DNA from: Chitinophaga arvensicola
GTDB lineage: Bacteria > Bacteroidota > Bacteroidia > Chitinophagales > Chitinophagaceae
Direction of reading: 5' to 3'
Length of the DNA: 64,000 nt
Assembly (NCBI RefSeq): GCF_900110835.1
Contig: NZ_FOJG01000002.1
Location: 3,006,556-3,070,555, forward strand
Position 1 is the stretch's first letter; each line of letters opens with the position of its first letter. The position numbers were made by a program, and so were the translations under genes. Shown here piece by piece: positions 1 through 64,000 of this stretch. Below the pieces are notes generated by a model. It ran no database searches and had not been told where the DNA came from. It saw only the letters and a list, made by a program, of their open reading frames with translations.

Positions 1-500
1 TGATACATCATCGACTCATTGTCCGGAAGCGTCAGCAGTTTCTGGAACAGTGGTTTGTAACGTGCCCCCAGGTAGTCGGTGTTGCTATAAAACTTCTCCA
101 GGAATTGACCGCTTTTAATCACTTCTCCCATTTGTGCCGCGCTGGGCAGGCTATCGCTGCCGGCAGGGCAAAGCAGGTAATCTGTTTGAGGCAACAGGTG
201 ATCCGGTGCTGCGGCAGCTTCTTTCACACCCCGGAAATCAATCACGGTATGAATATGCTTCTGCTCCAGTACCGTAAGATCCTGGTCTGTTAAATGGCTT
301 ACATCGGCCGAGCGGAATATCTTACCCCAAACCACTTTCTTCCCATCGTTAGTGCGGTAGCCACCTACATCGCGGAAATTAACGGTTCCCTGCATACGCA
401 CTACCCGCTGTGTGCTGTCTGATAATTGTGCTGATGCTGCACCTGCCATGCCCATCAGGAGACAAAAGACATGTGTGAATTTTATAACAATGCGATCCAT
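1..500 (-). CDS. Secreted tyrosine/serine protein phosphatase, N-terminal part (cut by window edge)
   Basis: Reading leftward from an ATG at 500, the frame stays open to base 1 (166 codons), so the 3' end lies outside the window. The product starts with a signal peptide (about residues 1-24, ending ASAQ). It then shows the NFRDVGGYRT signature, which is typical of the Y_phosphatase3 family of tyrosine/serine phosphatases (NFRD[LV]GG), followed by IFRSADVSHL and VIDFRG. The catalytic HCxxGxxR loop would come next: the visible part ends NESMMYH, right where the cysteine loop is expected. Family assignment rests on these N-terminal motifs; catalytic competence cannot be judged from this window. 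A weak -7-like CATCTTTG (525-518) lies just upstream. Confidence 0.82.
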   Translation of the reverse strand, partial: MDRIVIKFTHVFCLLMGMAGAASAQLSDSTQRVVRMQGTVNFRDVGGYRTNDGKKVVWGKIFRSADVSHLTDQDLTVLEQKHIHTVIDFRGVKEAAAAPDHLLPQTDYLLCPAGSDSLPSAAQMGEVIKSGQFLEKFYSNTDYLGARYKPLFQKLLTLPDNESMMY

Positions 501-728
501 ACGAAGGTATTTTCCGGCAAAGATGAATATTGTGGTGCAGGTGTGCGACCGCGCCGAACAACGGGTACGTGTACACGTATTTTTCGGTTTATCCGTACTC
601 ACTTTTACTGAGGATCAACGCATTAGCATATGTTACGAAATCATTACCAAATAGGGACAGATGGCCTGATGAGGGAGGTTTAACATTCCGGTAATACTGG
701 TTAACTACATTCGGTACATACCCGGACT

Positions 729-1820
729 ATGATATATGTAATTGCCATTGGAGCATTTCAGGCGCTGACTGCAGTTGCTTTGCTAAGGAGCAGTCAGTTG
801 CGTAGTAAAGCAGATGTACTGCTGATCTTTTTGTTATGCTGCATTGCAGCCCATCTCGCTATCAAGTTTTGTATCTATTCTTTTGTAGATGATCACCAGG
901 TACGTGCACAAATGAATACGTTCATTGGTTGCTGTTACGGACCTTTGCTGTACCTGTACGCCTGCCGGCGCCGGGATGCGGCATTTGTACCTGCGTCGCG
1001 CTGGTACGTATTCCTGCCTTTTATGGCGGGTGCTGCAGGCTATCTCACGGTTACCTGCCTGTTATGGTTATCGGCTCCTGCCGGCCATGCCTTCCTGTAC
1101 TATTACAATGAAATTACTACCTGGATGATGATAGCGCTGGGCGTTCTATTTCCGTGGTGGTCGCTGCGTATTGCGCGGCAGTTGCCAGATGCACCAGCGG
1201 AGCAGCAATTGATCCGCAGTATCAGTTACCTGCTGGCACTGATCAGTGTCATTTCCCTGGGATTTAAACTGATGCAACCGGCGCAGTCATTTAATATCAT
1301 CTGCCGGGATATCGTATACTCTCTGCTGATAGTTATCTGCGTGGTCATTATCCGTTATAAATATGTAGGGATAATGGGTATGCAGCCCATAAAAGCGGCG
1401 GCAGAAAATATATTACCTACGCGGAAGATGCAGCTGAGCAAGGAAGAGCAGCACCAAACATTCCAGGCGCTGGAAGCGTATCTGCATACTACCAAAATAT
1501 TTACGGATGCGGAGTTGAATCTTGACAAGCTCGCACAGGGCGCCGGAATCAGTAAGTATCATATTTCGGAAACGCTGAACAGCTATGCTGGTAAGTCTTT
1601 CTACCAGTATATCAATGAATGGCGGATCAGGCGTGCAACGGAGCAGATCCGTTTTATGAATGAAAAAAAACTACCGGTGAATGTGCTTACACTGGCGTAT
1701 GATTGTGGCTTCAAAGCCAAGTCGTCTTTCAACCAGTATTTTAAAAAGATGACCGGTCTTACTCCTACGGAATATATCAAATCACTAACGGTTACACCTG
1801 CCGTTACGATCCATGAGTAA
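729..1820 (+). CDS. Membrane-anchored AraC-family transcriptional regulator
   Basis: A 363-residue protein. The first ~215 residues hold about six or seven hydrophobic helices (for example near 1-20, 30-50, 62-80, 92-115, 122-145, 163-183 and 193-212). The C-terminal ~100 residues are an AraC-type double helix-turn-helix: LDKLAQGAGISKYHISETLN is the first HTH and LAYDCGFKAKSSFNQYFKKM the second, followed by TGLTPTEY. This layout (integral-membrane sensor plus HTH_18) is common in Bacteroidota, where ligands are mostly unknown. The 3' end overlaps the convergent LysR gene by 17 bp. It is divergent from the phosphatase gene at 1-500. The ligand and targets cannot be read from sequence. Confidence 0.88.
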   Translation: MIYVIAIGAFQALTAVALLRSSQLRSKADVLLIFLLCCIAAHLAIKFCIYSFVDDHQVRAQMNTFIGCCYGPLLYLYACRRRDAAFVPASRWYVFLPFMAGAAGYLTVTCLLWLSAPAGHAFLYYYNEITTWMMIALGVLFPWWSLRIARQLPDAPAEQQLIRSISYLLALISVISLGFKLMQPAQSFNIICRDIVYSLLIVICVVIIRYKYVGIMGMQPIKAAAENILPTRKMQLSKEEQHQTFQALEAYLHTTKIFTDAELNLDKLAQGAGISKYHISETLNSYAGKSFYQYINEWRIRRATEQIRFMNEKKLPVNVLTLAYDCGFKAKSSFNQYFKKMTGLTPTEYIKSLTVTPAVTIHE

Positions 1821-2721
1821 GCGGGTGCATCATCTGCCGGAAAATTTCCTGTATACGGCTGATTTCATCCGCATACATTGTTTTTTTGCGGGTACCAAAG
1901 TACAGCGTGTTTTCGATGATGGATTGTCCTTCCCATACCAGCTGCATCCCACCTGCTTCAATTTCCTCCGCGCATAAGAAATCAGGCACTACAGAAAAAC
2001 CGGTTTCCCCGCTCAGGCAGCGCACAATAGAACTCATATTCGGTACAATATAATTGGGTTTGAAATCGAGGTGGCGGCGGAAGTTGAGCTGCCAGAACCG
2101 CTTTAAGTGCTCGGTATCCGCAGCAGTGCTGTACCAGAGCTGTTCTTTGAGCCAGTTTTCAGCACCGCTGTAATCTTTCTTTTTCAGCAGTGCTTTCAGT
2201 GGTTGTGTATCTGTTTTACCGCCGGCCACCAGCACAATCCTTTCTTTTGAAAAAGGTTTGAATTCCAGGTTCGTCTGATCACCTTTCTGCGGCGTGATAA
2301 TGAGATCCAGTAAGCCCTTGTCGAGGTCGTGGATCATCTGCGGATAATCACCGAACTTAATGATGATATTAAACGGCAAAGTGGCAATATATTTCTCCAG
2401 GGTATACTGAAATGTTTCGAAGCACATGCCGATGCTGATAGTGGCCCGTTCTGTTTTAGTGCTTTTATGAAACAGTTGTTCCGCACTTTCGAGTTTCCCG
2501 AGTGGTTCTTCGATAAAATTATAAATCACTTTCCCTCTTTCCGTGGGCACGAGTTTTTTGGCGGAACGGTCAAACAGTTTATATCCTGTATACGCCTCCA
2601 GCGAATTCAGGTGCAGACTTACGCCCGGCTGTGAAATAAACAGCTCCTGCGCGGCGCCGGTAAGGGTACCCTGTTCATAGATGGCTTTAAAGGTACGTAG
2701 CCATTCGAGGTTTAGTCCCAT
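1804..2721 (-). CDS. LysR-family transcriptional regulator
   Basis: A protein of about 305 residues. The N-terminal winged HTH (about 1-60) contains the family pattern LEWLRTFKAIYEQGTLTGAA and SQPGVSLHLNSLEAYTGYKL. An effector-binding domain follows (about 90-295). I prefer the ATG at 2721 over an upstream in-frame TTG at 2727, because the product then starts MGLNLEWLRTF as LysR proteins normally do. The gene is divergent from two Old Yellow Enzyme genes that begin at 2818. LysR regulators usually control the adjacent divergent gene, so these reductases are the likely target (inference). Inducer unknown. Confidence 0.9.
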   Translation of the reverse strand: MGLNLEWLRTFKAIYEQGTLTGAAQELFISQPGVSLHLNSLEAYTGYKLFDRSAKKLVPTERGKVIYNFIEEPLGKLESAEQLFHKSTKTERATISIGMCFETFQYTLEKYIATLPFNIIIKFGDYPQMIHDLDKGLLDLIITPQKGDQTNLEFKPFSKERIVLVAGGKTDTQPLKALLKKKDYSGAENWLKEQLWYSTAADTEHLKRFWQLNFRRHLDFKPNYIVPNMSSIVRCLSGETGFSVVPDFLCAEEIEAGGMQLVWEGQSIIENTLYFGTRKKTMYADEISRIQEIFRQMMHPLTHGS

Positions 2722-2728
2722 GATCAAT

Positions 2729-2777
2729 TATCATTATTATGATACAAAGGTATAAGTTAAATAATTATGATAATAAT
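2729..2777. promoter_or_regulatory. Paired inverted repeats between lysR and the OYE genes; candidate LysR operator
   Basis: Two AT-rich inverted repeats lie in the 96-bp divergent gap: TATCAT-tatt-ATGATA at 2729-2744 and ATTAT-gata-ATAAT at 2764-2777, with centres about 34 bp apart. LysR proteins bind as tetramers to two dyad sites around a divergent promoter, so the arrangement fits. Low-complexity AT sequence makes chance dyads fairly likely. Confidence 0.5.
2745..2752 (-). promoter_or_regulatory. Candidate -7 element for lysR (TACCTTTG)
   Basis: The minus strand reads TACCTTTG, an exact match to the Bacteroidota -7 consensus TAnnTTTG, 24 bp before the lysR ATG and between the two inverted repeats. 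No convincing -33 TTG is visible, so the call rests on one element. Its position would suit LysR autoregulation. Confidence 0.5.
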
Positions 2778-2817
2778 CTTTTTTGATGGAATTTTGCCTT
2801 ATCAAAATTGAAAGACG

Positions 2818-3939
2818 ATGCTTTTTACAGATTATACACTTGGCGGACTGACCCTGAAAAACAGGATAGTGATGCCGCCGATGACAAGGTCCAGAGCGGC
2901 CAGCGGAGAAGCGGCCACATCCCTCATGGCGGAGTATTACCGTCAGCGTGCGGGAGCAGGTCTTATTATATCAGAAGGAACACAGATCAGCCGCCAGGGC
3001 CAGGGGTATGCCTGGACACCGGGCATTTATACTGCTGCACAGATAGCGGGCTGGAAACAGGTAACCAAAGCCGTGCATGAGGCAGGTGGTCTTATCTTTG
3101 CACAGCTCTGGCATGTGGGACGTGTATCGCATACTTCCCTCCAGGAAAATGGCGCTGCCCCGGTAGCACCTTCCGCTATCCTGGCAACAGGCGTAAAAGT
3201 ATTTGCCGATCCCGAAGGCAAAGGAGCCGAAAATGGCGCCGGAGAAATGATCCAGCACTCTATGCCCCGGGAACTGACAAAGCCCGAAATAAAGGCGATT
3301 ATCAACGATTATGCACAGGCTGCCCGTAATGCTATAGCCGCCGGTTTCGACGGTGTGGAATTACATGGCGCCAATGGCTACCTGATAGAACAGTTTATCG
3401 ACTCACAAACCAATCACCGTACCGATGAATACGGCGGGTCCCTGGAAAACCGGTTGCGCTTTCTGAAAGAAGTAGTGACCGCCGTGGCTGATGCCATCGG
3501 AAAGGAACGTGTAGGCGTACGCCAGGCGCCACTCACCACCCTGATGGGCGCTATGGATGATCATCCGGAAGAAACCTACATTGCCGCCGCAAAAGTGCTG
3601 AACGAAATTGGTATTGCTTATATACACATTGCGGAAGCCGACTGGGACAATGCACCTGTAATGCCCATCCCCTTCAAGGAGGCCTATAGAAAAGCATTCT
3701 CCGGCACCCTGATCTATGCCGGTAAATACACCCTGGACCGCGCAGAAGAAGCTCTCCGGAAAGGCTGGGCCGATCTGATCGCCTTCGGACGGCCGTTTAT
3801 CGCCAATCCGGATCTGCCTTACCGTTTGCAGCACGGATTACCTTTAAATGAACCCGATCGCAGCAAATTCTTTGGTGGCAGCGTAGCCGGTTACACCGAT
3901 TATCCATCGATTAAAAAAACAGCAGATGCTATTATTTGA
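2818..3939 (+). CDS. Old Yellow Enzyme family NAD(P)H:flavin oxidoreductase (alkene reductase)
   Basis: A 373-residue FMN-dependent TIM-barrel ene-reductase of the OYE/NemA type, expected to reduce activated C=C bonds of enones, nitro compounds or similar electrophiles in the cytosol. Visible family features: LKNRIVMPPMTRSRA near the N-terminus, AQLWHVGR, the HGANGYLIEQF substrate-binding His/Asn pair with the following Tyr, NHRTDEYGGSLENR, and GRPFIANPDL near the C-terminus, which carries the FMN-phosphate arginine. The usual R-L-S-P strand reads VRQAP here; the arginine is kept. The end overlaps the next gene by 14 bp, so the two are probably translationally coupled. The divergent LysR regulator is the likely controller. 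Confidence 0.93.
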   Translation: MLFTDYTLGGLTLKNRIVMPPMTRSRAASGEAATSLMAEYYRQRAGAGLIISEGTQISRQGQGYAWTPGIYTAAQIAGWKQVTKAVHEAGGLIFAQLWHVGRVSHTSLQENGAAPVAPSAILATGVKVFADPEGKGAENGAGEMIQHSMPRELTKPEIKAIINDYAQAARNAIAAGFDGVELHGANGYLIEQFIDSQTNHRTDEYGGSLENRLRFLKEVVTAVADAIGKERVGVRQAPLTTLMGAMDDHPEETYIAAAKVLNEIGIAYIHIAEADWDNAPVMPIPFKEAYRKAFSGTLIYAGKYTLDRAEEALRKGWADLIAFGRPFIANPDLPYRLQHGLPLNEPDRSKFFGGSVAGYTDYPSIKKTADAII

Positions 3940-5023
3940 AAAATATAACGATAAAGGCCTGGACTTAAAGAACAGGATCGTGATGGCGCCCATGACACGC
4001 GCCCGGAATCCCAATGGTATTCCGAATGAGATGAACGCATTGTACTATCAGCAACGTACCAACGCAGGACTGATCATTACCGAAGGTACTGCCATCTCTC
4101 CTACCGCTACGGGCGTATTGCATATTCCCGGGCTGTATACCGATGAACAGGTGGAAGGCTGGAAAATAGTGACCAGCGCCGTACACGCTACAGGTACCAA
4201 AATATTCACACAGCTGTGGCATGTTGGCCGCGTATCACATACCAGCAATCAGCCGGGTGGCATCGCCCCCGTGAGCGCATCCAATATTCCTGCCGCCAGT
4301 TCCCACGCATGGGGATACGACGAAAACGGCCAGGAAAGCTTCGTTACCTGCTCCACACCCGTAGCACTGACTACCGATGGCGTGAAAGCAGTAGTACAGG
4401 ATTTCGCGAACGCAGCAACCAACGCCGTAAAAGCAGGTTTCGACGGCGTAGAACTACATGGCGCCAACGGCTACCTGATAGAACAGTTCCTGAATCCGTT
4501 CGTAAACAACCGCACCGATGAATATGGTGGCAGCATCGAAAACCGCAGCCGCTTCCTGCTGGAGGCAATAGACGCCAGTATTGCCAACATCGGCGCCGAT
4601 AAAGTGGCCATCCGCTTAACACCTTATGGCGGTCTGCATGAGATGCCACATTACGACGAAATAGAAGCTACTTACAGTTACCTGGCAGCGGAATTGGGTA
4701 AACGGCAAATCGCTTACATCCACCTGATGGATCAGCAATCCAGAGGCAGCTACGCATTACCGGAAGGATTTCTGGAAAAATTCAGACAACAGTATCGCGG
4801 CGTACTGATACTGGCAGGCGGCATGACCCGCGATAAAGCTACACAACTGATCAATAAAGGGATAATAGATCTGGCAGCATGGGGAGAACCTTTTATTGCC
4901 AACCCGGATCTTACTGAACGACTGAAAAACGACTGGCCATTAAATACACCCGACAGGCAATTACACTATGGAGGGGCTACACATGGGTATACAGATTACC
5001 CGGTGTATGAAGCAACCAGGTAA
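3926..5023 (+). CDS. Second Old Yellow Enzyme family oxidoreductase
   Basis: A 365-residue OYE-family protein encoded directly after, and overlapping, the first. It shares LKNRIVMAPMTRAR, TQLWHVGRVSH, HGANGYLIEQF (catalytic His/Asn), NNRTDEYGGSIENRSRF and IRLTPYGG. The normally conserved GRPFIANPDL is GEPFIANPDL here (GGA GAA CCT in the DNA): the arginine that contacts the FMN phosphate in OYE-type enzymes is replaced by glutamate. FMN affinity or orientation might therefore differ; this is inference from the family. Apart from the shared motifs the two copies have drifted well apart, so this is not a fresh duplication. A strong hairpin terminator follows. Confidence 0.92.
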   Translation: MLLFEKYNDKGLDLKNRIVMAPMTRARNPNGIPNEMNALYYQQRTNAGLIITEGTAISPTATGVLHIPGLYTDEQVEGWKIVTSAVHATGTKIFTQLWHVGRVSHTSNQPGGIAPVSASNIPAASSHAWGYDENGQESFVTCSTPVALTTDGVKAVVQDFANAATNAVKAGFDGVELHGANGYLIEQFLNPFVNNRTDEYGGSIENRSRFLLEAIDASIANIGADKVAIRLTPYGGLHEMPHYDEIEATYSYLAAELGKRQIAYIHLMDQQSRGSYALPEGFLEKFRQQYRGVLILAGGMTRDKATQLINKGIIDLAAWGEPFIANPDLTERLKNDWPLNTPDRQLHYGGATHGYTDYPVYEATR

Positions 5024-5028
5024 AAAAG

Positions 5029-5062
5029 AAGCATTACGGGGAAAGACGTAATGCTTTTTTAT
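5029..5062 (+). terminator. Rho-independent terminator after the OYE pair (bidirectional)
   Basis: AAGCATTACG (5029-5038) pairs perfectly with CGTAATGCTT (5047-5056) across an 8-nt loop and is followed by a T-rich run (TTTTTTATTTT). The minus strand also ends in CTTTTTT, so it can stop transcription arriving from the right. Confidence 0.88.
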
Positions 5063-5081
5063 TTTCCCCGCAGCAAAATCA

Positions 5082-5105
5082 GAACCCGCCTGTGACAGCG
5101 GGTTC
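5082..5105 (-). terminator. Stem-loop downstream of the lanthipeptide-like gene
   Basis: GAACCCGC (5082-5089) and GCGGGTTC (5098-5105) form a perfect 8-bp stem with an 8-nt loop. On the minus strand it is followed by TGATTTTG, only a weak U-tract. It lies 42 bp beyond the stop of the 5147-5290 peptide gene and would end the leftward operon, backed up by the bidirectional terminator at 5029-5062. Confidence 0.6.
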
Positions 5106-5146
5106 CATCAACTAAAACAAACGTTAGCCATTGGGCAAACCGGCTA

Positions 5147-5290
5147 TCAGCACACCCAAAAAGTTTCTCCGCAGGAAATGAACTGCGTCGTCGGCAGTGA
5201 ACGTTCCTTGTTTTTTTCGGTGGATATTTTGCTCAGACTTGCTACAGTAATTTTTGTGAGCTTCAACCTGGAAGTGATTTTCTTTTTCAT
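5147..5290 (-). CDS. Lanthipeptide-like precursor peptide (47 aa), class I type
   Basis: A short leftward frame, ATG at 5290 to TGA at 5147-5149. The leader starts MKKKI and contains LKLTKITVASLS (residues 9-20), close to the L-x-L-x-K-x-T-[IV]-x-x-L pattern of class I lanthipeptide precursors common in Bacteroidota. A charged linker follows (about 25-30). The last 16 residues are rich in Thr/Ser/Cys: TTQFISCGETFWVC, with Cys40 and Cys47 as possible thioether donors to dehydrated Thr34, Thr35, Ser39 or Thr43. It lies 74 bp downstream of the beta-helix gene on the same strand and is followed by a stem-loop, so it may be the last cistron of that operon. No dehydratase, cyclase or dedicated exporter is present in the window. 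Processing and activity are inference. Confidence 0.72.
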   Translation of the reverse strand: MKKKITSRLKLTKITVASLSKISTEKNKERSLPTTQFISCGETFWVC

Positions 5291-5364
5291 ATTGCTACAG
5301 ATTTAGGTTACCCTGAATCTACGACAAGAAAGCCTTTTTCGATATCACGTAAAAAGGGGATTTA

Positions 5365-6900
5365 TTACTGTTGCGCTCCTTTGCTGATCTGGTTATTCAC
5401 GATACGCGGCTTACCATCTATATCCAGCGTCCCATTTACCGCTTCTGAAATTACCACACCGCTGTTACGCGCAGGCGAGCCGGGAGCGATATGCAGATCA
5501 GGCACCGTAGTACTGATCAATAATGGATCCACCCCATATACTGATGCCGCATCCATACCTGACGCCGTTTTCCAGGCATTAAAATCCATATTGACATTAC
5601 CGTTAGTGCTACCCCAAATCCATTGCGGCATACCCGTAGTATAGTAAAGATTATTGTCAATCACATTCCCCGACCCCGTGTTCGTATACTTATGCACAAA
5701 AATATCTACCGGTCTCGCATAAACGATATTATTGCGGATCACGTTATCAAAGCATTGTTCGGTTAGACGGATCTCCCCCTCTATTTCACCAAAAGCACCC
5801 GGCTCCCGGTTATTAAACAGCAGTGTATTATTCACCACATAACAGTTACGCGTACCGCCGGAAGTATAACCAAGATAACCTCCCAGGTAAATACCCGTAC
5901 GCCAGCAGTTAGATACAAAATTATTCCTGACAATACAGCTGCTCGTGGGATATGCATCATTCTCACTCACGATGCCGATACCACGGTCTGCTTCGTGTAT
6001 GCGGTTACGTTCTACTATGATATTGCGGGCGCCGTCTACATAAATAGCAATAGCGCCATGACCATGCGTGCCCCCAACCGGTCCGTGTGTCATATCAATA
6101 TTGTATAATTCATTATCACTGATCACACCATTGCGTGCGTAGTTAAACGCAGGATTACTGTTAGCCGCATAGCCACCAGCCGCATCAATGCCAATGTTCT
6201 CGGTATTGTAAATCGTGTTTCCCCGGATCGTAAATCCATCTACATAACCATTGATGGTAAGGTTTTCGCTGTACCCGGTTTTTGTATCGTGGATCACATT
6301 ATTTTCTACCAGGATATTCTTCATCACATCCGCAGTGTTGCCGATAATTTCGATACCGTGTCCGCTGCGGCCCTGTGAAGGATCCACATTGTGTTCTATG
6401 TTATAGATCTTGTTTTTCCGGATGATGATATTCCCGGACCCGGCATCCGCTGTAATCCCATTCACATTGGCACCAGCCGCCGTGCTTTTCAGGTTGCAGA
6501 TATCAAATCCCTCCAGCACCACATAACTGGCATTACTGATAGTCACCAATGCCTCCCTGCCGGTAACGGTCATGCCGGTGCCATCTATCACGGCCTTTTC
6601 GCCGGGATATGCTTTCAGCGTGATCAGTTTTTCCAGCCGGCCGGAACGTGGAAACACCACCTTTTCTCCGTAGGTGCCTGCCCGTACCATAACGGTATCG
6701 CCGGGATTAGCTTTCCCCAGCGCGGTATTGATACTGGCCAGCGGATGATTGCTGCTGCCGTCTGCGGTATTGCTACCATTGGGCGCTACATAATACGTGT
6801 GGGTCTGCGCCACCTTTTCTGCGTTAATGGCAGTAGTGCCTTTACTACAGGCGCCTGCCACCAGGGCGAATAAAAAGAAATACATATTCCTGTTTAACAT
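5365..6900 (-). CDS. Secreted right-handed parallel beta-helix lipoprotein, possible polysaccharide lyase
   Basis: A 511-residue lipoprotein: signal peptide with lipobox VAGAC (Cys18). After it comes TYYVAPNGSNTADGSSNHPL and MVRAGTYGEKVVF, the opening typical of DUF1565/PL9-like beta-helix proteins. Repeated coils such as NIIIRKNKIYNI, NILVENNVIHDT, GFTIRGNTIYNT and NIIVERNRIHEA mark the rungs of the helix (about 130-430). Such proteins are often lyases of uronic-acid polysaccharides, but no catalytic residues can be assigned safely. It is the only possible degradative enzyme of this SusC/SusD operon, which points to a pectin- or uronate-like glycan (inference). It could instead be a non-catalytic binding protein. 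Confidence 0.85.
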   Translation of the reverse strand: MLNRNMYFFLFALVAGACSKGTTAINAEKVAQTHTYYVAPNGSNTADGSSNHPLASINTALGKANPGDTVMVRAGTYGEKVVFPRSGRLEKLITLKAYPGEKAVIDGTGMTVTGREALVTISNASYVVLEGFDICNLKSTAAGANVNGITADAGSGNIIIRKNKIYNIEHNVDPSQGRSGHGIEIIGNTADVMKNILVENNVIHDTKTGYSENLTINGYVDGFTIRGNTIYNTENIGIDAAGGYAANSNPAFNYARNGVISDNELYNIDMTHGPVGGTHGHGAIAIYVDGARNIIVERNRIHEADRGIGIVSENDAYPTSSCIVRNNFVSNCWRTGIYLGGYLGYTSGGTRNCYVVNNTLLFNNREPGAFGEIEGEIRLTEQCFDNVIRNNIVYARPVDIFVHKYTNTGSGNVIDNNLYYTTGMPQWIWGSTNGNVNMDFNAWKTASGMDAASVYGVDPLLISTTVPDLHIAPGSPARNSGVVISEAVNGTLDIDGKPRIVNNQISKGAQQ

Positions 6901-6959
6901 CTTGCGAAAAAATAAATGACGGCAGTATTACTACTGCCGCCGTGAGTTTACACATAGAT

Positions 6960-8267
6960 TTATTCCGATACGATCTTTCTTATGCGGTTATTATTTTTAT
7001 CGATGACATACACCACCCCATTCTTATCTACGGTAACACCGATCGCACCTTTGAAAGAAGCTGCTTCTCCCACTCCATCCAGGTAATCGGCTTTATCGCT
7101 ACCGGCGAAAGTCTGTACCATCCAGCTGCCTGCACTGATCATGCGGATGCTCTGATCGGCGTTGGCGCCGCTGTCCCAGGTGCCATTCCCCGCTACATAA
7201 ATATTGCCATCGGCATCTGTAGCCAGTCCCCAGGGATTCGAAAACTTCGCATCCTTTCCTGCCCCATTTACATAACCGCCTGTATTCAGCTGACCGGCAA
7301 TAATCGTTGGCGTCCAGGTACCGGCTTTATACTGGGTGATCACCTGCGTGCCGTTGCCGGATACATACAGGTTACCGGCTTTATCCACCCCAAGACCCGC
7401 CGGATAGGTGAGTTTGGAGATGATCTGTGTTTGTGTATCGTCTTTCAGCTGGTATATATTCCCTTCCGGATCACAGCTGGTATAATAAAGATTGCCATTG
7501 GCCTTATCGATAGCCACACTCCAGGGCGCCTGCTGTGCCCAGCCGATAGTGGTAGCTGTACCATCCGGGGTAATTTTCCGGATGTCGTAGTTGGCAGCAT
7601 CTACACTATAAATATTACCGGCAGCATCGGATGCCAGTCCGTAGGGAAGGTTGAATTTTGCGGCGTTGCCTTTACCATCTCCATAGCCGGCGTTGCCAGG
7701 CGAACCCGCAAACAGGCTCACATTGCCCGATGGATCAATTTTGCGGATACAGGCGTTACCCACGTCCGCTACATATACGTTGCCCTCATTATCGGTGGTA
7801 ATGCCCATGGCCCTGTACCACGACTGACCGTTAAAATTAAAGGAGGCATCTGTACCTTTTCCATTTATATAGGCAGCTTCCCCATTACCTGCGAAAGTAG
7901 TGACATAGCGTCTGAAAATGTAATTGAAGGACGTTTTGCTGACAACGCTGTCTTTCCCTACTTTCACCACCAGATTACCGGAGCCGCAGCGCTTCGGTAC
8001 CACCACCATGATCTGTTTCGTATTGGCGTTCACGATAGCGCATCGTTTGCCATTGATCGTTACACGTATATCATTGGTATCGGAAGAAAAATTATCCCCG
8101 GTTATTAGTATTTCTGTGGAAGACGTACCTACAGCCGGGATAAAATCCGTCAGCTGCACGGGCTGGCCATCGTTGTGTGTGAGGTCTTTGTCTTTCGAAC
8201 AACCTGTTAACAGGCCATACATCAAAAAACAACTGGTGAGTGTATATAAATTCAGTAGCCTGATCAT
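6960..8267 (-). CDS. IPT/TIG-domain and NHL-repeat surface lipoprotein of the SusCD operon
   Basis: About 435 residues from the ATG at 8267. An upstream in-frame GTG at 8306 would overlap susD and place extra residues before the signal peptide, so it is less likely. Signal peptide with lipobox LLTGC (Cys23). An IPT/TIG immunoglobulin-like fold follows (about 38-110: FIPAVGTSSTEILITGDNF to LVVKVG). NHL-type beta-propeller repeats run to the end, each with a pattern like GNVYVADVGNACIRKIDPSG, GNIYSVDAANYDIRKITPDG and GVVYVIDKNNNRIRKI. In Bacteroidota such proteins sit next to SusD and are thought to act as surface glycan-binding (SusE/F-like) proteins; binding here is inferred. Confidence 0.87.
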   Translation of the reverse strand: MIRLLNLYTLTSCFLMYGLLTGCSKDKDLTHNDGQPVQLTDFIPAVGTSSTEILITGDNFSSDTNDIRVTINGKRCAIVNANTKQIMVVVPKRCGSGNLVVKVGKDSVVSKTSFNYIFRRYVTTFAGNGEAAYINGKGTDASFNFNGQSWYRAMGITTDNEGNVYVADVGNACIRKIDPSGNVSLFAGSPGNAGYGDGKGNAAKFNLPYGLASDAAGNIYSVDAANYDIRKITPDGTATTIGWAQQAPWSVAIDKANGNLYYTSCDPEGNIYQLKDDTQTQIISKLTYPAGLGVDKAGNLYVSGNGTQVITQYKAGTWTPTIIAGQLNTGGYVNGAGKDAKFSNPWGLATDADGNIYVAGNGTWDSGANADQSIRMISAGSWMVQTFAGSDKADYLDGVGEAASFKGAIGVTVDKNGVVYVIDKNNNRIRKIVSE

Positions 8268-8299
8268 AGCAATGAGTTGAGCATTTAATAAAGAAAAAA

Positions 8300-10135
8300 T
8301 TACCATCCCGGGTTCTGTACCAATCCCCTGGCTCTTTCCAGGTCTTTCTGCTGAATAGGGAACATATACATCCGGTCATCCCAGAAGCGTTTCTGGAATA
8401 ACGTGCGGGTATAAAATCCGGTGAAGGAAAATCCCTGCTTATCATCATTGGCATTAACGTTCATACCATAAATAGTCTGGTTCTCCGGTTTACCGAGTGT
8501 AAGGCGGCGGATCTGTGTGTAATAACGGTCACCTTCAAAGCAAAGTTCCACCTGTCTTTCTTTCAGGATGTACTTTCTCATCAGCGCCTGGTTACCCACG
8601 GCATCCGGATACACGGTTTCAATACCGGGCAAACCTGCACGGGTTCTTACCTGGTTGAGATAAGTAACGATATCTGCATTACCGGGATCATATTCATTCA
8701 ATGCTTCTGCATAGTCGAGTAAAATCTCTGAGTAACGGATAAGAATATACGGCGAGCGATAGGCATCGCTGCCCATACTACGCACGTTATCATCCGGGCT
8801 AAGAAACTTGGTGGGCAGGTAGCCGGTAATAATATTGCTCCCCATAGCAGACATCCCTGATTTACCGGAATAATATAGTTCGATTCTGCCGGTACCATCT
8901 TTATTGTTATCCGAAGAAAAATAGTTCTTATCATCTACAGACACAGCGCAGGTAACCGGGCGGCCGTTATAGGCAATAAAAGCATAGAACCGGGGTTCAC
9001 GGTTGGCATACATGTTCCAGTCTCCTTTTTTCTGTTCCCATGATTTGCTCCCTGCCTGCGAAGAAAAACCGGTTTCCACATATTGCGAAGTCGGATCATC
9101 GATCGACTTCCCGTTATTCATATAAAATGCATCCACCAGATTCTGGGTAGTATTATACAGGTTGTATCCATTCGGACCTGGAGAGGCGCAAATGGTATAA
9201 CTCCAGCGGCTCCAGTTCATAGTAGCGAGTATAATTTCATTGTTCCACGGCGTTAGAAATACATCTCTGACAGACTTGAACGGATTAAATTCCTGGTCAC
9301 CGTTATCGAGATTGGTGTAGAGTTTATAATAACCGGAATCGATAATTCCTTTTGCAGCTTTCGCAGCAATACGCCATTTATTTACATCGTAGGTAGTGGG
9401 CGCCAGTGGTGTTCCATCCTGGTTTTTAAATCCGGCCAGTTTAGGATTACCATTCCATAAAGGGCTGGCAGCCCACTGGGCCAGTTTGGATTTTACGGCA
9501 TAACAGGCGCCGGCAGTAGCACGGCCATTGTTACCGGCAGATGCCCACACATAAGGCAGTCCTTTTGCAGAAGCATCCAGCAATTCGTTGATATACGCCA
9601 CACATGTATCAAAAGGCGCCCTGTTCAATTTATCATAATCATCATTCTGGTTCATGACGTTCGTGAGTTTTACGAACGGGCCGTACTGACGGAGTAAGAG
9701 CCAGTAGAAGTAACCACGGAGAAAAAGGTTTTCGGCTTTATATTGTGCTTTCAGCGCATCGCTCAACTGAATAGCGGGTACTTTATCAATATTCTGCTCA
9801 AAAATAAAGGACTGCCGGATAGCAGTGTAGAAGCCTCCCCAGTTATAATAATTCCAATCGGAAGCACTCCAGTTACCACCTACCATATATCTTACAGAAG
9901 TACTGGGAATGGATACCGAGATATCATCTGAGGCACCGATGTTGGCATAGTCGCCACCACCCGCACGATAGCTGTAGATGTTGGCCAGGTAGCCTTCGGC
10001 ATTCGCCCTCGTTTGCCATATCTGCTCATCTGTTAAAAGGTTATCCGGTTTTTTATCCAGGTATTTGGTACAGGATTGCAGGGCCACTACACTCATACCG
10101 ATAAAAAAAAGTAACAGGTATTTATATCTGGTCAT
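8300..10135 (-). CDS. SusD/RagB-family outer-membrane nutrient-binding lipoprotein (locus 1)
   Basis: A 611-residue SusD-like lipoprotein: signal peptide with lipobox ALQSC (Cys22), then the family opening CTKYLDKKPDNLLTDEQIW. The C-terminal region shows the RagB/SusD signatures PYILIRYSEILLDYAEALNE and LNQVRTRAGLPG, then LKERQVELCFEGDRYY and PIQQKDLERARGLVQNPGW. SusD proteins sit as lids on the SusC transporter and capture oligosaccharides at the cell surface. It starts 20 bp after the partner susC stop. The ligand is unknown. Confidence 0.95.
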   Translation of the reverse strand: MTRYKYLLLFFIGMSVVALQSCTKYLDKKPDNLLTDEQIWQTRANAEGYLANIYSYRAGGGDYANIGASDDISVSIPSTSVRYMVGGNWSASDWNYYNWGGFYTAIRQSFIFEQNIDKVPAIQLSDALKAQYKAENLFLRGYFYWLLLRQYGPFVKLTNVMNQNDDYDKLNRAPFDTCVAYINELLDASAKGLPYVWASAGNNGRATAGACYAVKSKLAQWAASPLWNGNPKLAGFKNQDGTPLAPTTYDVNKWRIAAKAAKGIIDSGYYKLYTNLDNGDQEFNPFKSVRDVFLTPWNNEIILATMNWSRWSYTICASPGPNGYNLYNTTQNLVDAFYMNNGKSIDDPTSQYVETGFSSQAGSKSWEQKKGDWNMYANREPRFYAFIAYNGRPVTCAVSVDDKNYFSSDNNKDGTGRIELYYSGKSGMSAMGSNIITGYLPTKFLSPDDNVRSMGSDAYRSPYILIRYSEILLDYAEALNEYDPGNADIVTYLNQVRTRAGLPGIETVYPDAVGNQALMRKYILKERQVELCFEGDRYYTQIRRLTLGKPENQTIYGMNVNANDDKQGFSFTGFYTRTLFQKRFWDDRMYMFPIQQKDLERARGLVQNPGW

Positions 10136-10155
10136 AAATGATCTTTTTACTTTGA

Positions 10156-13100
10156 TTAAAACTGCGCTCTTATACCCAGGGTTACTGTTTTAGGGAAAGG
10201 ATACTTTGCAGCCCTGTTACCTAATTCAGGATCCCACAACTTGAATTTCGAAAAGGTGAGCATATTCGTACAGGTGGTGTAAGCCTGTAAACTGCTGATA
10301 CCTCTGCGTTTCATGGCAGGAGTGATAAAAGCGTAACTGAAGGTGGCCTGCTTCATTCGCATAAAGCTGCCATCTTTTACCCACCAGCTGCTGTTTACAT
10401 AGTTGTTATCTCCGGTGTTGGCAATCGTTAATCGTGGATAATATGCATTGGGGTTAGGATTATCCGGTGTCCAGCGGTCCATGATATTAGACAGCACACT
10501 GGCAGGATATTGTCCCATACCGGCAAAAGGCACTACACCTACGCCCGGTGCGCCGGCGCCATCCATAGCCACATCTGAACCATTGGCCATAATACCCACG
10601 TCTGCTACCCCCGCAAAAATGGCGGAGATTTCAAACCGCCTGTATCCAAGGTTGAATCCGAAACCATAGGACCATACAGGAAAACTGGATTTACCCAGAT
10701 AGGTCTGGTCATCACCGTTTATCTTTCCGTCATTATTCAGATCGGCATATTTGATATCACCGGGATGTACTACCCTTGATTGCGTAGGACTCTTTTCCAC
10801 ATCATCCTGGCTGATGAACAAACCAAGACTCTGGTATCCTTTAAACTCTCCGTACATATGCCCCTCCAACTGCTGATAGGGATAAATCGCTTTGGGGTTA
10901 TCAGCGTAGATGATCTTATTTTTTGCATAGGTAACGTTACCGAATAAACGAAGTGTAAAGTCTTTTCCAAAATGATCATTGTATTCCAGGCTACCATCCA
11001 TACCCCTGTTTACCATTTCACCGATGTTGCCATATATCGCGGCAGAGGAATAACCGCCGATAGGTGAAATACTGCTGCGAGGTACCAGGATAGCCGTTCT
11101 GCGATCGTGGAATAAATCGACCACCAGGTTGAACTTATTCAGAAAACCGGCTTCAATACCAATATCTGCTTTGGCAGATTTTTCCCAGGTGAGGCCTTGC
11201 GTACCAAATACGCTGGCTGCAATACCGCTGCGGAAAACAGGATTACCGGTACTTCCGAAAGACACACCACCGGCGCCGGTATTATAGATAGTGAGATAAC
11301 CGAAACGGTCTGCGTTGGCATTGCTGCCTATCTGGTCGTTACCCGTCATACCATAAGATCCACGGATCTTCAGCAGTGTTACGACTTTCGCAAGCGGCTG
11401 GAAAAAGTTTTCTTTGGAAATCACCCAACCTACGGAACCCGCAGGGAAATAACCCCAGCGGTTTCCTTTTTCAAAGTTTTCAGAACCGGTAGCACCCATG
11501 TTCACTTCAGCCAGGTATTTATCCATAAAGGAATAAGTAACCCTCGCCGCCGCATTCTGATTGCGGTAAGGAATAGAATATTTCACACTGCCGGCATTAC
11601 CTACCAGGCGGTTACGGATACTACCTACCAGCAAGGCGCCTATATTATGTTTGCCAAAGCTATGGTCATAATTCAGGTTTCCTTCCAGGTACATCATGCG
11701 TTCGCCCTGTGAAGAAGAACTATAATTGAGATAGGTATCGCCTGTTCTAACGGGCATACCATAATAGAGAGAACCATCCTCATTTCTTTCGCTGGCATAC
11801 CAGAGGTCATTGAGTCCTTTACGGCTGTTATCAAATTCCGCATAGGTGTCAAAAGAAAAGCGAACCGTTGCGCTCAACCCATCTGTGAGTGCATCCAGTT
11901 TCTGATTGAGGGATAATACAGATTGAATAGAGGGTTTGAATTCTGTGCTGTAACCGGCATTCTGTACCAGGTTAAAGGGATTGGCGCCACCGTTATTGAT
12001 AGGGCCGGCCCATTTGTTATCCGGGTAAGATACCGGGAATGAAATCGGGTTGGTAGCGTAGGTAGCATACCAGATCATCCCGGCGGAGTTACCGGGATAG
12101 CGGGTATTTACCAGCATAGAGGCGAGATTGAGGGAAAGCAGTGTTGTTTTGGTGACGTTCAGGTCTACGTTACTCCTGAAATCGTATCGTTTAAAGTTGA
12201 GATTGGGATTGTAGTCGTTGATCTTTTTTACATTGTATTGTCCGTCCTGGTTGTAAAACGACATGGAGACATAGTAGCGCATCGCTTCGCCACCGCCGCT
12301 TACATTCACATTGGCATTGGCCATGGATGCCCAGTCTTTATAAATAGTATTGATCCAGTTCACATCCGGGTACATATAAGGATCAAGACCACTGGCGGTT
12401 TTGCGTATTATTTCATCGGAGTATACAGGTTGATCGCCTGCATTGGTGCGTGCTTCGTTATGCAGTTTCATGTAGTTTACTCCATCCAGCATGTTGGGCA
12501 TGATGGTTAATCCACTGTATCCTGTTTCTGCTTTGGCGGATACTTTTGGTTTGCCGGCCACCCCTCTGCGGGTAGTGATAATGAGTACACCGTTTGCACC
12601 TTTGGCGCCATATACGGCAGTAGCGGAGGCATCTTTGAGCAGAGAAATACTTTGTACATCTTCCGGATCAATGTTATTAAAAGCACCACCGTAGCTGCTG
12701 TTTACATCTTCCCGTTGCACACCGTCCACGATGATCAGCGGAGAAGCGTTACCGGTAAATGTACCCATACCCCGGATGGTGAAAGTAGGATTATCGTATC
12801 CGGGTTCACCACCGGCGCTCTGCATGGAAATGATACCGGCTACCTTGCCCACCAGCGCATTGGTGAGGGAACGCACCGGTGTCTGCATATCGGCCATATT
12901 CACGGTAGATACGGCACCGGTAACGGTTACTTTCTTCTGGCTCCCGAAACCAACTACCACTACTTCGTTGAGCTTATCCACTTTTGGTGTCATACTCACT
13001 TTCAATGTTTTCTGGCTGACCACTTTTACTTCTTCGGGGTTCATCCCCATCATTGCCATTTTCAGGATATCATCCTTACTGGCGTTGATAGAGAAAACGC

Positions 13101-13611
13101 CCATTACATCTGTGACAGTGCCTTTCTTACTCTCTTTTACGGTAACGGTAACACCGGGCAGCGGGTTACCATCGCCATCCATGACCTGGCCACGGATCAG
13201 CCATTCATCCGACTTATCCGCAGGAGCAGCTACCGTGGTTTCCGGGGCGGCCACCGATTTTTTGTCCAGCACAATCCGGTTGCGTTGCAGTACATAGCTG
13301 ATATTTTTATGCTTAAAAATAAAAGCCAGCACCTCCTCCAGTTTTGCCTGGCGGAAATCGAGCGACATCTTTTCTCCATCGTTCAGCAGCTGATTGCTGT
13401 ATACCAATGTGAGGCCTGTTTGTTTTTTAATAGCCCGGAAGATCTGCTGCAACGTCACCTCGTTACCGGTAACGGTAACAATGGTTTGCAACGAGGGCGC
13501 CGTTGTTTGTGCTTTCGCCGGGAAAAATGCAATACCTGTAAGAGCGCATAGCACCAACAGGCGTACAACGCTTCGCATAGCCAGCTGGCAGTGGCGTATA
13601 CTTTTTTTCAT
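10156..13611 (-). CDS. SusC/RagA-family TonB-linked outer-membrane transporter with STN signalling domain (locus 1)
   Basis: An 1151-residue TonB-dependent transporter. Order: signal peptide (about 1-35), an STN domain (about 40-115: VTLQQIFRAIKKQTGLTLVY to ISYVLQRNRIVL), a carboxypeptidase-regulatory-like domain (about 140-215: GQVMDGDGNPLPGVTVTV), the SusC signature NEVVVVGFGSQKKVTVTGAV, the plug (LIIVDGVQ, SISLLKDASATAVYGAKGANGV), and the 22-strand barrel to the C-terminal RAQF. STN domains pass a substrate signal across the periplasm to a FecR anti-sigma factor; the FecR/ECF pair lies immediately upstream (13744-15437). With the SusD at 8300-10135 it forms the import complex. The substrate is not evident. 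Confidence 0.96.
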   Translation of the reverse strand: MKKSIRHCQLAMRSVVRLLVLCALTGIAFFPAKAQTTAPSLQTIVTVTGNEVTLQQIFRAIKKQTGLTLVYSNQLLNDGEKMSLDFRQAKLEEVLAFIFKHKNISYVLQRNRIVLDKKSVAAPETTVAAPADKSDEWLIRGQVMDGDGNPLPGVTVTVKESKKGTVTDVMGVFSINASKDDILKMAMMGMNPEEVKVVSQKTLKVSMTPKVDKLNEVVVVGFGSQKKVTVTGAVSTVNMADMQTPVRSLTNALVGKVAGIISMQSAGGEPGYDNPTFTIRGMGTFTGNASPLIIVDGVQREDVNSSYGGAFNNIDPEDVQSISLLKDASATAVYGAKGANGVLIITTRRGVAGKPKVSAKAETGYSGLTIMPNMLDGVNYMKLHNEARTNAGDQPVYSDEIIRKTASGLDPYMYPDVNWINTIYKDWASMANANVNVSGGGEAMRYYVSMSFYNQDGQYNVKKINDYNPNLNFKRYDFRSNVDLNVTKTTLLSLNLASMLVNTRYPGNSAGMIWYATYATNPISFPVSYPDNKWAGPINNGGANPFNLVQNAGYSTEFKPSIQSVLSLNQKLDALTDGLSATVRFSFDTYAEFDNSRKGLNDLWYASERNEDGSLYYGMPVRTGDTYLNYSSSSQGERMMYLEGNLNYDHSFGKHNIGALLVGSIRNRLVGNAGSVKYSIPYRNQNAAARVTYSFMDKYLAEVNMGATGSENFEKGNRWGYFPAGSVGWVISKENFFQPLAKVVTLLKIRGSYGMTGNDQIGSNANADRFGYLTIYNTGAGGVSFGSTGNPVFRSGIAASVFGTQGLTWEKSAKADIGIEAGFLNKFNLVVDLFHDRRTAILVPRSSISPIGGYSSAAIYGNIGEMVNRGMDGSLEYNDHFGKDFTLRLFGNVTYAKNKIIYADNPKAIYPYQQLEGHMYGEFKGYQSLGLFISQDDVEKSPTQSRVVHPGDIKYADLNNDGKINGDDQTYLGKSSFPVWSYGFGFNLGYRRFEISAIFAGVADVGIMANGSDVAMDGAGAPGVGVVPFAGMGQYPASVLSNIMDRWTPDNPNPNAYYPRLTIANTGDNNYVNSSWWVKDGSFMRMKQATFSYAFITPAMKRRGISSLQAYTTCTNMLTFSKFKLWDPELGNRAAKYPFPKTVTLGIRAQF

Positions 13612-13682
13612 TCGGGAACTGTTTACAAGTTAAAATGATGGTACAGCAAATGGTTAAACAGATGCCTTCATTACAACTACAT

Positions 13683-13706
13683 CGTTTTGTTTAAAACGGG
13701 TGACAA
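13683..13706 (-). promoter_or_regulatory. Inverted repeat and TTGTCACCC in the fecR-susC gap; candidate ECF-sigma promoter
   Basis: In the 132-bp gap between fecR and susC the minus strand reads TTGTCACCC (13706-13698), then CGTTTT-aaac-AAAACG (13698-13683), a perfect 6-bp dyad. STN-type susC genes are commonly transcribed from their own ECF-dependent promoter, and this is the only ordered element I see there. The second locus shows no obvious copy, so support is weak. Confidence 0.28.
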
Positions 13707-13743
13707 GGAGCAGTAAAAATATTTTTGAGGGAGGTACAGAAGG

Positions 13744-14877
13744 CTATTTCAGGATAATCTCATTTCCAGCAACCTGGTGACTGATGTGCGCTGTGGTGGC
13801 AAGATCGGATAAGAAATCATCCAGCCGGCTCCGGTCCATCAGGCCGGTCACCACCTGGTTAGCGGCAGTAACATCGTTCAACGTAAAACGGATACCATAA
13901 AAGCGGGAAGCTTCTTTCAACAGGTTGGTCAACGGCATACGGTGATAATAATACACACCCCTACGCCAGGCCAGCACTTCTTCTTCGTCGAAGTGTGCAG
14001 TAGCAAAGCCCTGGTTATTCGTATAGTCGGCCTGGATACCCGGCGTCAGCATTTGCTGCCCGTTCTTTTTATCCCGGGTAATCACGCTGCCGGATACCAG
14101 CGCTGTTTTCACGGTACCGGTCTGATAGGTATTAATATTAAATGCGGTACCCAATACCTGCACACTGGTAAGGGATGTATGCACGGTAAATGGTTGTTGT
14201 GCATTGGCAGCCACCTGGAAGTAAGCTTCTCCTTCTATATATACTTCACGGGCGGCACGACCGAAATGAAAAGGGAAACGCAGCTTAGTAGCAGCGTTCA
14301 GCCATACTTTGGTACCATCTGATAAGGTTAACTGGTAGTTTTCACCGGCAGGTACTTCCAGTGTATTCAGTACCGTATCGGCAGAAGTATATTGCAGGGC
14401 GCCGTTGCTGGTATTCAGGGTAGCGTTGTTGAGCGCAATGGTTTGTACGCTGCTGTCTTTACTCAGTGCAATCGCTTCGCCATTACCTGTCAGCAGCCTT
14501 ACCGGTTGTTTCCTTTGCAGCGTGGCTACCGGTGGTGCTTTCACGCGGGCATGGGTGTGCAGGAAATAATAACCGCCCAAACCCAGGAATAATACCACAG
14601 CGGCGGCGGCCAGCCATTTTTTCCAGGGAATTACGGTGGCGGCAGCTGGTGTTGTTCCGGCGGCTTTCAGTTGTTGCAGGGCAGCTGCAGAATCAATGCG
14701 ATGGAGGTAATCGCCTGCATCTATCGTTTCACCTTCCCGCTCCAGGTATTCCCACTGCGCTTTAAAAACAGGGTTTGTTTCCAGCTGCTGCTGCACATAT
14801 AACCTGTCATCTGCTGAGATAGTGCCCACCAGATGATCCAGGTATAATTCAAATATTTTCGCTGGTATTTGCTCCAT
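13744..14877 (-). CDS. FecR-family anti-sigma factor (locus 1)
   Basis: A 377-residue single-pass inner-membrane protein. The N-terminal cytosolic part (about 1-80) would bind the sigma factor, a membrane helix lies at about 85-105 (WLAAAAVVLFLGLGGYYFL), and the periplasmic FecR domain follows (LPAGENYQLTLSDGTKVWLNA-type pattern, REVYIEGEAYFQV, QVLGTAFNINTY). The C-terminal ~60 residues (LKEASRFYGIRFTL to NEIILK) are the STN-like/DUF4974 part that contacts the transporter's signalling domain. It sits 17 bp after the sigma gene and upstream of the matching STN-type SusC, forming a complete transmembrane signalling relay. Confidence 0.94.
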   Translation of the reverse strand: MEQIPAKIFELYLDHLVGTISADDRLYVQQQLETNPVFKAQWEYLEREGETIDAGDYLHRIDSAAALQQLKAAGTTPAAATVIPWKKWLAAAAVVLFLGLGGYYFLHTHARVKAPPVATLQRKQPVRLLTGNGEAIALSKDSSVQTIALNNATLNTSNGALQYTSADTVLNTLEVPAGENYQLTLSDGTKVWLNAATKLRFPFHFGRAAREVYIEGEAYFQVAANAQQPFTVHTSLTSVQVLGTAFNINTYQTGTVKTALVSGSVITRDKKNGQQMLTPGIQADYTNNQGFATAHFDEEEVLAWRRGVYYYHRMPLTNLLKEASRFYGIRFTLNDVTAANQVVTGLMDRSRLDDFLSDLATTAHISHQVAGNEIILK

Positions 14878-14894
14878 TATTATTAAAACGCGGG

Positions 14895-15437
14895 CTAATA
14901 GCCCTTATTAGTAATTGCATGACGTAACACTTTCAGCCCTCTTTTCAGATGGGTTTTGAAAGAATTGATACTGATGCCCATTTCATCCGCTGCTTCCTGG
15001 TACCGTTTTCCCTGGATATACACCATTTGTATTGCCGATCTTTTTTGTACCGCCATCTCATTGATGGCCGACAATACCTGCTTATAATAATCAGGAGAAG
15101 TTTCTATATTTACCACGCAGGAATCTTCCTGTAACTGCGTAAATGCCACCTGATTCTCCAGTTCTGTTTTTTGTTTCCGGAGATGGGTCAGGCAACGGTT
15201 TTTCACTGCCTGGTGCAGGTATCCCTTGATATCTCCCGTAAACTGAAGGTATAACTTTTTGTCCCAGATATCGAGGAAGAACGTCTGTACCAGGTCATTG
15301 GCTTCTGCTTCGTTCCGGAGAAACCAATAGGCATTCAGGCAAAGCAGCTTATGATACTTCATAAATAAAGCATCGTATGCCGAGGCATCACCTTCCTTTA
15401 ACCGTTGCACCAATATTATGTCTGACGGATGATTCAT
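14895..15437 (-). CDS. ECF RNA polymerase sigma-70 factor (locus 1)
   Basis: A 180-residue ECF sigma factor: region 2 (about 12-80: DASAYDALFMKYHKLLCLNA, EANDLVQTFFLDIWDKK) and region 4 (about 122-175: KRSAIQMVYIQGKRYQEAAD and MGISINSFKTHLKRGLKVL). It belongs to the Bacteroidota group that regulates SusC/SusD loci together with FecR. Being first in a leftward run (sigma, fecR, susC, susD, NHL protein, beta-helix protein), it should direct transcription of that run when FecR releases it. No SusCD genes sit on its other side; the terminator of the next operon is about 220 bp upstream. Confidence 0.95.
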   Translation of the reverse strand: MNHPSDIILVQRLKEGDASAYDALFMKYHKLLCLNAYWFLRNEAEANDLVQTFFLDIWDKKLYLQFTGDIKGYLHQAVKNRCLTHLRKQKTELENQVAFTQLQEDSCVVNIETSPDYYKQVLSAINEMAVQKRSAIQMVYIQGKRYQEAADEMGISINSFKTHLKRGLKVLRHAITNKGY

Positions 15438-15661
15438 GAAACAGGAACCCTTATTGGTAAATATACAGGTAGACTAAACACATAACGATCCTGTAGCGCT
15501 ACCCGAAGGTGGCTGCTTACAGTGACATTGACTTTAAAACTGATAAGGGAAGAGATCTGTTTCTTCCACTGTTCACGCTTTTGTTACTAAAGATTCTGGC
15601 TTGTTGATTTAAAACTGAATCAAGGTAAATAATAAAATTGTAAAAACATACCGGCCCTGTA

Positions 15662-15699
15662 AAAAAATTAAAAGCCCCGGTAAATGATACCGGAGCTTT
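15662..15699 (-). terminator. Rho-independent terminator of the second SusCD operon
   Basis: AAAGCCCCGGTA (15671-15682) pairs with TACCGGAGCTTT (15688-15699), with one mismatch and a 5-nt loop. On the minus strand it is followed by a run of Ts (TTTTAATTTTTTT). It lies 27 bp beyond the stop of the NagX-like gene. Confidence 0.85.
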
Positions 15700-15725
15700 T
15701 TTTCATGGGGGTTTCAGTAGATAGC

Positions 15726-16835
15726 TTATAATTTAAAGAAGATCTTCTTTTTATATAACCAATAGCAGAGGCCCCATTCCAGCGCAAGTACCACAAAGGC
15801 ACAAACGACATCCTGGATGCCTTCCGGGATACCGGCTAAACCGGTAAATCCATTTACAAAAACGGCGGTAGTGGGGTTTACCCATTGATGCCCTACGGTT
15901 TCAAAGAAAAGGTAAATAAAGATGGCGTTCATTCCTACCACGGTGGCGATCCACGCATAACGCACATTTTGTTTTACATCTATGAGCCAGTACAGCAATG
16001 CCATTACCAGCATCACCCAGCCACCGGATGCCAGCGTAAAAGAAGCAGTGGCAATCCTTTTAATGATGGGCGTTACGCCTGCCCAGTCGAGCCCGAAGCC
16101 GGTGACCAGTCCTGTTACACCTGCAATCAGCAGTATACGGATCTTCTGTGTTCTGGACCGGTCGCTGATCAGTAACTTTCCTGCCAGTACGCCCCAGATG
16201 GTATGCGCAGCGGTAGGAATAAAGTTAATGGTGACCCATCCATCGGAATTGATTTTTCCCATGAACACGGTATCCATAAAGGCTCCGAAATTATGACCCT
16301 GTGTAAAAGGTTCTTCGAAACCCGGCAACAGCACAAATCGATACATCAGATCGGTTGCCAGCAATAATATCAGGCTTACACCCAGCTGGAAACCATAGGA
16401 ACGTCGTATGATGAGGTAGGCGATCAGGGTGGTAACGGACAATTGTGTCAATACGTTCCATAATTCCCATACTAACCTTCCGGCATATACGCAATGGAGG
16501 GCAGTACCAAATATAAACAACTTTACACAACGCAAAGCAATATGCCTGAAATTTTGTGACCAGGTAATGCCCTTTTGTGTTTTATAATAATAGGAGATAA
16601 ACATGGCTGCTCCTGCCATGGTCATAAATGCCGGCTGCACCAGGTCCCAGGCACGTAACCCGTTCCAGGGATGGTGAAAAAACTGTTCTATTAAACTGCC
16701 TGCAATACCCGTAGGGTGCAAATGCGCTATCGACTCATAGATACGGGCACTTTCTCCTGCAAGGAGAATCATGATAAGGCCACGCATCACATCCAGGGAA
16801 ATCAATCGTTGGCTGACATTGGTTGTTTGGCTCAT
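15726..16835 (-). CDS. Multi-pass membrane acyltransferase-like protein (COG4299/NagX type)
   Basis: A 369-residue integral membrane protein with about ten hydrophobic helices. The start QRLISLDVMRGLIMILLAGE is the pattern seen in heparan-alpha-glucosaminide acetyltransferase/NagX-like proteins (R-x-x-S-L-D-x-x-R-G-L), and the helical layout fits that family (DUF5009-like). Known relatives are linked to acetylation or transport of amino sugars; the biochemical role of bacterial members is poorly defined. It is the last cistron of the second SusCD operon, 29 bp after the PKD lipoprotein gene. That context suggests work on the imported sugar at the inner membrane (inference). Confidence 0.75.
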   Translation of the reverse strand: MSQTTNVSQRLISLDVMRGLIMILLAGESARIYESIAHLHPTGIAGSLIEQFFHHPWNGLRAWDLVQPAFMTMAGAAMFISYYYKTQKGITWSQNFRHIALRCVKLFIFGTALHCVYAGRLVWELWNVLTQLSVTTLIAYLIIRRSYGFQLGVSLILLLATDLMYRFVLLPGFEEPFTQGHNFGAFMDTVFMGKINSDGWVTINFIPTAAHTIWGVLAGKLLISDRSRTQKIRILLIAGVTGLVTGFGLDWAGVTPIIKRIATASFTLASGGWVMLVMALLYWLIDVKQNVRYAWIATVVGMNAIFIYLFFETVGHQWVNPTTAVFVNGFTGLAGIPEGIQDVVCAFVVLALEWGLCYWLYKKKIFFKL

Positions 16836-16864
16836 TGTCCTGTTTGTAGGCTTAAATTAATAAT

Positions 16865-17734
16865 TTATTCCGGCATATTTAATAAAAAAGCAGGCGCCCC
16901 TTCATCCGGGATCGTACCCAACTGGGTACTCCAATCGCCGGAAGTGGCCACCATACCCAACCGTATAGCCGTCCCCGTAAATCCTTTTATTTTTGAACGA
17001 TCCAGTTTTCCTTCAAAACGGATCACGCCATTGGCCGCGCTGATAGTCCCCATACTGAAAAAAGAAGTACCGGACTGCTGATCAAAACTAAATGCCGTTT
17101 GCGCTCCGTTATGATAATACATCGCCATGGGAATCGGGGCGCTGCTCTGATTCAGCAGCAACTGTCCTTCCAACAGTACGTCGTAAGCCCCACCTGTAAA
17201 TAAGGATGTCAGTAGCCCCGTAGCAGAGCTATTATCGCTGTCGATATACATATCAAAAATCACCCCGTCGGCCAGCTGCCCGGTCATTTCTCCATAGAAA
17301 TACACGTTCTGCCCATCGTAATCGAATTTGAGTTTTTTGAAAACACCTCCCGCCGGACCAGCCGTGATCATATTCTGGCTGATGGTATCCCAGTCGGCCA
17401 GGCTGTTATCATTTAACTTCACCGGTGAAGTTTTGGAAATACGGATCACGGTAGAACCTTCCGCCGTAACACCTGCAGCAGATGTAGCATACAGCGTGGG
17501 CACATATTTTCCTTTACCGGCATACACGTGTACAGGACTTTGCTCAGTGGAGGAAGTACCATCGCCAAAATCCCATTTCCAGGAAGTAGCGCCGGTGGTG
17601 GTATTAGTAAAAGACACCTGGTTACCGTCTACCTCGATCGCATATACGACCAGGGGGGCAGGGTTATTATCGTCTTTTTTACAGGCGGATGCTGTCACCA
17701 GCAGCAGGAATATATATAGCAGTTTCTTTTGCAT
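16865..17734 (-). CDS. PKD-domain surface lipoprotein
   Basis: A 289-residue lipoprotein: signal peptide with lipobox TASAC (Cys18). A PKD domain follows (about 36-100) with the hallmark WKWDFGDGTSS and SPVHVYAGKGKYVPTL. The rest (about 110-289) is a beta-rich domain with VYFYGEMTG and FDMYIDSDNSSATGL, which I cannot name but which resembles carbohydrate-binding beta-sandwich segments. It lies 12 bp after susD and is probably the SusE/F-like surface binding protein of this locus. The ligand is unknown. Confidence 0.8.
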   Translation of the reverse strand: MQKKLLYIFLLLVTASACKKDDNNPAPLVVYAIEVDGNQVSFTNTTTGATSWKWDFGDGTSSTEQSPVHVYAGKGKYVPTLYATSAAGVTAEGSTVIRISKTSPVKLNDNSLADWDTISQNMITAGPAGGVFKKLKFDYDGQNVYFYGEMTGQLADGVIFDMYIDSDNSSATGLLTSLFTGGAYDVLLEGQLLLNQSSAPIPMAMYYHNGAQTAFSFDQQSGTSFFSMGTISAANGVIRFEGKLDRSKIKGFTGTAIRLGMVATSGDWSTQLGTIPDEGAPAFLLNMPE

Positions 17735-17746
17735 GATCAGGGAGTT

Positions 17747-19273
17747 TTAAGGATTCTGTACGCACAGTTTATTGGTTTCTATTTCATCAATGGGGATGTA
17801 ATAGATCGTCCGGGGATTGGTAGATTGCACAATCATATTGGCATAACCGGAAGGGTTTACGGCCGGGTTGATATCGGATTGTTTCAGGCCCGGTAAATGA
17901 TATCCCCAGTAGGTTCTGTTCATTGCCAGTTTGTTCCGGTAGAGATCATAACTACGGTGTCCTTCAAAAGCCAGCTCTATTCTCCTTTCTTTCAATACTA
18001 CCTCCAGTACCGTTTTACCGGCCGGAAGCTGCTGATGGTACAAGGCATTCTGCAACCCGCGGTTAGCACGGATCTGGTCCACATCATCCAGCGCCGCCGC
18101 CGTTTTACCTGCTTTCGCAGATGCCTCTGCCCTGTTCAGGTACATTTCTGCCAGGCGGAACATGATCGGTGAACTCAGCGTAGGACTACCATCCTGGCCG
18201 GAGAACTTGGAGATATAGTAAATGTCGATCCCATTCTTTTGTTGCATACCACCGTTATCATCTTTCAGTGGCACAATGTATTTCCAGCGTACATCTTCCG
18301 GATTAGCGGCCATGGTATCTCTCAGCGAAGCGGATGCAAACTCTTCTCCCCAGCCGGAATTACCATCAGAATAGATCATGGAAGCGATAGATCCAAATTT
18401 GCGATAGTCATCTACTGCCCGGAACGCCACGCAGAAAATCGTTTCTGAACCGGAAGTGGCTTTTGCAAACAGATCAGGATAGGTAGCCGCAGTAGCCAGT
18501 GAAAAACGGCCGGCATCAATCACTTTACCGGCGAAATAGCTGGTGCTGTCGTTATTGCCTTCATACAGGTATGCCCTGGACAACAGCGCCCATGCGGCCT
18601 CGCGGGAAGCGTATTGCGGTCCCCTGTTCTGCGACATCAGGTCGGCTCCTTTCCTGGCGTCAGCAATGATCTGCGCATATACTTCCCCTACAGTAGACCG
18701 TGCTTTTTGCCCCGGGTCTGTAGTAGACGTACGCAGGATTACACCCGCAGCAGCCGGATTCTGTGTATAGGGTACGGCAAACAATTTCAACAGGTTTAAA
18801 TGACTGAACGCCCGCAGGAAATAACACTCGCCCAGCATCTGCTGCGTAGTGGCGTCGGGGTTAGCCTGCTTCTCTACGGCCTCTATTACCGTATTGGCAT
18901 CGTTGATAATTTTATAGGAGATATACCAGAAATACCGTGTATTCGTCTGCGTGGGCGAATGTCCCAGAGAGAAACTGTAGAACAACGGATCTTCTGTTGT
19001 TTGTCCGCATACAATATCATCGCTGGCAAAATCCGACAACTGAAAATACTGGCGCAGGTACATATTATTATCATCAGTCGTACCATTAAAGGGTACGTGA
19101 TCCTTTAACAGTGCATAGGCGCCATTCACGGCATTTTTAAGTCCTTCGGGCGAACTGCTGATGGTTTCTGTGGTCAGGGCATCGCTGGGTACTACATCTT
19201 TCATACAACCGGTTTGCCACAACAATACCGGGAGTAATATCAATAGGAGAATTGCTGATCTCATGACAGGCAT
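17747..19273 (-). CDS. SusD/RagB-family nutrient-binding lipoprotein (locus 2)
   Basis: About 508 residues from the ATG at 19273; a second ATG nine bases on (19264) is equally plausible. The start leaves a 1-nt gap to the susC stop and places the signal peptide with lipobox WQTGC at the N-terminus; an upstream in-frame start inside susC would add unneeded residues. SusD features: MLGECYFLRAFSHLNLLKLF, PIMFRLAEMYLNRAEASAKA, DDVDQIRANRG, LKERRIELAFEGHRSYDLYR and the C-terminal RTIYYIPIDEIETN. Partner of the SusC at 19275-22577. Confidence 0.94.
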   Translation of the reverse strand: MPVMRSAILLLILLPVLLWQTGCMKDVVPSDALTTETISSSPEGLKNAVNGAYALLKDHVPFNGTTDDNNMYLRQYFQLSDFASDDIVCGQTTEDPLFYSFSLGHSPTQTNTRYFWYISYKIINDANTVIEAVEKQANPDATTQQMLGECYFLRAFSHLNLLKLFAVPYTQNPAAAGVILRTSTTDPGQKARSTVGEVYAQIIADARKGADLMSQNRGPQYASREAAWALLSRAYLYEGNNDSTSYFAGKVIDAGRFSLATAATYPDLFAKATSGSETIFCVAFRAVDDYRKFGSIASMIYSDGNSGWGEEFASASLRDTMAANPEDVRWKYIVPLKDDNGGMQQKNGIDIYYISKFSGQDGSPTLSSPIMFRLAEMYLNRAEASAKAGKTAAALDDVDQIRANRGLQNALYHQQLPAGKTVLEVVLKERRIELAFEGHRSYDLYRNKLAMNRTYWGYHLPGLKQSDINPAVNPSGYANMIVQSTNPRTIYYIPIDEIETNKLCVQNP

Positions 19274-19274
19274 T

Positions 19275-22200
19275 TTAGAATCTGAAATTAATGTTGAACA
19301 GGTACTGGCGGTTATTCGGATACTTGAAATCCGATACACCGGGCATCACCTGTGAACCGGGCGTAATGGTGGTTTGCGGATCCTGTCCGAGGAAGTTGGT
19401 AAAGGTGTGCACGTTATCTGCCGTGAAGCCTACGGTCACCCCATCGAGGCGCCAGCGGTTTACCAACGCCTTAGGCAGTTCGTAGCTCAGACTGATATTG
19501 CGCAATGCCAGGAAGCTGCCATCTTTCAGAAAACGTGTAGACGTTTGCGTGCTGTTGGCAGAATTCTGCGGACTCGGTTCTGTGGCATCATCACCGGGCT
19601 TGCTCCAGGTACTGCTGCCTTTGGGCAGGTTCACCTGGTTGTAGTAAGGTTCGTTCCCGTCATTTTCCACAAAGCGCAGGTTGTTGCTGTACACTTTATT
19701 ACCGGAAAGGAAATACACATTCACCCCCAGCGAAATACCGCTGTAGGTAAAGGTATTTGTCATACCGCCCTGGAACTTCGGCAATGCGGAACCCACTTCC
19801 TGGTAAGTAGCGCTGGCATAATCAGACGTGGATTTCCGGGTGCCATCTTTATCCACCACTTCCCACAACGGCGCACCGGTTTGTTTATCTACGCCCAGCC
19901 ATTTAGGCATGTAGAATTCGTAGAGGTTACCACCATTGCGGTAGATCTGTGAAATGCTCCAGGTAGACTGTGTATTGATAATACTCGCCGGAAATTTCCG
20001 CAGTTTATTGGTGTTGAAGTTGATATTAAAATCGGTGCTCCACTGGAATTTACGGCTGCGGATATTGATGGAACTGATGCCCAGTTCCACCCCGTTATTC
20101 ACCAGCTCTCCCACATTCTGCCAGCGGGTTTCAAAGCCTACAGACAAAGGCTGTGATACCTGTAACAGCAGATTTTTGGTAACGTTGTTATACACATCTA
20201 CACTCAGGTCGATGCGTTTAAACAAACCGATATCGATACCGCCGTTCCACTGGTATTTACTTTCCCAGGTGAGATCCGGGCTGGGTAATTGCAATGGTGT
20301 GGCGGCCACCTGCTCGTTGTATTTGGCGGCCAGTGAAAACAAGGCAAGGTAACGCGACGAACCGATGTCCTGTGTACCGGTAACGCCATAACTGGCGCGG
20401 AGTTTCAGATTGGAAACCACGGCATTATCTTTCAGAAAATCTTCATTGCTGGCCAGCCAGGCAGCAGACACTGAGGGGAAAGAAGCCCAGCGGTTGGCCG
20501 ACGGAAAATTGGATGATCCATCCACACGGAAAGATCCGGTGAGGAAATATTTATCCCGGAAGCTATAGTTCACCTGCGAAATGAGTGATTGAATAATGGC
20601 TTCGTTCAGATCTCCGTTTACAATCTGTTTGGTAGATACCACGTTCAATACTTTCAACCCTGCCGGCAATCCCTGCCCGGATGCACCCAGCGTTTCGATA
20701 TTATTGCCTTCCACCGCCACGCCTGCAAGACCGCTGATATGATGATCTCCTCTGTGGAAATCTACCTTTAACAGGTTATTGGAAATATAGCCGTAGTTCA
20801 GCGTGCTGAGTTCTGCAAGATTACCCACGCTATGATACTGCCCCGCTACATCCGGTGAATACCAGCTTTTGTTTTTATTATACCCCAGTGAAAGCCGGTT
20901 GGTACTCACAAAACTGAGCCAGTCGGTGATACCGATATTCAGTCCCAGGTCGTAATTCACATCAAAAGCTTTGTACGGATGTTCTGAATTATTGATGGTA
21001 TGAATCGGGTTCACCTTATCGCGCGACCACCACTTGAACGGTGCATTGCCATCTACATACAGGGCTTTACCGGAGCTGTCGTAGGGGTTATCCCAGGGCA
21101 TGTTCAGGTAGGCATAGTACATATCGTTGTAGTCGTATGTTTTACCAAAGGAGCCACTGAGATTGATGTTGTTCGTAAGACTGATCCGCTTGGTAAAATG
21201 ATAGGTGGAATTAGCGCGCAGGTTGACGCGTTGATATTTGGTATTCATGAAAGTACCTTTCTCATTGTAATAAGAGAGGCCGAGATAATAATCTGATTTT
21301 TCTGATCTGCCGCTGGCAGAGAGATAAATATTTTGCATGGGGGCACGCTGGAACATATCTGTTAACCAGTTATAGTTCTGGTTGCGCAGGGCCAGCGGGC
21401 GTTCGTTATAGAATTTCAGCAGGTCAATTTTATAGGAGTTGTTGGTAGCGCCCGGAATATAATCGCGGTAATATTCTTTCTGGCGTTCATACAATTCACT
21501 GCCGTTCATCATATCCATGGTACCGAAATCGGGGGTCCGGAAACCGGTGGTTACTTTCGCCTGGAACTGTACCTTCCCGGAGGCGGCTCTTTTTGTGGTA
21601 ATGATGATCACACCGGCATTGGCCTGGGAGCCATACATGGCGGTAGCGCCGGCGTCTTTTAGTACGGTAACGCTTTCAATATCGTTGGGATCATAGTTGC
21701 CACCGATAATCCCGTCTACCACTACGAGCGGACTTTGAGATGCATTTACCGAAGAGATACCGCGCATACGGATTTCGGCCGCTGCACCAGGCACACCGGA
21801 ACTGCTTACTACCTGTAAGCCGGCCACCTTACCCTGAAGCATGGTCCCCACATCGTTGGTGGTCACGTCTTTCAGTTTGGCCGCATCTACTACAGTGACG
21901 GCGCTGGTAAGTTCACTTTTCTTTTTATCGGAATACCCCACTACCACTACCTGGTCCAGCTGACTGCTGCCGGGGCGCAGCGTTACCTGCATGCCTTCGC
22001 GGGCGGGCAGTTCCTGTTTGTCGTAGCCCGTAAACGTAAACACCAGTGTTTCACCGGCGTTGGCAGATACCGTGAAATGTCCGGCGGCGTTGGTCGCATT
22101 GCCCCGGCTGCTCCCTTTCACCACCACGGTGGCGCCGGGAAGCGGGATACCATCGGGCGACCGGACAATACCGCTGATACGGCCCAGCGTATCCGTGGCG

Positions 22201-22577
22201 GCTGCCACTGGAGCGGCTTTGGGACGGATCACAAATACGCCGTTGCTGAGGGCGTAAGTGACCGGCTGATGGAGCAGGCATTGTTCCAGGACAGATTGTA
22301 CGGAGGCGCTGTTTACTTCCAGCGTTACCGGGTTGGTGTTTTTGAGGACCGATTCATTGTATACAATGGTGGCCCCGGATTGCAGGATAATTTCCGCAAA
22401 CACTTTCTGTAGGGGCATATTTTTCACAGAGAGAGTAACCTGTTGTGAAAAACTCCTGGCGCTTACATGTAGGCAGGCGATCAGGATAAGCCAGGTGGTC
22501 ATTTTCATAACCCGCAAAATTTTGGTTAATAAAAGTCCCTTGGGGAGAAATGGTATCTCCTTAAATTTTAAATGCAT
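19275..22577 (-). CDS. SusC/RagA-family TonB-linked transporter with STN domain (locus 2)
   Basis: An 1100-residue transporter. The signal sequence is preceded by a basic stretch (to about residue 45, SARSFSQQ), a layout common in this lineage. An STN domain follows (about 46-120: VTLSVKNMPLQKVFAEIILQ to YALSNGVFVI), then a carboxypeptidase-regulatory-like domain (GIVRSPDGIPLPGATVVVKG), DQVVVVGYSDKKKSELTSAV, the plug (LVVVDGIIGG, SVTVLKDAGATAMYGSQA) and the barrel ending in NINFRF. The fecR/sigma pair upstream is its likely signalling partner. An intercistronic stem-loop separates fecR from this gene. The locus has no glycosidase, so the substrate cannot be guessed from enzymes. Confidence 0.96.
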   Translation of the reverse strand: MHLKFKEIPFLPKGLLLTKILRVMKMTTWLILIACLHVSARSFSQQVTLSVKNMPLQKVFAEIILQSGATIVYNESVLKNTNPVTLEVNSASVQSVLEQCLLHQPVTYALSNGVFVIRPKAAPVAAATDTLGRISGIVRSPDGIPLPGATVVVKGSSRGNATNAAGHFTVSANAGETLVFTFTGYDKQELPAREGMQVTLRPGSSQLDQVVVVGYSDKKKSELTSAVTVVDAAKLKDVTTNDVGTMLQGKVAGLQVVSSSGVPGAAAEIRMRGISSVNASQSPLVVVDGIIGGNYDPNDIESVTVLKDAGATAMYGSQANAGVIIITTKRAASGKVQFQAKVTTGFRTPDFGTMDMMNGSELYERQKEYYRDYIPGATNNSYKIDLLKFYNERPLALRNQNYNWLTDMFQRAPMQNIYLSASGRSEKSDYYLGLSYYNEKGTFMNTKYQRVNLRANSTYHFTKRISLTNNINLSGSFGKTYDYNDMYYAYLNMPWDNPYDSSGKALYVDGNAPFKWWSRDKVNPIHTINNSEHPYKAFDVNYDLGLNIGITDWLSFVSTNRLSLGYNKNKSWYSPDVAGQYHSVGNLAELSTLNYGYISNNLLKVDFHRGDHHISGLAGVAVEGNNIETLGASGQGLPAGLKVLNVVSTKQIVNGDLNEAIIQSLISQVNYSFRDKYFLTGSFRVDGSSNFPSANRWASFPSVSAAWLASNEDFLKDNAVVSNLKLRASYGVTGTQDIGSSRYLALFSLAAKYNEQVAATPLQLPSPDLTWESKYQWNGGIDIGLFKRIDLSVDVYNNVTKNLLLQVSQPLSVGFETRWQNVGELVNNGVELGISSINIRSRKFQWSTDFNINFNTNKLRKFPASIINTQSTWSISQIYRNGGNLYEFYMPKWLGVDKQTGAPLWEVVDKDGTRKSTSDYASATYQEVGSALPKFQGGMTNTFTYSGISLGVNVYFLSGNKVYSNNLRFVENDGNEPYYNQVNLPKGSSTWSKPGDDATEPSPQNSANSTQTSTRFLKDGSFLALRNISLSYELPKALVNRWRLDGVTVGFTADNVHTFTNFLGQDPQTTITPGSQVMPGVSDFKYPNNRQYLFNINFRF

Positions 22578-22622
22578 ACTTTTAATAAGGTTTAGAATTC
22601 TTAAATGATCTTACAGGATGCT

Positions 22623-22658
22623 GAACCGCTGCCGGGGGTGTGTCCGCACCTCCGGTTC
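22623..22658 (-). other. Stem-loop between fecR and susC (locus 2)
   Basis: GAACCG (22623-22628) pairs with CGGTTC (22653-22658), with an inner GGGGTG/CACCTC stem and a one-sided bulge. In the direction of operon transcription no U-tract follows, so it looks like an mRNA processing or stability element, not a terminator. Read rightward it is followed by TTTTTC, but no rightward gene ends here. Confidence 0.5.
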
Positions 22659-22695
22659 TTTTTCATTGTTCAAAAGTTTACTTCATAACTTGTTT

Positions 22696-23820
22696 TTACG
22701 GTAATACGACTATTTTATTTCCTTCGGTTTTAAAGTGATTAATTCCGTTTTTCTCCAGTACATCCAGTACGGCGGATAAATTAAGATTCCGGCTGATACC
22801 GCCACCATACAGTTCTTTACCGGGTGCGGCCTGGTATACAATTTCCACATCATACCATCGGGCCACTTCCCGCAGAATAGTAGGGAGGTCAGTGTTGTTA
22901 AATACGAAAAGGCCATTTTTCCAGGCCATAATTTTATTTACATCCGCGTCCCTTACGGTAAGCTGATGCCTGGACAGGGCCAGTACGGCTTGCTGACCGG
23001 GGCGCAGGATTTTGTCCTGCACTTTTATCTTTCCATCAATCAGCGTAGCATTAATGGTGGGTTCATCGGCATAGGCCATCATATCGAAGCGGGTACCGAG
23101 TGCCAGTACTTCCATTTCATTTGCCTGAACTTTAAAGGGTTGTTTTGCATTGGTAGCAATATCAAAAAAGGCCTGCCCCTGGAGGATCACCTTTCTTTCT
23201 GTTCCACGGAAAGCAGTGGGATATCGCAGGGAAGTAGCGGAGTTCAGCCAAACTTTGGTGCCATCGGGTAATACCAGCTGATATTGTCCGCCACGCGGTA
23301 CGGTTAGCGTATTGTACACCACTTCCCCGGCGGTATTATCTGCCTGATAGGCCAGTTGTCCTTTTTCCTTTTTGATGATCTTTGCGCCTCCCTGTTTGCC
23401 GAGTGCGCCATTGGCAGCATCGTCGAGGGTAATAGTGCTGCCGTCTGCCAGGGTAAGCATCGCTTTCTGGTTAGCAGGTGCTTTATCTTTTGCCGGTGTG
23501 TGGGTGGCTATTATTTTTTTCCCGGGAGATGGGTAACGGTGCTGCCAGCCTATGATCCCCGATACTGTTACCAGGATGAGCAAAGCTGCCGCAGCTGCAT
23601 AGCGCCACCAGGGCGTTCTCCTGACACGGGCAGGCTGCATCACCGGCCGCAGCCTGTTCAGCAGCCGCTGTTCCAGCTGTCGGCGGTCTTCCCCCGGCTC
23701 CAGGGGCAGTTCTACTTCGCTATCGTCGAAGCTGTTGTACCAATCATGGAGTGCACCGGCTTCTTCCGGTGAAGCCTGGCCTTTCAGGTAACGGTGGATC
23801 AGGTCTTTCAGGTGCTGCAT
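22696..23820 (-). CDS. FecR-family anti-sigma factor (locus 2)
   Basis: A 374-residue membrane protein with a short cytosolic N-terminus, a membrane helix at about 71-90 (YAAAAALLILVTVSGIIGW), a periplasmic FecR domain (VPRGGQYQLVLPDGTKVWLN, ERKVILQGQAFFDI, MEVLALGTRFDM) and a C-terminal DUF4974-like part (LPTILREVARWYDVEIVY, NHFKTEGNKIVVL). It follows the sigma gene by 54 bp and precedes the STN-type SusC. Its role would be to hold the sigma factor at the membrane until the transporter binds its ligand. Confidence 0.94.
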   Translation of the reverse strand: MQHLKDLIHRYLKGQASPEEAGALHDWYNSFDDSEVELPLEPGEDRRQLEQRLLNRLRPVMQPARVRRTPWWRYAAAAALLILVTVSGIIGWQHRYPSPGKKIIATHTPAKDKAPANQKAMLTLADGSTITLDDAANGALGKQGGAKIIKKEKGQLAYQADNTAGEVVYNTLTVPRGGQYQLVLPDGTKVWLNSATSLRYPTAFRGTERKVILQGQAFFDIATNAKQPFKVQANEMEVLALGTRFDMMAYADEPTINATLIDGKIKVQDKILRPGQQAVLALSRHQLTVRDADVNKIMAWKNGLFVFNNTDLPTILREVARWYDVEIVYQAAPGKELYGGGISRNLNLSAVLDVLEKNGINHFKTEGNKIVVLP

Positions 23821-23874
23821 ATTAACTGAGTACAGAAATACCCGGTTTACCCTTAGTGTTTTTTAACTTTTTTT

Positions 23875-24435
23875 TCAGAAGAAGAAAGAAAGATAGGGAT
23901 ATACATCTTTCAGACGCACACGAAGATGCTTCAATGCCTTTGTGAGATGGGCTTCCACGGTTTTTTCCGACAGCTGCATGGCGGCGGCAATTTCTTTGTT
24001 ACTGTACTGATCGCGGCGGCTATACAAAAATACCAGGCGGCATTTTTCCGGCAGCTGGGCAATTTCCAGTCCCAGTCTTTCCTGGAGCCGGCAATAGTCG
24101 AGATGATCCATATCGGGCAGGGCTATCATCTGTTGTGCCACATCCGGCGTATCTATCGGATGATCTGGTAATAAGCGGCTGATCTGGCGGAAAACGGCAT
24201 ACCGGGTGGCGGTGGCCAGATAGGCGGAAAGGTGACGGATATCCACAGCGGTTTTGCGAACCCACAGGCTGGCCAGTACTTCCTGTACCACGTCTTCAGC
24301 AGCCGTGCGTACACGTAAACGGTTATACGCAATGGCGTATAGCTTCTCCCAGTAACGATGAAATATTTCGGTGTAAGCCGCTTCATCGGACTGCTGCAGT
24401 CTTTCTAATAGCGCTATGTCGCTTAGTTCCTCCAC
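23875..24435 (-). CDS. ECF RNA polymerase sigma-70 factor (locus 2), GTG start
   Basis: A 186-residue ECF sigma factor with region 2 (SDEAAYTEIFHRYWEKLYAI, AEDVVQEVLASLWVRK) and region 4 (QLPEKCRLVFLYSRRDQYSN, EIAAAMQLSEKTVEAHLTKA). The start is a GTG at 24435: no in-frame ATG lies upstream in the gap, and GTG GAG GAA CTA gives the usual length. It shares a 77-bp gap with the end of the GH92 gene, whose terminator occupies part of it, so its promoter must be compact or overlap the terminator. Confidence 0.93.
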   Translation of the reverse strand: MEELSDIALLERLQQSDEAAYTEIFHRYWEKLYAIAYNRLRVRTAAEDVVQEVLASLWVRKTAVDIRHLSAYLATATRYAVFRQISRLLPDHPIDTPDVAQQMIALPDMDHLDYCRLQERLGLEIAQLPEKCRLVFLYSRRDQYSNKEIAAAMQLSEKTVEAHLTKALKHLRVRLKDVYPYLSFFF

Positions 24436-24481
24436 GTGTGGTATTTGGTTGATATCCGCGTTCGCTATAAAAATAGGGAAA

Positions 24482-24514
24482 AAGACGGGGATTCTCTATA
24501 GAATCCTCCGTCTT
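24482..24514 (-). terminator. Rho-independent terminator of the GH92 operon
   Basis: AAGACGGGGATTC (24482-24494) pairs with GAATCCTCCGTCTT (24501-24514), with one wobble and one bulged base. On the minus strand it is followed by TTTTTCCCTATTTTTA. It overlaps the GH92 stop codon (24513-24515). Confidence 0.82.
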
Positions 24515-26687
24515 ACAACGCATGCACGCTGGCACCCCAGCGGTAGTTGGGGGTGGGCCCCATTTCCAGCTCCAGCGTTCCCCCCTTCATCAGTTGTTGG
24601 TGGGTAAAAAACGGGGAGGTAAGGGTTTCTCCATTGAGGCGGGCACTTTGTATATATTTATTGACGGCGCTGCTATTGGGTGCCAGGATGGTAAACTGAC
24701 GGCTTTCCGGGAGGGCAATCGTTATTTTTGGGAATACAGGGCTGCCAATAGTATAAATAGGAATACCGGGAGTAACCGGATAAAAGCCCATGGAAGCAAA
24801 TACCACAAAGGCACTCATACCGCCGCCATCTTCATCACCGGGAATACCGAATACGTTGTCTTTGAACCAGAGATCCAGCAGGAAGCGGACGCGCTTTTGT
24901 GTTTTCCAGGCAGCCCCTGCATAATTATACAGCCAGGGGATATGAAAACCGGGTTCATTGCCCATAGAAAACTGACCAACAAGACCCGTGGCGTCCGGGA
25001 ACTGGTGCCACAGCTCATAACGTGGCATGCCGGGGTCAGTCCGGAATAATTCATCCAGTCTTGCTTCCAGTTGCTTTTCTCCACCCATCAGGCTGATCAG
25101 CGCGGGAATATTTTGTTGCACCTGCCAGAGATAAGTCCAGCCGTTGTTTTCATCATAATAATCCCGTCCGCCGGGACCACCGTCTGTTGCGGGATTAATA
25201 TTGATCCAGTTGCCGGCAGCATCTTTAGGCATAAAGAAACCACGGCCGGCATGCCAGAGGTGACGGTAATTTTCTCCACGGGCAGCAAACAGGCGGGCAT
25301 CGTCTTCCTTCTTCAATGCAGTAGCCAGCTGTGATAATACCCAGTCGTCGTAACTATGCCCCAGGGTCACTGCTACGGCCTGTCGCTTTTCAAAGGGATG
25401 AACTGCGGCAATGGTTTCTGTATCGCCCGGCGCCAGCGCCGGGTAATAGCCATGCGTATAATAAAATGAATCGAGCACGCCATTCGGGCCATTGCGCCAG
25501 GGCAGCATCGTTGCCGAGAGGGCGTTCTTTTTCATGCCTGCATAAGCCGTTTCCAGGTCAGCGACAGGAATGCCTTTCCGCAACGCATCCAGGAATAGGA
25601 TGGTACTGTGAAAACCGTTCATGCAGGGATGATCTCCGTAAATTCGGGGGAAGGTGGGCATCCACCCGCTTTGCCGGTACATCTCCGTATAGGCGTTCAG
25701 CATATCTGCTTCCTGTTGCGGGTCCAGGATCATGCGCAGCGGATGCAGCACCTGGTAGGTATCCCAGGTGGCATCATCTACATAGAACGGCCGGTGGGTG
25801 ACATTTACTTTTTTATTGTAGCCGCTATAGTACAAGGTATCTTCTGTAATATCCACCATGCGCTCATGACAACGGTACAATGCCGTGTAAAATGCGCGGC
25901 GCTGTGCATGGCTGCCACCTTCCACGCTGATCTGGTCCGTAACGCTTTTCCATCGTGCCCGGCCTTCTTTCTGCACCATGGTAAAATCCTTTTTCCCGAT
26001 CTCCCGTTTAAAACTATTTTCCGCACTGGCCATACTCACATAAGAGATAGCATACTTCAGGGTGATGTTATTGAATGCTGTATCAGGAAAAGCAAGATAC
26101 TTTAGTGTATCCGTCAGTGTTACCACGTTCACGGGTGTATTAAATTCTCCGTAGAGATACACCGGTACATCGCCGTGATAGAAGGTTTGCGCACGGATAC
26201 TTTTATCTTTCACCCGGTAAGCAGCGGTATCCAGCAATAGATGCCGGGGGCCCGTTGACGGAAAGGTAAAACGATAGATGCCCGTTTTGCTGCCGGGCGC
26301 AAATGCCACAGTTACATTATCTTCCAGCAGGTAAGTACGATAATACCAGGGATGAATGACTTCCTGGTCATAGGTTTGCGGCCGTTGCCACGCTGCCGGC
26401 GTCAGGGCGCCTGTTACAGGTTTCAATATAAATACGGGCCCGTTGTTATGCGCCACTATCTGCAAGGGGAAGCCATTGATCTGATCGTCGGTGGCATCTT
26501 TCCTTAACGGATATACGCGGATCATCTGGTTGGGCAATTGCATCGTGGGCCTGGTAGGCTGTAACAACGTGGAAATATTCCCGATCGTCGGGTCAATATA
26601 TTCTTCGGTGCTGATCTGCGGACCGTCATGGCAGCCGGCCAGGAGCAGTAACAGGATTACCGCGAGATAACAAAAGCGTGACTGCAT
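24513..26687 (-). CDS. GH92-family alpha-mannosidase lipoprotein
   Basis: A 724-residue lipoprotein (lipobox LLAGC, Cys19), a normal length for GH92. Family marks: YIDPTIGN near the mature N-terminus, FYTALYRCHERMVDITEDT, FYVDDATWDTYQVLHPLRMI, WMPTFPRIYGDHPCMNGFHS, GNEPGFHIPWLYNYAG, and PGDEDGGGMSAFVVFASMGF, whose D-x-D pair corresponds to the proposed catalytic base and calcium region. GH92 enzymes are calcium-dependent exo-alpha-mannosidases acting with inversion, most often on alpha-1,2 linkages; some cleave mannose-phosphate-linked mannose. Anchored in the outer membrane or periplasm, it would trim mannosides taken up by the SusC/SusD pair at 27698-32726. A U-less hairpin separates it from the phosphodiesterase gene. 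Confidence 0.93.
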   Translation of the reverse strand: MQSRFCYLAVILLLLLAGCHDGPQISTEEYIDPTIGNISTLLQPTRPTMQLPNQMIRVYPLRKDATDDQINGFPLQIVAHNNGPVFILKPVTGALTPAAWQRPQTYDQEVIHPWYYRTYLLEDNVTVAFAPGSKTGIYRFTFPSTGPRHLLLDTAAYRVKDKSIRAQTFYHGDVPVYLYGEFNTPVNVVTLTDTLKYLAFPDTAFNNITLKYAISYVSMASAENSFKREIGKKDFTMVQKEGRARWKSVTDQISVEGGSHAQRRAFYTALYRCHERMVDITEDTLYYSGYNKKVNVTHRPFYVDDATWDTYQVLHPLRMILDPQQEADMLNAYTEMYRQSGWMPTFPRIYGDHPCMNGFHSTILFLDALRKGIPVADLETAYAGMKKNALSATMLPWRNGPNGVLDSFYYTHGYYPALAPGDTETIAAVHPFEKRQAVAVTLGHSYDDWVLSQLATALKKEDDARLFAARGENYRHLWHAGRGFFMPKDAAGNWININPATDGGPGGRDYYDENNGWTYLWQVQQNIPALISLMGGEKQLEARLDELFRTDPGMPRYELWHQFPDATGLVGQFSMGNEPGFHIPWLYNYAGAAWKTQKRVRFLLDLWFKDNVFGIPGDEDGGGMSAFVVFASMGFYPVTPGIPIYTIGSPVFPKITIALPESRQFTILAPNSSAVNKYIQSARLNGETLTSPFFTHQQLMKGGTLELEMGPTPNYRWGASVHAL

Positions 26688-26704
26688 AGGATGCTGTTCA
26701 TAAC

Positions 26705-26728
26705 ACGGGCCTGCATGTGCAGGCCCGT
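26705..26728 (-). other. Intercistronic stem-loop between the EEP and GH92 genes
   Basis: ACGGGCCTGCA (26705-26715) pairs perfectly with TGCAGGCCCGT (26718-26728) across a 2-nt centre. No T-run follows on the coding strand, so this looks like an mRNA stability or processing element, which could lower GH92 relative to the upstream cistrons, more than a terminator. Confidence 0.6.
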
Positions 26729-26749
26729 TGTGGATAAAGTAAGAAGTGA

Positions 26750-27676
26750 TTATTTGCTGTATTCTACGGTAGCTATTACCGGGAAGTGATCTGATGGCTC
26801 CCTGGCTACGTACTTGGACATACGTACTTCCTTGGGGAAGTTGCCATTGGTTTCCGGGTTAGCGCCTTCCGGACGTTTACTGCGCCAGGTATCGGTAAGA
26901 ATACCATAACGGCTAACTTTAAACTGTTTGGTCAGGAAAATATGATCAATGCGGCTATCCGTTTTGCTGTCTGTTTTAAACGCATTAAACGTACCGTTGA
27001 GCGCATAACGGATGGCAGTTGTTTCATACGCATCTTCCAATACACCGGAGGTGTGAAGGATCGCATAGGAATCGCTGGTCTGATCTACGTTAAAATCGCC
27101 CGTGAGGATCACTGGTTTGCCACCGGTCATTTCCTTTATTTTCGCCAGCACCAGTTTCGCACTTTCTGCGCGGGCCACTACACCAATATGATCCATATGC
27201 AGGTTAAAGAAGTAAAAAGTGAAACCGGTTTTTATTTCTTTGAACTCGCCCCAGGAACAGATTCTGGGCAACACCGCATCCCATCCTTTATTGGGCTTAT
27301 CAGTGATCGCCGACATCCAGAAATCACCTTTCTTCAGCAATTTAAACTTCGAGGTTTTATAAAAAATGGCGGAATGCTCCCCTGCCTGTTTTCCATCATC
27401 ACGGCCTACGCCGATAAAATCATATCCTTGTAAACTGCCTTTGATATCTTCCAGCTGGTGATACATACATTCCTGTGTACCGAAGATATCGAAGTCGTGA
27501 AACGCAATGAGTGAAGCGATTACAGGGAAACGTTGCTTCCAGCCGTTGCCGGCAATAGAATCCTCTTTATTATTATCGTTCCTCATATTGTAGGTACCTA
27601 CATTGAACTTTTGTGCGGTGGCACCATAAGATAAAATGACAACACAAGCCATTAACAGCATTACGCTTTTCTTCAT
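26750..27676 (-). CDS. Secreted endonuclease/exonuclease/phosphatase (EEP) family phosphodiesterase
   Basis: A 308-residue protein with a signal peptide (about 1-21, ending TAQ). All EEP-fold metal and catalytic motifs are visible: GTYNMRND, GTQE (metal Glu), NLHMDHIG (His/Asp), LTGDFNVD (Asp/Asn), SRIDHIFL (Asp/His) and the terminal PSDHFPV. Export makes a DNA-repair role unlikely; secreted EEP proteins in Bacteroidota are phosphodiesterases acting on glycans, lipids or nucleic acids. Sitting between SusD and a GH92 mannosidase, it may remove phosphodiester-linked groups from a mannose glycan before trimming (inference). Confidence 0.88.
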   Translation of the reverse strand: MKKSVMLLMACVVILSYGATAQKFNVGTYNMRNDNNKEDSIAGNGWKQRFPVIASLIAFHDFDIFGTQECMYHQLEDIKGSLQGYDFIGVGRDDGKQAGEHSAIFYKTSKFKLLKKGDFWMSAITDKPNKGWDAVLPRICSWGEFKEIKTGFTFYFFNLHMDHIGVVARAESAKLVLAKIKEMTGGKPVILTGDFNVDQTSDSYAILHTSGVLEDAYETTAIRYALNGTFNAFKTDSKTDSRIDHIFLTKQFKVSRYGILTDTWRSKRPEGANPETNGNFPKEVRMSKYVAREPSDHFPVIATVEYSK

Positions 27677-27697
27677 CTGTTTTTATTTATGCGGTTA

Positions 27698-29503
27698 TTA
27701 ATCTTCCCATCCCGGGTTCTGTCCCAGAGCAGGATTGAGCTGCAAATCAGTATACGGAACAGGATACAGGTACTTGCGGTCCTGCCATTGTTTTTCCACG
27801 TTATCCAACCAGTGTAATTCGCCATAGGTGCCGTTCGACAACTGCTGCGGATTCACCAGGTTCCCCAGTTTCGGAGATACATTGACATAAGTGACACCTT
27901 TTACCGGATTAGCAGGCATGGTCTGGTAGAAGCATACATCCGGTGTACCATCACCATCCAGGTCCATAGGCACGTCCAGTGCAGGCACGTACATGCCATT
28001 CCATGATCCGGCGAGCAACGGTCCCTGTTTCCATCTTACCAGGTCATTGAACCGGAAACCTTCCAACACCAGTTCTATCCCTCTTTCCCTTCTGATTTCC
28101 ATCAGCGAAGCATCACTAATATCGGGAAAATAGGCGCTTTTCATATAGCTATCTATGACCACCGGTTTATTTGCCAGACCACCGGTAATACCCGCCCTTG
28201 CCCGTAGTGCGCCGACAGTGATTTTCCAGTCGTCGTCTGTCAGCAGGCCCAGTTCTGCTCTTGCTTCCGCATAGTTGAGTAATATCTCCGCATAGCGCAT
28301 CAGGCTGATGGCATTCGTATTGAGTGTGGCGTTATCCAGGTTCGTATCATCCAGCGACCATTTAATGGGCATATAACCTGTATAGGTATACGAAAATACC
28401 GGTGGCGCGGCCACTACTTTTCCATTATTGGTACGCAGGTATCCCGGTGTGCGGATAGTTTGTGCCAGGCGGTTATCACGGCCCTGTGTTTCTTTTACAA
28501 AAGGCAGTGTATCGTAACCGGGCTTACTGGTAAACGGCGTTCCATCGCTGTTCAGGTAAGTGTTGATAAACTTCCTGGTAAAGCTGAGCCGGGAACCGTA
28601 AGTGGCGCTCGTATACCACCAGTTGGCATCATTGTAGGCCCCTAAACTCGCACTGGCCACGTTAGCCAGCATCACTTCCGATATGATCGGAGCAGCGCTG
28701 GTAAACACCTGGCGGTAAGCCATAGTAGTGCCACCCACCTGGTTAAGACTGAATATTTTGCTGTCGATCACCGTTCTGGCGGCCGTAGCAGCTTTTCTCA
28801 GGAGACTGTCGGCGCCGCCGCCAAGACCAAGTGTTGTCTGGTATTTACGGAAGGTACCTTCAAACAGGCATACCCTTGATTTAAATCCATATACCACGCT
28901 CTGTGTAACCTGGCTGCAAGTGGGATCGGAAGTGAGTGTAAGATTGGCTGCGGCGTAATCCAGGTCGGCAATTACGGAATCCATGATCAGCGTACGGGAA
29001 TCGCGGCCGGCATACAGGCCCTGATCCGTTACTTCAAAAGGCTTACCAATCCAGGGTACATTCCCGAAACGCTTCACTTTATCGAAATAGAAATACGCCC
29101 GGAAGAAACGTGCCAGGGCAATATAATTATTCCTCGTAGCCACAGGTACACGGGGATCATTGCAGTTGGCAATAAAGTAGTTGATATTACGGAGCTGTTT
29201 CCAGTCCCATCCCGTGGCTACCCTGGAAGTATAAGCGCCTGCCCTCAGGAAATCAGGTACGGAACTCACGGCGCTGTAATCGGCCATGCCATCGGTTTTA
29301 TATACATCGTTGATGCCGGGTAATCCGTCATAGAATGAATTGGTATAGAGTTTCAATCCATCCACACTGCCGAATACCGCATCTTTTGTAGCGGTAGACT
29401 GTGGAACCTGGTCGAGGTTCTTTGCGCAACCGGTGATCAGCATCCCGGCTGCTAATATCAATGCCACCCTTTTCCGGAGTAATGCGGTGATAGCTTGTTG
29501 CAT
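27698..29503 (-). CDS. SusD/RagB-family nutrient-binding lipoprotein (locus 3)
   Basis: A 601-residue SusD-like lipoprotein (lipobox LITGC at about Cys26, then AKNLDQVPQSTATKDAVFGS). Features: YIALARFFRAYFYFDKVKRF, ISLMRYAEILLNYAEARAEL, LMEIRRERGIELVLEGFRFN, DLVRWKQG, and the C-terminal YLYPVPYTDLQLNPALGQNP. It starts 19 bp after the partner susC stop. Together they should import a mannose-containing glycan, judging by the downstream GH92. Confidence 0.94.
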   Translation of the reverse strand: MQQAITALLRKRVALILAAGMLITGCAKNLDQVPQSTATKDAVFGSVDGLKLYTNSFYDGLPGINDVYKTDGMADYSAVSSVPDFLRAGAYTSRVATGWDWKQLRNINYFIANCNDPRVPVATRNNYIALARFFRAYFYFDKVKRFGNVPWIGKPFEVTDQGLYAGRDSRTLIMDSVIADLDYAAANLTLTSDPTCSQVTQSVVYGFKSRVCLFEGTFRKYQTTLGLGGGADSLLRKAATAARTVIDSKIFSLNQVGGTTMAYRQVFTSAAPIISEVMLANVASASLGAYNDANWWYTSATYGSRLSFTRKFINTYLNSDGTPFTSKPGYDTLPFVKETQGRDNRLAQTIRTPGYLRTNNGKVVAAPPVFSYTYTGYMPIKWSLDDTNLDNATLNTNAISLMRYAEILLNYAEARAELGLLTDDDWKITVGALRARAGITGGLANKPVVIDSYMKSAYFPDISDASLMEIRRERGIELVLEGFRFNDLVRWKQGPLLAGSWNGMYVPALDVPMDLDGDGTPDVCFYQTMPANPVKGVTYVNVSPKLGNLVNPQQLSNGTYGELHWLDNVEKQWQDRKYLYPVPYTDLQLNPALGQNPGWED

Positions 29504-29522
29504 AGCTTTTCCTTTTTATTTA

Positions 29523-32500
29523 TCAGAGTGTGATGTTGATGCCTATCGTATAACTTTTTAAGATGGGATAGTTATTACCATTCCCGGAACTGTTGGTATC
29601 GGTGACGGTATCGGAGCGACGGATACTTTCCACATCGAGGTCGCGGGTAATTTTATACAGGGGCGACCACGACCAGAGGTTTTCCGCAGAGAGATAAACC
29701 CGCGCGGAAGACATCTTCGCTCTGGATACCAGCGAATGCGGCAGGTTATAGCCTACCTGTAAATTTTTCAGACGGATATACGCCACATTCTGCAGGTATT
29801 TCGACTGCGCGCTGGCCAGCTCACCTGCACCGTTCTGGGCTACGTAACCACGGTAACGCGGGAAATAAGCATCCGGATTATCCTCTGACCATATTTTTCC
29901 TTCCTGCGATTTAGGCATAAAGTTGTAGGGACGGTTATATTGTCCCCAGAACACATCTGATTCAGATCCCGGCCACCAGTTCTGTTGCAATACACCCTGG
30001 AAGAAAGCGCCTACGAAGAAATTATTCCAGTCGGCGTTCAGGGAAATACCATAAGTATAGCGTGGCAGTGTATCACCGATAATGGCAAGATCGCCATGCT
30101 GACTGAGGGTATTGGCGCCGTTGTTAATTACCCCGTCTCCATTCAGATCTTTGAATTTAATATCACCGGGCAGCCATTGTCCGCTGTTGGAAGCTTTGAA
30201 GAGCGCCTGTGTTTTAGCTGCCTGCGCCACGTTATCTTTATTCCAGTAGCCATCATTTACATATCCCCATATCTCTCCGTATTTCTGGCCTACATAATAA
30301 TCAGTGAGTTTATTATTGGTATTGTTATATTTGGTAATAGTGGCTTTGTAATCGGCCATGGATACACTCACCGCATAGTGTAACGGTTTGCTGGCTACAT
30401 TAAACTGGTCTTTCCAGCCAACCGATATTTCCCAGCCCACCGTTTTCAGGTCGGCATAGTTTCCTTTGGGTACATCCGTACCAAAAACGGCTGGCAGGGT
30501 TTGGCCTACAGTAAACATATTCTTGGTGATTCTCGTATAAGCGTCTCCGTTAATAGTGAGGTGATCATTGAGTGCAGTCAGGTCCAGTCCGAGATCACGC
30601 GTGGTAGATGTTTCCCAGGTAAGACCATCCGGCAATACCGCAGGCTGTGTGGTTTGCTGTTGCTTGCCACCATTGATCACCCGGCCGGATTGGGTAATGG
30701 CCATCTTTTCCTGGAAGGCATAAGAAGCAACGTTACCATTTCCCAGGGAACCGTAAGAACCTCTCACTTTCAGGTCAGAGATAATTTTAGGAGATACTTT
30801 CCAGAAAGGTTCCTGTGCTACTCTCCAGCCTGCGGATACAGACGGGAAGAATGCATAACGCTGGTTGGAAGGGAATTTGGAAGACCCGTCGTAGCGACCA
30901 TTTACTTCTACCAGGTAGCGATCCTTATAGGAATAGTTCAACCGGAAAAATTCCCCCATGATGGCCCAGCGGTCGTAGCCACCGGCGGTATTGATATTGG
31001 TGCCCAGTGCAAGATTCAGGTCTTTTGCATCGCTGTACACCAGCCCGTTGCGGGTGGTAGCAAAACCTTTATAGGTAGATTGTTCATAGTTGAACCCTAC
31101 CAATGCTTTGAAATAATGCGTATTGCCGCCGAAATGGTTTTCATACTCTCCGTAAATGTTGGAGGCCATATACAGCGTGTTATAGTTGCTCATCATCAGA
31201 TCGTTGTAGTTGGAGCCTACATAGGCGATCACACCAGGAGCATTGCTGTAAGGAACGGGGACGCGTATACGTTTTTGATTATCTGCGGTATTCTGGAAAG
31301 TAAAATCTCCCTTTAACCTGAATTTGTCCTTATAAATATTGGCCACAAAACCGGTGGTATTACGGAAAAGTTGTTTGTTCCAGTCCAGTCCGTTTTTACC
31401 ATAGTACAGATCCCCCACGGTGTAGGCGGCGGAAGCAGTAAGTGTACCATCCGGGTTGAGCAACATGGAAGAGGGATGCGCCTCATCGGCCATGTTGCGC
31501 CAGATACCGCCACCTTCGCCTACGTTCACGGGGTTATGATAGTCACGGTTCGAGAATTCGGTATTATTATATACCTGCAGGAAAGGGAAGAGCTGGATAT
31601 TTCCTTTGGCGCGCAGGTTATACATTTTATAATCATCTGAGTTAAAGCGGAACAAACCATCCTGACCATAATATCTGCCGGTAATATAGTAGCTGGCTTT
31701 TCCGCTGCTGCCGGAAACGGTGAGGTTCTGATCGGTAGCGGTGGTATGGTCTTTATAAAGCAGTCCGTACCAATCGGTGTTACCGTAATACTCATAGGCG
31801 CCGGCAGCATTTACAATGGTCTTTGGCAAAGAAGGATCATCGTTATGCGCTTTGAGTGCGGCCAGGTAGGCCGGGGAAAAAGGCTGCGTTTTATTGATAT
31901 TCTGGGGCGTCTGGGAGTAATCGTTCCAGGCAGTCCAGGCTTCGTTGAAGTTTTTAGCGTATTCGTAGCCGTTAGTTACCATATCAGGAACGGTGGTCGG
32001 CTTCTTCAAGGAATAATTGGAAGAATAGCTCACACTCAACCTGTCTTTCACCGGCACCTTGGTGGTAATCAGCACCACGCCAAAAGCTGCCCTTGCGCCA
32101 TAGATAGCCGCAGAAGAAGCGTCTTTCAGTACGGTCACACTACCCACATCGGCGGGATTGATCATACTGGGATCACCCTCTACCCCATCGATGAGGATGA
32201 GCGCACTTCCGCCCTGCCCGATGGATGTTGTACCACGGATATTATATGCAGGAGATTGAATGGGCTTACCGTCACCGGGAATCAGGTTGAGGTTGGGAAT
32301 CACCCCTTGCAGGCCCTGGCTGAGATTGGGCAGCGGGCGATTTTCCAGTACCTGCCCGGTCACCTGTGCTACCGCACCGGTGAGATTGGCCTTTTTCTGG
32401 GTACCATAACCTACCACTACCACATCATTAAGCGTGGAAACATTGTCTTTCAATACCACCTGGAAGGTAGTTTTGTTTCCAACGGAAATAGTATCCGGCT

Positions 32501-32726
32501 TATACCCTACGAAGCTGAAAATTAACCGGTCGGAGGGTGCAGCGGCAATACTGAAATTACCTTTTGTATCGGTGTTGGTCCCGGTGCTGGTACCAGACAA
32601 CTTAATGGACACTCCCAGGAGGGGCTGGCCGGCGTCGTCTATCACTCGTCCGGTGACCGGGTGCGATTGCGCATTGCTGCTAAATGCATAACCGAGCAGC
32701 AGGAGCATACATAACCATCTTTTCAT
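29523..32726 (-). CDS. SusC/RagA-family TonB-linked transporter without STN domain (locus 3)
   Basis: A 1067-residue transporter: signal peptide (about 1-20), carboxypeptidase-regulatory-like domain (about 23-95: GRVIDDAGQPLLGVSIKLSG), NDVVVVGYGTQKKANLTGAV, plug (LILIDGVEGD, SVTVLKDASSAAIYGARAAF), and the barrel ending YTIGINITL. It lacks the STN domain of the other two SusC proteins here, which fits the absence of a sigma/FecR pair. Control is more likely from the divergent regulator at 33026-35689. It is the first cistron of a four-gene leftward operon (susC, susD, EEP, GH92). Confidence 0.96.
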   Translation of the reverse strand: MKRWLCMLLLLGYAFSSNAQSHPVTGRVIDDAGQPLLGVSIKLSGTSTGTNTDTKGNFSIAAAPSDRLIFSFVGYKPDTISVGNKTTFQVVLKDNVSTLNDVVVVGYGTQKKANLTGAVAQVTGQVLENRPLPNLSQGLQGVIPNLNLIPGDGKPIQSPAYNIRGTTSIGQGGSALILIDGVEGDPSMINPADVGSVTVLKDASSAAIYGARAAFGVVLITTKVPVKDRLSVSYSSNYSLKKPTTVPDMVTNGYEYAKNFNEAWTAWNDYSQTPQNINKTQPFSPAYLAALKAHNDDPSLPKTIVNAAGAYEYYGNTDWYGLLYKDHTTATDQNLTVSGSSGKASYYITGRYYGQDGLFRFNSDDYKMYNLRAKGNIQLFPFLQVYNNTEFSNRDYHNPVNVGEGGGIWRNMADEAHPSSMLLNPDGTLTASAAYTVGDLYYGKNGLDWNKQLFRNTTGFVANIYKDKFRLKGDFTFQNTADNQKRIRVPVPYSNAPGVIAYVGSNYNDLMMSNYNTLYMASNIYGEYENHFGGNTHYFKALVGFNYEQSTYKGFATTRNGLVYSDAKDLNLALGTNINTAGGYDRWAIMGEFFRLNYSYKDRYLVEVNGRYDGSSKFPSNQRYAFFPSVSAGWRVAQEPFWKVSPKIISDLKVRGSYGSLGNGNVASYAFQEKMAITQSGRVINGGKQQQTTQPAVLPDGLTWETSTTRDLGLDLTALNDHLTINGDAYTRITKNMFTVGQTLPAVFGTDVPKGNYADLKTVGWEISVGWKDQFNVASKPLHYAVSVSMADYKATITKYNNTNNKLTDYYVGQKYGEIWGYVNDGYWNKDNVAQAAKTQALFKASNSGQWLPGDIKFKDLNGDGVINNGANTLSQHGDLAIIGDTLPRYTYGISLNADWNNFFVGAFFQGVLQQNWWPGSESDVFWGQYNRPYNFMPKSQEGKIWSEDNPDAYFPRYRGYVAQNGAGELASAQSKYLQNVAYIRLKNLQVGYNLPHSLVSRAKMSSARVYLSAENLWSWSPLYKITRDLDVESIRRSDTVTDTNSSGNGNNYPILKSYTIGINITL

Positions 32727-32790
32727 GGCGATTCTGTGATTTTGTAGATCAGGAATAATAAAATATCTGCTGCAATTAAGGATGTGAGGG

Positions 32791-32833
32791 ATTAACGGGC
32801 AGGTTAACTGGGGATTAACGAAATCGATTAAGC
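32791..32833. repeat. Phased ATTAAC direct repeats; candidate regulator binding sites
   Basis: Four heptamers in the same orientation, ATTAACG (32791-32797), GTTAACT (32803-32809), ATTAACG (32814-32820) and ATTAAGC (32827-32833), start 12, 11 and 13 bp apart, close to one DNA turn. They lie 65-107 bp upstream of the susC start in the 299-bp gap divergent with the SARP-like regulator. SARP/OmpR-type winged helices bind tandem heptamers with about 11-bp spacing, so these are natural candidates for its sites. A further ATTAAGG lies at 32775-32781. No strong TAnnTTTG element was found for either gene. Confidence 0.6.
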
Positions 32834-33025
32834 TAAAATAATTATGAAATGAAGCTATAATCGTTTATTTTAACACTACGATGTTTTCTTAAACAAAAGA
32901 TAACTTTCAGATCGGAAGATATTAACACAGAGACAGTAATTTACCACGTTATTGAAAGCCGGTAACCCGCTTTCCCTTGGAGCAATTGAAAAGACTTCCA
33001 GCAATAAATAATTGTAAGGCAGCCT

Positions 33026-35689
33026 ATGTACAGATTTACTCACTTGTTATTGTTATTACTTACGATTACCCATATCAGCAAAGCCCAGGATGTTTACGGG
33101 CTGGAGTTTGCCTGTAAAAATATTGCCCAGGAATCCCGCACCTCGCTGGATCTGTTTCCGGATAAACCATTCCCGGTAAAAACAGCGTATACCCTTTCTT
33201 TTGATTTATCCTTCCTCCCTTTTTATACTTCTTATTTCGGATATATTTTCCGGATCACAGATGAGAAGAAGCAGAACATAGACCTGATCTATAATGTACA
33301 CACGTACGAATTTAATATAGTGACAGGCAATGATTTCTCCGGCATCTCCTTCCAGGTGAATAAAGATAGCCTTTGCCATCAGTGGAACCGGATAAGGCTG
33401 GACATGAATACGGTAACGCATACACTGGGAGTAACGGTCAACGGCCGGTTGATAAAAACCGTCCGGCATCCGGTGATTTCCGGGCAACAACTGCGCATCT
33501 GTTTCGGCGCCAGTTACCGGAAAAACTTTAAGTCATTTGATATAGCGCCGATGCGGCTCCGGGATATAGAATTATATGGAGACGGCGAATTACAACATCA
33601 CTGGCCCCTTGACCACGCAAATGGTTATACGGCAAAAGACGAGATCACCGGCCATACCGCCACCGTAAAAAACCCGGTATGGCTAAGACCGCAGTTCAGC
33701 CAGTGGGAACTGGCCGATTCTTTCCTGGTAGCGGGTAATGCCGGTGTAGCCATGAATCCTTCAACAGAACAGATCTATCTCACAGGGAGAGACTCTTTAT
33801 ATGAATACCGGTGCAGTAACCGCAGGTTAAGTGCCCGCGCATTGCCACAACCACAAGGCACTCCCGCAGGGATCCGCACAGTATATGATGCAGCACGGCA
33901 GCAGTTATACAGCGTCTTCCCCGACAAACAACAGGTAGCCGCCTTCGACTCCGCCACCGGCGCCTGGAACCAGCCGATGGATGCAGGGGCTGTTACCACG
34001 TTCTGGCATTCCAATATTTTCTTTTCATCATACGACAGCTCCCTTTATTTTTTAGGAGGCTATGGCGATTTCCGTTATAAAAATGAAGTACACCGCTATA
34101 CTCCGGGACATCCCCATTGGGAAACGGTCCAGGTGGGCGGCGATTTCTTTACACCCCGCTACATGGCCGCAGCAGGAGCCAATGCCGCAGGAGATTCCCT
34201 CTATATACTCGGCGGCTATGGCAGTCTCACCGGCGATCAGTTACTCAATCCTCATTCGCTGTACGACCTGCAGGTATTTGACGTGAAGCGGCATACTTTC
34301 AAAAACATTTACAAGGGAAAAGAACCGGAAGAACCATTTGGTTTCGCCGGCAACATGGTGATTAACAGCGCCCACCAGGAATATTTCACGCTGATATTTC
34401 CGAACGATCGCATGAATTCTTCCCTGCAACTGATCCGGGGATCACTGAATAATCCGGCATACACCAAACTGGCAGCACCCTTTCCTTACCGCTTCTACGA
34501 TACCAAATCAGCGGTACAACTCTTTTATTGCCCGCAGAATGATCAGCTGGTCGCGGTAACTTTCTTCTCTCCCAAAAATAACAGCACGGAAGTAAAAATA
34601 TATACCCTTCATTTTTCACCTTACCTCCTTGCCGTGGATGTGCCGGCCGACGACCCGGTACCTGTATATGTGATGCGGTTGTTACTGGCGGCGGGTATTG
34701 GGTTTTCACTGTTCCTGCTGGCAGCAGGACTGTCGAGGTTAAAAATAAATAAGAGAGAAGAAGACCTGGGTAAGATAACTGATGAGAAAAGAAATGCACC
34801 GTTGCTTTTATCTGCCGGGCAAACAAACTTACCTGTTGCAGAAGATCGTGTGCAGGAAAATGTAGCACCGGGAACAAACAAAGCAGCCGGACAGATTACG
34901 GAGGACCCGGAAATAAGTACCCATGCTCCTTTTGTAATACCAGACGATATACCTCAAACAATCAACACCTTTCCGGCGGTATTTCTTTTCGGGCATTTCA
35001 CCGTACTGGACAAAACAGGCAACGATATCACCCGTTTATTCAGTCCACTGCTGAAGGAATTGTTCCTGTTACTATTCCTTCATTCACTACCCGGCAAAGG
35101 CGGCATTTCTTCCCAAAAAATAAATGAAATATTATGGCCGGGCAGATCGCTGAAAGATGCAAAGAATAACCGTTCGGTGAATATAGTAAAGCTGAAAAGC
35201 CTGCTTGATAAAACAGGCGCATATACCCTTATAAAAGAAAACGACAAATGGATCTTTCATTTTGATGATCCCCGGATGCAGGTAGATCTGATCAGCTATC
35301 TCCAGCTGCTTACACCCGCCCATATGGAGGAATGGCATATGCATCGTATAGCCGAAATCGTGAAGCGGGGTGCTTTCCTCCAGGAAACAGAATACGCCTG
35401 GCTGGACAGGTTCAAAGGCGATATGTCGGCACAGGCTATTCCACTGCTGCTGCATTACCTGGAAGTACATACCACACCGCCTGAGCAGGTGATCAGTATC
35501 TGTGACTGCCTGCTTAATTTTGATTCACTGTGTGAAGAAGCGGTGTTATTTAAATGCAGGGCATTGGTAGCGCTCGGACAACATGCGTCGGCAAAGAAAA
35601 TGTATACTTCCTTTATGACTGCCTATCAGAGTATTTATGGAGAAACGTTTGAACTGGAATACACAAAAGCGATAGCGCAGGAAACCTAG
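33026..35689 (+). CDS. Transmembrane one-component regulator: LamG-like and kelch sensor with SARP-like winged helix
   Basis: An 887-residue protein. Signal peptide 1-20; a LamG/concanavalin-like beta-sandwich at about 21-215; a kelch/galactose-oxidase-type propeller at about 230-540 (DSLYFLGGYGD- and DSLYILGGYGS-type blades); a membrane helix at about 546-571. After a linker comes a cytosolic winged helix at about 650-745 (FLFGHFTVLDKTGNDITRLF, ISSQKINEILWPG, NNRSVNIVKLKSLL) that resembles the OmpR-like domain of SARP regulators, then a helical BTAD-like tail (about 750-887). I infer that the periplasmic half senses a glycan and the cytosolic half controls the divergent susC operon. No kinase or receiver domain is present. 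Confidence 0.8.
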   Translation: MYRFTHLLLLLLTITHISKAQDVYGLEFACKNIAQESRTSLDLFPDKPFPVKTAYTLSFDLSFLPFYTSYFGYIFRITDEKKQNIDLIYNVHTYEFNIVTGNDFSGISFQVNKDSLCHQWNRIRLDMNTVTHTLGVTVNGRLIKTVRHPVISGQQLRICFGASYRKNFKSFDIAPMRLRDIELYGDGELQHHWPLDHANGYTAKDEITGHTATVKNPVWLRPQFSQWELADSFLVAGNAGVAMNPSTEQIYLTGRDSLYEYRCSNRRLSARALPQPQGTPAGIRTVYDAARQQLYSVFPDKQQVAAFDSATGAWNQPMDAGAVTTFWHSNIFFSSYDSSLYFLGGYGDFRYKNEVHRYTPGHPHWETVQVGGDFFTPRYMAAAGANAAGDSLYILGGYGSLTGDQLLNPHSLYDLQVFDVKRHTFKNIYKGKEPEEPFGFAGNMVINSAHQEYFTLIFPNDRMNSSLQLIRGSLNNPAYTKLAAPFPYRFYDTKSAVQLFYCPQNDQLVAVTFFSPKNNSTEVKIYTLHFSPYLLAVDVPADDPVPVYVMRLLLAAGIGFSLFLLAAGLSRLKINKREEDLGKITDEKRNAPLLLSAGQTNLPVAEDRVQENVAPGTNKAAGQITEDPEISTHAPFVIPDDIPQTINTFPAVFLFGHFTVLDKTGNDITRLFSPLLKELFLLLFLHSLPGKGGISSQKINEILWPGRSLKDAKNNRSVNIVKLKSLLDKTGAYTLIKENDKWIFHFDDPRMQVDLISYLQLLTPAHMEEWHMHRIAEIVKRGAFLQETEYAWLDRFKGDMSAQAIPLLLHYLEVHTTPPEQVISICDCLLNFDSLCEEAVLFKCRALVALGQHASAKKMYTSFMTAYQSIYGETFELEYTKAIAQET

Positions 35690-35703
35690 CATTTTTCAAC
35701 GGA

Positions 35704-35740
35704 AGTGTGATGGGGGAAACGCTGTTTCCCCCATCACACT
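35704..35740. terminator. Bidirectional hairpin between convergent genes
   Basis: A perfect 17-bp stem (35704-35720 with 35724-35740) with a 3-nt loop lies between the stops of the SARP-like regulator (rightward) and prfH (leftward). The rightward side is followed by ATTTTAC; the leftward side lacks a clear T-run. It probably ends both transcripts. Confidence 0.8.
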
Positions 35741-35743
35741 ATT

Positions 35744-36358
35744 TTACAACTTCTCCCTTATCACTTTCACCGCTTCTCCTCTTTCCAGTTCATTATGTTC
35801 CTGCCAGCGGTCCTGTTGCTGCTTTACCAGTTCACCAGCTTGCCACGCAAGAAATTTTGCTTCCAGCCGTTGCAAGCATAGTTGTTTATTCTGTAACTGC
35901 GAACGGCTGTCCATGGCCAGTACCTGTAGCCCGCTGGGCCGGTGGATACCACGCACGGCAGTTTCTACTTTATTGACATGTTGTCCGCCTGGTCCTGCCG
36001 CACGGCAGGTTTCGAGGGTCACGTCTTTCAGATTCCACTGCACCTGTTTTTTTATGTCAAATACCGATACGCCGACAAACCAATTTTTACGTTTGTGGAA
36101 TTTGCGGTAAGGACTTTGGGCAATCCATTGAATAGTGCCTTCCCAGGGCTGGCAGAAAGCCGTTACTTTTTCTCCTTTAAGCAACAACGTGGCAGAGAGC
36201 AGGGTACCATTCAGGTCTCCCTTTATATTTTCGAGTACCTGTATGCCGATGCCGGCGGCGCGGGCCTCCCTGATCATCATTTCCTGCACCTTTGCCACTA
36301 CCCTGCTGCATTCAGCAGGGCCACGGCCGGAGGTGATCTGTACAATTATCTGTTCCAT
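35744..36358 (-). CDS. prfH: Peptide chain release factor H (PrfH)
   Basis: A 204-residue class I release-factor-like protein with only the peptidyl-hydrolysis domain and a short tail. The catalytic GGQ is at about 128 (AAGPGGQHVNKVET). The HKRKNWFVGV segment before it is characteristic of PrfH and separates it from ArfB and full-length RF1/RF2; no stop-codon recognition domain is present. PrfH is reported to act on ribosomes with damaged decoding-centre RNA and is co-encoded with an RtcB ligase. Here it follows rtcB by 4 bp, the standard pairing. Confidence 0.93.
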   Translation of the reverse strand: MEQIIVQITSGRGPAECSRVVAKVQEMMIREARAAGIGIQVLENIKGDLNGTLLSATLLLKGEKVTAFCQPWEGTIQWIAQSPYRKFHKRKNWFVGVSVFDIKKQVQWNLKDVTLETCRAAGPGGQHVNKVETAVRGIHRPSGLQVLAMDSRSQLQNKQLCLQRLEAKFLAWQAGELVKQQQDRWQEHNELERGEAVKVIREKL

Positions 36359-36362
36359 CTGA

Positions 36363-37763
36363 TTAATCTTTATTCATTCTTACAATGGCGGGCATGAACC
36401 GGCCTTGTATGTCTACTAATTCCTGCTGCGCCCCAATCACGTTTTCAATGTCTTTGTACGCCAGCGGATTTTCTTCCACGCTGCCACCGATCAGGGTAAC
36501 GCCTGCGGCAGACAGCATCTTTTTCAGACCGGATACGGTCATATTTTCTTTGGCTCTTTTGCGGCTCATCGCTCTTCCTGCGCCATGTGAGGCGGAGTAT
36601 AAAGCGTTGTCCACCCCTTTTCCCATCACGAGATAAGCGGCCGTACACATGCTGCCGGGGATGATCCCCATTTCGCCGGCATGGGCCGGGGTAGCGCCTT
36701 TGCGGTGAATGATCACCTGCTGGCCGTTCGCGAGGGTATCCTCCCAGGCAAAGTTGTGGTGGTTTTCCACCTTAGCCAGCGGCTCCAGCCCCAGCGCTTT
36801 TGCCAGGTTGATGTGGATACGGTCATGACAGGCTTTGGCATAATCGCCCGCCAGGTTCATCGACAACCAGTATTCCTGTCCGGCGCTGCTGTTGAGATCC
36901 AGCCAGGCGAGCTGCTGTGCCGACCGTGGCAGCTTGCAGGTATCCATAGCGATGCGGGTGTAATGCTGCGCAATATTGGCGCCCAGGCCACGGCTGCCGG
37001 AATGCGACAGTAAGGCCAGGTACTTTTTGGGCGGCAATTGCAGCGCATTATTTTCCTGCATTTCGATGATCCCGAATTCCACGAAGTGATTGCCGCTACC
37101 GGAAGAGCCTAACTGCCGCGCAGCTTTCGCCTGCAATTTCCGCAACAGTTCGGTCGATTGAAACACCGGACTGTCCAGCACTTCATGTTCCTGTTCGAAT
37201 TCCAGGCCGCCTTCCATACCAAAGTGCGTGTACTCTTTCAACGCTACTTTTACCTGGTGTGAAAAGCGTTTCAAAAAGCTTTCTCCTTCATCGAAAAGGG
37301 TGAGTGCCATGCGACAGCCAATGTCTACGCCTACCGCAAACGGCAGTACGGCATTTTGCGTAGCCAGTACCCCACCGATAGGCAAACCATAGCCGGTATG
37401 TGCATCGGGCATCAGCGCGCCCTGCACCGTAACCGGTAAAGACATGGCCAGCTCCATCTGTTGTTTGGCAGAGCGTTCTATTTCTTTGGCGCCATATACT
37501 TTTAAGTGCCCTGTTTTTTCCAGCAGTTCGTACGACTGAAAATTACATTCCACCGGTTCATCCATAAAGGTGTCCGCTATTTTTCCCAGTATCTCGTGAG
37601 AATGGTAACTGGCCGGATCTGCTTTGATAGCGGCCAGCAGCGTCATGAGATCTGCCTTTGCTGTGTGTTTAAAATGTTTTGAAACGATATTGATGACCAG
37701 GCTTCTCGCCTGGTCGTTTGTATATCCTATTTTACTGAGTTCTTTTGTTTTCAGATTGCTCAT
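36363..37763 (-). CDS. rtcB: RtcB-family RNA ligase, paired with PrfH
   Basis: About 466 residues from the ATG at 37763; an in-frame TTG at 37790 is rejected because MSNLKTKEL is a normal family start. Motifs: PDAHTGYGLPIGGV, VGVDIGCRM (metal Asp/Cys), GSSGSGNHFVEFG, LSHSGSRGLG, ENHHNFAWED, IHRKGATPA, and SHGAGRAMSR holding the histidine that becomes guanylylated. RtcB joins 3'-phosphate or cyclic phosphate ends to 5'-OH ends using GTP and Mn2+. With PrfH downstream this is the RtcB2-type branch proposed to re-ligate 16S rRNA cut by ribotoxins, with PrfH freeing the stalled peptide. No archease or RtcA gene is near. Confidence 0.95.
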   Translation of the reverse strand: MSNLKTKELSKIGYTNDQARSLVINIVSKHFKHTAKADLMTLLAAIKADPASYHSHEILGKIADTFMDEPVECNFQSYELLEKTGHLKVYGAKEIERSAKQQMELAMSLPVTVQGALMPDAHTGYGLPIGGVLATQNAVLPFAVGVDIGCRMALTLFDEGESFLKRFSHQVKVALKEYTHFGMEGGLEFEQEHEVLDSPVFQSTELLRKLQAKAARQLGSSGSGNHFVEFGIIEMQENNALQLPPKKYLALLSHSGSRGLGANIAQHYTRIAMDTCKLPRSAQQLAWLDLNSSAGQEYWLSMNLAGDYAKACHDRIHINLAKALGLEPLAKVENHHNFAWEDTLANGQQVIIHRKGATPAHAGEMGIIPGSMCTAAYLVMGKGVDNALYSASHGAGRAMSRKRAKENMTVSGLKKMLSAAGVTLIGGSVEENPLAYKDIENVIGAQQELVDIQGRFMPAIVRMNKD

Positions 37764-38266
37764 AAAGCAAGTGTTGTTTTTGATGTGCAATGCCGGTAAA
37801 ACTACCTTGCCGGTTGCCGCATTAAATAGCGGCCCGCCCCATCTCAGCCGTACATAAGCCCTATCCCCCCTATATATAAGCCTTACCTATTAGATACGGG
37901 TTATATATGGGTTATCTGGATCTTACTCATAGATGAGTACCCTGTTATCAGAGAAGATTCCCCTGATGACATGACAATAGTTTCACCTGCTGCCCGGTTT
38001 TTAGCCAGACAACCATGATATAAATAATAAAAAGTAATGGTGTTTTCCCTTTCGCGGGAGTGCAAACGGAGGCGCTAACGTATATGTATATACGAAATAT
38101 AATGCAATGAATAGCATCACGGGGATGTATACATTATTCCGGCTTAATTAAAATGTAAAGCGGCTGCATCTGCCTGATCAGGCAAGGAGCGAAAGGGACG
38201 ATATGTGGGTATGTTCTGTCATGATTCCTTGTAGTTTAAAAAGATGAGCAATAAGGAATTCGGATG

Positions 38267-38274
38267 CAAAGGTA
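38267..38274 (-). promoter_or_regulatory. Candidate -7 element (TACCTTTG) facing rtcB
   Basis: The minus strand reads TATACCTTTGCATCC, an exact TAnnTTTG match. No clear -33 TTG. If used, the rtcB-prfH transcript would carry a leader of about 500 nt. Confidence 0.5.
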
Positions 38275-38388
38275 TATTTATTTTTTAAATACCCAGCGCA
38301 TTTTTTTTACATAACAATTTCGCGCATACGCCAACAGATTTTAACATTTCGTGCCGGGATAAAAAAGCATTTATAACCCCGCATGACG

Positions 38389-38396
38389 TAAATTTG
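38389..38396 (+). promoter_or_regulatory. Candidate -7 element (TAAATTTG) for the TetR-like gene
   Basis: Exact TAnnTTTG match 72 bp before the ATG at 38468, in the right orientation; no clear -33 element. Confidence 0.5.
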
Positions 38397-38467
38397 TATG
38401 TACCCGCATTTTTAACCTCCGGAACCCGTCCGGACGGGCTACGTCAACAACTATAAAACTTTTTCAT

Positions 38468-39094
38468 ATGGACAAACAGCTCATCCGCAACGCCTATAAA
38501 GTGTACTGGCTGGAAAACGGTAAAGCGCCCGTATCTGTATATGCGCTCTGCAAAATTGTAGAAGTGTCTGAAACCGACTTCTATGAACAATACAGTTCGC
38601 TGGAAGCGGTAGAAAAAGACATCTGGTTAGCGATCTTCCAACAAACATTGGATCAGCTACATGCAGATGAAATTTATCAGCAATATAATGCACAGGAAAA
38701 GTTGCTGGCCTTCTACTTCCTCTGGGTACAGAAACTCAAGGAAGACCGCAGCTACCTGTTATTACAGCGCAAACATTTCCGGTTACCGGATTTCTACCGC
38801 AACAAACTGGAAACTTTCCGTCAGGCTTTTAACGAGTATGTGAGCAACCTGGTGAAAGAAGGTTATATCTCCAGTGAAATCAAGGAAAGAAAATACATTT
38901 CAGATCAGTACGTACACGGCTTCTGGTTACAGGCCCTCTTTGTACTGAAATATTGGCTGGATGATACCAGTCCGCAGTTCGAAATGACAGATGCCGCCAT
39001 TGAAAAAGCGGTAAACCTGAGTTTCCAGCTCATCAAATCCAATACCCTGGATAGTTTGCTGGACTTCGGGAAATTTATTTTTACGAGGAAATAA
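38468..39094 (+). CDS. TetR-like transcriptional regulator
   Basis: A 208-residue protein. The first ~55 residues have a TetR-like helical layout (NAYKVYWLENGKAPVSVYAL, CKIVEVSETDFYEQYSSLEA), with the short recognition helix weaker than usual. The rest is all-helical, as in TetR C-terminal domains, and includes YLLLQRKHFRLPDFYRNKLE and FWLQALFVLKYWLDD. It is followed after 5 bp by an ABC1/AarF kinase gene, so both form one operon. Ligand and operator are unknown. Confidence 0.75.
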   Translation: MDKQLIRNAYKVYWLENGKAPVSVYALCKIVEVSETDFYEQYSSLEAVEKDIWLAIFQQTLDQLHADEIYQQYNAQEKLLAFYFLWVQKLKEDRSYLLLQRKHFRLPDFYRNKLETFRQAFNEYVSNLVKEGYISSEIKERKYISDQYVHGFWLQALFVLKYWLDDTSPQFEMTDAAIEKAVNLSFQLIKSNTLDSLLDFGKFIFTRK

Positions 39095-39099
39095 GCATC

Positions 39100-40431
39100 A
39101 TGAAAGAGCAATCCAATATCCCCACCTCGAAGGTGGAAAGGGCAGGCAAATTCGTAACGACCGGACTTAAAGTAGGAACCAATTATATCAAACATTACAC
39201 CCGCAAACTGATGGATCCCTCCACTACCAAAGAGGAACTTCACCAGGACAATGCGGCGGATATCTATGACACTTTGAGCAATCTGAAAGGCAGTGCGCTG
39301 AAAGTAGCACAAATGCTGAGTATGGACAAGGGAATGCTTCCCAAAGCCTATACGGAAAAGTTTGCCATGTCGCAATACAGTGCGCCGCCCCTGAGCGGAC
39401 CGCTGGTAGTGAATACCTTTGTAAAAACACTGGGCAAATCCCCCTCGCAGCTGTACGACCAGTTCGAGATGCAGGCCTCCAACGCCGCCTCTATCGGGCA
39501 GGTACATAAAGCCACCAAAGCCGGCAAACAACTGGCCGTTAAAATCCAGTATCCCGGGGTGGCCAATAGCGTAAAATCCGATCTGCGTATCGTAAAACCC
39601 TTTGCCATCCGCATCGTGGGAATGAACGAAGTGGATATGGACAAGTATTTTGATGAAATTGAAAGTAAACTGCTGGAAGAAACGGATTATAAACTGGAAC
39701 TGCGCCGCTCTATGGACCTGTCACGCGAGTGCGCGCATATCCCTAATCTGAAGTTTCCCGGTTATTATCCGGAGATGTCATCCGAACGGATTATCACCAT
39801 GGACTGGCTCGATGGCCAGCACCTGAAGGAATTTCTGCAAACCAATCCTTCGCAGGACGTGCGGGACCGTATCGGCCAGGCGCTGTGGGATTTCTACCAG
39901 TTCCAGGTACATAGCCTGAAACAGGTACACGCCGATCCACATCCGGGTAACTTCCTGATGCGGCCAGACGGCACCGTAGGCATCTTTGACTTCGGCTGCG
40001 TAAAAGAAATTCCGGAAGATTTTTATGTCAACTACTTCCTGCTGGTAGATAAAGAAGTACTGAAAGATGAAAAACGCCGGCACCAGATCTATACCAACCT
40101 GGAAATGATCCATCCCACCGATACCCCTAAGGAAGTGGAGTTCTTTTCCGGTCTGTTCCAGCATATGATTGATCTGCTGACCTTACCCTTTACGCTGGAC
40201 CATTTCGACTTTGGCAACGAGGCCTATTTCAATGAGATCTACGCCTATATGGATGAACTCTATAACATGAAAGAAATCCGTGACTCCAAAGTAGCCCGTG
40301 GCTCCCGGCACAGTCTTTATATTAACCGCACCTATTTTGGGTTATACTCCATCCTGAGCGACCTCAAAGCGAATGTAATCACCGGCCCGGCCAGGATACA
40401 GGAGCTGATGTCTGCCAGTAAAGCTTCTTAA
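39100..40431 (+). CDS. ABC1/AarF/UbiB-family atypical kinase
   Basis: A 443-residue protein-kinase-like protein. Visible ABC1 features: LKVAQMLSMD in the place of the family's KxGQ motif (glycine replaced by alanine), SNAASIGQVHKA (Ala-rich loop), LAVKIQYPGV (lysine strand), LEETDYKLELRR (ExD), DPHPGNFL (catalytic loop) and IFDFGCVKEI (DFG). Relatives are ATPases or kinases needed for quinone or lipid metabolism. This shorter form next to a TetR-like gene probably has a lipid or stress role, but the substrate is unknown. An inverted repeat follows at 40437-40468. Confidence 0.9.
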   Translation: MKEQSNIPTSKVERAGKFVTTGLKVGTNYIKHYTRKLMDPSTTKEELHQDNAADIYDTLSNLKGSALKVAQMLSMDKGMLPKAYTEKFAMSQYSAPPLSGPLVVNTFVKTLGKSPSQLYDQFEMQASNAASIGQVHKATKAGKQLAVKIQYPGVANSVKSDLRIVKPFAIRIVGMNEVDMDKYFDEIESKLLEETDYKLELRRSMDLSRECAHIPNLKFPGYYPEMSSERIITMDWLDGQHLKEFLQTNPSQDVRDRIGQALWDFYQFQVHSLKQVHADPHPGNFLMRPDGTVGIFDFGCVKEIPEDFYVNYFLLVDKEVLKDEKRRHQIYTNLEMIHPTDTPKEVEFFSGLFQHMIDLLTLPFTLDHFDFGNEAYFNEIYAYMDELYNMKEIRDSKVARGSRHSLYINRTYFGLYSILSDLKANVITGPARIQELMSASKAS

Positions 40432-40436
40432 ACCAC

Positions 40437-40468
40437 TTTCCCGGGAGCGGCTCGCCCCTCCCGGGAAA
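40437..40468 (+). terminator. Stem-loop after the ABC1 gene
   Basis: TTTCCCGGGAG (40437-40447) pairs perfectly with CTCCCGGGAAA (40458-40468). No U-tract follows, so termination efficiency is uncertain. Confidence 0.5.
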
Positions 40469-40546
40469 TGGTAAGTTAGTCGTACAATTGCCGTAATTGG
40501 TCGCAACTTTTATCTCCCGGATAGATAAATGCCCTAATTTGCCGCC

Positions 40547-41587
40547 ATGAGACAGGAATCGCATCAAGGGAAACTGGTGATGGTGGTCAGGCATATCATT
40601 GCATGGGCGGTATTTTTTTCCCTTCCCTACCTTTTACACCCTACACAGGAATACAATGCGCACGACCGTGCCAGCGAAAAACAGTATTGGGACCTCTATC
40701 TTTATTTCATTGACTTTACGATGGTGGTCTTCTTTTACCTGAATGCCTGGGTATTTATCCCAAAGCTGGTATATAAAAAGAAGATCGTGGAATATGTGAT
40801 CTATATCGTAGGGATATTTTTGCTGATGTTCTCGTCCAGGTATGGTTTCGAAAAAATAATCCTTAAACACCAGGAGATCGATATTAAACCGGTGATTCTC
40901 TTCACCTTCTTCATCTTCTTCTTTGTACTCTCTGCCAGTACTGCCTTCCAGATGATTGTGGATAAAATGCGCCTGGAAAGACAAACCAGCGCCCGTGAAA
41001 ATGAAAGCCTGAAAACAGAACTGTCATTGCTCCGCTCCCAGGTGAGTCCGCATTTTATGTTTAATGTGCTCAATAATATGGTGTCGCTGGCGCGGAAGAA
41101 ATCAGATGTACTGGAACCTTCCCTGATCAAACTTTCATCGCTCATGCGCTATATGCTCTATGAAGCAGACGAAGACAAAGTACCCTTACAAAAAGAAGCA
41201 GAATACCTTCAAAGCTATATCGACCTGCAACAGCAACGCTTTGGAAAAAACGTAGCTATCAACGTTTCCCTGGAAACCACCGCTACCAGCTACGAAATAG
41301 AACCTATGCTGCTGATTCCATTCGTGGAAAATGCCTTTAAGCATGGTACCGGACTGATTACCGATGCTACGATAGATATCCGGTTATATACCCGGAATGA
41401 TATGCTGTTTTTCTCCGTGCGAAACAAATTCAATAAGGATTCCTCCGAAATAAAAGATAAAACCAGCGGTATCGGTCTTACGAATGTAAAAAGACGCCTG
41501 AATTTATTATACGGCGATCATTATGTTTTGCATATAGATAAGAAAGATGACTGGTTTATAGTATCCTTGCAATTAAATCTCCATTGA
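40547..41587 (+). CDS. LytS/YpdA-type sensor histidine kinase
   Basis: A 346-residue kinase with four N-terminal membrane helices (about 10-140), a short coiled coil, and a His_kinase domain: LRSQVSPHFMFNVLNNMVSL carries the phospho-accepting histidine, and PFVENAFKHG (N-box) and GIGLTNVKRRL (G-box) form the ATP site. No extracellular sensor domain is visible, so the signal probably reaches the membrane part. Its stop overlaps the start of the LytTR regulator gene. Confidence 0.94.
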   Translation: MRQESHQGKLVMVVRHIIAWAVFFSLPYLLHPTQEYNAHDRASEKQYWDLYLYFIDFTMVVFFYLNAWVFIPKLVYKKKIVEYVIYIVGIFLLMFSSRYGFEKIILKHQEIDIKPVILFTFFIFFFVLSASTAFQMIVDKMRLERQTSARENESLKTELSLLRSQVSPHFMFNVLNNMVSLARKKSDVLEPSLIKLSSLMRYMLYEADEDKVPLQKEAEYLQSYIDLQQQRFGKNVAINVSLETTATSYEIEPMLLIPFVENAFKHGTGLITDATIDIRLYTRNDMLFFSVRNKFNKDSSEIKDKTSGIGLTNVKRRLNLLYGDHYVLHIDKKDDWFIVSLQLNLH

Positions 41588-42297
41588 TGATGAAGTGTAT
41601 TGCCATAGACGATGAACCCCTGGCGCTGGACCTGCTGGAAGACAATATCAGCATGGTGCCCTATCTGCAGCTGACGGGCAAGTGCAACAATGCCTTTGAA
41701 GCGATGGAAATACTACGGCATCAGTCGGTGGACCTGATCTTCCTGGATATCCAGATGCCAGGCCTGACGGGATTGCAATTCCTGGAATCGTTACCGAATA
41801 AACCGTTGGTGATCCTGATCACTGCGTACGAAAAGTATGCGCTGGAAGGTTTTAACCTGGCAGTGACAGATTATCTCGTAAAACCGGTATCCCTGGAGCG
41901 TTTTATCAAAGCCTGCAATAAAGCGCAGGAGCTGCACCAGCTCAAAACCGGTGGAAAAACCGCCCGGGAAGAAGCGGATTTCTTCTTCGTAAATGTGGAT
42001 TACAGTTTACATAAAGTGGTTTTTGCTGATATCCGGTGGATTGAAGGGTTGAAAGACTATGTCAAGATCCACCTCAACAGCAGCACCAAACCGGTGATTA
42101 CCAGGATGAGCATCAAGGGATTGGAAGAGCAGTTGCCAGGCGCTAAGTTCATCCGGATACACAAATCCTATATCGTTTCTGTAGCCGCTATTACCACCAT
42201 CCGGAAAAACAGTGTTTTCCTGGATACGCTGGAACTCCCTGTTGGCGATACATACCGTGATACCTTGTATGCGATTGCCGGAAAATCAGGTCAATGA
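41587..42297 (+). CDS. LytTR-family response regulator
   Basis: About 236 residues. The start ATG at 41587 overlaps the kinase stop (TGATG); the next ATG at 41590 is also possible, while a TTG at 41584 is unlikely. Receiver domain 1-120 with IDDEPLAL, the phospho-acceptor in DLIFLDIQMPG, and TAYEKYAL. LytTR DNA-binding domain about 135-236 (FFVNVDYSLHKVVFADIRWI, KFIRIHKSYIV, DTLELPVGDTYRD). It pairs with the LytS-type kinase; the downstream beta-barrel gene, 102 bp away, is a possible target. Confidence 0.95.
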   Translation: MMKCIAIDDEPLALDLLEDNISMVPYLQLTGKCNNAFEAMEILRHQSVDLIFLDIQMPGLTGLQFLESLPNKPLVILITAYEKYALEGFNLAVTDYLVKPVSLERFIKACNKAQELHQLKTGGKTAREEADFFFVNVDYSLHKVVFADIRWIEGLKDYVKIHLNSSTKPVITRMSIKGLEEQLPGAKFIRIHKSYIVSVAAITTIRKNSVFLDTLELPVGDTYRDTLYAIAGKSGQ

Positions 42298-42369
42298 CGA
42301 CAGATGACTGTTCGTAGCTGATTTTACCCCACTCATCTCATTTAATTCATTTTATCCGCCTGCGGATTA

Positions 42370-42377
42370 TACTTTTG
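42370..42377 (+). promoter_or_regulatory. Candidate -7 element (TACTTTTG) for the beta-barrel gene
   Basis: Exact TAnnTTTG match 30 bp before the ATG at 42400. A small dyad TCCGC-ct-GCGGA (42355-42366) overlaps its upstream side and might bind the LytTR regulator. Confidence 0.52.
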
Positions 42378-42399
42378 CGTGATCTGAATTTAAAATAAA

Positions 42400-44949
42400 A
42401 TGTATAAGATTTATTTGTTTATCACCCTGTTTTTGCTTTCAATGAATGCTATCGCTCAACCACCGGCAGGCGCCAAAATGCCTGGAGGTATGAGTATCAG
42501 TGGGCATGTTTATGGTAAAATTATTGACCCCGACGGAAAAGCCGTTCCTTACGCATCCGTTATCATCCTGCAGAACCGCATGGATAGTGTTACTAAAAAA
42601 ATGACAGAAAAACTGTTAAAAGGCGCGCTCACCAAAGGAAATGGGGAGTTCAGCCTGGAAGAGTTACCTGCCAGGGGTCCGCTGAAACTGCGGATTACGG
42701 CTACCGGTTACAAAACGATTGACCGGGCCATCAGCTTTCCTCCTTTTGAAAAGGACCTGGGCAACATCAAGCTGGAAGTGAGTACCACCCAGCTGCAGGG
42801 CGTTACTGTAGCCGGTACCAAACCACTGATGCAGATGGATATCGATAAAAAGGTATTCAATGTGGAAAAGAATATTGTGAGCGCCGGTGGAACCGCACTG
42901 GATGTGATGAAAAACGTGCCTTCTGTAAATGTGGATATTGATGGTAATGTGACCCTCCGCAACAGCGCTCCACAGCTGTATATCGACGGTCGCCCTACTA
43001 CCCTCACCCTGGAACAGATTCCTGCCGATGCCATCGAGAACGTGGAAGTGATCACCAACCCTTCTGCCAAATACGACGCCTCCGGTGGTAGTGCAGGTAT
43101 CCTGAACATTGTACTGAAAAAGAACCGTAAAACCGGTTACAACGGTAACGTGCGTGCCGGTGTGGATAAACGCGGTGCAGTAAACGGCGGCGCCGACTTC
43201 AACCTGCGCCAGGATAAGGTAAATATCACCGCCAGCGTAATGGGCAACCAGATGAAAGGCCGCACCAATGGTACTACCGAGCGTAACAACTTCGCCGATG
43301 TACCTCCTACTTTCATCAACCAGTACAACAGCAATAAAACCGACGGTGGATTTGTGTTTGGTAAATTGGGACTGGACTGGTTCCTGACCAACCGCACCAC
43401 CCTCTCTGTAGCCGGTATCAAGGTACATGGTTCCATGAACCCCACCGAAAGAATTGATATCAACACAGACAGCCTGGATAAAGCAGGTACAATGCGCGCT
43501 TTCAGTCAGCGTAATTCCAGCTCACACAACCAGTTCAACGCCAACGGACTGGTATTGGGTATGAAGCACCTGTTCCCCAAAGAAGGAGAAGAACTGACGG
43601 CCGACTTCAACTACTTCGGTGGTAAAAGCGACAACAATTCTGATTACCGGACCGACCGCTACTCCGGCAACAACATCAGCGGCAGCGATATTCAACAGAT
43701 CCTGGGCAATGGTTCCGTGAGCTTTATGACGATCCAGACGGACTACGTAAAACCTTTTACCGGTAAATTAAAGCTGGAAACAGGTTTACGCGCCTCCATC
43801 CGGAATACAAAAAGCAATTTTAACAACTATATGCTGGATCCGGAAACCCAGAAATATGTATTGATTCCGGCAGCATCCAACAATTACAAGAACAGCGACA
43901 ACGTATATGCAGCTTACGCCAGCATCTCCAATACCATCAAAAACTTTGGTTATAAGGTCGGGGTGCGTGCAGAAAGCTCCAATTATACCGGTGATCTGCT
44001 GAACAATGGCCAGCATTTCTCCAACAAATACCCGGTAAGCCTATTCCCATCGATATTCTTAAGCCAGAAGCTGAAACACGAACAGGAATTGCAGCTGAGT
44101 TATACCCGTCGTATTAACCGGCCTAATTTCTTCCAGTTGATTCCTTTTACAGATTCAACGGATAAGCTGAATATCACCAAAGGTAATCCCGGACTGGTTC
44201 CGGAGTTCACCACTTCACTGGAAATGTCGTACCTGAAAACGCTGAAAGGTAACAATACCATATTGGCATCTCTCTACTACAGACATACCAACAACCTGAT
44301 TACCCGTTACCTGACAAAAGAAACCGATCCGGCAAACGGCCAGGAACTGCTGGTGAACACCTATATCAACGCCAACTCCAGCTACTCTGCCGGTGCAGAA
44401 GTAACAGGTATGTTCAACCTGGCCAAATGGTGGAATATGACGGCCAATGTGAATATCTACAATTCCAAAATCAACACGGATAATGTAACACAATCACAGG
44501 ACGCACTCTGGAGCTGGTTCGGAAAACTCAACAATACCTTTAAACTGCCCGCCAGTTTTGAGCTGCAGCTAACCGGTACCTACCAGTCTAAAACCAATCT
44601 GCCTGTCAATGAAAACAAGAACGTGCAGAGCGGTCCGCCTATGCAGCAGTCGCAGAATGCTTCACAGGGTTATATCGCCTCTTTCTACGGCGTAGATGCA
44701 GCGATCAAAAAGAGTTTCCTGAAAAACAATGCAGCGTCCGTGACGTTCAGCGTTAACGATATTTTCAGAACCCGCTGGTCTGACCAGTATTCTGAAAGTG
44801 ATTACTTCACACAATACTACAGCCGTTTGCGTGATCCGCAGATGATGCGGCTGACCTTTGCTTACAGATTTGGTAAAATAGATGCCAGCCTGTTCAAGAG
44901 AAAGAATATGGGCGCTGGTATGCAGGGTATGCAGGAAGTGATTCAATAA
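42400..44949 (+). CDS. TonB-dependent-receptor-like outer-membrane beta-barrel protein
   Basis: An 849-residue protein: signal peptide (about 1-19), carboxypeptidase-regulatory-like domain (about 34-120: GKIIDPDGKAVPYASVIILQ), plug (about 130-235: LDVMKNVPSVNVDIDGNVTL, NSAPQLYIDGRPTTLTLEQI, VEVITNPSAKYDASGGSAGI), and an Omp_b-brl_3-type barrel (YTRRINRPNFFQLIPFTDST, KGNPGLVPEFTTSLEMSYLK). The C-terminal tail after the last strand is rich in Met and Gly. Such proteins are TonB-linked, but the substrate is usually unknown. It may be under the LytS/LytTR pair just upstream. Confidence 0.92.
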   Translation: MYKIYLFITLFLLSMNAIAQPPAGAKMPGGMSISGHVYGKIIDPDGKAVPYASVIILQNRMDSVTKKMTEKLLKGALTKGNGEFSLEELPARGPLKLRITATGYKTIDRAISFPPFEKDLGNIKLEVSTTQLQGVTVAGTKPLMQMDIDKKVFNVEKNIVSAGGTALDVMKNVPSVNVDIDGNVTLRNSAPQLYIDGRPTTLTLEQIPADAIENVEVITNPSAKYDASGGSAGILNIVLKKNRKTGYNGNVRAGVDKRGAVNGGADFNLRQDKVNITASVMGNQMKGRTNGTTERNNFADVPPTFINQYNSNKTDGGFVFGKLGLDWFLTNRTTLSVAGIKVHGSMNPTERIDINTDSLDKAGTMRAFSQRNSSSHNQFNANGLVLGMKHLFPKEGEELTADFNYFGGKSDNNSDYRTDRYSGNNISGSDIQQILGNGSVSFMTIQTDYVKPFTGKLKLETGLRASIRNTKSNFNNYMLDPETQKYVLIPAASNNYKNSDNVYAAYASISNTIKNFGYKVGVRAESSNYTGDLLNNGQHFSNKYPVSLFPSIFLSQKLKHEQELQLSYTRRINRPNFFQLIPFTDSTDKLNITKGNPGLVPEFTTSLEMSYLKTLKGNNTILASLYYRHTNNLITRYLTKETDPANGQELLVNTYINANSSYSAGAEVTGMFNLAKWWNMTANVNIYNSKINTDNVTQSQDALWSWFGKLNNTFKLPASFELQLTGTYQSKTNLPVNENKNVQSGPPMQQSQNASQGYIASFYGVDAAIKKSFLKNNAASVTFSVNDIFRTRWSDQYSESDYFTQYYSRLRDPQMMRLTFAYRFGKIDASLFKRKNMGAGMQGMQEVIQ

Positions 44950-44966
44950 GTAGTTGTCTAAGTTTA

Positions 44967-45016
44967 AAGCACCGGGATGCGAGGGGGGTACACCTGAGCG
45001 TTCCGGGCTTTTTTTT
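44967..45016 (+). terminator. Rho-independent terminator after the beta-barrel gene
   Basis: An imperfect GC-rich stem (around AGCACCGGGATGCG and CGTTCCGGGCT) is followed by TTTTTTTT. Confidence 0.7.
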
Positions 45017-45071
45017 GTGGAAAAGTTTTTACATCTTACGCCATATTTTGTAACCTATATTCCTTCTTACC

Positions 45072-46145
45072 ATGAAAAGAATATTCTTTTTGTTAACTAC
45101 CATTTCCTGCCTTGGAGCAGGAATCAGCCATGCACAGACTATTACTAACAGCACTACTTTACAGCCAAATGCGAATTTCAATATTGACGGTCTCGGAATG
45201 GCACAGCGATTTATAACGTCCAGTACCACCGGGATCAATGGTAATGGCCATTATATCATGAGACAGGGAACCGCCAACCGCTGGGGTTTACTCACCTCCA
45301 ATGTAGAAACAGGAACGCTTAACCAGGGCACTGACTTTTCCATTGCAGGTTATAACGGAGATACTTTTCTTGGTCATTATTTCACCATCATGAGAAATAA
45401 TGGATTTATCGGTTTGAATAATACTACGCCAACCGCCCGGTTGCACGTGTCCGGTACAACGACCGTTCACCTGGCCAAATTCACGCTTGCAAATATTCCT
45501 GAGGCAAAGGCAGCATTGATTATTACCAACGCTACAGGCGCGGACAGCAGTTTCATCCCCAATATTACCGCCCGAGGTTACAGTCCCGGCCGGCCATTTG
45601 CACTTAGCATCACTGCTGAAGCAGAAGACCTCGTCCCTACTGCCAATGAGCCCTATTCAGCTGCCATTATGATGGACGCCAGAAGTAAAACAGGCAGCCG
45701 TCTTTATAATGCCAATTTATTTGCCATCAATACTTATGGTGGTACCATGTTTATGATAAAAGGAAATGGTAATGTGGGTATCGGCACCAACAATCCAGGT
45801 ACCAACAGACTAGCCGTAGAAGGTACTATCGCTGCCAGGAGAATGAAAGTTACACAAACCACCCCATGGCCGGACTATGTTTTTGAACCGGATTATACAT
45901 TACGTTCCTTGCCCGCCATCGAAGCTTTTATCCGGGAAAACAAGCATCTGCCGGAAGTGCCTTCCGCAAAGCAAATTACAGCCGAAGGACAAGACCTGGG
46001 TGATATGAATGCTATACTATTGAAGAAAGTGGAAGAACTGACATTGTACCTGATTTCCATGCAAAAGGAAATTACAGAAGTGAAGACCGTAAATGCTACG
46101 TTAGTGAATGAATTAAATAGCATTAAAGCAGCGGTGGGAAAATAG
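45072..46145 (+). CDS. Secreted tail-fibre-like protein with conserved C-terminal module
   Basis: A 357-residue exported protein (signal peptide to about residue 21, SHAQ). The middle is beta-rich with GNGNVGIGTNNPG-type stretches. The C-terminus carries WPDYVFEPDYTLRSLPAIEA, NKHLPEVPSAKQI, LGDMNAILLKKVEELTLYLI and then a coiled coil (about 315-355). This tail is widespread in Bacteroidota surface proteins annotated as tail-fibre- or S74-like and probably drives trimer assembly (inference). No phage genes lie nearby, so it is a host surface protein. Function unknown. Confidence 0.78.
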   Translation: MKRIFFLLTTISCLGAGISHAQTITNSTTLQPNANFNIDGLGMAQRFITSSTTGINGNGHYIMRQGTANRWGLLTSNVETGTLNQGTDFSIAGYNGDTFLGHYFTIMRNNGFIGLNNTTPTARLHVSGTTTVHLAKFTLANIPEAKAALIITNATGADSSFIPNITARGYSPGRPFALSITAEAEDLVPTANEPYSAAIMMDARSKTGSRLYNANLFAINTYGGTMFMIKGNGNVGIGTNNPGTNRLAVEGTIAARRMKVTQTTPWPDYVFEPDYTLRSLPAIEAFIRENKHLPEVPSAKQITAEGQDLGDMNAILLKKVEELTLYLISMQKEITEVKTVNATLVNELNSIKAAVGK

Positions 46146-46153
46146 CTGTGGAG

Positions 46154-46182
46154 AGGCCGGGATCAGTGGTTCCGGCCTTTTT
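46154..46182 (+). terminator. Rho-independent terminator after the tail-fibre-like gene
   Basis: AGGCCGG (46154-46160) pairs with CCGGCCT (46172-46178), extended by two further pairs, and is followed by TTTTTC. Confidence 0.82.
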
Positions 46183-46226
46183 CATCCGGATATAATAATC
46201 CGATCACATAACTGGCAGGCATCTCT

Positions 46227-46754
46227 CTATATTTTTCCCAGGTGGGCTTCCCGCATAATTCCATCCACCTTCTTCAGTGCTTCCGCAAAGCTGATTCCCT
46301 GCTGCTGATCTATTGTCAACGGATGGCCTTCTTCTGTTATTTCTATTTCAGGAATAGTATCCAGTCCGGTTTCCCTTGCCTGGGTTTTGATACTGAGCGT
46401 ATCTCCATAACCGGGCACCATGGTTTGCAGCCATCCGAAATACGGGGCATTATTCACGCGGTTGACATCTTCCCAGCTATCCATTCTGATGCGAAAATTC
46501 GCTTCGCTGATACTGGTCCACACGTTGAAAAGCAGATCTTCCGGGTAATCATGAATGGGGATGGTGATACGGCCGCGATGAAAGAAATGTTCACCATCTA
46601 TTACACAAAGACTCTCTGTTATTTCAATTCTTTCTGCGCGATCTTCTTCCGGGATGGAGAAATAAGAAGCGGGAAATTCCGCCCCGAAGCACAGGGGTAC
46701 CGCTCCATACTCCAGGCCACAGCAGGCACATTTATAGGTAAAATTCTGTTCCAT
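46227..46754 (-). CDS. DUF2199 family protein
   Basis: A 175-residue cytosolic protein. The N-terminus has YKCACCGLEYGAVPLCFGAE, a Cys-x-Cys-Cys site that looks able to hold a metal, then FFHRGRITIPIHDYPEDLLF and PYFGWLQTMVPGYGDT, the conserved segments of DUF2199. Family function unknown. It is the last gene of the 46227-48752 cassette, 18 bp after the phosphatase gene. Confidence 0.8.
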   Translation of the reverse strand: MEQNFTYKCACCGLEYGAVPLCFGAEFPASYFSIPEEDRAERIEITESLCVIDGEHFFHRGRITIPIHDYPEDLLFNVWTSISEANFRIRMDSWEDVNRVNNAPYFGWLQTMVPGYGDTLSIKTQARETGLDTIPEIEITEEGHPLTIDQQQGISFAEALKKVDGIMREAHLGKI

Positions 46755-46772
46755 GAAAATAATGATTAAAGA

Positions 46773-47504
46773 TCAGCGGTTGCGGCCTCTTTCGTCCGGG
46801 TATAACAACTGCACGGTATCGCTTTGCCATACCTGTTTGGTATCTGCATTCATGCCGGAGATTTTCCCGGTGAAAGCGGCGCCGGTGTCCACGTTATGCA
46901 CATTGGCGGCTATCATCGGCATTACTTCGCCGTAATTCAGGCTGGGTGTATGCCCGATATAGATTTCATGAAAGAGGGCTAATCGTTTTGGATAGCGGTT
47001 GGAATCCTTTGGAATGAGGGGATCGAGTGCCAGTGCCAGTTCCCACAGACTACGGTCCCAGTAAAGCATCGGCTCAAACCTTTCATGAGCGGGGCCATGA
47101 GTGGACGTAAAGCCGGCATGGATATAAAGCCGGTTCTGGTGATCGATATGATACGGAAGCATGCGTTCCAGGAACTGCGTGTGGATGGCCAGTTGCTCCG
47201 GTGATAATTTATTAAAGCTCTCTACGGTTTCCTTGCCGCCGTTGCGCTGCCAGGAGGCTTCGGGCATGATGCCATGCAACCAGGATTCACACCAGGCATC
47301 GTGATTGCCTTTGATAAAAATACAGTGGTATTGTTTTTCCAGCTCCATGAGCCAGGTGATCACTTCTGCAGACTCGGACCAGCCATCCACATAATCTCCT
47401 AAAAAAATCAGGGTATCTTCTTCTTTCGGCGCGATGCGTGTGATCAGCTGTTTCAAGGCTTTCAGCGCACCGTGTATATCACCTATTACGTAGGTTGCGG
47501 GCAT
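46773..47504 (-). CDS. PPP-type metallophosphoesterase
   Basis: A 243-residue enzyme with the full set of PPP/ApaH-like metal motifs: IGDIHGALKAL, FLGDYVDGWSESAEVITWL, IKGNHDAWCESW, YIHAGF, and a late histidine in EIYIGHTPS. Such proteins are Ser/Thr phosphatases or dinucleoside tetraphosphatase-like hydrolases; sequence alone does not separate these. The gene follows the oxygenase gene by 8 bp. Confidence 0.9.
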   Translation of the reverse strand: MPATYVIGDIHGALKALKQLITRIAPKEEDTLIFLGDYVDGWSESAEVITWLMELEKQYHCIFIKGNHDAWCESWLHGIMPEASWQRNGGKETVESFNKLSPEQLAIHTQFLERMLPYHIDHQNRLYIHAGFTSTHGPAHERFEPMLYWDRSLWELALALDPLIPKDSNRYPKRLALFHEIYIGHTPSLNYGEVMPMIAANVHNVDTGAAFTGKISGMNADTKQVWQSDTVQLLYPDERGRNR

Positions 47505-47512
47505 GTTCGGTT

Positions 47513-48058
47513 TTATTTGTACATAATATCGGTTCGCAGCACATACTTCACACCGGCTGTCAGCAGGGCTCCTTCGTGCCGCAACGGATGATGAAAGACC
47601 AGTGCGGTACCTGTTTCCGGCCGGATAATTTCTCCGGAAGCGAAAATGGTCTCCCCACCGGTGTAGGCGTCGTTCAGATAAATCATAAAGGTATACTGAC
47701 TGGCCTCGAAACGGTTTCGCTCAAAACTGCCATCCTTGTGCATTTTAAAGCGTTGTCCCTGGCAATATTTATAGAACCGGAACAATTCATTCACACCAAC
47801 AGCAGACCGGTTATCCTTTTCTTCCGGCGCAAACGCTTTCAGCCGGTTCCAGATAAAGGTAGCATAAGCTGGCTCTTTATACAAGACCCTTTCATTATTT
47901 CGTACGCCTTTGATCATACGTTGTACACCTCCACCTACGTCTACCGTGGCTTCTTCATAGCCCATGGCCTCACTTTTTTCAATGAGGGCGGCGCATTCTT
48001 CCAGGCTCAGGAAGTTCGATATGGTAAATATCTCCGGGGTATATAACTGTTTTTCCAT
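47513..48058 (-). CDS. 2-oxoglutarate/Fe(II)-dependent oxygenase, prolyl-4-hydroxylase-like
   Basis: About 181 residues from the ATG at 48058, 4 bp after the regulator stop; an ATG at 48082 would overlap that gene and is less likely. Iron ligands are visible as the H-x-D in RFKMHKDGSF and the distal His in HHPLRHEG; the 2OG-binding basic residue is probably in VKYVLRTDIMY. The surrounding YTFMIYLNDAYTGGETIF and PETGTALVFHH are standard for the P4H fold. Substrate (protein or small molecule) unknown. Confidence 0.9.
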   Translation of the reverse strand: MEKQLYTPEIFTISNFLSLEECAALIEKSEAMGYEEATVDVGGGVQRMIKGVRNNERVLYKEPAYATFIWNRLKAFAPEEKDNRSAVGVNELFRFYKYCQGQRFKMHKDGSFERNRFEASQYTFMIYLNDAYTGGETIFASGEIIRPETGTALVFHHPLRHEGALLTAGVKYVLRTDIMYK

Positions 48059-48062
48059 AACA

Positions 48063-48752
48063 TCAGGATTCAGTGGGTACATTTATCTGGAAACTATTTT
48101 TCTTCAATTGCTTATTGAATCTATAGAGTTCGGGATGCCTGTTTTTGAGTCCTTCCCGTTTAAGGCCGGTGTTGATTACATAGGCGGCGTCCAGTATTTT
48201 GCGGCGGAAATTGCGCCGGTCGATGGTAGTTTCCAGGATACATTCGTACAATTCATGCAGCTCTGTAATGGTGAATAACTCATCGAGCAGCTCAAAGCCT
48301 ACGGGGTAATACTGGATCTTGGAACGGAGCCTTTGCAGGGCCTGTTTAAAAATATGTTTATGATCAAAGCCCAGCGCGGGCAGTTTGCGCACATTGAACC
48401 ACTTTACATCGTTGGCCATGTTACCGGCCACCACATTAAATTTAGCAGGATTGATCAGGGCGTAATAACCCACCGCAATCACACGGCCACGGGGATCCCT
48501 GTCGGGCGCATCAAAAGAATACAGCTGCTCCAGGAATACCTGGTCCATGCCCAGTTTCGTTTGCAGGATTCTGGAGCAGGTACCCAGGAAAGTTTCTTCC
48601 ATTTGCAGGAAGCCTCCGGGCAACGTCCAGCAGTCCTTGAACGGTTCCTCTTTGCGGTTGAGCAATAACACCGATAAGGTGTTATCGTGATAACCAAATA
48701 CCACCAGGTCTACCGCCAGGGAGGGATTTTTATATTCGTGGAAAGACTTCAT
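48063..48752 (-). CDS. Nudix-related transcriptional regulator (NrtR-like)
   Basis: A 229-residue protein. The N-terminal Nudix fold (about 1-145) shows VDLVVFGYHDNTLSVLLLNR and WTLPGGFLQMEET. The Nudix box is degenerate: the catalytic R-E-x-x-E-E core reads RILQTK, so hydrolysis is unlikely. The C-terminal part (about 150-229: LLDELFTITELHELYECILE, DRRNFRRKILDAAYVINTG) is the winged helix of NrtR-type regulators. These sense ADP-ribose or other sugar nucleotides and control NAD or sugar metabolism. As first gene of a tight cassette (4-, 8- and 18-bp gaps) it probably regulates its own operon. Confidence 0.88.
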   Translation of the reverse strand: MKSFHEYKNPSLAVDLVVFGYHDNTLSVLLLNRKEEPFKDCWTLPGGFLQMEETFLGTCSRILQTKLGMDQVFLEQLYSFDAPDRDPRGRVIAVGYYALINPAKFNVVAGNMANDVKWFNVRKLPALGFDHKHIFKQALQRLRSKIQYYPVGFELLDELFTITELHELYECILETTIDRRNFRRKILDAAYVINTGLKREGLKNRHPELYRFNKQLKKNSFQINVPTES

Positions 48753-48812
48753 ACTCTCTTTGCGTCATTTTAACGTGAAGTAAAGCATTTTTCGGGAGAT
48801 AGCCTAAAAAAA

Positions 48813-48857
48813 GAGCAAAGGGGCAGGAACAAACCAGTCGCTCCTGCCCCTTTGCTC
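48813..48857 (-). terminator. Strong rho-independent terminator of the TonB-receptor gene
   Basis: A perfect 16-bp stem, GAGCAAAGGGGCAGGA (48813-48828) with its complement at 48842-48857, loop 13 nt, followed on the minus strand by TTTTTTT. It lies 10 bp after the stop at 48868. Confidence 0.92.
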
Positions 48858-48867
48858 ACATGCGTTT

Positions 48868-50898
48868 TTAGAACTTCACGGCCACGCCCGCCTTCAGGTA
48901 AAAAGGCGTACCGGGGGTATAGCATAGTTCTGTTACCGGCGCCGGCTCATTTTTCAACCGGGTGGTGGTTTCAAACTGCGCCTCATTCCAGTTGGTATTA
49001 AATACGTTCTGCGCCTGGATGCTGAATTCCCAACGCGGCAGACTGTATGCCAGCGACAGGTCGTTTACAAAATACCCTCTGGCGGTAACGGAATTATCTT
49101 CATTGGCGGGCCGGGCTTTCATATAACGGTAACGCATATTGGCGGAGAAGCCGGCAGGCAACTTCACAGCCACCCCACCGGTGCTGGTTAATTGTGGTGC
49201 CAGGGGAATATAATCTGCCTCTTTGGGCTCATCCACAAAACGGCCATGGGCATAGTTTACATCAGCATCTATGTACAACCAGCGCCAGGGCTGGTAACGC
49301 ACACTAAGATCCACTCCCAGTCTTTTTGTTTTGCCGGAAGGCTCCACCACCGCTTCATCGCCAACGTAAACAAATTCCTGTTGCAGGTAAAGATACCAGA
49401 TGGCCGGTTGAATCATCAGGTTCCTGGCGGGTTTCAACACCACACCCAGATCCGCACCGGCGGAGAAAGGCAGAATTTCCTTTCCCTCTTGCGCCATCAC
49501 TACTCTCACATCATTGGAGTGAAAGCCCATACCCGATTTCAGGTACAATTGTGCAAACCGGTTAGCCGTATATACGAAGTTCAGTTTAGGACTTACCCGG
49601 GTCGCCTGCTGTTCCTGCCCTGGAAGGGATTTCAGCTTGTCGTGGTAATTGAAAATAAAATGATCGATCCGTACAGCGGGTGTAATAGCCCATTTCCCTT
49701 TACGCCATTCCAGTTCAGTGTAAGCATGCAGGTTGGTTTCTGTTGCTGAGCCATACGACAAACGATCCAGCAGGGAATCGCGCTGATACACATGATTCAG
49801 CTCCAGGTTGTAGATATCATCCAACCGCATACCGGCGCCGGATTGCCAGGTAAAACTGCTATGCGGCAATGAAAATCGCCTGGTAAATTTCTGATCACAA
49901 CCATATACGCTGCGGTCATCTCTCTGTTCAATCTCATCACCGTTTACGGGGTCATTCAGGAAAAAAGTAAAGTTGGAGTAGAGGTTGAATTTATAACGGG
50001 AGTAATATAAAAAGCTCTGCCAGTCGGTGTTTTCATCTACTACGTGTTTAAACGTGAGTGCCAGGTTGGTCCGGGAAGTACTACCGCCCTCTGTAGGATC
50101 GACAGCGCCCCAACGGGTAATAAGCCCTTCACTCACTGCACGTTCCGGGATCTGGCCGGAAGCATTCCAACCAGAAGTAAAAGTAGATGCCTGGATAGCA
50201 AGATAGTTGCGGTCATTGAGCCAACGGTTGAATTTGCCCATCAGGTTGAAGCGGTTAAAATGCTGCTTCACATCAAAAGGACCATCGGTATAATTGTATT
50301 CAGAAGCAATATAGGCGTGGCTTTTGGTATCGTCGCCGGTGGGCAGCAGGTTGAACATGCCCATGGCCCGCATGGTATTAAAAGCGCCGCCTTCCAGTTT
50401 AAACATGCTGTGGGGCAATTGGTCAAAGGTGCTGAAGTTCACATAACCGGCGGTATTCAGATCGCCCTTATCTGCATAGTAGGCGCCCTTTCCAAAGTCA
50501 ATACCCTCAATGGTTTCCGGGATCAGGAAGTGCAGGTCTGCATATCCCTGCCCATGTGCATGCGACACCATATTCACCGGGATACCATCCGCGCTGATGT
50601 TCACATCGGTACCATGGTCACAGTCGAAACCACGCAGAAAGATCTGTTCGGCTTTACCTCCACCGGCGTGTTGTGCAATGAATAATCCGGGCACCTTGCG
50701 AAGCAGGTCCTGCGCCGTATTTACCGGTGTCATGGTTAGATCCACTTTCATCATCGCCTTTTCAATGCGGGGAGCGTTTACTTCCAGCTGGTTCAGCTGT
50801 GTATGCAGGGTATCCTTTGTGGCGCCTGTGCGTTGTGCGTAGCTATAGTGGCTGCATAGCCATACGAGTGAAAGGGCTGGTAAAAACGACTTATTCAT
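48868..50898 (-). CDS. TonB-dependent outer-membrane receptor
   Basis: A 676-residue receptor: signal peptide (about 1-21), plug (about 35-165: VNTAQDLLRKVPGLFIAQHA, QIFLRGFDCDHGTDVNISAD, GIPVNMVSHAHGQGYADLHF) and barrel ending in FYLKAGVAVKF. It is shorter than the SusC proteins and lacks the regulatory-like N-domain. The His/Asp/Cys-rich plug could suit a metal chelate or siderophore, but the substrate cannot be assigned. There is no SusD partner. A promoter-like element and a terminator hairpin lie upstream (50969-51078). Confidence 0.9.
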   Translation of the reverse strand: MNKSFLPALSLVWLCSHYSYAQRTGATKDTLHTQLNQLEVNAPRIEKAMMKVDLTMTPVNTAQDLLRKVPGLFIAQHAGGGKAEQIFLRGFDCDHGTDVNISADGIPVNMVSHAHGQGYADLHFLIPETIEGIDFGKGAYYADKGDLNTAGYVNFSTFDQLPHSMFKLEGGAFNTMRAMGMFNLLPTGDDTKSHAYIASEYNYTDGPFDVKQHFNRFNLMGKFNRWLNDRNYLAIQASTFTSGWNASGQIPERAVSEGLITRWGAVDPTEGGSTSRTNLALTFKHVVDENTDWQSFLYYSRYKFNLYSNFTFFLNDPVNGDEIEQRDDRSVYGCDQKFTRRFSLPHSSFTWQSGAGMRLDDIYNLELNHVYQRDSLLDRLSYGSATETNLHAYTELEWRKGKWAITPAVRIDHFIFNYHDKLKSLPGQEQQATRVSPKLNFVYTANRFAQLYLKSGMGFHSNDVRVVMAQEGKEILPFSAGADLGVVLKPARNLMIQPAIWYLYLQQEFVYVGDEAVVEPSGKTKRLGVDLSVRYQPWRWLYIDADVNYAHGRFVDEPKEADYIPLAPQLTSTGGVAVKLPAGFSANMRYRYMKARPANEDNSVTARGYFVNDLSLAYSLPRWEFSIQAQNVFNTNWNEAQFETTTRLKNEPAPVTELCYTPGTPFYLKAGVAVKF

Positions 50899-50968
50899 CT
50901 CACAAAAATAAAATGCAAAAGCAATTACAGGTAACTTTTTTTTGTTATACGCAGCAGCTGAAAAACAA

Positions 50969-50994
50969 AAAGGCGGCGCCGAAGCACCGCCTTT
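50969..50994 (-). terminator. Terminator hairpin with TTCG tetraloop upstream of the TonB-receptor gene
   Basis: On the minus strand AAAGGCGGTGC-TTCG-GCGCCGCCTTT forms a stem with one mismatch and a stable TTCG loop, followed by TTGTTTTT. It could end the SDR transcript (stop at 51130) or a short RNA started at 51071-51078; as it precedes the receptor gene it could also be an attenuator. Confidence 0.85.
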
Positions 50995-51070
50995 TTTATT
51001 TGGACCCGGGATAGGAATATTCCAGTCATCTCATAACCTACAACTGTTACACTGTTAAAGTAACAAGATG

Positions 51071-51078
51071 CAAAGATA
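51071..51078 (-). promoter_or_regulatory. Candidate -7 element (TATCTTTG) before the TonB-receptor gene
   Basis: Exact TAnnTTTG match on the minus strand, with the expected start near 51064. The hairpin at 50969-50994 lies between this start and the receptor ATG at 50898. No clear -33 TTG. Confidence 0.5.
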
Positions 51079-51129
51079 CATTCCATAACCCATATAAAGT
51101 GGGCTGCTATCCCTCAGGTTACCAGTATT

Positions 51130-51795
51130 TTAAGGATGATGAGCCAGGGACACAATATCCTTCACCTCCAGTACGGGTTTTGCGTAGCCATAGCGGGTGG
51201 CGTTGATCATAGCCTGTCCCAGCTCTGCCAGCGTGGAAACCCACTGCGGAAAATAGCGCCGGAAAAAAGGGTACATCCAGGCAACATACTTATAGAAAGC
51301 CTGCGTATTTTTCATACCATCAGACGACAACATAAATCCCGGCCGGAACATATAGGCCGCTTTGAACGGAAGTTTCAGCAGGTCGTTTTCTGTTTTGCCT
51401 TTTACACGGGCCCACATGCTGCGGCCCTTCTCTGTGCTGTCGGTACCACCGCCGCTCACATAACAGAAGGTCATGTCGCTGTTCAATGCCGCCAGTGTTT
51501 TGGCTAACTCCATCGTCAGGTCGTAGGTTACCCGCTTATACGCGGCTTCCTTCATTCCTACGGAAGACACGCCCAGGCAGAAATAGCAGGCATTGTAGTC
51601 ATGCAGCTGCGCCGCAATGGGCAACATATCATAGAAATCTTCATGAATAATTTCCTTCAGCTTAGGGTGCTGTACCCCGCACGGCTTGCGGTTAATGACC
51701 AACACCGCTGTTACATCCGGGTGTTGCAGGCACTCATGCAGCACCCCTTCTCCGACCATTCCGGTACTCCCTGTAATGATGGCTCTTATATCCAT
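51130..51795 (-). CDS. NAD(P)-binding Rossmann-fold oxidoreductase (atypical SDR)
   Basis: A 221-residue protein with the dinucleotide motif ITGSTGMVGEGVLHECL at the N-terminus, FCLGVSSVGMKEAAYKRVTY, and FRPGFMLSS. This is the atypical (NmrA/epimerase-like) SDR group; the usual YxxxK catalytic pair is not clear, so it may be a redox sensor or a reductase of unknown substrate. It lies 64 bp after the catalase stop. Confidence 0.8.
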   Translation of the reverse strand: MDIRAIITGSTGMVGEGVLHECLQHPDVTAVLVINRKPCGVQHPKLKEIIHEDFYDMLPIAAQLHDYNACYFCLGVSSVGMKEAAYKRVTYDLTMELAKTLAALNSDMTFCYVSGGGTDSTEKGRSMWARVKGKTENDLLKLPFKAAYMFRPGFMLSSDGMKNTQAFYKYVAWMYPFFRRYFPQWVSTLAELGQAMINATRYGYAKPVLEVKDIVSLAHHP

Positions 51796-51859
51796 AGGAA
51801 CGTTTTATGTTGCTGGTATACCGAAATTTAGATATTTAGTTTCATTTAAAACAAAATAT

Positions 51860-54001
51860 CTACGCAGGAATGGTATCTATTGCCTCTCTCTCCCAGAAAC
51901 GATGCTGTGCAATGGCATTGATAAAGTCCTTGCTGCTTTTGTTGATCAGCAAACCGGGGTCATTGCCTTCCGTTTCCAGGTAAGTGGCTTTCAATACTTT
52001 CAGCCCATCGCCTGTTACCGCAATCGCCTTGCAATGCTTATATGCCTCATTGATAAAATGCAGCGCGGCCGGCTCTTTCACCAGCGCATCAGCACTGGTT
52101 TTTCCACCCGGTACATATACCGCATCGAATAATACAGAGGCGGCCCCGAGGAAAGACTGATCTACTTCCAGGTGATCGCCTTCTGCTGTTTTTATTTTAC
52201 CGAGATGAGGAGCAATAAGTTGCACCTGTGCGCCAGCCGCCAACAGGTCTGCCTTCATTTTAGCCACTTCCTTACCAGCTACACCGTCGGCGGTCAGGAA
52301 AGCGATCTGCCTTGATTTCACGGTATTCTTCACGGTGTTGGACATGCTAAGCGCCGGGGAGTTGATGACCTGTTGCTTTACTGCTTTCGGTTCATAGCGT
52401 CTCACTTCTCCATCTGCCGGCCGTATATGATTGATCGGTGTTTCCGGCTTAGACGGCACTGGCAGTCCAAGGCCGGTAGCCACGCGGAGTGCGAGTGATT
52501 TATCTATCTGTGTTAAAATACCGACCATACGTTCGCGTATATCCGTCCGCGTTACCTTGCCCAATTCGAAGCGCAGTGCGTTTACAATATGCGTTCTTTC
52601 CACCTCCGACTGGCTGTTGTAAAACAAGGTTGCCTGGCTGAAATGATCAAAGAAGCTACTGCTGCGGCCACGGATCTTTTTAGCATCTATTCTTTCTTCG
52701 TAGGAAGTAAAGCCGCCCTCTTTCATCTTTGCCTGGTAAGGACAACCATTACTGATAGTATTGGGCTCGTAGGCCGTTTCGCCACGGTTAATGGTTTGCC
52801 GCATATGGCCATCCCGCTGGTTGTTGTGTACCGGCGCAATGGGGCGGTTAATGGGTATTTCATGAAAGTTGGGACTGCCCAGCCTTGATAACTGCGTATC
52901 TGTATACGAAAACAATCTTCCCTGTAAAAGCGGATCATTTGTAAAATCAATGCCCGGCACAATATGCCCTGGATGAAAGGCTACCTGTTCTGTTTCTGCA
53001 AAAAAATTATCCGGGTTCCGGTTCAACACCATTTTACCAATACGCATTACCGGCACCACTTCTTCCGGAATCAGTTTGGTAGGATCCAGCAGGTCGAAAG
53101 GAAATTTATGTTCATCTTTTTCTGCCACGATCTGTACACCCAGTTCCCATTCGGGATAGGCGCCCGATTCAATAGCATTCCACAGATCACGGCGATGGAA
53201 ATCGGGGTCTTTCCCGGAAATTTTCTGTGCTTCATCCCAGGCTACTGAATGCACACCCAGCAATGGTTTCCAGTGAAACTTCACAAAGGAGGATTTACCG
53301 GCAGCGTTGATAAACCGGAAAGTATGTACGCCAAAACCTTCCATCATACGCAGACTGCGGGGAATGGCGCGGTCGCTCATGGCCCACATGATCATATGCA
53401 TGCTCTCAGGTGCGATAGACACAAAATCCCAGAAGGTATCATGTGCAGAAGCTGCCTGCGGAATTTCATTATGGGGTTCCGGTTTTACGGCATGTATAAA
53501 ATCGGGGAACTTCATGGCATCCTGTATAAAGAACACCGGCATATTGTTGCCTACGAGATCGTAGTTGCCTTCTTCTGTATAAAACTTCACGGCAAAGCCT
53601 CTTACATCCCGCGCCAGATCGGTAGATCCGCGTGAGCCTGCTACAGTAGAGAAACGGACAAACACAGGTGTTTGTTTGCCTGGGTCTTGCAGAAAGCCGG
53701 CCTTGGTGTATTTCGACATCGATTCATACACCTGGAAAAAACCATGCGCGGCTTCTCCCCGGGCGTGTACAATTCTTTCCGGTATACGTTCGTGGTCAAA
53801 ATGGGTAATTTTCTCCCTTAAAATAAAATCCTCCAGCAGTGTGGCGCCCCGTTCTCCTGCTTTGAGGGAATTTTGATTATCATTGATCCGCAAACCCTGG
53901 TTAGTGGTGAGGAATTGATCAACCCCTTCTTCCGTATGCGGGGCAAGGTTTTCCTGTTTCGCGTTCAGCTTTGCAATGGGAGTAACTTTTTTCTTTGCCA
54001 T
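51860..54001 (-). CDS. katE: Large-subunit (clade II, HPII-type) heme catalase
   Basis: About 713 residues from the ATG at 54001 (MAKKKVTP); an upstream start at 54040 would add a poorly supported tail. Catalase core: [12 protein letters not shown] (distal His), [19 protein letters not shown] (Asn) and [13 protein letters not shown] (proximal Tyr), with [12 protein letters not shown]. The last ~150 residues ([47 protein letters not shown]) are the DJ-1/GATase1-like flavodoxin domain found only in large-subunit catalases. It breaks down H2O2 in the cytosol. No OxyR-type regulator is adjacent. Confidence 0.95.
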
Positions 54002-54059
54002 GGTCCTGGTGTTTTTTAATGATGAGTAGGACTCTATCATTCACACAAACCATACCTAT

Positions 54060-55445
54060 TCAAAATGCGTTGTCATCTCCTTTCACCGTATTCCGGATTG
54101 TGAGAAATATGATCCGCAGATCGAGATAAACCGACCAGTTCTCCATATACCAGATATCATGTTCAATTCTTTTGCGCAGGTGAGACTCCTCCGTAATTTC
54201 ACCCCGTAGCCCGCTAACCTGCGCCCAGCCGGTAATACCTGGTTTCAGAAAATGACGGATCATGTACTGCTGGATCACCCGTGAAAATTCTTCCGTGTGC
54301 CGGAGCATGTGCGGCCGTGGTCCGACTATAGACATATCTCCCATAAACACATTGAGGAATTGCGGCATTTCATCCAGGTTGGTTTTCCGCAGAATGCGGC
54401 CCACACGAGTAAAACGGCTATCATGGCGGGTCGCCTGCTTTGCATTGGCCTCGTCGTTCACATACATACTGCGTAGTTTCAGGCAGGGAAAGTTTTGGTT
54501 ATTACGACCTGTACGGTATTGAATAAAGAAAACAGGACCTCTTGATTCCAGTTTTATGAGCAGGGCCAGCAACGGAATCAGCCAGGTAAGAATAAATACG
54601 ATCACCAGGCTGCTGAAAATAATATCAAATACCCGCTTGCGGATGCGGTTGGCAATATCATCCAATGGCTCGGACCGCAATGAAATGATCGGGATATTGT
54701 TGAAGTAATCCACAAAGATCTGGCGGTTAACGAAGAGCTTGAAATCCGGCACAAATCGGAAATGAATCAGGTTCAGCTCTGCTTCCTTCGCCAGCGTATA
54801 CAGGTAAGGAAATTTTTCGGGAGATAACGTAGAATAAATTTCACGGATGTTGTTAGACTGTGCATAGGGCACACAGGCCTCCAGGTTACCGATCACAGGG
54901 TAGTAAGATAGTTCATGCACATTATTATACTCCTCGAAATAGCCTTCAAATTTCAGGTTACTGTTCTCTTCCACCAGTTGATCCGCGAGTTGTTTGGACA
55001 GCTCGTTATATCCCAGTATCACTACTTTCTTCTCTACACCGTTGCGATGCAGGATATGATCCGTAACACGATAAAACAACCAGCGGCCCAGCAGTACCAT
55101 CATTGTAAAGCTGCCGCAATAGCTGAGAATAAACAGCCGGGAATAAAGTTGCTTCGATAAAAACAGGCACAGCAACAGCAACAGCAGGTAGAGCGATAAA
55201 CTCTGTATGGTTTTGCGCGCAATGCGATCGAACGACAACTGCTGGCTTAGAAAATAAATACCGTTGGTATATAGCGCCACCAGCCAGGAAAGATTGGATA
55301 CCACCAGGAAAATATCCACATTGATATCCTGCATACGATCGTACCGTTCCAGCCAGGCACTGGTAATAAAAAATAATACATTCAGCCAGAGAAAATCCAG
55401 TACCACTAACTGGATACTACAAATTTTAAGATACCGGTTCAGCAT
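54060..55445 (-). CDS. Undecaprenyl-phosphate sugar-1-phosphate transferase (WcaJ/PssY type)
   Basis: A 461-residue polyprenyl-phosphate glycosylphosphotransferase that would start the exopolysaccharide repeat unit on the lipid carrier. About four N-terminal membrane helices (to about 120) and a CoA-binding-like Rossmann domain (VVILGYNELSKQLADQLVEE) precede a fifth helix (about 275-300) and the bacterial sugar-transferase domain: GPVFFIQYRTG, FPCLKLRSMYVN, RVGRILRKTNLDEMPQFLNV, MSIVGPRPHMLRHTE, KPGITGWAQVSGLRGE. It is the last gene of the leftward EPS cluster. Confidence 0.94.
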   Translation of the reverse strand: MLNRYLKICSIQLVVLDFLWLNVLFFITSAWLERYDRMQDINVDIFLVVSNLSWLVALYTNGIYFLSQQLSFDRIARKTIQSLSLYLLLLLLCLFLSKQLYSRLFILSYCGSFTMMVLLGRWLFYRVTDHILHRNGVEKKVVILGYNELSKQLADQLVEENSNLKFEGYFEEYNNVHELSYYPVIGNLEACVPYAQSNNIREIYSTLSPEKFPYLYTLAKEAELNLIHFRFVPDFKLFVNRQIFVDYFNNIPIISLRSEPLDDIANRIRKRVFDIIFSSLVIVFILTWLIPLLALLIKLESRGPVFFIQYRTGRNNQNFPCLKLRSMYVNDEANAKQATRHDSRFTRVGRILRKTNLDEMPQFLNVFMGDMSIVGPRPHMLRHTEEFSRVIQQYMIRHFLKPGITGWAQVSGLRGEITEESHLRKRIEHDIWYMENWSVYLDLRIIFLTIRNTVKGDDNAF

Positions 55446-55476
55446 AAAAAAAGAATATGGTTGATCAATAAAAGCG

Positions 55477-56700
55477 CTACGCCACCTGTTCTTTAAAGCG
55501 CGTCATCACTCCCGAAATAGAAAGATGGTCTGTTGCGAATGCCCGGGCGTTACGGGCAATATCTGCAGTATTATCCCATACGGCCTTTCCTATGCCTGCC
55601 TGCAAAGCATCCTGGTTTTCTGCCTCCACCAGGATTCCCATCTGATGCCGGCTTACCAGTTCATGCAGACCGGTACCCTCATTGGCGGTAATCAGTGCAA
55701 TCCCCCCCACGGCGAGGATGGTGGTTAACTTGGAAGGCATCACCAGGTCGCTGGCATGCGACTTCTGTATGACCAGGTGTACATCTGCCATGTTGAGGAA
55801 ACGGTTAAACATTTCCAATGGCTGCAAAGGATAAAAGATCGTATTCCGTAGCTGCAGCTGAGCAGCTACCTGTTCCAGTTTTGCTTTATACGGACCGGAG
55901 CCACAGATCAGGAACTTCACTTCCTCCCGGTGCTGCCAGGCAGCCGCTGCATGCAGTAAGGCCTCCAGCCCCTGCTTTTCACCGATGGCGCCGGAGTATA
56001 AAACTATCTTATCACCGGGCTGAAAGCCAAAGGATTGTTTTAATATAGCCTTATCCGTTAAAGGATAAAACTGTATCACATCTACCCAATTCGGAAAATA
56101 CATTACCTCCTTACCGGCTTTATCGCTTATTTTTCGGATCATGCCGTCTGCAATACTGCTTACCTGATCTGCCTGACGCAGGATCATTTTCTCCAGTTTC
56201 AGCAGCCAGTTGATCAGGCGTGCGGAGCGGATCATCTGTAAGTCCCGCGCCGCCTCAATTTGCAGATCCTGTATATGATATACAAACCGGGCGCCTCTCA
56301 GCTTTTTATATAACACCGCCAGTAGCCCAAGATGAAAGGGCGGCGCTACCGTGATCACGATATCATACTTTTTCTTCCATAACAGCTGTAACACTTTGAG
56401 CAGTGCTGACCCAGCAAAAGAAGCATCCTGCAGCAGGCGCTTCTTCCCGGAAGGCGCCGCCGGCACGTACTGCGGACAACGGTACACCGTAATCCCGTTT
56501 ACCAGCTCCTTCTTAAACCAGTTTCTGGCCCGTTCATAGGGCGCCTGTACCTGCCATTGCGGGTAATAGGGATAGGTAGTAATCACCGTACAATCGTAAC
56601 CGTTATCCGCCAGCCAGCGCATCATTTCACCATTGTATTTTCCGATGCCCGTTGGCTCCGGGGAAAAATTACCGCCTATCAGTAAGATTCGTTTACCCAT
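55477..56700 (-). CDS. GT4-family glycosyltransferase, WcaI-like
   Basis: A 407-residue GT-B glycosyltransferase. N-domain: ILLIGGNFSPEPTGIGKYNG (nucleotide-binding loop) and CTVITTYPYYPQWQ; C-domain: VLYSGAIGEKQGLEALLHAA, FLICGSGPYKAKLE and a late LVMPSKLTTILAVGG. The opening resembles WcaI of colanic-acid clusters. It adds a sugar to the lipid-linked repeat; the specificity is unknown. Confidence 0.9.
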   Translation of the reverse strand: MGKRILLIGGNFSPEPTGIGKYNGEMMRWLADNGYDCTVITTYPYYPQWQVQAPYERARNWFKKELVNGITVYRCPQYVPAAPSGKKRLLQDASFAGSALLKVLQLLWKKKYDIVITVAPPFHLGLLAVLYKKLRGARFVYHIQDLQIEAARDLQMIRSARLINWLLKLEKMILRQADQVSSIADGMIRKISDKAGKEVMYFPNWVDVIQFYPLTDKAILKQSFGFQPGDKIVLYSGAIGEKQGLEALLHAAAAWQHREEVKFLICGSGPYKAKLEQVAAQLQLRNTIFYPLQPLEMFNRFLNMADVHLVIQKSHASDLVMPSKLTTILAVGGIALITANEGTGLHELVSRHQMGILVEAENQDALQAGIGKAVWDNTADIARNARAFATDHLSISGVMTRFKEQVA

Positions 56701-56718
56701 ATACGTTACATTTAAAAG

Positions 56719-58212
56719 TTATTGTTTCCAGTTCCACAACACGCCAAACATCCCACCTACGTTATCCGTCAGTTCGCCCTGATCTACAGCTATCCCCGCT
56801 TTCAGGGAAATGCGTTTCTGTGGTAACTGGTATTGCAATTCCTGGAGTGTATACCATTGCCGTTTCACGGGTTTAAACAGTACGGTGTTCGTATAGGTGC
56901 CGTAGTTCTGCGTGTAGGTAACGATGGTTTTACCGGTTATTTTTTTTGTGAGATGATAACACGCGCCGAGATGCACGCCCACTACGCGGTTATTGATAAT
57001 GTTTCCTCCTTTCCCACGTAGCGAGTCTTTCGGATCATCCCAGTTTAATGGTTTCATTTGAGGGAAATAGTGTTGTCCACGGTTGCGGTCAATAAACAGC
57101 GGTGTGCCGATGATGCGCTCGTGATAATCCCACCCGGTCATATACACGCCGTTGTTATAGTAACTCTCCCTCAACCGGAGCAGGTAGAAATCATTCATCT
57201 GTTTGGTGTAGATAAATTCGGCAGTGATTTTTTGCAGCCAGCTGCCGGCTTGTTTGTTGGTGTATACGAAGCCCAGCAAGCGGTCGATGTTCCGGATGCT
57301 GATGCCCTGGCCGGATTCAAAAGGTGTTTGATTGTACAGTCGCAGCGAAAATTGTTCATTTTCCCATTCCAGGCCGCCTTCTATTACGCCCCTGTGATCT
57401 CCGGGACGGTTGGGCTGTATATCTGTATTCCCTACGGTGCCATCGTCTTTTGTTTTCACGAGCAATACATCCATAAATCCCTGCCAGCTGTTCGTAATTT
57501 TTGGCAGGTCGTTTCGGTTACCGCCCCATACTGCATAGTGCTGGACGCCGCCAAAAACTTTCAACTTCCGTTTCCCGATGCGTAGATAGAAATTCTTTTC
57601 ATGCAGCCAGGCATTCCTGATGTATTGATCCTGCCCCATCCAGCCATGGCTCAGTAAGCCTTTAAACTGTACCCAGCCGTTAGTGAAAGGGATATCGGTG
57701 TACGTTGTTACCGCGATGCCGATCTTTGGAATGGGAAGTGCGTTACCGCTGATACTGAGCGATCCGCTGCTGAGATCTTTATCGTTTTCCCCGATGATTT
57801 CCTCATAGCGGCCGGCCCTGATTTCCCAGTGTTTATAACCGGCTTTCAGGTATCCCTGTTCAATAAAGGTCTGATGAAACTGATCGTTGTTATACACATC
57901 AAGTCCGTAGCGCAAATAGAAACCACGCTCCCAGGCATGCCGGTTGCTGAATCCCACGTGTGCGGATACATCGCCCTTACGGTCTGTAATCGTTCCAAAG
58001 TGGTTCGCCATGAGCCACAGCGGCTGATAATCTTTGGAGGCAACGGTACCAACTGCGCCGGCGTGAACTTCCAGCGAGTCCGTGAAATGTACCTGTGCCT
58101 GCAGGGGGAGAACGGTGGTGAGAAGTACGATACAACTGCACACATAGCATATCTTCCACTGCACAACAGCAACGGCTCCCCTTCCTACAATATAGCCAGG
58201 TAATTTTTTCAT
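56719..58212 (-). CDS. Wzi-family capsule assembly outer-membrane protein
   Basis: A 497-residue protein with an atypically long N-terminus before the signal core (to about residue 40, LQAQ) and a beta-barrel body: FYLRYGLDVYNNDQFHQTFI, EIRAGRYEEIIGEND, HYAVWGGNRNDLPKI and the closing LWNWKQ. Wzi proteins bind or anchor surface polysaccharide at the outer membrane. Its start overlaps the acetyltransferase stop by 4 bp (ATGA). Presence of Wzi suggests the product stays cell-attached (inference). Confidence 0.9.
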   Translation of the reverse strand: MKKLPGYIVGRGAVAVVQWKICYVCSCIVLLTTVLPLQAQVHFTDSLEVHAGAVGTVASKDYQPLWLMANHFGTITDRKGDVSAHVGFSNRHAWERGFYLRYGLDVYNNDQFHQTFIEQGYLKAGYKHWEIRAGRYEEIIGENDKDLSSGSLSISGNALPIPKIGIAVTTYTDIPFTNGWVQFKGLLSHGWMGQDQYIRNAWLHEKNFYLRIGKRKLKVFGGVQHYAVWGGNRNDLPKITNSWQGFMDVLLVKTKDDGTVGNTDIQPNRPGDHRGVIEGGLEWENEQFSLRLYNQTPFESGQGISIRNIDRLLGFVYTNKQAGSWLQKITAEFIYTKQMNDFYLLRLRESYYNNGVYMTGWDYHERIIGTPLFIDRNRGQHYFPQMKPLNWDDPKDSLRGKGGNIINNRVVGVHLGACYHLTKKITGKTIVTYTQNYGTYTNTVLFKPVKRQWYTLQELQYQLPQKRISLKAGIAVDQGELTDNVGGMFGVLWNWKQ

Positions 58213-58790
58213 ATAGTCGCTGCATTTAGTACCGTAACACGATGCTCTTTTATTTCGCGCCTGCGCACCGCCACAGCCGGGTTACCGGAGTAAATAAGCC
58301 AGGGTTGCAGGTCTTTGGCGGCTACTGCGTTAACCGTTAATACGGAATGGCTGCCACAGGTAACACCGGCGCAAACCACCGCCATGGCGCCAATCCAGGC
58401 GCCATTCTCAATATGGATAGTTCCCAGCCGGTAAGGAAAATCGGGTTGTTTATAATCGTGGTTACCGGTGAGCAGCAGGGCGCCTTGCGATAAACACACA
58501 TGATCTCCCAAAGTAACCTGCGTGAGGTTATCGATCCATACTGATTCACCGATCCAGCAGTGATCGCCTATCTGAAGCAACCAGGGATATTTGATGCGCA
58601 CTTTTGTTTTAATGACAAATCCTTTTCCGATCCGTGCGCCAAACAGGCGCAGCAGCCGGGTTTTCAGGGCATACGGCCAGGGAAACGCACTGTTAAGGAT
58701 ATAGTAGTTCAGGAAATACCATATCGCTATTTTCCATTTCGGGCCGGCATAATAGTTACCGGGATTAAATGCGGCGAGGTTCGTTGTCAT
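58209..58790 (-). CDS. WcaF-like sugar O-acetyltransferase (hexapeptide repeat)
   Basis: A 193-residue acetyltransferase of the left-handed beta-helix class. The N-terminus NPGNYYAGPKWKIAIWYFLN is typical of the colanic-acid WcaF group, and hexapeptide turns run through IGKGFVIKTKVRIKYPWLLQ, IGDHCWIGESVWIDNLTQVT and WIGAMAVVCAGVT. It should acetylate a sugar of the repeat unit. Coupled to wzi by a 4-bp overlap. Confidence 0.92.
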   Translation of the reverse strand: MTTNLAAFNPGNYYAGPKWKIAIWYFLNYYILNSAFPWPYALKTRLLRLFGARIGKGFVIKTKVRIKYPWLLQIGDHCWIGESVWIDNLTQVTLGDHVCLSQGALLLTGNHDYKQPDFPYRLGTIHIENGAWIGAMAVVCAGVTCGSHSVLTVNAVAAKDLQPWLIYSGNPAVAVRRREIKEHRVTVLNAATI

Positions 58791-58796
58791 GTCATC

Positions 58797-59699
58797 TCAG
58801 ATATGAATGTTATAATCTGCTTTCAGCAAAGCCATGATATCTTCCTTTGTTTCCTGTCCGTGCAGCTTTTGTTGAAATTCCTGTACGTTCACGTCTACGA
58901 GTAAACGATACCAGTATCCCTGCATAAAATGAAAAAGAAACCCTTTGTATCCATCCAGGAAGCCATAGCGCAGGATATACCGGAACAGGAAATACAGCGA
59001 AGCCCGCATACCGGGCGACATAGCCGCATACACTTTCTCTTTCAGGAAACGTTTCCGCTTGGCCTGTCCGTTGGCTTTTAGCAACCGCTGATCGGTTTGC
59101 CAGAAACCGTAACGGATATTAAGCAGGTCTACCATTTCCCGGATGGCGTAGTTGTTGTGTTTATTGACCCACCAGTGAATAGAGTTCAGGTTATCATCTA
59201 CAATATGCTCCTTAAACAACAGCGTAGTACCTTCGGATACAATGATATGTTCATCCATCCAACGCTGTTCTATACTGCCGATACCATTGCGCCAGATGCG
59301 GAGCAGCGTATGCGGATAAAAACCGCCAAAGCGGATCCATTTTCCTTTGAACAGCACTTTCCTACGTATATAGATACCCGTTACAGCAGGGGGAATACCT
59401 GCCATGCGCTGCTGTATTTCCCTGATCAGGGCAGGTTCCAGGTATTCGTCGGCATCCATGCGCATGATCCAGGGTGTTTCAATGCCGCAATGTTCCAGTG
59501 CCCATTGAAACTGATCAGCATAGTTTACCCATTTGCGCTGGAAAACTTTCGCGCCATAAGCAGTGGCAATAGCTACCGTATCATCTGTTGAAAACGCATC
59601 TATCACGTATAGCTCCTCCGTTACCTGGCGGAGATTCTCCAGACAACGCGCCAGGTGCAATGATTCATTAAAGGTGAGTATAACTATGGCGATCTTCAT
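58797..59699 (-). CDS. GT2-family glycosyltransferase
   Basis: A 300-residue inverting glycosyltransferase: IAIVILTFNESLHLARCLEN at the N-terminus, YVIDAFSTDDTVAIA and the DxD-type MRMDADEYLEP. The C-terminal part has WVNKHNNYAIREMVDLL, as in KdtX/WaaE-like family 2 enzymes. It follows the GT4 gene directly with no gap. Confidence 0.92.
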   Translation of the reverse strand: MKIAIVILTFNESLHLARCLENLRQVTEELYVIDAFSTDDTVAIATAYGAKVFQRKWVNYADQFQWALEHCGIETPWIMRMDADEYLEPALIREIQQRMAGIPPAVTGIYIRRKVLFKGKWIRFGGFYPHTLLRIWRNGIGSIEQRWMDEHIIVSEGTTLLFKEHIVDDNLNSIHWWVNKHNNYAIREMVDLLNIRYGFWQTDQRLLKANGQAKRKRFLKEKVYAAMSPGMRASLYFLFRYILRYGFLDGYKGFLFHFMQGYWYRLLVDVNVQEFQQKLHGQETKEDIMALLKADYNIHI

Positions 59700-60830
59700 C
59701 TAACTACATTTTTCATACAATGCTACATAAGACGATGCCAGTACGGCATCATTAAAATCATGTCGGATCTGTGCGGGGGCGGCACGGGTAATCGTTTGCC
59801 GCTGTTCTTTTGCTTCATATGCCCGGGTCAGCTGTTCACTGATCACCTCCACGTTATCAATAGGCGTCACCCATCCCATGTCATACTGCCGCACATAGGC
59901 AGCGAGGCCTACCTGATCACTGATCAGCACCGGTGTGCCTGCATACAATGATTCAATCACCACAATAGCAAAGTTTTCATTGCGGGACGTAAGCGCAAAA
60001 AGGTCGGTGGCAGCAAGGAAATGAAACTTATCCCCGCTGCCTTTCCAACCTACCCATTCGACGCTGTTATCCATATCGAGCGAAGCAATTAATTCTTTGA
60101 GTGTAGTTATATATGCCTCATCCCCGCTTCCGGCAATTTGCAAACGGAATGGAAAAGACACACGGGACAATGCCCGGATCAGCAGGTCAAGCCCCTTTTT
60201 GGGGTCTACCCGGGATAAAAAACTGATGGTAAACACACCGTTATCTGTCCGTTCAAAATTACCTTCCGGCAGATCCACCAGGTTGAACACCTGTCCACCC
60301 TCCCAGGAAGAATGGATCTGCCGGCATTCTTTCCATTCCAGTTCCGAAGAAACGTGCAGGTAAGTACTGCGTAATAGCCGTTTACCCATTAACGTATGCA
60401 ATAACTTTTTCTTCCGGTTGTTACGGGCGGTGAGTACATAATCACAGAACATCCCATGCGGAGATAATAATGGTTTGCGTTTTTTCCATTTGCAGATAAA
60501 AGAAGCTCCCATCACCAGGAAGTTCCACCAGGAGTGGATATGCACTTTATCAAACTGCTGTGCATGCTGCCACAAGGCTTTCCACAACGCCGGTGACACA
60601 TGTGTATGATCCCCGGTGATCCGTTTGAAATAGGTCACTTTCACACCATCCATGAGTACGGTGGTATTGGCGGCTATGTCCAGCTCCTTTGCCCCATTGG
60701 CAGTAGTAGTATATACTTCCACCTCATGCCCCATCTGCACCAGTTGCTCTGCCAGCCGCGCAATTACAACAATAGGTCCTCCGTATACGTACGCCGGTTT
60801 ATAGGAAGGAACAATAAAAAGTATCTTCAT
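59700..60830 (-). CDS. GT4-family glycosyltransferase
   Basis: About 376 residues from the ATG at 60830, which overlaps the preceding gene's stop by ATGA; an in-frame TTG six bases earlier is rejected. GT-B features: ILFIVPSYKPAYVYGGPIVV, HSWWNFLVMGASF, SFLSRVDPKKGLDLLIRALS (C-domain nucleotide site) and ENFAIVVIESLYAGTPVLIS (E-x7-E). Acceptor and donor unknown. Confidence 0.92.
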   Translation of the reverse strand: MKILFIVPSYKPAYVYGGPIVVIARLAEQLVQMGHEVEVYTTTANGAKELDIAANTTVLMDGVKVTYFKRITGDHTHVSPALWKALWQHAQQFDKVHIHSWWNFLVMGASFICKWKKRKPLLSPHGMFCDYVLTARNNRKKKLLHTLMGKRLLRSTYLHVSSELEWKECRQIHSSWEGGQVFNLVDLPEGNFERTDNGVFTISFLSRVDPKKGLDLLIRALSRVSFPFRLQIAGSGDEAYITTLKELIASLDMDNSVEWVGWKGSGDKFHFLAATDLFALTSRNENFAIVVIESLYAGTPVLISDQVGLAAYVRQYDMGWVTPIDNVEVISEQLTRAYEAKEQRQTITRAAPAQIRHDFNDAVLASSYVALYEKCS

Positions 60831-61900
60831 ACACAATGACTATTTAGTGAATGCAGCGCATTGTCTACCATGGCTGTCATGGTGAGGTGCTGTTGTACAA
60901 ACTGGCGCGCGCGTTGGCCCATGACCGTTATATCATCATCGGACAACTGATCCAGGAGATATAAACACTCCGCCATATTGTTGAAGATCATTCCGTTCAC
61001 GCCGTCGCGGATATAGCTGTATTCCACACATTGCAATACGGCTTCGCTCCGCTTAAAAGTGCATACCGGTTTACCATAGGCCATGGCTTCCACCACCGAC
61101 AACCCGATCCAACCGGGCTGAAAATACAGATCTGCCATACCAAACAATTCCCGCTTCAACGCCGGATCGTATACCGCTCCAAAATCATGTACATGTGGCC
61201 AGGCACTGAAATCAGGCTTATATTTTCCGGCGCCTATAATGATAAATGCGTATTGCGCGGGATCTGTTTCCGCTATCAGCTGTAACAGCAGGTCAATGCG
61301 GCGGCCCGTTTCATTAAACCGCGCGCAGTAAATCAGCACCCGTTTTGCGTGGATGTTATACTTCTCCCGGATTACGGCCTTATCGATATCGCTCTGTTGT
61401 ATAATTTTCTCTACTTCGGAAATGGTATTATTGAGCGCTACTGCTTTCATACCCGGCATCTGCTGCTGCCAGAGCGTCATTTCCTTTGGTGTATAAAACC
61501 AGGTGGCGTCGGCCAGCTGCATCATCCACTTCAGCAAGCGGCTGGGGTGTTGCTCTTCCTGTACATAGCGCTTTACAGAAATACCATGCCCCCAGAGAAT
61601 AATCTTTTGTTTCAACAGGGGCTTCAGCAACAGGATCATCCAGGTGGAGAGATGCGCGAAGTTGAGCATCAGCACCAGCACCTTGTAATCCTTTCTGAAG
61701 AAGCGCAGGGGGTTATATAACACAAACGGACCTACGCTCCAGGCAGGCAATGCCTTTACGGTAGTATTGCCTGCCGACAGGTTTTGCTGCTGCATCCCGG
61801 CCTGATCATAACAATACAGGTCAAAGGGCGCCTGCTCCTGCAGACGGTTAAAAAAATGTTCGCGGTAGTGGGGCACCAGCGGTTGCAGGATGGCAATCAT
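60827..61900 (-). CDS. GT4-like glycosyltransferase
   Basis: A 357-residue GT-B protein: AILQPLVPHYREHFFNRLQE at the start, LIYCARFNETGRRIDLLLQL, FIIIGAGKY, and LYFQPGWIGLSVVEAMAYGK (the E-x-x-x-Y-G donor motif). Overlaps both neighbours by 4 bp, so translation is coupled across this stretch. Confidence 0.88.
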   Translation of the reverse strand: MIAILQPLVPHYREHFFNRLQEQAPFDLYCYDQAGMQQQNLSAGNTTVKALPAWSVGPFVLYNPLRFFRKDYKVLVLMLNFAHLSTWMILLLKPLLKQKIILWGHGISVKRYVQEEQHPSRLLKWMMQLADATWFYTPKEMTLWQQQMPGMKAVALNNTISEVEKIIQQSDIDKAVIREKYNIHAKRVLIYCARFNETGRRIDLLLQLIAETDPAQYAFIIIGAGKYKPDFSAWPHVHDFGAVYDPALKRELFGMADLYFQPGWIGLSVVEAMAYGKPVCTFKRSEAVLQCVEYSYIRDGVNGMIFNNMAECLYLLDQLSDDDITVMGQRARQFVQQHLTMTAMVDNALHSLNSHCV

Positions 61901-63255
61901 ACCAATACATTTTTGTTTGCATAAATAATACTGCTCACATCGTAACCATAGATCATCCGCTGTCCTTCATGGATAGAATCGAAAGCCACCAGGCTGCCGT
62001 CCCGCTTCCAGCGTGGATGCAGATCGCAGTGTAAACCACTTCGGGTAAAGGCCATCTGCTCCAGCGAAAAAGCCTTTAACACACCTTCTTCCACACCGGC
62101 CAGCAACGGGTGCGACAAATGCAGATCTGGTTTCGCATCTATCATACGGTAAGTACCCAACGTTGTTTTCTGCTGGGTGCTGTACTGGAAAAGAAACAAG
62201 GTGCGGATGCCCTGTTGATCAGGATAGGTATCACAGATCATCCAGTCGCGGTTAGCCGGGCAAAACATCGGATGCCCGTCTTCCGTAATAATATTCTTGG
62301 CCAGCATCGCAGGCACAGCGTTATCCACATCTTCCAGCAGCAACCAGTTAAAAGGTGCGACCGCCTTAGCGCCTTTTTCTTTTGTGTATAGTAATTTCTT
62401 CAGCATCTTTTTGCCTCCCGTTATCAAACCGGATGGCATCATCTTATACAACAACGAACCACGCAATCTTTCGATATTGCTCCCGGTTCTGCCCCAGATG
62501 GCGATATGGGTATCATCTTTCCAGTCGAAATGACTGAGAAACCCGGTAGCGAGGCAGGTGAGGCCACTACCGTCTATACCGATGGTCATGAGGCGGGTAG
62601 TTTCTCCACCGTCTTTCAGCTTATAACGATGCAGGAATGCCAGTCGCTGCTGTGATGGATTCAACAACAGGTGCGTGATATAATGGTGCTGCCCGAGATT
62701 GGGATTCATTTTATAGTTGGCCACCGCGGCGATGGATAAAAGCAGGCTTTGTTCACCGGTGTATACGTTATGTTTCACAATACCGGAATGTTCCGGCGTA
62801 TGCAGGTGTGCATATTTATCCGGCAAACCGGTATAACCATAGCCGCCTACCCGGTACAAACGCGCGTAATCGATGCCAAAAGCAATGCCTTCATTTGTGA
62901 TCACATGCGCAGGCTGATGCAATACATGGACACATTTGCCGGCATTTACATCGTAGATCCTGGCGCCCCACACCTCCTGCACGCGGTCATTGACAATAAA
63001 GGTATCGGTATCGCCAATCCATTGCTGCCGGGCGCCTTGTGGATAATTATAAGCGTAGGTATTGCCCATGCGGTGAAACTGTTGAGCCGCATCGAAGTAA
63101 CCGATGCCACAGGGAACACGGGGATCGGGCGGTACGCTGATATCCGGCGTTTGTAACGCGAGTAATTTATCCCCGGCATCATTCCATGCCACCAGGTCAT
63201 GAAACCCAAAAAAGAAATGTCCTTCGCCTGCTGATAACGTAAATTCCTGCTGCAT
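61897..63255 (-). CDS. Beta-propeller-like protein of the exopolysaccharide operon, function unknown
   Basis: A 452-residue protein with no signal peptide. Repeated blade-like segments such as WNDAGDKLLALQTPDISVPP, NPSQQRLAFLHRYKLKDGGE, HFDWKDDTHIAIWGRTGSNI and HPRWKRDGSLVAFDSIHEGQ suggest a six- to seven-bladed propeller related to TolB/WD40-like folds. I do not recognise a named family or catalytic site. It is locked between a pyruvyl transferase and a glycosyltransferase gene with a 4-bp overlap, so it most likely serves polymer synthesis or modification. Confidence 0.65.
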   Translation of the reverse strand: MQQEFTLSAGEGHFFFGFHDLVAWNDAGDKLLALQTPDISVPPDPRVPCGIGYFDAAQQFHRMGNTYAYNYPQGARQQWIGDTDTFIVNDRVQEVWGARIYDVNAGKCVHVLHQPAHVITNEGIAFGIDYARLYRVGGYGYTGLPDKYAHLHTPEHSGIVKHNVYTGEQSLLLSIAAVANYKMNPNLGQHHYITHLLLNPSQQRLAFLHRYKLKDGGETTRLMTIGIDGSGLTCLATGFLSHFDWKDDTHIAIWGRTGSNIERLRGSLLYKMMPSGLITGGKKMLKKLLYTKEKGAKAVAPFNWLLLEDVDNAVPAMLAKNIITEDGHPMFCPANRDWMICDTYPDQQGIRTLFLFQYSTQQKTTLGTYRMIDAKPDLHLSHPLLAGVEEGVLKAFSLEQMAFTRSGLHCDLHPRWKRDGSLVAFDSIHEGQRMIYGYDVSSIIYANKNVLV

Positions 63256-63258
63256 ATA

Positions 63259-64000
63259 CTAATGTGTTGTGATAAATGAAGAACTATCCGGTAACTTTTC
63301 TTTTTTCAACAGAAAAGCCTGGTCATAGATTTTATGATCGATACGCCTGATCACATCTTCTTCCGATAAATAAAATTCCGTAACACCCGACAGGGCTTCC
63401 AGTAGTGCTGTTTTCACCATATTGGTAGCCAGGAACTCTGCGCTGATACGGTTTCCCGAGATCGCTTTTATTTTCTGATGTAAAAAAGATTTACGGTACA
63501 ACTTCACCGGTGTAGCATTGATGTTATAGAGCCGGATCGCTGCCTGCCAGTCCATCCACTTAAACTCCGCCACGCCGCTGCCCTCCGTATGCGGAGTAGA
63601 CAAAATAAACCGGTGCCAGGGCACCCGCAGCGCATCAGCCAGGATAGCGCCGTGCATGGCTTCTGCGATCACATACTGCGATGCGGCAATTTCCTGCAAC
63701 GTATGCTCCACTCCCTTTTCAGATCTCGGGGAGATATAGTTAAAACCTAACTGTTTGCACAGTGCTTCCCAGTCGAAGAAAGGCACTGATTTGAAATAAG
63801 GGATCACGCTGACTTTATATTTCTTTTTCACCTGCAGGAACTGATCAAATGCCGGCAATTGCCGGATCGCATAAGCTGCATCCGCGATATAGGGGAACTG
63901 GTTATTGAACGCATAGGCAGACAGCGGTCCACGCAGAAAACGGATATCCCAGGTATTATCCAGACTGAAAGTGTGGTAAGAAGGCCGTACGCCGGTTCCA
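63259..64000 (-). CDS. Polysaccharide pyruvyl transferase family protein, C-terminal part (cut by window edge)
   Basis: The frame is open from the window end (64000) to the TAG at 63259-63261, about 247 codons; the true start lies beyond the window. IRFLRGPLSAYAF near the visible N-terminus and ASQYVIAEAMHGAILADALR and VPWHRFI match the CsaB/polysaccharide pyruvyl transferase family, in which the conserved Arg and His sit. It would add ketal pyruvate, and so negative charge, to an EPS sugar. First visible gene of the leftward EPS cluster. Confidence 0.85.
   Translation of the reverse strand, partial: GTGVRPSYHTFSLDNTWDIRFLRGPLSAYAFNNQFPYIADAAYAIRQLPAFDQFLQVKKKYKVSVIPYFKSVPFFDWEALCKQLGFNYISPRSEKGVEHTLQEIAASQYVIAEAMHGAILADALRVPWHRFILSTPHTEGSGVAEFKWMDWQAAIRLYNINATPVKLYRKSFLHQKIKAISGNRISAEFLATNMVKTALLEALSGVTEFYLSEEDVIRRIDHKIYDQAFLLKKEKLPDSSSFITTH

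Follow-up and report, generated by a model that had tools for sequence, protein, structure and literature searches.

The window, a 64,000-nucleotide (64-kb) stretch of the Chitinophaga arvensicola genome, has a gap of 341 bp with an old-yellow-enzyme-type gene on one side and a DUF1565 gene on the other, and within this gap lies a short gene on the minus strand, which we refer to as the orphan precursor gene. A sequence-only reading of the same DNA had placed a 47-codon gene with its own downstream stem-loop, strand unspecified, in a gap of about 340 bp and had described a Ser-, Thr- and Cys-rich tail ending in Cys. The ORF at 5147-5290, a stem-loop at 5080-5107 and the 47-aa product, MKKKITSRLKLTKITVASLSKISTEKNKERSLPTTQFISCGETFWVC, bear this description out. 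The features of the locus are as follows.

3926-5023, plus strand: old-yellow-enzyme-type gene, convergent with the orphan (Pfam).
5080-5107, minus strand: terminator-like stem-loop downstream of the orphan (folding, terminator scan).
5147-5290, minus strand: orphan precursor gene, 47 codons plus a TGA stop (ORF list, homologues, pN/pS).
5150-5200, minus strand: putative core, residues 31-47, SLPTTQFISCGETFWVC (alignment of 22 sequences).
5201-5290, minus strand: leader, residues 1-30 (alignment, leader model), with the leader/core boundary inferred from conservation.
5234-5266, minus strand: LxLxKx5L leader motif, residues 9-19 (LKLTKITVASL), read from the translation.
5315-5321, minus strand: TAGATTC, a promoter -7-like element just downstream of the palindrome, in a column that is TAnATT-like in 22 loci.
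5344-5361, unstranded: palindromic control site, ATCACGTAAAAAGGGGAT on the plus strand, beginning 3 bp beyond the upstream gene's stop codon and centred 63 bp before the ATG.
5365-6900, minus strand: DUF1565 gene, the last of a SusC-SusD-NHL/TIG-DUF1565 operon (Pfam); context, outside the proposed system.

Positions 2818-5023 carry two old-yellow-enzyme-like genes side by side, the second assigned by Pfam and the first grouped by BLAST. The 61-nt stretch with the stem-loop folded with a z-score of -2.81 (2 of 200 shuffles were equally good), and a longer 97-nt stretch around it reached a z-score of only -0.92. The consensus for the -7 element in Bacteroidetes is TAnnTTTG, and a scan of positions 4900-5500 for sigma-70-type promoters returned no promoter.

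A Pfam search with the 47-aa peptide matched no family. Protein-level conservation, on which the sequence-only reading had staked its proposal, was found: full-length homologues occur in 21 of 98 relatives (own genome apart), at 43-87% identity and E <= 1.7e-6, and all 21 of these relatives belong to the genus Chitinophaga. Weaker matches, with E values from 0.03 to 1, mostly covered the leader only. Because full-length homologues recur in this many relatives, the ORF is more than a chance reading frame. Uncorrected pN/pS was 0.17 among the five genomes that share the gene context of the window, 0.32 in the TTQ subfamily (12 sequences) and 0.20 in the HKTCP subfamily (seven sequences). The ORF codes for protein, and in the lineage of the window purifying selection acts on it.

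Residues 9-19 of the product carry the LxLxKx5L motif, which excerpts of Walker et al. 2020 (PMC7268733) report for the leaders of Bacteroidetes class I LanAs. The leader, which lacks a GG, had been likened to class I lanthipeptide precursors, and this holds for the motif. It does not extend to the leader model NCBIfam NF038153 (class I lanthipeptide leader L1a), against which the orphan scored 13.3 bits (E 0.07) with a curated cut-off of 22 bits. The best matches to this model in the same genome, 19.2 and 15.3 bits, also fall under 22 bits and lie in the remote cluster described below; within the orphan family, 10 of 17 members matched at E <= 1, the best at 0.002. Across the 22 aligned sequences, M1-K4, L9, L32, T35, C40, T43, W45, V46 and C47 are invariant, so that the conserved core has Ser/Thr ahead of Cys, and residues 31 and 39 are exclusively Ser or Thr. 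Judged from the alignment, this restricted variation is what the substrate of a dehydratase would be expected to allow.

The window had been described as devoid of LanB, LanC or an exporter, and none of the LanB, LanC and C39 matches of the genome lies within its 64 kb. Modifying enzymes are encoded elsewhere, one of two options in the sequence-only reading (the other, a different role for the leader, retains some probability): the genome has two LanB matches (C2:1426503 and C3:2116373) and two LanC matches. The first LanB belongs to a cluster on the same contig as the orphan (G000:C2, about 1,423,750-1,429,660), approximately 1.6 Mb away, which we term the type A cluster. Its LanB is full length, with both Lant_dehydr domains (PF04738 and PF14028), a LanC is encoded alongside, and its regulator combines Response_reg and GerE domains, as in NarL/LuxR-type response regulators. 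Three precursors were found in this cluster, two of them divergent from lanB and one following it, MKKKNEKKMKLGAVKVTRLNAVPVAADKHITIPTTTVHRTFDCL, a paralogue of the orphan with a like leader. Related copies of the leader, another expectation of the sequence-only reading, are thus present in the type A cluster.

Type A clusters recur across the genus. In a LanB tree of 96 distinct LanB-locus rows, built by a quick method and containing some very long branches, type A LanBs form a supported clade of 40, divided into an A2 subclade of 21 (SH-aLRT 97) and 19 A1 members; one row (L274) probably represents a different protein, and weaker and ~850-aa LanBs were left out. The DNA-binding helix of the regulator differs between the A1 and A2 clades. 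All 38 type A loci examined combine lanB, lanC and the regulator; no other gene family is constant across them (the next commonest is found in 16 of 38), and no exporter or protease is conserved in these 38 loci. Two strong C39 transporters lie ~65-105 kb from the type A cluster of the own genome, and export of the orphan by a GG/C39 route was set aside as unlikely, given the distance of these transporters and the lack of a GG in the leader. When a profile of the orphan leaders was used to rank hand-picked precursors, nine of the 10 from type A clusters outranked all 10 from other clusters, the tenth taking place 12.

A palindrome of ~20 bp precedes all 22 orphan genes, centred 61-73 bp from the ATG, and it is retained in nine gene contexts although the flanking DNA differs. 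It reads AAATCCCCTTTTTACGTGATA on the minus strand of the window and is degenerate in G024 and G047 (AAACCCCCTTTTAACAGGATT). Related palindromes, often two, are found in the divergent region between lanB and precursor genes of type A clusters (two in most, as judged by eye). Scored with a weight matrix built from the orphan sites, for which the lan clusters are an independent target although they come from the same genomes, the best site upstream of lanB had a median score of 13.1 in A2 (21 loci), 8.9 in A1 (19 loci) and 1.4 in other LanB loci (55 loci). Upstream scores of at least 10 were obtained for 18 of 40 type A loci vs 2 of 55 others, and the top-scoring site of an entire locus lay near lanB in 14 of 21 A2, 8 of 19 A1 and 2 of 55 other LanB loci. 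A weight-matrix match at window position 31304 was dismissed, being inside a 1067-aa ORF.

Whole-genome searches were done by pattern matching, the weight matrix being applied to loci. In the own genome, ATCMCSNWWWWNSGKGAT with up to one mismatch gave 34 sites and the reversed pattern, used as control, 11. Thirty-two of the 34 lie inside stop-to-stop frames of 138-1006 codons, and the remaining two are those of the orphan and of the type A cluster; the orphan's site lies in the gap, where a 147-codon stop-to-stop frame without an assigned gene spans the same stretch. There are two perfect matches, the orphan's and one inside a 602-codon frame. The other own-genome sites that were strong by weight matrix or free of mismatches (L206, L212) were dismissed because they fall inside reading frames. 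Across 79 genus genomes, a strict 20-bp pattern gave 56 strand-rows vs 4 for its reverse, corresponding to 47 distinct sites, of which 38 are lanthipeptide-linked. Seventeen of the 47 precede members of the orphan family, two precede decayed copies, seven precede other scattered precursors and 12 lie in lan divergent regions, with nine elsewhere, seven of these inside reading frames. The first 60 genomes contain 22 orphan sites, and the strict pattern recovers 16 of these.

The presence of the orphan also follows the LanB subclades. Among 60 genus genomes, it was present in 19 of 21 with an A2 LanB, in 2 of 19 with an A1 LanB and in 1 of 20 in which no type A LanB was found, this last assignment being taken from placed tree rows and scores for G043, G055 and G058. 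The association with A2 LanB has a Fisher p of 1.4e-10 among the 60 genomes with kinship ignored, and the orphan occurs in none of the 16 genus genomes without any LanB. The exceptions are G055, which has the orphan and its site and no type A LanB found, and G001 and G027, where an A2 LanB is present and the orphan is missing.

The sequence data establish directly that the gene exists and is conserved, that LanB and LanC are encoded remotely, that the leader type and the rare site are shared, and that the orphan co-occurs with one LanB subclade. On these grounds we favour the reading, with a probability of roughly 0.7, that the orphan encodes a satellite class I lanthipeptide precursor of the remote type A cluster, the two being switched on jointly through the shared site. 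Because the same rare control site stands at both, the orphan is probably co-switched with the remote enzymes. The gene would supply an unmodified precursor from its stand-alone position, and the palindrome before it would most likely be the operator for the type A response regulator, which would activate the scattered precursors along with the core enzymes. The LxLxKx5L-type leader would then recruit LanB, which is predicted to dehydrate the Ser/Thr residues at 31, 35, 39 and 43 or a subset of them, and ring closure onto Cys40 and Cys47 of the 17-residue core would fall to LanC. The wider proposition, a dispersed class I regulon in Chitinophaga in which a LuxR-type regulator and one palindrome bring several precursor families and one enzyme pair under one signal, we hold to be probable, if a little less so. 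With similar confidence, we consider that the operator, rather than gene proximity, defines the biosynthetic pathway.

Several observations count against the satellite reading: the genomes G055, G106, G001 and G027, the NF038153 score below cut-off, the lack of an exporter or protease linked to the system, the six orphan sites missed by the strict pattern, the position of the best locus site near lanB in no more than 14 of 21 A2 and 8 of 19 A1 loci, the four unrelated sites among 12 in out-of-sample genomes, a co-occurrence computed with kinship ignored, and the failure of operators to match within genomes. With regard to the last, orphan sites fit the cluster of their own genome no better than those of other genomes; in G024 and G047, the match to the own cluster was 16 of 21 vs means of 13.7-13.9, with up to 17 elsewhere. 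Nor could single regulator residues be paired with single operator bases when the A1 and A2 helices were compared. G106 (L326) has lanC, the regulator, a precursor and two sites, with only a short remnant of lanB; its site is counted among the 12 in lan divergent regions. The orphan profile also matches this genome at least 13 times, and several of these matches are scattered.

The alternative that survives best, although we judge it unlikely, is that the orphan is a lanthipeptide precursor served by another LanB, such as the second full LanB of the own genome (C3:2116373), or by several LanBs. It would account for G055, where orphan and site are kept alongside other LanBs only, and for G054: at 20 of the 21 orphan loci neither LanB nor LanC occurs within about 8 kb, the exception being G054, which has a GG-leader LanB/LanC/C39 cluster with the orphan ~4.6 kb downstream of it. 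However, the site marks type A clusters, as the upstream scores of 18 of 40 vs 2 of 55 loci indicate, and the precursors of the other clusters mostly carry GG leaders, which the orphan does not. Among these other clusters, L135, L138, L150, L186 and similar ones have five to eight or more GG-leader precursors consecutively, and L186 has a C39 transporter too.

Slightly less likely again is that the regulon includes a conserved small peptide of a different kind (signalling, metal-binding, regulatory or a LanB decoy) that never becomes a lanthipeptide. Such a peptide would be in keeping with the NF038153 score and with a short core that has only two Cys, and lanthipeptide modification is itself a prediction from sequence. 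Against it, the exchange of Ser and Thr at two positions amid invariant Thr and Cys fits dehydration and ring closure, and the paralogue with a like leader stands right after lanB in the same genome.

The sequence-only reading had further suggested that the location downstream of a glycan-uptake operon ties the peptide to feeding, and a feeding-coupled peptide within the SusCD operon programme is the corresponding alternative. The orphan does directly follow the SusCD-NHL-DUF1565 operon in five genomes, and in several of the other contexts SusC-like genes are found no more than 8 kb away. The 21 orphan loci, however, fall into nine gene neighbourhoods (up to 8 kb read per side, 1.5 kb only for G044), the SusCD context being common to just 5 of the 21 and the remainder divided among eight others. 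With 149 SusD matches over its 8.3 Mb, the own genome has one roughly every 56 kb, so that such a neighbour is often to be expected, and wherever the orphan occurs it comes with a control site and a terminator of its own, along with a promoter-like element. We therefore rejected the link to SusCD feeding on the nine contexts and the SusD density, and regard it as improbable. The SusCD neighbourhood is incidental, since the orphan stands alone in nine different contexts. The proposal of an orphan class I lanthipeptide-like precursor accordingly stands on the remote LanB and LanC and on conservation, having lost the tie to feeding and fallen short of the model cut-off. That the gene is a chance ORF or a dead remnant, an idea to which decayed copies in G018 (L225) and G019 (L233) might lend some colour, is refuted by the homologues and pN/pS of an intact window copy under purifying selection and retains a negligible probability. 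These decayed copies, which keep the site and a terminator-like sequence and have lost the product frame, come after a DUF1565-type gene that, by eye, appears to correspond to the one in the window, and in both genomes the intact orphan gene sits elsewhere.

The comparisons that follow draw on excerpts of the cited papers. The satellite arrangement resembles that of the class II prochlorosins and synechococsins (ProcM/SyncM), in which many short precursors are encoded one by one across the genome, at a distance from a single promiscuous enzyme; some of their clusters have LuxR- or receiver-type regulators (PMC10783134), and mining limited by distance overlooks prochlorosin precursors that are encoded far from LanM (Walker et al. 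2020, PMC7268733). On our best reading, the layout of the orphan is prochlorosin-like, in that scatter is observed and a remote enzyme would serve the scattered precursors. Unlike the prochlorosins, which use LanM and Nif11-type leaders, the system described here has class I LanB and LanC with LxLxKx5L leaders, and no shared operator for prochlorosins is described in the excerpts of PMC10783134.

The orphan shares its leader motif, phylum and LanB/LanC class with the Bacteroidetes lanthipeptides of Walker et al. 2020 (PMC7268733; NF038153). Unlike that set, which in these excerpts was found near LanC genes, it is encoded ~1.6 Mb away and does not reach the NF038153 cut-off. Pinensins, from Chitinophaga pinensis, are class I and close at genus level; in LanB architecture, the feature compared, pinensin has a split LanB (PMC7268733) and the type A system a full-length one. 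Heterocycloanthracins, distally encoded TOMM precursors, likewise have a precursor gene away from the enzymes and differ in their chemistry, and the excerpts of PMC4603692 state no operator link for them. As with the DeepRiPP lanthipeptides deepflavo and deepginsen, the precursor was found independently of context (PMC8358304, PMC7369419). That work included Chitinophaga strains (PMC8358304), and its lanthipeptides, known here from the descriptions in reviews only, may overlap the orphan family. In the literature searched, with most subscription journals outside its scope, there was no report of an operator-linked dispersed class I lanthipeptide regulon, a negative result that gives weak support for novelty.

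Mining in the vicinity of enzymes misses lone precursors, and here such precursor genes are connected with remote enzymes by a control site. If the regulon is borne out, it would allow a regulator to be mapped, testably, to all of its products, add a class I counterpart of the prochlorosins among Gram-negative bacteria and offer a way towards the signal that calls for the peptides, and the operator could be used to locate missing pathway members in unread genomes.

The site also predicted further members in genomes outside its definition. In 19 genomes that had not contributed to the motif, 8 of 12 sites were lan-linked, two of them in lan clusters, and the four others (in G100, G104, G105 and G110) were unrelated. 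At the out-of-sample precursor sites, the ATG lies 68-76 bp from the centre in five cases and 93 bp in one. A second lone precursor family (MKKK..LPKLSLNKK...SDPLTENPCDP...C) has the same site in L271 (G055), L334 (G102) and L273 (G039): in G055 and G102 it is centred 76 bp upstream of the ATG, and in G039 it lies beside a divergent pair.
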